32,066 nucleotides of DNA from an uncultured Mycoplasmatota bacterium (GTDB lineage: Bacteria > Bacillota_I > Bacilli_A > RF39 > UBA660), in contig CAMBYP010000009.1 in the NCBI GenBank assembly GCA_945872435.1, positions 1 to 32,066 of the forward strand. Reading direction: 5' to 3'. Positions 1 through 32,066 of the stretch are shown here, piece by piece (position 1 is the first letter of the stretch; the number at the start of each line of letters is the position of its first letter). The translations under genes and the position numbers were made by a program. The notes below the pieces were generated by a model. That model was not told the origin of the DNA, did no database searches, and saw only the letters and a list, made by a program, of their open reading frames with translations.

Positions 1-179
1 GATTTATAATTTTGTATTAAATTGCAATAATGATTTATTATTGATTTGTAATTTAGAAATCTTTAGCAAGGTATGTATATATTATTTTTGAAACATAACC
101 ATAGCCAATTTTTTTTAGATATCAATTGCTTAAAAATAAAAAACATGTTAAAATAAGATTGTATTCATAGGTAGGTGAG

Positions 180-431
180 ATGATGACGGAAGAAACAAAA
201 GTATATAATATTGAAGATATTCAAGAAGGTATGATTGGTGAATGCATTACAAATGTGATTGATATTTTAGAAGAACGTGGGTATGATGCAATGACACAAT
301 TAGTTGGGTATCTTATGAGTGGGGATCCTGGTTATATTACAAGCCATAAGGAAGCACGTAATATGATTATGCGATATGATCGTTCTAAGATATTAGAATT
401 TTTAATTCATCATTATATGAAGCATCAATGA
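180..431 (+). CDS. ireB: IreB family regulatory phosphoprotein (UPF0297)
   Basis: 83 aa ORF; motifs ...DIQEGMIGECITNVIDILEERGYDAMTQLVGYLMSGDPGYITSHKEARNMI typical of UPF0297; followed by yqgF as in Bacilli. Confidence 0.93.
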   Translation: MMTEETKVYNIEDIQEGMIGECITNVIDILEERGYDAMTQLVGYLMSGDPGYITSHKEARNMIMRYDRSKILEFLIHHYMKHQ

Positions 432-850
432 GAATATTAGGCTTAGATTTAGGTACTAGAACTTTGGGATTATCTATTTCAGATGAAACCAAAACAATTG
501 CGACACCTCTTTATACAATTCGTTATGAAGAAGGAAACTATCAATATTTAATTGATGAATTAAAAAAAGTATTAGATGAATTTCCCATTGAAAGTTTTGT
601 TTTAGGATTACCTAAAAATATGGATAATAGTATGGGAGAACATGCAATGATGTCAGTAGAATTTAAAAAACTTTTAGAAGATAAATTGAAGTTGCCTGTT
701 TTCTTACAAGATGAAAGACTTACAACAGTAGAAGCAACCAACTATATGGTAAAATTTGATATATCTAGAAAAAAAAGAAAGAAGAAAATAGATAGTTTAG
801 CAGCCAATATTATTTTGCAAACTTATCTAGATAAAGGGAGGAAATCATGA
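428..850 (+). CDS. yqgF: Putative pre-16S rRNA nuclease / Holliday junction resolvase YqgF (RuvX)
   Basis: MRILGLDLGTRTLGLSISD N-terminus, GLPKNMDNSMGEHA, DERLTTVEA motifs; start overlaps ireB stop. Confidence 0.95.
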   Translation: MRILGLDLGTRTLGLSISDETKTIATPLYTIRYEEGNYQYLIDELKKVLDEFPIESFVLGLPKNMDNSMGEHAMMSVEFKKLLEDKLKLPVFLQDERLTTVEATNYMVKFDISRKKRKKKIDSLAANIILQTYLDKGRKS

Positions 851-1155
851 TGCAAGAAGAAACAATGACATTTAAAGTGAAAGATCAAAATGGTAAAGAA
901 GTAGAATGTGAAGTATTATTTACATTCGAAAGTGAAGAAACAAAAAAGAATTATATGGTATATACAGATAATACTGTAGATGAAGAAGGCAATACCCAAG
1001 TATATGCTTCTATTTATACTCCAAATTCAAAAACAACAATGTTAGAACCAATCGAAACAGAAAAGGAATGGAAAATTATTCAAACAATTTTAGATGAATT
1101 ACAAGCATCGGCAAAAGAACAAGCTGAAGATAATGAAGGAAACGAGCCTAAATAA
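847..1155 (+). CDS. DUF1292 family protein (YrzB-like)
   Basis: 102 aa acidic protein with VLFTFESEETKKNYMVYTDNT...VYASIYTP; conserved position after yqgF. Confidence 0.85.
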   Translation: MMQEETMTFKVKDQNGKEVECEVLFTFESEETKKNYMVYTDNTVDEEGNTQVYASIYTPNSKTTMLEPIETEKEWKIIQTILDELQASAKEQAEDNEGNEPK

Positions 1156-1165
1156 GCTCGTTTTT
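1141..1165 (+). terminator. Terminator-like hairpin overlapping the DUF1292 stop, just upstream of mltG
   Basis: AACGAGC-ctaaata-AGCTCGTT followed by TTTT; mltG ATG lies at 1173. Confidence 0.5.
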
Positions 1166-1172
1166 GGTGTGT

Positions 1173-2255
1173 ATGAAAAAAAGACGTAGATTAAAAAAGA
1201 AACCAGTAATTATATTAATTGTTTGTATTTTACTTATTATTTTGTCTATTTGGTTTATGACATTATTTGGTGCTGTTTCGAATCATTCAAATCCTGTTAC
1301 TTTAAATGTTACGAAGGGACAGAATTATTATTCTATTGCTCCTATTTTGAAAGAAAAAGGATTAATTCGTTCTGAGTTTGCATATAAATTATACTTACGT
1401 ATTAAAAATCTTTCTCCTTTAAAAGAAGGAAATTATAATTTAAATCAGAATATGTCTTTAAAAGAATTACTTCAAAGTTTATCAGGAAATGAAAAATTTA
1501 ATACTGGTGAAATTATTATTACATTTCCTGAAGGTAAAAATATGAAACAAATTGCAACTATTATTGCAAAAAATACTGTTCATACAGAAGAAGATGTTTA
1601 TAATTTATTACAGGATGAAGCATATTTAAATTCATTAATAGAAAAATATTGGTTTATTACTGAAGAAGTTAAAAATCCTAATATTTATTATTCATTAGAA
1701 GGATATTTATTACCTGATACATATCGTTTTACAAATGAAAATGTAGAATTAAAAACATTGTTTGAAAAGATGTTAAATGCAATGGAACAAAAATTAAAAC
1801 CATATCAATCTCAGATTGAATCAAGTACTTATTCTTTTCATCAAATTTTAACGATTGCTTCTATGGCAGAATTAGAAGCTAGTACAACAAGTGATCGTAG
1901 TATGGTAGCAAGAGTATTTTACAATCGTCTTACGAGTAATATGCCACTAGGTAGTGATGTTACTACTTATTATGGGGCAAAAATTGATATCGGAGAAAGA
2001 GATTTATATATGTCTGAAATTATGGCTGATAATGCATATAATACACGCAGTGCATCTTCAAGTGGTAAATTACCAATAGGACCAATTTGTAATCCGGGAA
2101 TTGCCACAATTGTTGCGTCTATTAATCCTGAAGATAATAATTATTATTATTTTGTTGCTGATAAGAATAAAAAAGTTTATTTTAATCAAACGAGTGCTGG
2201 TCACGATGCAACGATTGCAAAATTGAAAAAACAAGGGTTGTGGTTTACATGGTGA
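1173..2255 (+). CDS. mltG: Endolytic murein transglycosylase MltG (YceG-like)
   Basis: N-terminal TM, LysM-like ...VTKGQNYYSIAPILKEKGLI, EGYLLPDTYRF, ASMAELEA, LPIGPICNPG motifs; first ATG at 1173. Confidence 0.94.
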   Translation: MKKRRRLKKKPVIILIVCILLIILSIWFMTLFGAVSNHSNPVTLNVTKGQNYYSIAPILKEKGLIRSEFAYKLYLRIKNLSPLKEGNYNLNQNMSLKELLQSLSGNEKFNTGEIIITFPEGKNMKQIATIIAKNTVHTEEDVYNLLQDEAYLNSLIEKYWFITEEVKNPNIYYSLEGYLLPDTYRFTNENVELKTLFEKMLNAMEQKLKPYQSQIESSTYSFHQILTIASMAELEASTTSDRSMVARVFYNRLTSNMPLGSDVTTYYGAKIDIGERDLYMSEIMADNAYNTRSASSSGKLPIGPICNPGIATIVASINPEDNNYYYFVADKNKKVYFNQTSAGHDATIAKLKKQGLWFTW

Positions 2256-2827
2256 TAGAAGATTTAGAAAAATATGCAAAAGAATTTCATATACCTATTA
2301 TGGAAAAAGATGGAATTGAATTTTTAACAAGTTATATAAAAGAACATAATCATATTCAAAATATTTTAGAAATTGGATGTGCTATAGGATATTCAGCAAT
2401 TAAAATGGCGCTTGTGCGTGATAATATTCATATTACAACAATAGAACGTGACCAAGAACGTTATTTAAAGGCTGTTGAAAATGTAAAAGCTTTTCATTTA
2501 GAAGATAGAATTACAATTTTGTTTAAAGACGCCTTTGATGTCATTGTAAATGAAAATTATGATTTAATTTTTATTGATGCTGCTAAAAGTCAATATATTA
2601 AATTTTTTGAAAAATTTACTCCATATTTAAATAAAGACGGAGTTGTCTTTTCTGATAATTTATATTTTCATGGATATACGAAACAAAAAACAAGAATCGA
2701 AAGTAAAAATTTAAGACAGTTAGTTCAAAAACTTAGAAAATATATTGTATATTTAGAGGAAAATAAAAATTATGTCACAGAATTTTATAATATAGGTGAT
2801 GGAATCGCAATTACAAAGAGACGATGA
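2249..2827 (+). CDS. O-methyltransferase (TrmR/YrrM family)
   Basis: LEIGCAIGYSAIKMA SAM motif, IFIDAAKSQYIKFFE; GDGIAITKR C-terminus; overlaps the end of mltG. Confidence 0.9.
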   Translation: MVIEDLEKYAKEFHIPIMEKDGIEFLTSYIKEHNHIQNILEIGCAIGYSAIKMALVRDNIHITTIERDQERYLKAVENVKAFHLEDRITILFKDAFDVIVNENYDLIFIDAAKSQYIKFFEKFTPYLNKDGVVFSDNLYFHGYTKQKTRIESKNLRQLVQKLRKYIVYLEENKNYVTEFYNIGDGIAITKRR

Positions 2828-2840
2828 TGTCTCTTTTTTT
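2817..2840 (+). terminator. Intrinsic terminator after the yrrM-like gene
   Basis: AGAGAC-gatgat-GTCTCT followed by T-tract. Confidence 0.85.
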
Positions 2841-2867
2841 GACAAATAATGAAAAAAATGGTATTCT
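2839..2867 (+). promoter_or_regulatory. Sigma-A-type promoter
   Basis: TTGACA (2839-2844), 17-nt spacer, TATTCT (2862-2867). Confidence 0.6.
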
Positions 2868-2926
2868 AATACCCAATCAAAAGGGGAAATACAAATGAGT
2901 AAAAATATGTTAAAAGCAAAGATGTT

Positions 2927-3961
2927 ATGCACTATTTTATGAGTATGTCATTAATGGGAGCCAATGTTTTTCAATCATTTGAAACAAGTGGAAACGGAGA
3001 TATTAGCCCTGAAAAAATAAAAGAAATGGAATTAAATCATCAATTAGATTGTTTAAATACTAGTATTTTGAATCAATATATTCAGTCATTAGCATTGGAA
3101 TTAGAAATTGATGAACAAGAAGCAATTTCTTATATCTATCAAAACGTTGAAAAATTATCTATTTCAGAAACGATAGGCCAAGATATATATTCTTTATTAT
3201 GTCAGTATAAATTTCAAAATACACCATTACCAGAAAATTGTGGAACAAACTGGTCTGTTTCTGAATATCAAGAATATTTAAATTCAGAGCAAGGACAAAA
3301 ACAACAACAGATTTGTCGTGAATATGGCATGGATCCGCATCTTTTATTTGCACTAGAAAAAGTAGAATCTGGTTTAAATCATGAAAGTCATATTGGTACT
3401 TATGATGTAAATGGAAAGTATTTATATGTTGTAGGTATTACACAACAGGAACGTACAAATTTTTATTCTAGTAATGCTTCACAAGAAGAAATTGAAAGCA
3501 AACAAAATCGTACATGCTATAATTATGCTACACATCAAGTGGATAGTATTCCAATGCAAGAATGGTTATTGGATGATTTTGAAATGAATGTTCGTTTGGG
3601 AACTATGGGATTAACTAATGCGTTAATTACATCTAATTATGACGTTTCATATGCTTTGGATATTTATAATAAAGGAAAAGCAGGAGCAGATAATTTTCGC
3701 ACTGCTGAAATTGTTTCAGGAAACCCTAATTATGTAGAAGCAGTTATGAAAAATATTGTAGTACCATATCTTTCGTTTCAAATCAGTGAAGAAGAAATGA
3801 TAGTAATTGATATTACAACTGGAAGAAAATACTCTTGCCATATATCAAAACAGCAAAAAGAAATGCAAGATATATTAAATACTTTTGTTTCAATCAAGCA
3901 GCAAATTGAAAACTTAGAAATAAATCAGAAACAAGAGAAAAGTCTAAAATTAACAAGATAG
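2927..3961 (+). CDS. Lysozyme/lytic transglycosylase-like exported protein; 5' end probably frameshifted (an RBS-preceded ATG at 2895 is in another frame)
   Basis: LLFALEKVESGLNHES...GITQQE...NVRLGTMGL...ALDIYNKGKAG resembles SLT/lysozyme-fold catalytic region; annotated ORF start lacks an RBS. Confidence 0.5.
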   Translation: MHYFMSMSLMGANVFQSFETSGNGDISPEKIKEMELNHQLDCLNTSILNQYIQSLALELEIDEQEAISYIYQNVEKLSISETIGQDIYSLLCQYKFQNTPLPENCGTNWSVSEYQEYLNSEQGQKQQQICREYGMDPHLLFALEKVESGLNHESHIGTYDVNGKYLYVVGITQQERTNFYSSNASQEEIESKQNRTCYNYATHQVDSIPMQEWLLDDFEMNVRLGTMGLTNALITSNYDVSYALDIYNKGKAGADNFRTAEIVSGNPNYVEAVMKNIVVPYLSFQISEEEMIVIDITTGRKYSCHISKQQKEMQDILNTFVSIKQQIENLEINQKQEKSLKLTR

Positions 3962-3978
3962 AATTTCTCTTTTTTTTT
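3934..3978 (+). terminator. Intrinsic terminator
   Basis: AGAGAAA (3934-3940) ... TTTCTCT (3964-3970) followed by T-tract. Confidence 0.6.
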
Positions 3979-4010
3979 ATTTTTGATATAATAAGAAAGT
4001 TGGTGATAGA

Positions 4011-4886
4011 ATGAAAAAATTAGTAGTTCCTCGTTGTTTAGAGGGTGTTGAGGATGAATTATTTTTTGCTGATGCATTTTTATTTGGAGTAAAAGATTTA
4101 TCAGTACAATTTGAAAATACATATCCTATAGAAAAGTTAAAAGAAGTTAGTTCTTTTTTGCATCAACATGGTAAAAAAATATTTGTATCTTGTAATAAAA
4201 ATTATGATAAAAATGATTTAAAAAAACTAGATGATTGTTTAAAAGAAATAGAAGCTTGTTTTATTGATGGTGTGTTATTTTATGATTTAGCTGTATTAGA
4301 ATTAGTAAAGACAAAATATCCTAATATTTTATTAGTATGGAATCAAGAACATATGACTACAAATTATTTTAGTGCACAGTTTTATAAGGAACAAGGTGTG
4401 AAAGGAATTTCTATTTCTACTAATTTAACTTTAGAAGAAATAGAAACATTAAAAAAACAGACTACAATGTTTTGTATCACACCAATTTTTGGATATTATC
4501 CTATGTTTGAAAGTAAGAGACATTTAGTAACGAATTATTTAGATACGTTTTCATTAAAAACAGATTGCGGTCATTATAAAATTGAAAAAGAAGGAAAGAA
4601 ATATCCAATTGTCGAACATAAAAATGGAACAACAGTATATACAAGTGTTCCATTAAATGGAATTTCTGAAATAAAAAGGTTGGTAAACATGAATATGGAT
4701 TATTGTATGTTGAATGAAAGATTCTTTCATCATAATTTATTTGTACAGGTATTGAAAGCATATGATAGTTATTTAAAATATGAAGATGATGCAGAAATTA
4801 CTAAATTAAATCAATTATTAGAAGGAAAATATGATTTAGGATTTTTATATAAAAAGACAGTTTATAGGGTGAAGAAGAATGGATAG
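4011..4886 (+). CDS. U32 family peptidase-like protein (short paralog; YrrN/TrhP1-like)
   Basis: 291 aa, immediately upstream of a full U32 peptidase; shares the TIM-barrel-like pattern; matches the yrrN-yrrO arrangement. Confidence 0.75.
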   Translation: MKKLVVPRCLEGVEDELFFADAFLFGVKDLSVQFENTYPIEKLKEVSSFLHQHGKKIFVSCNKNYDKNDLKKLDDCLKEIEACFIDGVLFYDLAVLELVKTKYPNILLVWNQEHMTTNYFSAQFYKEQGVKGISISTNLTLEEIETLKKQTTMFCITPIFGYYPMFESKRHLVTNYLDTFSLKTDCGHYKIEKEGKKYPIVEHKNGTTVYTSVPLNGISEIKRLVNMNMDYCMLNERFFHHNLFVQVLKAYDSYLKYEDDAEITKLNQLLEGKYDLGFLYKKTVYRVKKNG

Positions 4887-6081
4887 AAAAGTAGAATTAT
4901 TAGCGCCTGCAGGTTCTTTAGAAAGTTTGAAATGGGCAATTATGTATGGTGCAGATGCTGTATATGTTGGGGGGCCTGGATTTGGTCTTCGTGCCAATGC
5001 AACCAACTTTACAATAGAAGAGTTAAAAGAAGGTGTAGAATTTGTACATCAATATCATAAAAAGATTTATGTTACCGTTAATATTGTTATGCATAATGAA
5101 GAAATAGATGCTTTAGACGAGTATTTAAAACAATTGGAAGCTTGTCAAGTAGATGCAATTATTGTAAGTGACCCGGCAATTATTCATTATGCAAAAGAAC
5201 ATACTTCATTAGAACTTCATGTTTCTACACAACAATCTACTCTAAATTATTTAGGTGCTAAGTACTTAAAACAAATTGGGGCAAGCCGTGTCGTGTTGGC
5301 AAGGGAAGCATCGAAGGAAGATATAAAAGATATTATGAATCATGTTGATATTGAAATTGAAACATTTATTCATGGTGCAATGTGTGCTTCTTTTAGTGGT
5401 CGTTGTGTACTTTCTAATTATTTAACTGCTCGTGATTCAAATCGTGGAGGTTGTAGTCAAATTTGTCGCTGGGATTTTGATTTATTGGAAAATGATGATT
5501 TAAAACGAGGTGAAAAACCTTTTACATTTTGTACAAAAGATTTATCAATGATAACAAAAATTCCAGAAATGATAGAGATGGGAATTGATTCTTTTAAAAT
5601 AGAGGGAAGAATGCGTTCTATTTATTATATTGCCACTGTTGTTAGTACTTATCGTAATATCATTGATGCTTACTATGAACAAACATTAACAGAAAAGATG
5701 ATAAATGATGCCAAAAAAGTATTAGATGCAGTTGCAAATAGAGAAAGTACTGTACAATTTTTTGATGGATATTATGGTAAAGATTGTCAATATTATAATG
5801 GTAGGATGGAACTTTCTAATCAAGATTTTTTAGGAATTGTACTTGAGTATGATTCTAAGTTAAAAAAAGCAAAAATAGAACAACGCAATTATTTTAAAGT
5901 GAACGATACTGTAGAATTTTTTGGGCCAAATCATTTTGTCAACATTTTGAAAATAAAACATATATATGATGAAGAGGGAAATCCATTAGAAATCGTAAAT
6001 CATCCACGTCAAATTGTATGGATTGATGTTGAAACAACACTACATGTAAATGATTTGATGAGAATGAAAAAAAGAGATTGA
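4879..6081 (+). CDS. U32 family peptidase (tRNA hydroxylation TrhP/YrrO-like)
   Basis: ELLAPAGSLESLKWAIMYGADAVYVGG, FIHGAMCASFSGRCVLSNYLTARDSNRGGCSQICRW, DSFKIEGRMRS signature. Confidence 0.95.
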   Translation: MDRKVELLAPAGSLESLKWAIMYGADAVYVGGPGFGLRANATNFTIEELKEGVEFVHQYHKKIYVTVNIVMHNEEIDALDEYLKQLEACQVDAIIVSDPAIIHYAKEHTSLELHVSTQQSTLNYLGAKYLKQIGASRVVLAREASKEDIKDIMNHVDIEIETFIHGAMCASFSGRCVLSNYLTARDSNRGGCSQICRWDFDLLENDDLKRGEKPFTFCTKDLSMITKIPEMIEMGIDSFKIEGRMRSIYYIATVVSTYRNIIDAYYEQTLTEKMINDAKKVLDAVANRESTVQFFDGYYGKDCQYYNGRMELSNQDFLGIVLEYDSKLKKAKIEQRNYFKVNDTVEFFGPNHFVNILKIKHIYDEEGNPLEIVNHPRQIVWIDVETTLHVNDLMRMKKRD

Positions 6082-6144
6082 CAAATTACTTTTATTGTAG
6101 TATTATTTTGTAGATTTCATAGAAAGATGAACAGAGGTGAAAGT

Positions 6145-6618
6145 ATGCAATCAAATACAAAAGAAATTTATTTAACCGAAAATGGTTATGAAGAAATAAA
6201 AAAAGAATTAGATGATTTAAAACTTGTAAAACGTCCAGAAGTGATTCAAGCTTTAAAAGAAGCACGTGCTTTAGGTGATTTAAGTGAAAATGCAGAATAC
6301 GATGCAGCTCGTCAAGAACAAGCACAAGTAGAATCTAAAATTGCAGAATTAGAGATGATGTTAGAAAAAGCAACGATTGTAAAAAATACAAATAAAGATA
6401 CAATTGGAATTGGATCTACAGTAAAAATTTGTTATGTAGATGATGATGAAGAAGAGGAATATACAATCGTAGGAAGCAAAGAAGTTGATCCATTTGCTGG
6501 TAAAATTTCTAATGAAAGTCCAATTGCACAAGCAATTTTAAATCATAAAGTAAATGATATTGTTGATGTTGCAAGTCCAGCTGGAAGTTATCCAGTAAAG
6601 ATTTTAGAAATATGCTAA
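6145..6618 (+). CDS. greA: Transcription elongation factor GreA
   Basis: YLTENGYEEIKKELDDLK...ALGDLSENAEYDAARQEQ...IVGSKEVDPFAGKISNESPIAQAIL; RBS AGAGGTGA before ATG 6145. Confidence 0.97.
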   Translation: MQSNTKEIYLTENGYEEIKKELDDLKLVKRPEVIQALKEARALGDLSENAEYDAARQEQAQVESKIAELEMMLEKATIVKNTNKDTIGIGSTVKICYVDDDEEEEYTIVGSKEVDPFAGKISNESPIAQAILNHKVNDIVDVASPAGSYPVKILEIC

Positions 6619-6646
6619 AATAAAAGTCAGAAAAGACTTTTATTTT
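6617..6646 (+). terminator. Intrinsic terminator after greA
   Basis: AAAATAAAAGTC-agaaaa-GACTTTTATTTT hairpin. Confidence 0.75.
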
Positions 6647-6713
6647 CGTGTATTTACTTGAAATACAAGTAAAATTTCGTTATACTATTGGTTGTAAGGA
6701 AAGGTGTTAGAAA

Positions 6714-7964
6714 ATGAAAAAAGAATTTACAATTGAAATTAATGGAAAAGAATGGGAAGAAGCATTAGATAAAGCATTTCAAAAAGCTGTAAAAAATGTC
6801 AAAATAGATGGATTCCGTAAAGGAAAAGCACCAAAAGATATTTTCTTAAAAAAATATGGAAAGGAATCTTTATATTTAGAGGCTGCTGATATTGTTCTTC
6901 CAGATGCTTATTCTAAAATGTTAGAAGATCATAAAGATGAAGAATTAGTTGCTCAACCTGATATTACTTTAAAAACAATTGATGATAAGAAAGTTGTATT
7001 TAATTTTGTTTTAACAACAAGACCAGAAGTAAAATTAGGAAAATATAAAGGTTTAAAAGTAAAAAAAGAAAAAGTAGAAGCAACTGAAGATGAAATCAAT
7101 GCTACAATTGAACAAATGAGAAGTCGTTATGCTGAAGTTATGCCAAAAGAAAATGGAAAAGTAGAAGATGGCGATACTGCTATTATTGATTTTGAAGGTT
7201 TTAAAGATGGTAAAGCATTTGATGGTGGTAAAGGTGAAAATTATTCTTTAAAAATTGGTAGCCACACATTTATTCCAGGTTTTGAAGAACAATTAATTGG
7301 AATGAAAAATGGTGAAGAAAAAGAAATCGAAGTCACTTTCCCAGAAGACTATCATAGTGAAGAGTTAAAAGGTCAAAAAGCAACTTTTAAAGTAAAAATT
7401 AATGATGTAAAAACAACTGTAATTCCTGAAATTGGAGAAGAATTCTTTGAAGATTTAGGTATGGAAGGTGTTAATTCTTTAGAAACTTTAAAAGAAGAAA
7501 TTAAAACACATATTTTAGCACGTAAAGAAATGGATAGCGAAAATAAATTTATTGATGATTTATTAGATAAAGTATGTGAAGGTTTAAAAGTTGAAATTCC
7601 AGAAGTTATGACAGAAGAAGAAGTAACTCGTATTTTGAAACAATATGAAGAAAATTTAAAAATGCAAGGACTTACTTTACAACAATTTTATCAATTCACA
7701 AATTCTGATGAAGCTGCTTTAAGAGAACAAATGAAAGAAGAAGCAAATAAACGCATTTTATCTCGTTTTGCTTTAGAAGAAATTGCAAAAGCAGAACATA
7801 TTGAAGTAACAGATGAAGAAGCAGAAAAAGAAGCAAAAGAATTAGCTAAAAAATATCAAATGAAAGAAGAAGATTTCAAAAAAGAATTTGGTGGAATTGA
7901 AATGGTAAAATATGATATGAAAATGCGTAAAGCAATTGACGCTTTAAAAGCAAATAATGAATAA
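6714..7964 (+). CDS. tig: Trigger factor
   Basis: FRKGKAPKDIFLKKYGKESLYLEAAD; FKBP domain EDGDTAIIDFEGFKDGKAFDGGKGENYSLKIGSHTFIPGFEEQLIGMK. Confidence 0.98.
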   Translation: MKKEFTIEINGKEWEEALDKAFQKAVKNVKIDGFRKGKAPKDIFLKKYGKESLYLEAADIVLPDAYSKMLEDHKDEELVAQPDITLKTIDDKKVVFNFVLTTRPEVKLGKYKGLKVKKEKVEATEDEINATIEQMRSRYAEVMPKENGKVEDGDTAIIDFEGFKDGKAFDGGKGENYSLKIGSHTFIPGFEEQLIGMKNGEEKEIEVTFPEDYHSEELKGQKATFKVKINDVKTTVIPEIGEEFFEDLGMEGVNSLETLKEEIKTHILARKEMDSENKFIDDLLDKVCEGLKVEIPEVMTEEEVTRILKQYEENLKMQGLTLQQFYQFTNSDEAALREQMKEEANKRILSRFALEEIAKAEHIEVTDEEAEKEAKELAKKYQMKEEDFKKEFGGIEMVKYDMKMRKAIDALKANNE

Positions 7965-7966
7965 TT

Positions 7967-7997
7967 AAAGTATCAACGAATTCGTTGATACTTTTTT
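7967..7997 (+). terminator. Intrinsic terminator after tig
   Basis: Perfect 28-nt palindrome AAAGTATCAACGAA/TTCGTTGATACTTT plus T-tract. Confidence 0.85.
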
Positions 7998-8073
7998 ACT
8001 GTGTAAACTTTTCTTAAGTAATTGTAATTAGATGAAAAATAGATTATAATATTAATATTGGAGTAGTGAAAAT

Positions 8074-8775
8074 ATGGAAAAAGAAAAAAGATATCCAAAA
8101 CATGTTGCCATTATTCTTGATGGTAATCGTAGATGGGCAAAAAAACATCATTTGACAGGGTTACAAGGTCATCGTGCAGGATTTGAAAATATTAAAAATT
8201 TAAGCACTTATATTTTGGAACATGGTACAGAAGTTTTAAGTGTTTATGCTTTTTCAACAGAAAATTTTAATCGTAGTTCAGAAGAAATAAATTATTTGAT
8301 GAATTTATTTGTAAATAAATTTCAAAAAGAAAAAGAATTTTATCGCGAAAAGAATATTAAAGTATTGTTTTCAGGAAGAAAATATCCACTTCGTGAAGAT
8401 GTAATAAAAACGATTCATGAATTGGAAGAGAAAACGAAAAATAATACTGGTGGAATATTTCATGTATGCTTAAACTATGGTAGCCAATATGAAATTGTTG
8501 ATGCTGTGAAAAAAATAGTAAAGTCTGAAATTGATGTAGAAACATTGACTCCAGAAATTTTTAATCACTATTTATATCAAGATTTACCACCAATTGATTT
8601 ATTAATAAGAACAAGTGGTGAGATGCGTTTGTCAAATTTTTTACTTTATCAAGCGAGTTATGCCGAATTATATTTTACGGATACTTTTTTTCCAGATTTT
8701 AATGAAGAACAATATGAAAAGGCAATTGATGAATATTTAAAAAGAAATCGTAGATTTGGAGGAGATTATAAATGA
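8074..8775 (+). CDS. uppS: Isoprenyl transferase (undecaprenyl diphosphate synthase)
   Basis: PKHVAIILDGNRRWAKKHHLTGLQGHRAG; SVYAFSTENFNRS; DLLIRTSGEMRLSNFLLYQASYAELYFTDTFFPDF. Confidence 0.97.
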   Translation: MEKEKRYPKHVAIILDGNRRWAKKHHLTGLQGHRAGFENIKNLSTYILEHGTEVLSVYAFSTENFNRSSEEINYLMNLFVNKFQKEKEFYREKNIKVLFSGRKYPLREDVIKTIHELEEKTKNNTGGIFHVCLNYGSQYEIVDAVKKIVKSEIDVETLTPEIFNHYLYQDLPPIDLLIRTSGEMRLSNFLLYQASYAELYFTDTFFPDFNEEQYEKAIDEYLKRNRRFGGDYK

Positions 8776-9572
8776 AAACAAGAGTTATTAGTGCAGTGAT
8801 TGCACTTATGATATTTGTTCCAATATTATTGGTGGGTGGTATTGTTTTTGATATTGCTGTATGCATTTTATCTGTTTTAGCATTAAAGGAATTTATGGAC
8901 ATTAAAGAAACAAAGAAAAAGATTCCAGAGTTTATGAAGTTTATTTCTTATATATTAATGGTTTTAATTGTATTATTTAATCTTAGTACAAGTGAAGATG
9001 TATTTGCAATTGATTATAGAGTAGTAAGTACCTTATTATTAGGTTGTCTACTACCTGTTATCGTATATCATGATCGTAAATTTTATAGTATTAATGATGC
9101 ATTTTATTTAATTGGTGGAATATTCTTTTTAGGAACATCATTTAGTTTATTTACTTTACTTCGCAACGCAGGTTTAGTATATGTGATTTATTTACTATTA
9201 ATTACTATCATAACAGATACATATGCTTATATTACAGGAATGTTAATTGGAAGACATAAATTATTACCAGAAGTAAGTCCAAAAAAAACATGGGAAGGAA
9301 GTATTGGTGGTACTGTGATGGGGACACTAGTAGGAGTATGTTATTATGTAACAGTAATTAATCCAAGTGTTTCTATGGTAGGAATCATCTTAACAACTGT
9401 TTTTCTTTCAGTATTAGGGCAATATGGAGATTTAGTTTTTTCTAGTATTAAACGATATTTTGGAAAAAAAGATTTTTCACAACTTATGCCAGGGCATGGT
9501 GGTGTGTTAGATCGTTTAGATAGTATTATCTTTGTAGTATTAGGTTTTATGTTTTTCATGAATTTATTATAA
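8772..9572 (+). CDS. cdsA: Phosphatidate cytidylyltransferase
   Basis: Polytopic; C-terminal SPKKTWEGSIGGTVMG...LSVLGQYGDLVFSSIKRYFGKKDFSQLMPGHGGVLDRLDS. Confidence 0.97.
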   Translation: MKTRVISAVIALMIFVPILLVGGIVFDIAVCILSVLALKEFMDIKETKKKIPEFMKFISYILMVLIVLFNLSTSEDVFAIDYRVVSTLLLGCLLPVIVYHDRKFYSINDAFYLIGGIFFLGTSFSLFTLLRNAGLVYVIYLLLITIITDTYAYITGMLIGRHKLLPEVSPKKTWEGSIGGTVMGTLVGVCYYVTVINPSVSMVGIILTTVFLSVLGQYGDLVFSSIKRYFGKKDFSQLMPGHGGVLDRLDSIIFVVLGFMFFMNLL

Positions 9573-9582
9573 GGAGGAGAAT

Positions 9583-10620
9583 ATGACATTAATTTATTTC
9601 ATCTTGATTCTTGGAATTACAGTTTTTATTCATGAATTAGGACATTTTATTTTTGCAAAACATGCAGGAATTTATGTATATGAATTTTCAATTGGGATGG
9701 GACCGCAAATTTTTAAATTTCATCGAAAAAATGATGAAACAGAATATTCCATTCGTTTATTACCAATTGGTGGTTATGTACAAATGGCTGGTGAAGAAAT
9801 AGAAGCGGATGAAGATATTCCAAAAGAAAAGCAAATGACACATAAAAAATGGCATCAACGTTTTATGACAGTGATTGCCGGAATTTTATTTAATTTTTTA
9901 CTTGCTATCTTTATATTTTTTATTGTTGGTTTAATAAATGGTGTACCGACAGAGACAACAACAGTTGCAGATGTCTCTAAAAATAGTGCTGCTTTCAAAG
10001 CAGGTTTAAAATCTGGAGATAAAATACTAAAGATTAACGGTACTAAAATTGTTTCAAGTGATCATTTAATGTTGCTTGTTCAAATAAATGGTAAAGATAA
10101 AATGAATATGACAATTCTTCGTGATGGAAAAGAAAAAGCACTACAAATTACTCCTAAAGAAATAAAAGAAAATGATCAAGTATCTTATCAATATGGATTT
10201 AGTTTAAAAAATCATTTGGTCCATGATTTCTTTTCAGCAGTCAAATATGGATTTACTAAGATGTTTAGTTTAATTCATCAGATGATTTTGATTATTGCCT
10301 ACTTGTTACTCGGGAAATTAAGTATTTCCTCTTTAGCTGGCCCTGTTGGTATTTATACGGTTGTTGATCAAAGTGCAAAAGCAGGAATATTAAGCCTTAT
10401 TTATTTATTGGGATTTTTGAGTTTGAATGTTGGATTTATTAATTTACTTCCTATTCCAGCTTTTGATGGTGGAAGACTATTATTTTTAATTATTGAAAAA
10501 ATAAAGGGTAGTCCAGTAAACCCAAAAATAGAAAATACAATTCATGAGATTGGTTTTGTTTTCTTGATGGTTTTGATGGTCGTAATTACTTATCACGATA
10601 TTTTAAGACTATTTCATTAA
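9583..10620 (+). CDS. rseP: RIP site-2 zinc metalloprotease RseP/RasP
   Basis: HELGHFIFAK (HExxH), PDZ domain, NLLPIPAFDGGRLLF motif. Confidence 0.96.
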   Translation: MTLIYFILILGITVFIHELGHFIFAKHAGIYVYEFSIGMGPQIFKFHRKNDETEYSIRLLPIGGYVQMAGEEIEADEDIPKEKQMTHKKWHQRFMTVIAGILFNFLLAIFIFFIVGLINGVPTETTTVADVSKNSAAFKAGLKSGDKILKINGTKIVSSDHLMLLVQINGKDKMNMTILRDGKEKALQITPKEIKENDQVSYQYGFSLKNHLVHDFFSAVKYGFTKMFSLIHQMILIIAYLLLGKLSISSLAGPVGIYTVVDQSAKAGILSLIYLLGFLSLNVGFINLLPIPAFDGGRLLFLIIEKIKGSPVNPKIENTIHEIGFVFLMVLMVVITYHDILRLFH

Positions 10621-10633
10621 AGTAGTCTTTTTC
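10605..10633 (+). terminator. Intrinsic terminator after rseP
   Basis: AAGACTA...TAGTCTT followed by TTTC. Confidence 0.65.
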
Positions 10634-10686
10634 TTTTCAAATAGATGTTATTGTATTATAATGAAGTTATAGATAGGAGTGAGGAT

Positions 10687-11589
10687 ATGCTGAAAGTAGA
10701 TGGCATTACAAAATATTATGGTGATTTTCTGGCAGTAGACCATTTATCTTTTGAGGTAAAGCCTGGAGAAATATTTGGATTATTAGGAGTCAATGGAGCT
10801 GGTAAAACTACAACGTTTCGTATGATTATGGGATTATTAGAGCCTAGTTCTGGTAATATTACTTTAAATGGTAAAAAAATTGATTATTCAGTGACAGATG
10901 AAATTGGTTTTTTAACAGAGGAGAGAAGTTTACTTACTAAATTGACTGTTCTTGAACAGTGTATATATTATGGCACTTTAAAAGGTATGACCAAAGAAAA
11001 AATTATTTCTCGTTTAAAAGAGTTGTTGGCACGTTTTGAAATTTCAGAATATATTGATAAACCAATTAAACAATTATCAAAAGGTAATCAACAAAAAGTA
11101 CAATTCATTACGTCAATTATTAATGAACCTAAATTACTTATTTTAGATGAACCATTTAGTGGTTTAGACCCATTTAATGTAGAATTATTTAAAGCTGAGA
11201 TTAAACGTATGAGCGAAGCTGGTAGTATGATTATATTTTCTTCACATCGTATGGAACATGTTGAATTATTTTGTAAAAAGTTAGTCATTATGCTACATGG
11301 AAGACCAGTAATTGAAGGATACTTACACGATATTAAAGAACAATATCGTAAAAAGAATATTTTCATCCGTGCTGATATTAACCCTGAAGATTTAAAACAA
11401 ATTGAAGGTGTTGTTTCAGTTGATGTAAGACCTGATGAGATGGAAGTTAAAATCCGTGATAATGAGGTCATTCAAAAAGTATTTGAGGTAGTTTCAAAAA
11501 AAGCAAAGAATGTTTTAAAATTTGTAGTTGAGGAACCTTCGTTAAATGAAATATTTGTAGAGAAGGTAGGTGAAGAATATGACAAATAA
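10687..11589 (+). CDS. ABC transporter ATP-binding protein (NatA-like)
   Basis: GVNGAGKTTTFRMI Walker A, LSKGNQQKVQFI signature, LLILDEPFSGLDP Walker B; ATG 10687 preceded by AGGAGTGAGG. Confidence 0.95.
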   Translation: MLKVDGITKYYGDFLAVDHLSFEVKPGEIFGLLGVNGAGKTTTFRMIMGLLEPSSGNITLNGKKIDYSVTDEIGFLTEERSLLTKLTVLEQCIYYGTLKGMTKEKIISRLKELLARFEISEYIDKPIKQLSKGNQQKVQFITSIINEPKLLILDEPFSGLDPFNVELFKAEIKRMSEAGSMIIFSSHRMEHVELFCKKLVIMLHGRPVIEGYLHDIKEQYRKKNIFIRADINPEDLKQIEGVVSVDVRPDEMEVKIRDNEVIQKVFEVVSKKAKNVLKFVVEEPSLNEIFVEKVGEEYDK

Positions 11590-12964
11590 TCAACATAAAC
11601 CTAACAAGTTTTGGTTTTTAGTAGGGATGAGCTTAAAAAGAAAAATCAAAACAAAATGGTTTTTATGGGCTAATATTTTGATTTTTATTGCAATTGCATG
11701 TGCTTTTAATATTGATCATATTATTGAAGCATTTGGTGGTGACTTTAATCAAAAAGAAACCATTTATGTGATTGATAAGACAAATATGGGTGTTTCTGAT
11801 GTATTCAAACAACAATTGGAATTAACAAATATAACTTTACAAGCGAAAGATCAAAAAATTGTTACAAATGAATTACAAGACAATGAGAAAAAAGAAGATT
11901 CTGACTATATTGTAAAAACATATACAAAAAGTGAACAAGAAGCTAAAAAACTTATGAAAAAAGATAAACACAATTATGTTATGATTTTTGAAGAAGATGC
12001 TGAACAAATTATAAAAACAACATTAATTACAAAAGATTATTTACAAACTACAGATTTACAGGTTTTAACACAAGCAATTAATAGCACAAAAATGGCAGTT
12101 GCTATAGCAAACTCTAATATTCCGGTTTCAGAATTAGAGAAAATTTATTCGCAAGCAAAAATAGAACGTGAAATATTAACAAAAGATAAAACAGCTCAAG
12201 CAGAAGGTACTGAAATGATTATGTCGACTGTTTTTCCAGTTGTAATTTTACCATTTTTTATGTTAACAATCTTTTTAGTACAAATGATTGGTGCAGAAGT
12301 AAATGATGAAAAAACAACAAGAGGAATGGAAATCATTATTTCAAATGTTTCTCCAAAACAACATTTCTTTTCTAAAATGGTTGCTGGTAATGCATTTATT
12401 TTAATTCAAGGAGCATTATTAATTATATATGCAATTGTTGGTTTTGTTGTAAGACTTATTCTAGGTGGTGGAAACCCACTTGGTGGAATGGGAAGTAGTT
12501 TTACTAGTGTGATTGATGCTTTAAGAGTATCTGGAGTATTGGATAAACTTATTTATATTATCCCATTAACACTTATACTTATGATTGTAACATTTATTGC
12601 ATATTCTTTACTTGCAGGGATTTTAGCAAGTATGACAACTAATATTGAAGATTTTCAACAATTACAAACTCCAATTATGATTATTTCATTAGTGGGATAT
12701 TATTTGGCTATTTTAGCAAATGTATTTGGTGGTTCAATTTTTATTAAAATATTAGGATTTGTGCCATTCATTTCAGCTATTTTATCTCCTTCTTTATTAG
12801 TAATTGGACAGTTTGGTATATTAGAAGTAATTATTTCTATTATTCTAGTTATCATCACAAATTATTTATTAATTCGTTATGGACTTAGAATTTATAAAGT
12901 TGGAATATTAAACTATTCTTCAGAAGGATTATGGAACAAGATGTTAAAAGCATTAAAAGGATAA
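11579..12964 (+). CDS. ABC transporter permease (NatB/ABC-2 type)
   Basis: Single N-terminal TM, large extracytoplasmic region, six-TM C-terminus; overlaps the ATPase gene. Confidence 0.9.
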   Translation: MTNNQHKPNKFWFLVGMSLKRKIKTKWFLWANILIFIAIACAFNIDHIIEAFGGDFNQKETIYVIDKTNMGVSDVFKQQLELTNITLQAKDQKIVTNELQDNEKKEDSDYIVKTYTKSEQEAKKLMKKDKHNYVMIFEEDAEQIIKTTLITKDYLQTTDLQVLTQAINSTKMAVAIANSNIPVSELEKIYSQAKIEREILTKDKTAQAEGTEMIMSTVFPVVILPFFMLTIFLVQMIGAEVNDEKTTRGMEIIISNVSPKQHFFSKMVAGNAFILIQGALLIIYAIVGFVVRLILGGGNPLGGMGSSFTSVIDALRVSGVLDKLIYIIPLTLILMIVTFIAYSLLAGILASMTTNIEDFQQLQTPIMIISLVGYYLAILANVFGGSIFIKILGFVPFISAILSPSLLVIGQFGILEVIISIILVIITNYLLIRYGLRIYKVGILNYSSEGLWNKMLKALKG

Positions 12965-13027
12965 AGTTGCATTTTTCCTTTTTTTGTGCTAATATATGTC
13001 TCACCAATGAAAAAGGGGGAAAATGAC

Positions 13028-13681
13028 ATGATTGAAAAAATTAATATTCAAGGAAATAAAATGTATACAATTTCTGATAATTCTAAAATACATTCTATGT
13101 TATTAACAGAGAACAATATTCATTATATAAAATCTAAAAATAAAGCAGAATTTTATGAAAAAAGTATTCAAAAAGAAAATAAGTTACAAGAATTGTATCA
13201 AAATCAATTAAAAATTGAATCTAAGAAACGTTGGATAGGAATTCTTATTGCATTGATTCCAACATTAGCTATTGTATCAGCAGAACTTATTACTTTGTCA
13301 CAAGGAATTGCATGGACACCATTAGTTACACAATTATCATTAGTCGGATGGATAACTTCTTTTGGATTAGGAGCAACAATTTCTCATAAAGCAACAAAAA
13401 AGAAAACAAATTATGAAGATAGCATTGAAATAATTGATGATGTGAAACTTGAACTACAAAAACGTATCCAAAGAGAAAAACATAGTATGAAATTGTATTC
13501 TTTTGATGTCATTAATAAAGAAAAGACATTTGAAAATGAAAAAGACAAAAAAGTTTTTGAAAATAGTGTGAATCTTCAATTACAAGAACAACTAAGAAAA
13601 TTACGTGAAGAACTATTAGAAATTTGTCAATCAAAAGAAGAAGAATATCATCAAGAACAGGCTAAAACTTATACAAGATAA
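13028..13681 (+). CDS. Hypothetical membrane protein with coiled-coil flanks and two TM helices
   Basis: GGGGGAAA RBS before ATG 13028; TM segments WIGILIALIPTLAIVSAELI and PLVTQLSLVGWITSFGLGA between charged helical regions. Confidence 0.75.
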   Translation: MIEKINIQGNKMYTISDNSKIHSMLLTENNIHYIKSKNKAEFYEKSIQKENKLQELYQNQLKIESKKRWIGILIALIPTLAIVSAELITLSQGIAWTPLVTQLSLVGWITSFGLGATISHKATKKKTNYEDSIEIIDDVKLELQKRIQREKHSMKLYSFDVINKEKTFENEKDKKVFENSVNLQLQEQLRKLREELLEICQSKEEEYHQEQAKTYTR

Positions 13682-13713
13682 AAAAACATATTCATTAACG
13701 AATATGTTTTTTT
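13681..13713. terminator. Bidirectional terminator between convergent genes
   Basis: AAAAAACATATTC-attaac-GAATATGTTTTTT. Confidence 0.85.
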
Positions 13714-14441
13714 GTTTTTACTTTTTTATTGATTGCTTGTTGTAATGAAATATTTAATTCAGCGCGAATATAATCTATTATATTTTGAATATCATTACTT
13801 TTTTCTAAATTTAATGAAATATTTTTTATATCATAATTAGAATCGTTGGATTGTGCATAAACAGGTATTTTATTTCTAAAAATAATTTCTATTCCTTGTT
13901 TGCTTTGATTAAATACATGAACAAAATGATTTAAATATTCATTGTCAAACCAAACAGGTATACCTTGTTGATATTGAATTGATAATAATTCATCTGTTAC
14001 TAAATTTTTGTAAGTTGTGATTTGATGTTGATTAGGTAGTAACAATAATTTTTCTACTTCAATCGTTTTATCATAAGAAAATAAAAAATCAGGAACTGTG
14101 TGATTAGAAATGATCTGTTGAATTGATTTTAATTCTTTTTCCTTTTGTATTTGTAATATGATTTTATGAGAATCATTTGATATCACAAATATTATTTCTA
14201 AATCGCAAGTTGTTTCTTTATTTTTATATTTCATGGCTGTTTGTATTACTGATATATTAGAGTCATATTGTAACTCATATCCTGTTGCTTCTATGATATC
14301 ATTCGTATTAAAAAAGTGATTGGTATATTCATTTAATTTTGTTATTAATTCATTATGATTGTGATATGCAATTTCTTGTGTGATGTTTTTTTCTATTAAT
14401 ATGCTTTGTAAATAATTCCAAGTTGTTTGATAATAATTCAT
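13695..14441 (-). CDS. Hypothetical protein, 248 aa
   Basis: Long ORF; AGGAGG-like RBS (plus strand cctcct) just upstream of the start; no family recognised. Confidence 0.7.
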   Translation of the reverse strand: MNYYQTTWNYLQSILIEKNITQEIAYHNHNELITKLNEYTNHFFNTNDIIEATGYELQYDSNISVIQTAMKYKNKETTCDLEIIFVISNDSHKIILQIQKEKELKSIQQIISNHTVPDFLFSYDKTIEVEKLLLLPNQHQITTYKNLVTDELLSIQYQQGIPVWFDNEYLNHFVHVFNQSKQGIEIIFRNKIPVYAQSNDSNYDIKNISLNLEKSNDIQNIIDYIRAELNISLQQAINKKVKTKKHIR

Positions 14442-14560
14442 ATTGTATCCTCCTAGTAGTAAGTTTATTATAACACAGTTCCATATTTATGATTTAAAAA
14501 TGTTTGAAATTGACAAATATTTGTATAAATAATACAATGAAACTATTAAAGGAGTGTATT

Positions 14561-15022
14561 ATGAAATATCAATTGATAGAGGCTACAATAAACGATATAG
14601 ATTTGTTAGTAAATTACCAATCAAAAAATGTTTTAGATTGGTTTTCTCTTGATACAACAGACAAAAAGCAATTGTTACATGATTTATTAGAAAAAACAAA
14701 ACAATATCAATCACAATTTCGAATTATTATGGCAAATGGAGAAAAAGTAGGGTGTTTATTATATTATCCATATCAAGATGGAATTTTTATCGATGAGATT
14801 TATTTACTTCCTAATTATAGAAACTGTGGTATAGGTAGTCATATTTTAAATACAATATTAATTCAACATCCTATCGCATATTTGTATGTCTATCAAGTAA
14901 ATAAAAAAGCAATTCAGTTATATCAATCTTTGGGATTTATGACTTTAGAAACAACAAATACAAGATTATTTATGCGATATGAAAAACATCAATCAAATTC
15001 TATAGGTAGTAATAACTACTAA
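14561..15022 (+). CDS. GNAT family N-acetyltransferase
   Basis: IDEIYLLPNYRNCGIGSHILNTIL (motif A), YVYQVNKKAIQLYQSLGFM; RBS AAGGAG before ATG 14561. Confidence 0.9.
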   Translation: MKYQLIEATINDIDLLVNYQSKNVLDWFSLDTTDKKQLLHDLLEKTKQYQSQFRIIMANGEKVGCLLYYPYQDGIFIDEIYLLPNYRNCGIGSHILNTILIQHPIAYLYVYQVNKKAIQLYQSLGFMTLETTNTRLFMRYEKHQSNSIGSNNY

Positions 15023-15123
15023 CTAATATAATTATATTAAATTTTTAAGAAATTGTATCAAAAAATGCTAAAGTCAATAAAAATCATGGTATAATAATTA
15101 ACTAATAACGAGGTTTTCATTTA

Positions 15124-15873
15124 ATGAATAAAGAATATACTTACATAGATGGAAAAGTAATAATTAGTGATGAAAATGGCAAAAAAACTCCCGTTGATTA
15201 TTATGATAATTTAGATGAAATTTTAATTCAGGAAAATTTAATTGAAACTATTGAAAATAAGATTTCACTTTTAGAAAAAGAAAGTAATGCTTATAAAAAA
15301 TATAACGCAAAACATTATATTCCTTTTTTTCTATTAATGGGTTTAATGACAATAGTTGGAGTACCAGTACTATTTTCTCATTGTGTAGAAAATCCAACAG
15401 GATATATTAGTACATCAATTGGTGAAGTGAATCAAAATTTATTCATTTTCACTGCATTTTCGGCCATAACTTTGCCGTTTACAGGGTTTATGGAACTTGA
15501 TAGGTATACAAAATATAAAGATTGTTTAAAAAGAGAAAAAGGAATAAATAGTGAACTTGAATTTTTAAAACAACAAATTATTGTAGAAAAAGAAAGATTA
15601 GTTGAGTTGAAAAGTAAAAAGACGAGAACGAATGAAAATCAAGACTTCAGAGTTGTGAAAGTAAATGATTTAGAAATATTGAAAATATTTAAAAGTTGGT
15701 TAAATTTATATTACGATTTAGGATATAATGGAGAAAAATATTATAAATATTATCAACAAGGGAAATTAGATGCTAAATTAGGAAAACATTATACTGATTT
15801 CGGAATTGAGATTGCAAAGGAATATTTAGAAGAAAAAGGTCCTACATTAGTTAAAAGAAGAAAGAACAAATAA
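15124..15873 (+). CDS. Hypothetical membrane protein with coiled-coil and two TM helices
   Basis: 249 aa; TM regions IPFFLLMGLMTIVGVPVLF and LFIFTAFSAITLPFTGF; charged flanks. Confidence 0.7.
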   Translation: MNKEYTYIDGKVIISDENGKKTPVDYYDNLDEILIQENLIETIENKISLLEKESNAYKKYNAKHYIPFFLLMGLMTIVGVPVLFSHCVENPTGYISTSIGEVNQNLFIFTAFSAITLPFTGFMELDRYTKYKDCLKREKGINSELEFLKQQIIVEKERLVELKSKKTRTNENQDFRVVKVNDLEILKIFKSWLNLYYDLGYNGEKYYKYYQQGKLDAKLGKHYTDFGIEIAKEYLEEKGPTLVKRRKNK

Positions 15874-15887
15874 AATTGTGGAACGGT

Positions 15888-15903
15888 CACTCATTTATGA
15901 GTG
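15888..15903. repeat. Inverted repeat (hairpin)
   Basis: CACTCAT-tt-ATGAGTG. Confidence 0.7.
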
Positions 15904-16021
15904 GAAGTGATGATAGACTTTTTCTTTCATTTTCATTATGCAGCTTTGAAAATAAATATAATTTTGCTTGGCTTTATGCCTCGTTAAAATTATGTTTATA
16001 ATGGAAATATAGTCTTTAAAG

Positions 16022-16049
16022 TCGAGCATTTGAAACTTGCTCGATTTTT
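16022..16049 (+). terminator. Intrinsic terminator in an intergenic region
   Basis: TCGAGCA-tttgaaact-TGCTCGA followed by TTTTT. Confidence 0.75.
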
Positions 16050-16154
16050 CTATATGTCAATATCTCTATCAGCATAATCTTTGGAATATAAATAATTCTT
16101 TACTTTCTATTGCTAACATATATAATTACCCGCACTTTCTTAAATAACAAAAAA

Positions 16155-16172
16155 ACTAACATTTCTGTTAGT
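16155..16172 (-). terminator. Terminator downstream of tRNA-Leu (minus strand)
   Basis: ACTAAC-agaaat-GTTAGT followed by a T-tract on the minus strand. Confidence 0.7.
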
Positions 16173-16216
16173 AATTTATTACTCTCAAACTATAAAAGTT
16201 CGAGTAACAATCAATT

Positions 16217-16302
16217 TGGTGCAGAAGATGGGACTTGAACCCACACGGATAATATCCACAAGCCCCTCAAGCCTGCGTGTCTACCAATTCCACCACTCCT
16301 GC
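16217..16302 (-). tRNA. tRNA-Leu (GAG)
   Basis: Acceptor GCAGGAG/CTTCTGC, loop TTGAGGG (anticodon GAG), long variable arm, TTCAAGTCC T-loop, encoded CCA. Confidence 0.95.
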
Positions 16303-16386
16303 ATAATGGTATTATATCATATTCTGTAGTTTTTTAAATTCTTTTCTTTTCACAATAGACAATTCGTGATATAATGTACTTGTAAT

Positions 16387-16462
16387 TGCCCCATAGCCAA
16401 GCGGTAAGGCATCGGACTCTGACTCCGACATTTCGTTAGTTCGAATCTAACTGGGGCAGCCA
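16387..16462 (+). tRNA. tRNA-Gln (CTG)
   Basis: TGCCCCA...TGGGGCA acceptor, anticodon stem TCGGA/TCCGA with loop CTCTGAC, GTTCGAATC, encoded CCA. Confidence 0.95.
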
Positions 16463-16509
16463 AAAGATAATCGCAACGTTATGTTGCTTTTTTTATAAAG
16501 GAGAATATT

Positions 16510-18156
16510 ATGGATTATAATAAATTGGCTAAAATTTTGTTTCCAAATTTAAAACACACTAGAAAGTATTATGAACAAAAATATCCCAAGAGAGTTTTAA
16601 ATGAAAAACAAATTGTTACTCGTTTTGCACCAAGTCCTACTGGATTTATTCATATGGGAAGTTTGTATGCCAGTTTTGTTTCTTATATTTTTGCAAAACA
16701 AACAGATGGTATTTTTTATCTTAGAATAGAAGATACTGATCAAAAAAGAAAAGTAGAACATGGTATTGAAAAAATGATTGATGATTTAAAAAAAGAAGAT
16801 ATCATTTTTGATGAAGGACCTACAGTAGGTGGTATTTATGGCCCTTATATTCAATCTGAACGAAAAGAAATATATGATGCTTTTGTATATGATTTGATTC
16901 AAAAAGGATATGCATATCCAGCTTTCGAATCAAAGGAAGAATTAGATGAAATACGAAAGTTACAAGAAAAAGAAAAACAACGAATTGGGTATTATGGTAA
17001 ATATGCAAAAAGTAGAAATCGTTCATTAGAAGAAATAGAAAAATTGATAGAACATGGAATTCCTTATGTTATTCGTCTTTGTGCACCAGATCATTTTGAA
17101 GATAAATTTGAATTTAAAGATTGTGTGAAAGGGAAAATTTTATTACCAGCTAATGATATGGACATTGTAATTCAAAAACAAGATGGACTTCCTACTTATC
17201 ATTTTGCACATGTAGTGGATGATTATTTAATGAATACAACACACGTGGTTAGAGGTGATGAATGGTTATCTAGTGTTCCAGTTCATTTACAGTTATTTCG
17301 TTTATTGGGAGTAAAAGCTCCTAAATATTCTCATATTGCACCACTTACTAAAAAAGACGGAGAAAGTATTAGAAAATTATCAAAACGATATGATAAAGAA
17401 TGTTCTATGCAGTTTTATCAAGAAGAAGGAGTTCCAACCAATGCTATAAAACTTTATTTAGCAACTTTATTAAACGCATCTTTTGAAGAATATTATTTAT
17501 CAAATAAAGAAGCTACTATTTCTAATTTTCATTTTGAATGGAAAAAGATGAGTGTTGGAGGAAGTTTATTTGATTATACGAAATTATTATTTCTTTCCAA
17601 AATTTATTTGAGTCGTTTAACTGCATTAGAATTATATGAAGAAATGTTACCATATTATCATACTTATGATAAAGCATTTTATGAGTTAATTGTAAGAGAA
17701 AAAGAATATACAATTAAAATATTAAATGTTGAACGAACAGGAAAAAAACCGAGAAAAGATTTTGCTACTTATCAGGATATTAAAAAACATATTTGGTATA
17801 TGTATGATTTTTATTATGATACATATGAAAATAGTTATATGAAAAAAGATTATAATTTGACATTAGTTACAAAATATTTTGAAACAGTTTATAAAGAAAA
17901 TGATGATAAAGATACATGGTATATGAATTTAAAAGAGTTTATTGGACAATATGGATATGCAAAAACAGTAAAAGAATATTCACAAAATCCAGAACAATAT
18001 ATTGGTCATGTTGGAACCTTTTGTGAAATGATTCGTGTTTTTCTTTTCTGCAGTCTAGAAACTCCGGATATTTATGAGTTATTACAAATTTTAACAAAGG
18101 AAAAAATCATAAAGCGTTTATCCTTGATTAGACAAAAACATTCATTTATGATATGA
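16510..18156 (+). CDS. gltX: Glutamate--tRNA ligase (clostridial-type GltX variant)
   Basis: RFAPSPTGFIHMGSLYASFVSYIFAKQTDGIFYLRIEDTDQKR; KLSKRYDKECSMQFYQEEG (KMSKS equivalent). Confidence 0.93.
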   Translation: MDYNKLAKILFPNLKHTRKYYEQKYPKRVLNEKQIVTRFAPSPTGFIHMGSLYASFVSYIFAKQTDGIFYLRIEDTDQKRKVEHGIEKMIDDLKKEDIIFDEGPTVGGIYGPYIQSERKEIYDAFVYDLIQKGYAYPAFESKEELDEIRKLQEKEKQRIGYYGKYAKSRNRSLEEIEKLIEHGIPYVIRLCAPDHFEDKFEFKDCVKGKILLPANDMDIVIQKQDGLPTYHFAHVVDDYLMNTTHVVRGDEWLSSVPVHLQLFRLLGVKAPKYSHIAPLTKKDGESIRKLSKRYDKECSMQFYQEEGVPTNAIKLYLATLLNASFEEYYLSNKEATISNFHFEWKKMSVGGSLFDYTKLLFLSKIYLSRLTALELYEEMLPYYHTYDKAFYELIVREKEYTIKILNVERTGKKPRKDFATYQDIKKHIWYMYDFYYDTYENSYMKKDYNLTLVTKYFETVYKENDDKDTWYMNLKEFIGQYGYAKTVKEYSQNPEQYIGHVGTFCEMIRVFLFCSLETPDIYELLQILTKEKIIKRLSLIRQKHSFMI

Positions 18157-18183
18157 TAATACGCACAAAGAGGAAGTGAAACT

Positions 18184-18600
18184 ATGAAAAATGTAAAAAA
18201 AGCTACTGATGAAGTGAAAACTCAATCAAATAATCATTTAAAATATGTAGAACAAGCTAAGAAAAATGGAATGGATCGTGATACGATTATTACTTTAGCA
18301 GCTCGACAAGTATTTTATGTAGGATATTTAGATGGTGTTCATCAAATACAAAGTCCATATATGGAAATTCTTGATGAAGTGGGGGATTTTTACCATTTAG
18401 ATTTAACTTATCAAGATGATGAAGTGATTCGTTTTCATTATCGTTTAGGATATAATTATGCTTTAAATCATAAACAAAACGGAACTATTGAATATAATTA
18501 TCAAGATATATTAAAAAATTTAGAAGAGACTGAGATTCCTCATCAAACTATGATGAAAATATTATATACATATCCTGATTTTGATATGAAACATTATTGA
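18184..18600 (+). CDS. Hypothetical protein, 138 aa
   Basis: ORF with AGAGGAAGTGA RBS upstream; no family recognised. Confidence 0.65.
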   Translation: MKNVKKATDEVKTQSNNHLKYVEQAKKNGMDRDTIITLAARQVFYVGYLDGVHQIQSPYMEILDEVGDFYHLDLTYQDDEVIRFHYRLGYNYALNHKQNGTIEYNYQDILKNLEETEIPHQTMMKILYTYPDFDMKHY

Positions 18601-18602
18601 TA

Positions 18603-18630
18603 AAAGAATCATTATCTTGATTCTTTTTTT
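18603..18630 (+). terminator. Intrinsic terminator
   Basis: AAAGAATC-attatctt-GATTCTTT plus T-tract. Confidence 0.8.
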
Positions 18631-18678
18631 GTTGCATAAATAAAAGAACTGTGTTAAACTAATATTGTTATTCCAAAT

Positions 18679-18755
18679 GACCCGTTGGTGAAGTGGTTGA
18701 ACACGCCACCCTCTCAAGGTGGTATTCATGGGTTCGAAACCCATACGGGTTACCA
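18679..18755 (+). tRNA. tRNA-Glu (CTC)
   Basis: GACCCGT...ACGGGTT acceptor, stem CCACC/GGTGG with loop CTCTCAA, GGTTCGAAACC T-arm, CCA. Confidence 0.94.
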
Positions 18756-18852
18756 TGTATTGACAGGATAGCGTTTGCTATTCTTTTTATATATTAAAAT
18801 ATAATTTTCATATTTTATTTTTGACTTGGTATAATGTTTATGAGGCGATGAT

Positions 18853-19923
18853 ATGAACTATCGAAAGACATATGTAAAAATTAATTTGCAACATATTGAG
18901 AATAATGTGAAGTTGTTGATTCAAAAAAATGCAGGTTATCAATATTATTTTGGTGTTGTGAAAGCAGATTGTTATGGCCACTATGGTCCTAAGCCAATCC
19001 AGGCAATGATTGATGGGGGATGTAATTATTTAGCGGTTTCATCACTTGATGAAGCAATTGCGGTACGAAAATTCTTTGAAGAGATACCTATTTTGTGTTT
19101 GGAACCAATTGCAGTAGAAAATTTAAAAGTTGCCAGTCAATATCATATTACAATTACTGTTGGTAGTATGAATTATTTAAAGGAATTAGAAAATGTAGAT
19201 GATTATTTAACAGTTCATATCAAAGTAAATACAGGTATGAATCGTTTAGGATTTTCGCATAGAGAAGAAATTACAAAAGCTTATTATCGATTAATACAGA
19301 AGAAAAATATAAAATTAGAAGGAATATATACTCATATTTATGATGCAAGTGATGAAGAAAGAACAAACAGACAATTTGAATTGTTTCAAAAATTTACTGC
19401 TTCTATTCCTTTAAAAAATATTCCAATTGTGCATTTAACTGCCAGTGATGCTACTACATTATATCCTAAGTTATCTTTTGCAAATGGATGTCGTTTCGGT
19501 ATTAGTATGTATGGTTTTACTCTAGATCAACATTTAAAGTTACAATCAACATTTCAAGTAGTCAGTGAAGTGATTCAAATTCAAACTTTACAAAAGGGTG
19601 ATTGTGTAGGTTATGATGGAATATATCAGGCGACTACAAATGGTGAAAGAATTGCTGTTGTATCAATCGGATATGCAGATGGTATTGTAAGATCTAATAC
19701 CGGAAGATATGTTTATATTCATAATAAAAAATACCCAATTGTAGGAAATATTTGTATGGATATGTTATTTGTTAAAGTTGATGAATCTGTTGTTGAACAT
19801 GATGAAGTGATTGTTATAAAAGATGTAGAACATATTTATGAAATTGCTAAATTTTTAAATACAATTTGTCACGAAGTTATGTGTAATATAAGTAAAAGAG
19901 TTCCACGTTTGTATAAGGAGTAG
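18853..19923 (+). CDS. alr: Alanine racemase
   Basis: VVKADCYGHYG PLP-lysine motif; GIYTHIYDASD; VSIGYADGIVRSNTGRYVYIHNKKYPIVGNICMDMLFV. Confidence 0.96.
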   Translation: MNYRKTYVKINLQHIENNVKLLIQKNAGYQYYFGVVKADCYGHYGPKPIQAMIDGGCNYLAVSSLDEAIAVRKFFEEIPILCLEPIAVENLKVASQYHITITVGSMNYLKELENVDDYLTVHIKVNTGMNRLGFSHREEITKAYYRLIQKKNIKLEGIYTHIYDASDEERTNRQFELFQKFTASIPLKNIPIVHLTASDATTLYPKLSFANGCRFGISMYGFTLDQHLKLQSTFQVVSEVIQIQTLQKGDCVGYDGIYQATTNGERIAVVSIGYADGIVRSNTGRYVYIHNKKYPIVGNICMDMLFVKVDESVVEHDEVIVIKDVEHIYEIAKFLNTICHEVMCNISKRVPRLYKE

Positions 19924-19928
19924 TAAGT

Positions 19929-20504
19929 ATGAAGATAAAAGAACAATGGAAAATATTTAGTGAGTTTATGGAACAATCTGAAGGATATTATAATAAAAGC
20001 TATATTGCACCAGTATTGATTCCAGAACGAGGTTTTATCATATTTGATGGTCAAGAAAAGCCTAACTTTTTTACAGAAGAGTATCATTGTGATAATGTTA
20101 GAAAAGAAATAAAAAAAGTATATCCAGAAGAATTTAGTGATATAGAGAAAAAATGTGGGAATGATATAAATCAATATGGGTATTATTTAATGAGTAAGAA
20201 TGCAGTCATGTTTTTAAACCATTCTTTTGTTTCATTAAATGAATATCAACAATCACCATCATTGATTTTTCAATCTAAAGGTATTTTGTATATTCCTGGT
20301 TCCATTTCTAATTTAACAGCTTCTCAAGCAAATTGGTTAGTGAAATTTTTATATGATTTTGAGCGTATGGATCAATTATATATTGAATTAGCATATATTG
20401 ATCAAAAAAAGGGAAAATGGATTTATGAAGATATTTCTTTAAATTACTTACGTGAACAATTAAATGATCATTTGTATCATCATATGAGTCAAGTAAAAAA
20501 ATAA
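19929..20504 (+). CDS. Hypothetical protein, 191 aa
   Basis: Complete ORF directly after alr; no family recognised. Confidence 0.65.
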   Translation: MKIKEQWKIFSEFMEQSEGYYNKSYIAPVLIPERGFIIFDGQEKPNFFTEEYHCDNVRKEIKKVYPEEFSDIEKKCGNDINQYGYYLMSKNAVMFLNHSFVSLNEYQQSPSLIFQSKGILYIPGSISNLTASQANWLVKFLYDFERMDQLYIELAYIDQKKGKWIYEDISLNYLREQLNDHLYHHMSQVKK

Positions 20505-20529
20505 AAATGTACTGAAATAGTACGTTTTT
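20503..20529 (+). terminator. Intrinsic terminator
   Basis: AAAAATGTACT-gaaat-AGTACGTTTTT. Confidence 0.7.
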
Positions 20530-20548
20530 TATTTGAAAAACATAATTA

Positions 20549-20634
20549 TGGTGCAAAAGATGGGACTTGAACCCACACAGATGAAATCTACAAGCGCCTG
20601 AAGCTTGCGCGTCTACCAATTCCGCCACTTTTGC
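20549..20634 (-). tRNA. tRNA-Leu (CAG)
   Basis: Acceptor GCAAAAG/CTTTTGC, stem CAAGC/GCTTG with loop TTCAGGC, long variable arm, CCA encoded. Confidence 0.95.
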
Positions 20635-20678
20635 AAATATATAAAAAACCACACATGAAAGTGTGATATTTTTTTTAA

Positions 20679-20754
20679 TGGTGCCGACTGAAGGACTTGA
20701 ACCTACGACCTACGCGTTACGAGTGCGTTGCTCTACCAACTGAGCTAAGTCGGC
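20679..20754 (-). tRNA. tRNA-Thr (CGT)
   Basis: GCCGACT/AGTCGGC acceptor, TTAGCTCAGTTGGTAGAGC D-arm, loop CTCGTAA, GGTTCAAGTCC, CCA. Confidence 0.95.
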
Positions 20755-20877
20755 AACTCTTACATGTTTCATTATATCAAACAAAGAATGAAAAAACAAG
20801 AGTTTTAAATTAGAAATGAAATAAAAATTATTTAGTTCTTTTTTAATTTATGATAAACTAGTACTAGTGGTGATATT

Positions 20878-22161
20878 ATGCAGAAAAAATCTTTGATGCC
20901 AGCTGATACTTATATTGTGACTTCTAAAACAATTTTAGCGAATGAAGATCATAAAATTTTGACTAGTTTATATCAACCAATCGTTGGTGCTATGTCTATT
21001 AGTCTATATTTTAGTTTATGGTCTTATTTAGATGGTAGTGAATGTCTTTCATTAGAATGGACCCATCATCAATTGATGGCTAATATGGGAACGAAATTAA
21101 CTGATATAGAAATGGCACGTAATAAATTGGAAGCAATTGGACTTTTAAAAACATATTTTAAAGAAGGGCCGATGAATCATTATATTTATCAATTGTATGC
21201 ACCACTTTCTAGTGCTGAATTTTTTCATAATCCTATTTTAAACACTACTTTACAGAATAATGTTGGGAAAAAAGAATATGAAAAACTATTAGAACGTTAT
21301 CAGTGTCCAAAATTGCCACTGCATGAATTTCAAGATATTACATGTAAATTTAGTGATGTTTTTGAAAGTATTTCTGCTTATCAAGTAAACGAAGATAATA
21401 ATTTAAAACAAAGAGTAAAAAGAGGAATTGAATTAACTTCAAAAATTGATTTAGAACATGTATTGTCTATGGTTCCAGAGGATTACTTACAACAATCTAG
21501 TATCACGCGTGATATGAAAGATTATATTTATAAATTATCTTTTATTTATGATTTTGATGATGAATCGTTACTTCGTATTTTAATGAATTCTATCAATGAA
21601 AAGAAAATGATTGATAAAGAGTTATTAAAAAATCAGGCGAGAAATTTTTATCGTTTTGAAAATCAAGGAAAAATGCCTACATTAGTTTATAAAAGTGAGC
21701 CAGAATTAAAAAGAATTAGTAATCATGCACCGATGACGAAAAAAGCAAAATTAATTTACCAATTTGAAACAACAACACCACATGATTTTTTGGCATTAAA
21801 ATATGGTGGAGTAGAACCAACGAAACAAGATTTGATGATTTTAGAGTATTTATTAGTAGAGTTGAAATTGAATCCTGGGGTTGTGAACGTTTTAATTGAC
21901 TATGTTTTAAAGATTAATCATAATAAATTAACAAGAGCATTTATTGAAACAATTGCTGGACAGTGGTGTCGTGAAAAAATTGAAACGGTAGAAGATGCAA
22001 TGAATCAATGTATTAATGAAAAAAAGAGAAAAGAAGCAACTCCAAAGATTATAAAGCAGTCTGTAAAAAAACCAAAATGGTTTGATGAAAACCCTAAAAT
22101 AGAACTTGCTACTCCAGAAGAAATGAAGGAAATGGATGAATTTTTAAAGCAATTTGAATAG
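20878..22161 (+). CDS. dnaB: Replication initiation and membrane attachment protein DnaB
   Basis: Bacillus-type DnaB features (ILTSLYQPIVGAMSISLYFSLWSYL; C-terminal DnaD-like domain) and adjacency to dnaI. Confidence 0.9.
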   Translation: MQKKSLMPADTYIVTSKTILANEDHKILTSLYQPIVGAMSISLYFSLWSYLDGSECLSLEWTHHQLMANMGTKLTDIEMARNKLEAIGLLKTYFKEGPMNHYIYQLYAPLSSAEFFHNPILNTTLQNNVGKKEYEKLLERYQCPKLPLHEFQDITCKFSDVFESISAYQVNEDNNLKQRVKRGIELTSKIDLEHVLSMVPEDYLQQSSITRDMKDYIYKLSFIYDFDDESLLRILMNSINEKKMIDKELLKNQARNFYRFENQGKMPTLVYKSEPELKRISNHAPMTKKAKLIYQFETTTPHDFLALKYGGVEPTKQDLMILEYLLVELKLNPGVVNVLIDYVLKINHNKLTRAFIETIAGQWCREKIETVEDAMNQCINEKKRKEATPKIIKQSVKKPKWFDENPKIELATPEEMKEMDEFLKQFE

Positions 22162-23089
22162 AGGTGAAGACATGAAAACAATGAAAGAATCAATAAAAAT
22201 AAGCCCATTAAAAAATTTAAATGAAGTTCTTGACAAAGAATATAATGAGGCTTTAAAAAATCCTGTTTTTGAAGAAATTGTTACAAAGTTAAAAATAGAT
22301 CATGATATTTTAAAGAGTTATACTTCTTCTTTATTAGATAGTGCTGAAGAGTATGAACATTGTAAAAATTGTAAGAATTTATTAGGATGTAAAAATAAGA
22401 TTACGGGTCATTGTTATTTGCCAATGAAAAATGGAAATGGTTTAGAGTTTGGTTATAAGGCTTGTAAAAAATATCAAAAAAAACAAGAAGAACAAAAATA
22501 TTTAGAAAATATGCATTTATTTCATGTCAGTGATGAATTATTACATGCTTCTATGAAAGATATTTATAAAGAAGATCGTAAACGTTTTCCTATTTTTAAA
22601 TGGGAACAACAATTTTTAAAAAAATTCGAGAAGGATATTCATCAAAAAGGGCTTTTTTTACATGGATCCTTTGGAAGTGGAAAGAGTTATATATTAGCTG
22701 CTTTATTTCATGAATTAGCGAAAAAAGGAAATCAATGTGCAATTTTGTTTTGGCCTGAATTTTTAAATCATAATAAAGGGTTGTACCCATCTGAGTTTCA
22801 ACTTGTATTAGAAAAAATGAAAAAAGTTCCGCTTTTATTGATTGATGATATTGGTGCTGAAAATACAACGGCATGGAGTAGGGATGATGTGTTGATGCCT
22901 CTTTTACAATATCGTATGGATCATAAATTAGCGACATTTTTTACATCAAACTTAAATTACGAAGAATTGGAAGAACATTTTAGTATTTCCAAAAATAAAG
23001 TGGATATTGTAAAAGCACGACGTATTATGGAACGTATTCGATATTTAACTGATGAAATTGAATTAGTTAGTGATAATTTAAGAAATTAA
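22154..23089 (+). CDS. dnaI: Primosomal protein / helicase loader DnaI
   Basis: N-terminal Cys-rich CKNCKNLLGC, AAA+ Walker A HGSFGSGKSYILAAL, LLIDDIGAE Walker B. Confidence 0.94.
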   Translation: MNRGEDMKTMKESIKISPLKNLNEVLDKEYNEALKNPVFEEIVTKLKIDHDILKSYTSSLLDSAEEYEHCKNCKNLLGCKNKITGHCYLPMKNGNGLEFGYKACKKYQKKQEEQKYLENMHLFHVSDELLHASMKDIYKEDRKRFPIFKWEQQFLKKFEKDIHQKGLFLHGSFGSGKSYILAALFHELAKKGNQCAILFWPEFLNHNKGLYPSEFQLVLEKMKKVPLLLIDDIGAENTTAWSRDDVLMPLLQYRMDHKLATFFTSNLNYEELEEHFSISKNKVDIVKARRIMERIRYLTDEIELVSDNLRN

Positions 23090-23106
23090 ATCATATATTA
23101 TACAAA

Positions 23107-23135
23107 TTGACAAATGAATGTGCTTATGTTAGAAT
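23107..23135 (+). promoter_or_regulatory. Sigma-A promoter for the large non-coding RNA
   Basis: TTGACA (23107-23112), 17-nt spacer, TAGAAT (23130-23135). Confidence 0.8.
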
Positions 23136-23141
23136 GCTATC

Positions 23142-23762
23142 TAGAAATGGCGCATTATTCTAGTCAATTTCTTTTATTAGGAAGACGGGGCTAAAAATCC
23201 GTTAAAGAGCACATCTGTGAAACATTTGGTGCTTGCTTCATACGCCCAGTTTGGGGTGAGTGCTGGATGGATGAAATATTGGGCGATCGTAATGGCATAC
23301 GACCTCGACCCAATATTTCGTGGAGACCTATACTTGTTATTAGCCTATACATGTTTTCATTGACGGACTAGTAACGACTTAGGATAAAACCTACTTTGCG
23401 GGGCAACTTGTGAGTAGTGTAGCTTGTCTTGCGTGATATTTGGGGATAAAAGATCTACATAAAGTGACAATGGCCAACGTTATTTTATGATTGCTTTTTG
23501 AAACAAGTGTTGCAAAAAAGAATTAGTAATAAAAGAATTGTTGAGGAAATCTCCTAGAGTGTTTTGTTAACATAGGATTGCAGTGTACACTCAGTGGTAA
23601 TCAAGTCATATACTAGGTGACAGTATATCAAAAACTTTAAAGGGGAACCGCTATTTGGTAACGAATAGTAGTTTTTGGGGAAATCCTACTTGACCTAAGG
23701 TGCAAAGTTTACTATGTTAATAGCCATTTAAAAGTAAAAATGAGGGGCGGTTGCTCCTTTTA
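23142..23762 (+). ncRNA. ole: Candidate OLE (ornate large extremophilic) RNA
   Basis: ~620 nt non-coding, less AT-rich than the surrounding sequence, strong promoter, multiple helices (11-bp stem 23273-23283/23309-23319), 3' hairpin, immediately followed by an OapA-like membrane protein; size matches OLE (~610 nt). Confidence 0.85.
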
Positions 23763-23766
23763 TTTA
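23743..23766 (+). terminator. 3' hairpin of the large ncRNA (terminator-like)
   Basis: GGGGC-ggtt-GCTCC followed by TTTTATTT. Confidence 0.6.
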
Positions 23767-23779
23767 TAGAAAGGAAATT

Positions 23780-24391
23780 ATGAAACGATATAGTAAGGTG
23801 AAAGATGAAATTGCTTCATTAAAGCGTGAAGATCAAAAAAGAGCAAATAAATTAAAAGAAAAACAAAGAAAAAATAAAAAATGGATTATACAAATTTTTA
23901 TTATGGCTTTTTTTATTTCTGTAATGTTTTCATTTGTTTCTGAAACATTTATTCCAAAACTTTCACTTGTATTTGGAATTTTGTTAATTGTTGTTTTTAT
24001 TGCATTAGGAATTGTTTTTGATATGATTGGTGTAGCTGTGACAGCAAGTGATGAAAAACCTTTTCATTCTATGAGTGCTAGAAAAGTAAGAGGTGCAAAA
24101 GTAGCTGTTCTTTTGAAAAAAAATGCAGATAAAGTTGGTAGTTTTTGTAATGATGTGATTGGAGATATTTGTGGTGTAGTATCTGGTAGTGCAGGAGCTA
24201 TTATTGCGAGCTCGATTGCAAATCAAACTTCTTTATCACCATTTCTTCTTTCTTTAATTGTGACTGGTTTGATTGCTGCTTTTACAATAGGAGGAAAAGC
24301 GATTGGAAAATCAGTAGCAATTAATCAATGTAATATGATTTTATATGAAGTCGCTAAAGTAATATCTTATTTTTATCATCCTAAAAAATAA
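23780..24391 (+). CDS. oapA: OLE-associated membrane protein OapA (DUF21/CNNM-like pattern)
   Basis: 203 aa, Lys-rich N-terminus, 3-4 TM helices, GVAVTASDEKPFHSMSARKVRGAKVAVLLKKNADKVGSFCNDVIGDICG including DxxxD motif DVIGD; directly downstream of the candidate OLE RNA. Confidence 0.85.
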   Translation: MKRYSKVKDEIASLKREDQKRANKLKEKQRKNKKWIIQIFIMAFFISVMFSFVSETFIPKLSLVFGILLIVVFIALGIVFDMIGVAVTASDEKPFHSMSARKVRGAKVAVLLKKNADKVGSFCNDVIGDICGVVSGSAGAIIASSIANQTSLSPFLLSLIVTGLIAAFTIGGKAIGKSVAINQCNMILYEVAKVISYFYHPKK

Positions 24392-24451
24392 GAATTACTT
24401 TTTTTCTTGTATTTCTAACTATAGTTCGATATAATGATTGCGGTGAAGTTT

Positions 24452-25162
24452 ATGCAGAGATATTTTGCTTTAAAAAAAGAAAAAAATTATTTTATTCTTC
24501 CAAATGATGATTATCATCATATTTTAAGAGTCATGAGAGGAAAAGAAAATGAGCATATTGAAGTAGTGTATGAAAATTGTGTATATTTATGTGCTTTAAA
24601 AAATGTAGAACAGTCTTTAACAATTGAAATTGATTCTTTATTAGAAAAAGGTGTAAAAGAACGTGAAATGATATTTTGTATTCCATATTTAAAAGAAACC
24701 AAAATGGATTTTATTCTTCAAAAGGGTACTGAAATGGGAGCAAGCATGTTTATTTTATATCCTGCAACATTTAGTATGGTAAAAATAGATGATAAAAAAT
24801 TACCTAAGAAATTAGAACGATGGAATCGAATTTTAAAAGAGGCAAGTGAACAGTCAAAACGAACTAATATTCCTCAAATTCAAACAATTTCTCATTTACG
24901 TGATTTAAAAAATATGACAGGTGTTAAGTTTTTGTGTAGTACACGTGAAAAAGAAAAAACTATTAAAAAATTTTTGCAATCACAATCTAATTGTGATAAA
25001 CTGATAGTAGTAATTGGTCCTGAAGGAGGACTATCTGAAGCAGAGGAAAAACAATTAAATGAAATTGGTTTTGAAAGTATTACTTTAGGAAATCGCATTT
25101 TACGAGTAGAAAGTGTACCACTTTTCGTTTTAAGTTGTTTAAATTATGAATTTATGGAGTGA
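24452..25162 (+). CDS. rsmE: 16S rRNA (uracil1498-N3)-methyltransferase RsmE
   Basis: DDYHHILRVMRGKENEHIEV; QKGTEMGAS; VVIGPEGGLSEAEEKQL; LGNRILRVES. Confidence 0.95.
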   Translation: MQRYFALKKEKNYFILPNDDYHHILRVMRGKENEHIEVVYENCVYLCALKNVEQSLTIEIDSLLEKGVKEREMIFCIPYLKETKMDFILQKGTEMGASMFILYPATFSMVKIDDKKLPKKLERWNRILKEASEQSKRTNIPQIQTISHLRDLKNMTGVKFLCSTREKEKTIKKFLQSQSNCDKLIVVIGPEGGLSEAEEKQLNEIGFESITLGNRILRVESVPLFVLSCLNYEFME

Positions 25163-25983
25163 TTAGTATGAATATAATAAATTCTTTTGTTCATAGTGAA
25201 TTATTTTTTTATGTTCTGATTATTTTATTTGTTGTTGTTTTAGCAATCTTTGGAGTCGTTGTATATATTGAATGCCGAAAGTTAAAAATTAGCGAAGCAC
25301 AACAGGATATTGAAAGATTAAAGAAAAAAGAAAATGCACCAATAGAAATGGAAAGCCCAAAAAAAGAAGAACCAATAGAACCAAATGTGCAACAACAAAT
25401 CGATTCTCAAATAGAAGATGATGAAATTGAAATATTAGAAGAAAAATCAAAAGAACAAGAAGAAAATTTAGAAAATACATCTTCCTTAGAAATTGAAAGA
25501 TTACTTGCTCGTATGCAAGAAGATTTGGAGGAAGAAAAAGAAAAGACACCAGAATGTTTTGAAAAGGAACAAGAAGAACAAGCAATTATTAGTTATGAAG
25601 AATTGGTTCGTGCAGCTCGAAATCAAGAAAATATGGATGTTGATAGTCAAACTCCGATTAGTAATAAAGAATTAGAAAAACAAATGGAAAAAATGAAGAA
25701 AAAAGAACAAGAAGAATTTACTAAAAAGGAAGGATTTCATACAAGTCAATTTATATCTCCAGTATATGGAATTCAAAAAGAAAAGAAAGCAATGCCTAAT
25801 TTAAAGCAGGAATTAACTCAGTTTCAAAAAGAATTTCAGTTAGATATAAATTCTGCAAATCATGAAAATATGCAAGATTTTTCTATGTTAGAAGAAATTA
25901 CACAAGAAAATGAAGATAATGATGTAAATAAAAATGTTGAATTTTTAGATTCTTTGAAAGAATTTAGAAAAAATTTAGAGTAG
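25159..25983 (+). CDS. Hypothetical membrane-anchored acidic/coiled-coil protein
   Basis: N-terminal TM LFFYVLIILFVVVLAIFGVVVYI followed by long Glu/Lys-rich region. Confidence 0.75.
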   Translation: MISMNIINSFVHSELFFYVLIILFVVVLAIFGVVVYIECRKLKISEAQQDIERLKKKENAPIEMESPKKEEPIEPNVQQQIDSQIEDDEIEILEEKSKEQEENLENTSSLEIERLLARMQEDLEEEKEKTPECFEKEQEEQAIISYEELVRAARNQENMDVDSQTPISNKELEKQMEKMKKKEQEEFTKKEGFHTSQFISPVYGIQKEKKAMPNLKQELTQFQKEFQLDINSANHENMQDFSMLEEITQENEDNDVNKNVEFLDSLKEFRKNLE

Positions 25984-26001
25984 GTCATTAGACCTATTTT
26001 T
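25981..26001 (+). terminator. Terminator-like hairpin upstream of mtaB
   Basis: TAGGTC-atta-GACCTA followed by TTTT. Confidence 0.6.
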
Positions 26002-26015
26002 AGTAGGGAGGTATT

Positions 26016-27296
26016 ATGTTAGTTTCAATATATACATTAGGATGTAAGGTAAATACATATGAGTCGAATGTTATTTTAGAACAATTTAAAAAAGCCGGAT
26101 ATGAGCAAACAACTTTAAATGCTGATGTAGCAGTTATTAATACTTGTACAGTTACAAATACGGCAAGTAAAAAATCAATCAAAATGATTCATCAAGCTAT
26201 TCGTAAAAATCCAAATGCAGTGATTGTTGTATGTGGGTGTATGAGTCAAGTTGCCAAAGAGGAAGTGCAAAATATAGACGGAGTTCATATTGTGATTGGA
26301 AATTATGGAAAAAGCATGATCCCTAAATTAGTTGCAGAATATTTAAAAGAGCATAAACCAATTATTGATATAAGATCATTAGAACAAAAAGAGTTTGAAT
26401 GTATGAGACTTGAAAATTTTAATAGAACAAGAGCATTTATTAAAATACAAGATGGTTGTGAAAATTTTTGCAGCTATTGTATTATTCCATATGCAAGGGG
26501 ACATGTAAGAAGTAAGAAGAAATCTGAAATTTTAGAAGAGGCAAAAAATTTGATTGCAAATGGTCATCATGAAATTGTTTTAACAGGAATTCATACAGGA
26601 CATTATGGTAGTGATTTAAAGAATGAAAACTTTGCTTCTTTACTACGTGATTTACTTACTTTGAAAGGATTAGAACGTCTTCGTATTTCTTCTATTGAAA
26701 TGAATGAAATTACAGATGAAGTCATTGAACTTATGAAAAATCATTCTATTTTAGTAGATCATATGCATATTCCTTTACAAAGTGGTTGTGATAAAATATT
26801 AAAATTGATGAATCGAAAATATGACTTAAAAGAATTTGAACAAAAACTAAATGATATCCGTGCTGTTAGACCAAAAATTTCTATTACTACAGATGTTATT
26901 GTAGGTTTTCCAAATGAGACAGAAAGCGATTTTCAAGAAACAATTCGTACTGTTAAAAAATTTAAATTTTCTAAGATTCATGTTTTTCCATATTCAAGAC
27001 GTAAGGGAACTGTAGCTGATTCTATGGATGATCAAGTTGATGAAAGAATTAAAAAAGAAAGAACAAAAAAATTAATTGCTATTTCAGAACAATTAGAACA
27101 CGATTATTGGAAATTATTTTTAAATCGTACCGTGGAAGTAATTCCAGAAGTATATAAAAATGAAAATTTAATTGGTCATACAGGAAATTATTTATTAGTT
27201 AAAATTCCAACTCAGGATGATAAATTATTACATCAAACCGTTATGGTAAAATTAATTGATATGGAAGGCATTTACATGATTGGAAAATTAGTTTAA
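26016..27296 (+). CDS. mtaB: tRNA (N6-L-threonylcarbamoyladenosine(37)-C2)-methylthiotransferase MtaB
   Basis: TLGCKVNTYES; INTCTVTNTASKKS; radical SAM CxxxCxxC: GCENFCSYCIIPYARG; neighbour rsmE as in Bacillus. Confidence 0.95.
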   Translation: MLVSIYTLGCKVNTYESNVILEQFKKAGYEQTTLNADVAVINTCTVTNTASKKSIKMIHQAIRKNPNAVIVVCGCMSQVAKEEVQNIDGVHIVIGNYGKSMIPKLVAEYLKEHKPIIDIRSLEQKEFECMRLENFNRTRAFIKIQDGCENFCSYCIIPYARGHVRSKKKSEILEEAKNLIANGHHEIVLTGIHTGHYGSDLKNENFASLLRDLLTLKGLERLRISSIEMNEITDEVIELMKNHSILVDHMHIPLQSGCDKILKLMNRKYDLKEFEQKLNDIRAVRPKISITTDVIVGFPNETESDFQETIRTVKKFKFSKIHVFPYSRRKGTVADSMDDQVDERIKKERTKKLIAISEQLEHDYWKLFLNRTVEVIPEVYKNENLIGHTGNYLLVKIPTQDDKLLHQTVMVKLIDMEGIYMIGKLV

Positions 27297-27321
27297 AATG
27301 AAAGAGAAAAGGGGCTTATAT

Positions 27322-28278
27322 ATGAAATTTAGTATTATTGTAGCAGTAAATCCAAAAAGACAAAGTATTGGGAAATTGTTAGATTCACTGAAAAAACAGT
27401 CATATTCTAATTACGAGGTGATTGTTATTACTGATGATCAAACGCCTTCATTAGTACAAATGATAACACCGTATTTAACGGATATCCGTTTTCGAATGTT
27501 TCAAAAAGCATATCGTGGTGTAGCATCTGCTCGTAATTTTGGTATGCAATATATCAGTGGTGATTATACATTATTTATTGATGATGACGATTATGTAGAT
27601 GAAGATTTTTTAGAAAGTATTGAAGATGCAATTCAAGATAATTTAGGAATCGATGTAATAAAGTTTCAGCCTAAATTAGTGGATGAAAATGGAACTTTGA
27701 TACGTCGTGTATTTGATACTGCTTTTTCTAGATTATCACCAGAAGAAGCATTTCCTATTTTAATTCAAGGTGAGTATATTGAACCAGCAGTGCTATATGC
27801 TTTCAAAACAGAATTTTTAAAACAGAAACAATTACTTTTTCAAGATGGAAAAAGTGAATGCGATTTTTCTTTTGTACCTCTTGCTTTGGTATATGCGAAT
27901 AAAATTGTGAGTTTAACTTATGCAGGAATGAATTTTACAAAAAGAAATCGTAGAAAGTTCGTAACTGGTTCTAAAGAGGCAACACGTATTGTATATGACA
28001 CACTATTTCAATATGATTATATGATGAAAAAAGTAATGGAAGACTCTAATCTTTCTCTATTTTTAAAAAAGAAATTTTTTGACTATCTTTCTTATTCGGT
28101 TATTTTGAAAGGTACATTATTACCAGATGATGATATTGCTGGGTATACAATTGAATTAAACAAAAGAGAGGTTGCTAATTATTTAATTGCTAATACCATT
28201 TCTAAAATGATTACAAAATTTTCAATAAAAAAAGATATGGATTCTTATATTAAAAAATGTAAGTCAAAGATGAAGTAG
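27322..28278 (+). CDS. Glycosyltransferase family 2 protein
   Basis: FSIIVAVNPKRQSIGKLLDSLKKQSYSNYEVIVITDD...GVASARNFGMQYISGDYTLFIDDDDYVDEDF. Confidence 0.9.
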   Translation: MKFSIIVAVNPKRQSIGKLLDSLKKQSYSNYEVIVITDDQTPSLVQMITPYLTDIRFRMFQKAYRGVASARNFGMQYISGDYTLFIDDDDYVDEDFLESIEDAIQDNLGIDVIKFQPKLVDENGTLIRRVFDTAFSRLSPEEAFPILIQGEYIEPAVLYAFKTEFLKQKQLLFQDGKSECDFSFVPLALVYANKIVSLTYAGMNFTKRNRRKFVTGSKEATRIVYDTLFQYDYMMKKVMEDSNLSLFLKKKFFDYLSYSVILKGTLLPDDDIAGYTIELNKREVANYLIANTISKMITKFSIKKDMDSYIKKCKSKMK

Positions 28279-28286
28279 GTGAAGAT

Positions 28287-28787
28287 ATGTTAGTCTCTAT
28301 TGTTGTATTATGTACAAATAAAAAGGTAAATGAATTAGATAAAAGATTACAAAATATATTAAAAAGAGTATCATTTTCTTATGAACTTATCTATGTTTTC
28401 CGTTCACGCTCTATATATTTAGAGCATAGACCTACTATGCAAGCAAAATTTGTGTGTGTGAAACATTTTTTTAGAACAAGAAAACAAGTTGAAAAAGTAT
28501 TTCGTATGACAGAGGGAGACTATGTGATTATATTATCACCAGATATTATGAATAGTCCATTTCATATGATAGATAGTATTGAATTAATAAAAAACAATGG
28601 ATGGGATATGATTACTATGTTGGATCAAGTGGTATCATATTCATTTTTTAAAAAATGTAAGAGTATGATACAAAATATAGTTCATCCAACTAGAATATTT
28701 TTTACAATGAAAAGAAAAGTAATGGAAGATTGGTTATTAAAAAAAGATATTTCCCATCTTTCTGCATATTATTTACCATATGATTAA
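28287..28787 (+). CDS. Short GT2-like protein without an obvious DXD motif
   Basis: 166 aa; VSIVVLCTNKKVNELDKRLQNIL...TEGDYVIILSPD resembles a GT2 N-domain; downstream of a full GT2. Confidence 0.6.
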   Translation: MLVSIVVLCTNKKVNELDKRLQNILKRVSFSYELIYVFRSRSIYLEHRPTMQAKFVCVKHFFRTRKQVEKVFRMTEGDYVIILSPDIMNSPFHMIDSIELIKNNGWDMITMLDQVVSYSFFKKCKSMIQNIVHPTRIFFTMKRKVMEDWLLKKDISHLSAYYLPYD

Positions 28788-28816
28788 AATACCAATGAAA
28801 AAATTGGTATTTTTTA
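28786..28816 (+). terminator. Intrinsic terminator
   Basis: AAAATACCAAT-gaaaaa-ATTGGTATTTT plus T-tract. Confidence 0.85.
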
Positions 28817-28825
28817 TTTCTATGA

Positions 28826-28854
28826 TTGACATTTTTATCTGGATAGATTATACT
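28826..28854 (+). promoter_or_regulatory. Sigma-A promoter of the perR-rbr-sor operon
   Basis: TTGACA (28826-28831), 17-nt spacer, TATACT (28849-28854). Confidence 0.75.
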
Positions 28855-28860
28855 GTTGAT

Positions 28861-28879
28861 AGTAGTAATCATTACTACT
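28861..28879 (+). promoter_or_regulatory. PerR/Fur-box-like operator
   Basis: Perfect 9-1-9 palindrome AGTAGTAAT-c-ATTACTACT; core TAGTAATcATTACTA resembles TTATAATnATTATAA. Confidence 0.65.
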
Positions 28880-28893
28880 TATGAGGTGAGGGC

Positions 28894-29301
28894 ATGCGCT
28901 ATTCCAAGCAAAGAGAAGTGATATTAGAAGTAGTGAATCATAGTTTTAATCATCCGACTGCAGAAATGGTATATGATAAAGTGAAAGAAAAAATTCCTAA
29001 TATTAGTTTGGGAACGATTTATCGAAATTTAAATGCATTAGCAGATGCATCGTTGATTAAAAGAATCAGTATCCCTAAAGATGTTGATCATTTTGATCAT
29101 CGTAATTGTGATCATTATCATTTTTGTTGTATGAAATGCCATCAGTTATATGATTTGCCTGCTTCTAAAATAGAAATGCTTATTCATAATTGTGAAAAAG
29201 AGGAACAAGTTCAAATTACTGATTGTGAAGTACTCTTATATGGAATTTGTAAAAAATGTCTGAAAGGAAAGGATGAAGAAAATGGAATTAAAAGGAAGTA
29301 A
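28894..29301 (+). CDS. perR: Fur family transcriptional regulator, PerR-like
   Basis: [13 protein letters not shown]...[39 protein letters not shown]...[18 protein letters not shown]...GICKKC; adjacent to rubrerythrin. Confidence 0.87.
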
Positions 29302-29821
29302 AACAGAACAAAATTTAATGACTGCTTTTGCAGGAGAAAGTCAAGCAAGAAATAAGTATACATATTTTGCATCTAAAGCAAAAAAAGAAGGATTTGAACA
29401 AATTGCAGCTATTTTTGAAGAAACTGCAAATAACGAAAAAGAACATGCTAAAATTTGGTTTAAATTATTAGAAGGTGGTCAAATTAAATCAACAGCTGAA
29501 AATTTATTAGCAGCAGCTGAAGGGGAAAACTATGAATGGACAGACATGTATAAAAATATGGCTGTAGAAGCACGTGAAGAAGGATTTGACCATATTGCAT
29601 TCTTATTTGAAGAAGTTGCAAAAATTGAAGAAAGTCATGAAAATAGATATCGTGCTTTATTAGAAAATGTAAAAGAAGAAAGAGTTTTCAATAAAGATGG
29701 GGAACAAATGTGGATTTGTAGAAATTGTGGACATGTTCATTTCGGAAGTGAAGCACCAGAAGTATGTCCAGTATGTGCACATCCAAAAGCTTATTTTGAA
29801 TTAAAATGTGAAAACTATTAA
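29282..29821 (+). CDS. Rubrerythrin
   Basis: [38 protein letters not shown]...[15 protein letters not shown]-terminal rubredoxin [31 protein letters not shown]. Confidence 0.97.
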
Positions 29822-29831
29822 TCAGAAGATT

Positions 29832-30194
29832 ATGAAGAAATTTTATTATGATAAAGATACAAATTCAATATTAGTTTCTGAAAAAGAGATAAACAATAAT
29901 CAATTAGAAGAACTTGTCGCTAACACAAAAGAAGCGGCACTTGAAAAACATATTCCAGTGGTAAAAGAATTAGATAACGAAACAGAAATTCAAGTAGGAA
30001 ATGTGTTACATCCTTCAACAGAAGAACATTATATTGAATGGATTTATGTGGAATTAAAAAATGGTAATTTACAAATCACTTTCCACTGTGATGAACAGCC
30101 AATTGCTATAATTCCATATAAAAAAGAAGATATTCTAGCTGTTTATAGTTATTGTAATTTACATGGTTTATGGAAATTAGAAGATTTGTCTTAG
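29832..30194 (+). CDS. Superoxide reductase (desulfoferrodoxin family, N-terminal Cys-less)
   Basis: EELVANTKEAALEKHIPVVKEL...VGNVLHPSTEEHYIEWIYV...YCNLHGLW: all four His and the Cys of the SOR site conserved; N-terminal desulforedoxin-like part without Cys. Confidence 0.9.
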   Translation: MKKFYYDKDTNSILVSEKEINNNQLEELVANTKEAALEKHIPVVKELDNETEIQVGNVLHPSTEEHYIEWIYVELKNGNLQITFHCDEQPIAIIPYKKEDILAVYSYCNLHGLWKLEDLS

Positions 30195-30210
30195 ACAAAT
30201 CTTTTTTTTA
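30183..30210 (+). terminator. Intrinsic terminator after the sor gene
   Basis: AAGATTTGTC-tta-GACAAATCTT plus T-tract. Confidence 0.85.
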
Positions 30211-30215
30211 AAACA

Positions 30216-30244
30216 AAAAATGTTCTATTTATTAGAACATTTTT
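30216..30244 (-). terminator. Terminator of the convergent minus-strand gene
   Basis: AAAAATGTTCTA-tttat-TAGAACATTTTT. Confidence 0.75.
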
Positions 30245-30785
30245 ATAAGAATGTATGTAATTTATAACATAATGTTTTTACAAAATTTGTTTTTGGCGTT
30301 TCTACTTTTTCTGGCTCATCAAAAATAGAAATTGCATTTTCTTTCAAATATTGTTTTTCTTGCAAGTTGAAATCATTTCCAAAAACATATGCTCCACGTT
30401 TTAACTGGCATGTTCTTTTTTCTTTAATATATTCATTACATGCTTCATTATCAGTTTTCTCATATACTGGAGCAATTAAATGTGTATCAGGGACAATTAC
30501 AATATCTAATAATTGTAATCCTTGTTTCATTTTATAAATAATATGTGCCATATTTTTTTCAATATAAGTTGCTAAATTTTCATTTAGTTTAGCCATAGTT
30601 TTAAAAAAACTTTTTGTTAGTTTATTTAAATCTAACGTTTGCCCTAGATCTTCTAAATGAATATATAAATCAAAAAATTGATTTACTTCTTCCATGTGAA
30701 CCTCTTTTTGTTTCCTTAAAGTAGAAAGGTAATTCTTAACATCGCTTTCTAATACATTTGATTTTAAAGTCTGTTCAGTTTCCAT
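30243..30785 (-). CDS. Hypothetical protein, ~180 aa
   Basis: ORF; likely start METEQTLKSN at 30785 with AGGAGAG RBS upstream. Confidence 0.65.
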   Translation of the reverse strand: METEQTLKSNVLESDVKNYLSTLRKQKEVHMEEVNQFFDLYIHLEDLGQTLDLNKLTKSFFKTMAKLNENLATYIEKNMAHIIYKMKQGLQLLDIVIVPDTHLIAPVYEKTDNEACNEYIKEKRTCQLKRGAYVFGNDFNLQEKQYLKENAISIFDEPEKVETPKTNFVKTLCYKLHTFL

Positions 30786-30932
30786 ATTTCTCTCCTTTTT
30801 GTGTGAAACGAGTCTTATTATATCACATATTTCCATGATGTTCAAATTTTTATTCCTTATTCATGTAAAGTCATTGTTTTTATTGATTTTTTTTATTAGC
30901 TTCGTTATACTAAAAGAAAGGTAGATGAGTAT

Positions 30933-31406
30933 ATGAAAAAGATAGAAATTGTGATATTTAGTATTTTTATGGTTTTATTTACAGGATGTCAAAACCATGA
31001 AGAACAAATTATGTATGAATGTAGTTTATGGGGAAATTTGGAGTTTTATGATACAACTTATGTGACAGAAATATATAGTAGGGATGCAAAAAATATTTCT
31101 AAACTACACATTACTACTTCTTATAGTGCAAAATGGGACGATGTAGATGTGAAGCAATTAATGACACAGCTAAATCAAGAAAAGGAAGAAATTTATAAAA
31201 GCTATGAAGAGGTTAGTTATGAAATACATCAAATTGGAAATAATATTACTGCTGAACAGATTATTTCGATGACGACAAATAATTTAAATATGTTAAAACA
31301 AGATCAAAATTATCAAAATTTAATAAATCATAATCAATTGAATATGGAACAATATGTAAATTGGTTGACAAGTCAAGGATATCAGTGTCAAAACAAAAAT
31401 AGTTGA
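30933..31406 (+). CDS. Putative lipoprotein
   Basis: MKKIEIVIFSIFMVLFTGCQNHEEQ signal peptide with lipobox LFTGC. Confidence 0.75.
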   Translation: MKKIEIVIFSIFMVLFTGCQNHEEQIMYECSLWGNLEFYDTTYVTEIYSRDAKNISKLHITTSYSAKWDDVDVKQLMTQLNQEKEEIYKSYEEVSYEIHQIGNNITAEQIISMTTNNLNMLKQDQNYQNLINHNQLNMEQYVNWLTSQGYQCQNKNS

Positions 31407-31467
31407 TTGACATTATGTTGAGATATGATATAATTGTTATAGTGAAAATAGGAGGGAGTAGAAAATT

Positions 31468-31968
31468 ATGGAACAAAAGAATTTTGCAATTGTTGCACTT
31501 GTATGTGCACTAGCAATCATGGCAGTAGGTTATTCATTACTTGCTCAAAATTTGACAATTAATGGTACTGCTAATATTACAAGTACATGGGATGTACAAA
31601 TTACAGGAATTACTGAAGGAGAGGCAACTGGTGGTGCAACTAATAAAACACCAGCATCATTTACTGGAACATCAGCAACATTTAATGTAAATTTAGTAAA
31701 CCCAGGAGATAAAATGATTTATAATATTACAGTTGAAAATAAAGGTAGCTTAAATGCTAAATTAACTGGTTTAACTGTAAGCCCTGAAGAAACTGCTGAA
31801 ACAGGAATTTATTATAAAGTAACTGGAGTTACAAAAAACGTTACAACTCTAGATGCTGCAGAAACAAATACAATTACTGTTGAAGTAGGTTGGGTAGCAA
31901 CTGATCAAACAGCTCCAGAACAAAAAACAGTTCCACTAACTGTAAATTTAGTTTATACACAATATTAA
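31468..31968 (+). CDS. Exported TasA/SipW-substrate-like surface protein
   Basis: N-terminal TM ALAIMAVGYSLLAQNLTINGTANITSTWDVQITGI; beta-rich Thr/Asn-rich domain. Confidence 0.65.
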   Translation: MEQKNFAIVALVCALAIMAVGYSLLAQNLTINGTANITSTWDVQITGITEGEATGGATNKTPASFTGTSATFNVNLVNPGDKMIYNITVENKGSLNAKLTGLTVSPEETAETGIYYKVTGVTKNVTTLDAAETNTITVEVGWVATDQTAPEQKTVPLTVNLVYTQY

Positions 31969-31984
31969 TGAAAGGATGAAATAA

Positions 31985-32066
31985 ATGGATACAAAAGCTA
32001 AAAATATTATTATTGGAGCATTACTTGCTGCTGTAGCAATTATGGCAGTAGGATATGCTGCATTAG
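31985..32066 (+). CDS. Second TasA/SipW-substrate-like protein (truncated by window end)
   Basis: MDTKAKNIIIGALLAAVAIMAVGYAAL...: same AIMAVGY signal pattern, preceded by GAAAGGATGA RBS. Confidence 0.6.
   Translation, partial: MDTKAKNIIIGALLAAVAIMAVGYAAL

Follow-up and report, generated by a model that had tools for sequence, protein, structure and literature searches.

OLE RNAs are among the largest structured bacterial RNAs whose biochemical function is unknown. Fernando & Breaker collected 2,822 OLE RNAs across Bacillota in 2024, including the gut clades RF39 and TANB77, reported that OapB and OapC are missing in RF39, and left the species with variant OLE out of further protein analysis (PMC11332333). 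In H. halodurans, OLE is linked with Mg2+, cold and alcohol phenotypes and shows membrane localisation (PMC11332333, PMC9723947, PMC12265935).

The window analyzed here, a DNA stretch of 32,066 nt from an uncultured gut bacterium, possesses an OLE RNA and oapA. Gut bacteria are anaerobes, and the original suggestion that the locus, if its host were an ordinary mesophilic or gut Bacilli lineage, would carry OLE beyond its extremophile and anaerobe setting did not hold. OLE RNAs of gut clades were already published in 2024, and as the RF39 OLE and its lack of OapB and OapC were reported there, the window locus adds to an already known class (PMC11332333). It resembles the OLE of H. halodurans and Clostridium in having the full-length structure with the P4 A-rich loop, the k-turn strands, the palindromic P9.3 loop and domain 2, and in having oapA directly downstream. 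It differs from the H. halodurans type in its host, a gut lineage with a genome of ~1 Mb, and in the absence of OapB, OapC and the CCUCC mimic. The clade of the window is very likely the same as that of RF39 variant 2 (PMC11332333), and OapB and OapC are missing in both; variant 2 has neither P7 nor P8, whereas the window RNA has P7, P8 and a long P9.

Identity, promoter and fold of the window RNA

Rfam cmscan of the whole window found OLE (RF01071) at 23131-23743 on the forward strand with 412 bits (E 6.6e-118) against a cut-off of 50 bits, and the match covered model positions 1-616 of 616. These covariance-model bounds give a length of 613 nt, and the mature 5' end is predicted near 23142. 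OLE is present once in the host's draft genome, which measures 1.07 Mb and is 94% complete. The original prediction had proposed an OLE locus from a block without plausible ORF, richer in G/C than its surroundings, placed between a near-consensus promoter and a 3' hairpin, with dnaI upstream and a small polytopic membrane protein directly after it. All these features were recovered. Across all six frames of the 613 nt no open stretch exceeds 60 codons, and the G+C content is 37.2% compared to 27.7% for the window, exceeding 99.7% of same-sized stretches. The promoter, TTGACA-N17-TAGAAT, has 11/12 consensus matches; the hairpin is GAGGGGC-GGTT-GCTCCTT with a T-rich tail; the membrane protein has 203 aa (23780-24391); and dnaI is located at 22154-23089 on the forward strand (NCBIfam NF006505, 251 bits, over cut-off). 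With the match spanning the full model, covariance-model evidence confirms the window RNA as a genuine OLE RNA of full length. Another RNA class (ROOL, GOLLD, RNase P or tmRNA) or faulty assembly could also be expected to give a large, G/C-rich stretch of non-coding DNA followed by a hairpin. Both are extremely improbable. The only large RNA in the whole-window scan was OLE, all remaining matches being tRNAs, so that the covariance-model result already refutes another RNA class; the same arrangement with matching neighbours recurs in two independent assemblies (L002 and L003), which rejects an artefact.

The OLE promoter is situated at 23107-23135 on the forward strand, with TTGACA at 23107-23112, a 17-nt spacer and a TG-extended TAGAAT at 23130-23135. 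It is the best-scoring promoter site of the region, and from its position the transcript start is predicted near 23142, the start given in the original prediction. Among 28 full-length family sequences, window included, 27 have a promoter scoring 9/12 or better at the corresponding position and 24 have one of 10/12 or better, nearly all of these 24 with an extended -10, while the shuffle means per site were 7.7-8.5. A terminator-like hairpin with a T-rich tail is located between OLE and oapA (23742-23759, forward strand), and a similar hairpin with a T-run was found just 3' of OLE in 13 of 30 loci compared to 0.3 expected from shuffles. The ole cluster of H. halodurans is described as polycistronic (PMC12265935), whereas the window OLE has a strong promoter of its own. 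We infer that OLE here would form its own transcription unit, and as the H. halodurans cluster is polycistronic, such an independent unit would be a feature of this lineage.

Of the 153 pairs in the model, the window RNA forms 141 as standard pairs, compared to 39-45% when the partners are slid. Covariation was analyzed in the same 28 sequences, the window and 27 relatives which are 66-89% identical to it, aligned from sequence only without fitting to structure. When the Rfam structure was applied to this alignment, 87% of cells were paired, and sliding reduced this to 37-46%. Double-sided changes were observed at 110/153 pairs, far over controls, and the covariation score was 0.422 compared to 0.182 for shuffled alignments, none of 500 shuffles reaching the observed score. 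This pattern of substitution shows purifying selection on the OLE structure, as read from the alignment.

Individual elements of the known fold were also located, all on the forward strand. The P4 hairpin (23184-23203) carries the A-rich loop GCUAAAAA at 23190-23197, and in the 28 sequences 91% of its cells are paired with double changes at 4/6 pairs. By sequence evidence the A-rich L4 dimer-contact loop CUAAAAAUC is present. This loop is described as the A-A dimer contact, and the OapA site is assigned to the nearby P2/P4a (PMC12286853, PMC9723947). The k-turn region is represented by its J4a/5 strand (UGUGAAAC, 23216-23223), whose UGAA positions are at least 90% conserved in the 28 relatives, and by its J6/7 strand (GUGGAGACC, 23320-23328), with GAGAC at least 90% conserved; the involvement of J6/7 in the k-turn is described (PMC12286853). 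Both strands are conserved although no L7Ae/OapC gene was detected, which agrees with cryo-EM work in which the RNA formed the k-turn by itself (PMC12286853). The P9.3 loop bears the palindrome GGCC at 23472-23475, corresponding to the loop through which the two RNAs of the OLE dimer make a self-complementary kissing contact (PMC12286853). Among 35 aligned OLE sequences this palindrome is GGCC in 19 and AGCU in 6, the outer two bases changing together. The 3' part of domain 2 (23566-23721), composed of long-range stems and the P12/P13 hairpins (helices 14-20 of the covariation analysis), is the most strongly retained portion of the RNA and is complete even in the compact OLE described below.

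OapA and its pairing with OLE

The 203-aa protein encoded 3' of the RNA (23780-24391, forward strand), for which an OapA-like identity had been proposed, was confirmed as OapA by profile, DxxxD motif and predicted fold, and by its co-occurrence with OLE. Its gene starts 37 nt past the OLE model end. Residues D125 and D129 form the DxxxD motif, by which OapA is distinguished in the literature (PMC11332333), and are invariant in 21 sequences including Alkaliphilus. The AlphaFold2 model (pLDDT 84.6) has long helices at 2-60, 63-89, 116-150 and 154-182, and as a predicted structure it agrees with the class description of a ~20-kDa protein with four TM helices, DxxxD and a CNNM-like fold. In the PDB fold search the four best matches were all CNNM/CorB/CorC membrane domains (probability 0.97-1.00, best E 0.002), the MtCorB/CorC Mg2+ transporters among them, and no credible matches were found beyond this group. 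The likeness to the MpfA/CorC/CorB (CNNM) Mg2+ exporters is visible by fold only, the sequence search of PDB with OapA finding no relative, and the same likeness is already reported for H. halodurans OapA. Unlike these exporters, OapA has no CBS and CorC domains, possesses DxxxD and matches Pfam CNNM weakly, under the Pfam cut-off. As Pfam CNNM misses about half of the OapAs, a custom OapA profile was used for detection.

The distribution of the pair was analyzed in 242 genomes of the host's order. Both OLE and OapA were found in 142 genomes and neither in 96, with 2+2 discordant (Fisher p 1e-62); the two thus occur together in 142 of the 146 genomes which have either one. At least two of the four discordant genomes are contig-end artefacts. 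In G162 the 3' end of an OLE remains at a contig end, and in G180 the contig stops just after OLE. In G142 only 142 nt of contig precede oapA and an OLE match is missing there, while in G034 an OLE is present with hairpins and T-runs after it and OapA was not found by the custom profile. These counts, taken with the searches for OapB and OapC given below, show joint inheritance of OLE and OapA at the level of gene content, without OapB or OapC.

The ole and oapA genes are usually adjacent, with a median start-to-start distance of 603 nt. With OLE immediately preceding oapA and a terminator-like hairpin separating the two, the RNA might alternatively be a 5' leader that acts only in cis on the oapA mRNA and controls it through the terminal hairpin in the manner of a giant riboswitch. 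This is improbable, since both genes are kept in 16 genomes where they lie >1 kb apart and in two where they lie on different contigs (G003, with OLE on C3 and OapA on C12, and G195), favouring a trans partnership over a leader; in the literature on H. halodurans, OLE is a trans-acting RNP.

The reading best matching the evidence, with a probability of about 0.93, is a functional OLE-OapA locus in an uncultured gut Bacilli lineage with small genome, probably RF39. An RNA of ~600 nt would be made from its own promoter, two of its loops, the A-rich one of P4 and the palindromic one of P9.3, would mediate its dimerisation, and OapA, a membrane protein with CNNM-like fold, would be its docking site. 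The resulting membrane-bound RNA-protein particle may tune the handling of cations, most likely Mg2+, and the tolerance of stress, as its H. halodurans counterpart does. We infer this dimerisation, membrane docking, and Mg2+ and stress role of the window OLE by analogy. The working core in this lineage would be the RNA and OapA, with the k-turn serving as an RNA structural element and not as a dock for OapC. Against a functional locus stand the transfer of function from a distant bacterium and the 98/242 order genomes (~40%) which live without an OLE match.

Missing partners and compact OLE RNAs

Partner genes were searched in the order sample and in 59 genomes of the host's family (38 with OLE and 21 without). 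OapC (L7Ae family, PF01248) was found in 0/59 family genomes and in 7/14 controls (B. subtilis and six others), and OapB in 0/242 order genomes by a profile built from the hits of a 7k9b fragment, these absence calls being made on draft genomes whose completeness is mostly about 90-95%. A bait sequence for OapB, whose best PDB match is OapB 7k9b, gave 0/59 in the family. The real OapB 7k9b fragment found OapB in 4/6 other OapA-bearing genomes (Alkaliphilus and three more) and did not find it in the host genome. The bS21 gene is present in the host (35 bits) and in 56/59 family genomes. In H. halodurans the binding of bS21 is mapped to a CCUCC anti-Shine-Dalgarno mimic (PMC12054373). This P6 mimic was found in 0/35 OLE RNAs and is missing from the Alkaliphilus OLE too; bS21 may bind the OLE of this clade in another mode. 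Among the components of the H. halodurans-type RNP (OapA, OapB, OapC and bS21), neither OapB nor OapC nor a bS21 accompanied by the mimic was thus found.

These losses in a reduced genome, together with the ~40% of the order lacking an OLE match, might suggest that the window RNA is a decaying relic whose function is lost. Such decay is very improbable: the match is full-length at 412 bits, 141/153 pairs are formed, covariation is strong with continued compensatory base changes, the promoter is conserved and oapA is intact. Where OLE is lost the losses are clean, OLE and OapA vanishing together.

In the order sample, OLE is full-length in 95 genomes and shorter in 45. A much reduced form, termed compact OLE, was found in two related genera, at L115:1663-2566 (G035) and L116:1669-2569 (G077), coordinates including OapA. 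The two matches have 378-381 nt (~380 nt, about 345 nt mature) and 134-139 bits, reach both model ends (1 to 616) and are 90% identical to each other. P5, P6, P7 and P8 are deleted and P9 is shortened, and with them the k-turn, the bS21/OapC region and the L5-L6 dimer contacts are lost. The P4 loop CUAAAAAUC, a P9 hairpin with UGAUCA (GAUC palindrome) and the whole domain 2 are kept. An intact OapA of 172 aa is encoded directly 3', and judged by eye, TTGACA and a TG-extended -10 are present at the equivalent place. As aligned to the model, the compact OLE has naturally lost the greater part of domain 1. Published OLE variants have P7-P9 shortened only, or P7 and P8 lost (PMC11332333). The compact OLE goes beyond both of these variants 1 and 2 and is the strongest new lead, with two closely similar sequences so far. 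It is probable, with some reserve, that the OLE particle of this order has shrunk to OapA and an RNA transcribed from its own promoter, the compact form in the sister genera representing the limit.

A full-length OLE without two of the partners that the model species is believed to need, and its ~380-nt relatives, are natural deletions which can show what RNA parts and proteins are dispensable for the core function of OLE. If the compact OLE is real and active, it defines a minimal functional core, and most of domain 1 is accessory. In the consulted literature on OLE, reports of a full-length majority in the order, of OLE loss without gain of an MpfA type, or of the compact form were not found.

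Magnesium genes, neighbourhood and distribution

An anticorrelation of OLE and MpfA is reported in the literature. In the family, a full CNNM (MpfA-like) domain was found in 1/21 OLE-negative genomes, and replacement by MpfA therefore does not explain the OLE losses in this clade. The MgtE importer was over cut-off in 6/59 family genomes, and gene content thus gives no sign of the Mg2+ link. All six are OLE-positive (6/38 compared to 0/21), which is suggestive but not significant (p = 0.08), and MgtE was rejected as an OLE-correlated Mg2+ gene. By analogy, an Mg2+-linked role of OLE in the host is slightly favoured.

The original prediction placed the locus beside primosome genes. The adjoining dnaI is real, and this context is restricted to the closest relatives, being conserved only in L002 and L003/L084 and partly in L037; in most relatives the ole-oapA pair adjoins other genes. 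The context being so local, it says little about a primosome function. Downstream lies an rsmE-like 16S rRNA methyltransferase gene (24434-25162, forward strand; PF04452, 140.6 bits), followed at 25159-25983 by an acidic low-complexity protein of 274 aa without Pfam or NCBIfam match, which is likewise flanked by rsmE and mtaB in the closest relatives (L003, L004 and L037).

In a class sample of 397 genomes, 37 of 38 OLE matches were within the host's own family and one (G590) in another family. The draft genome G229 has two different full-length OLE RNAs (L118:1733-2325 and L119:1296-1892), 65% identical and each with its own oapA, representing either a mixed bin or true paralogues. A second OLE copy was also observed in G025 (L117:1456-1924); it is cut by the contig end and shares 64% identity with the complete G025 copy (L086).
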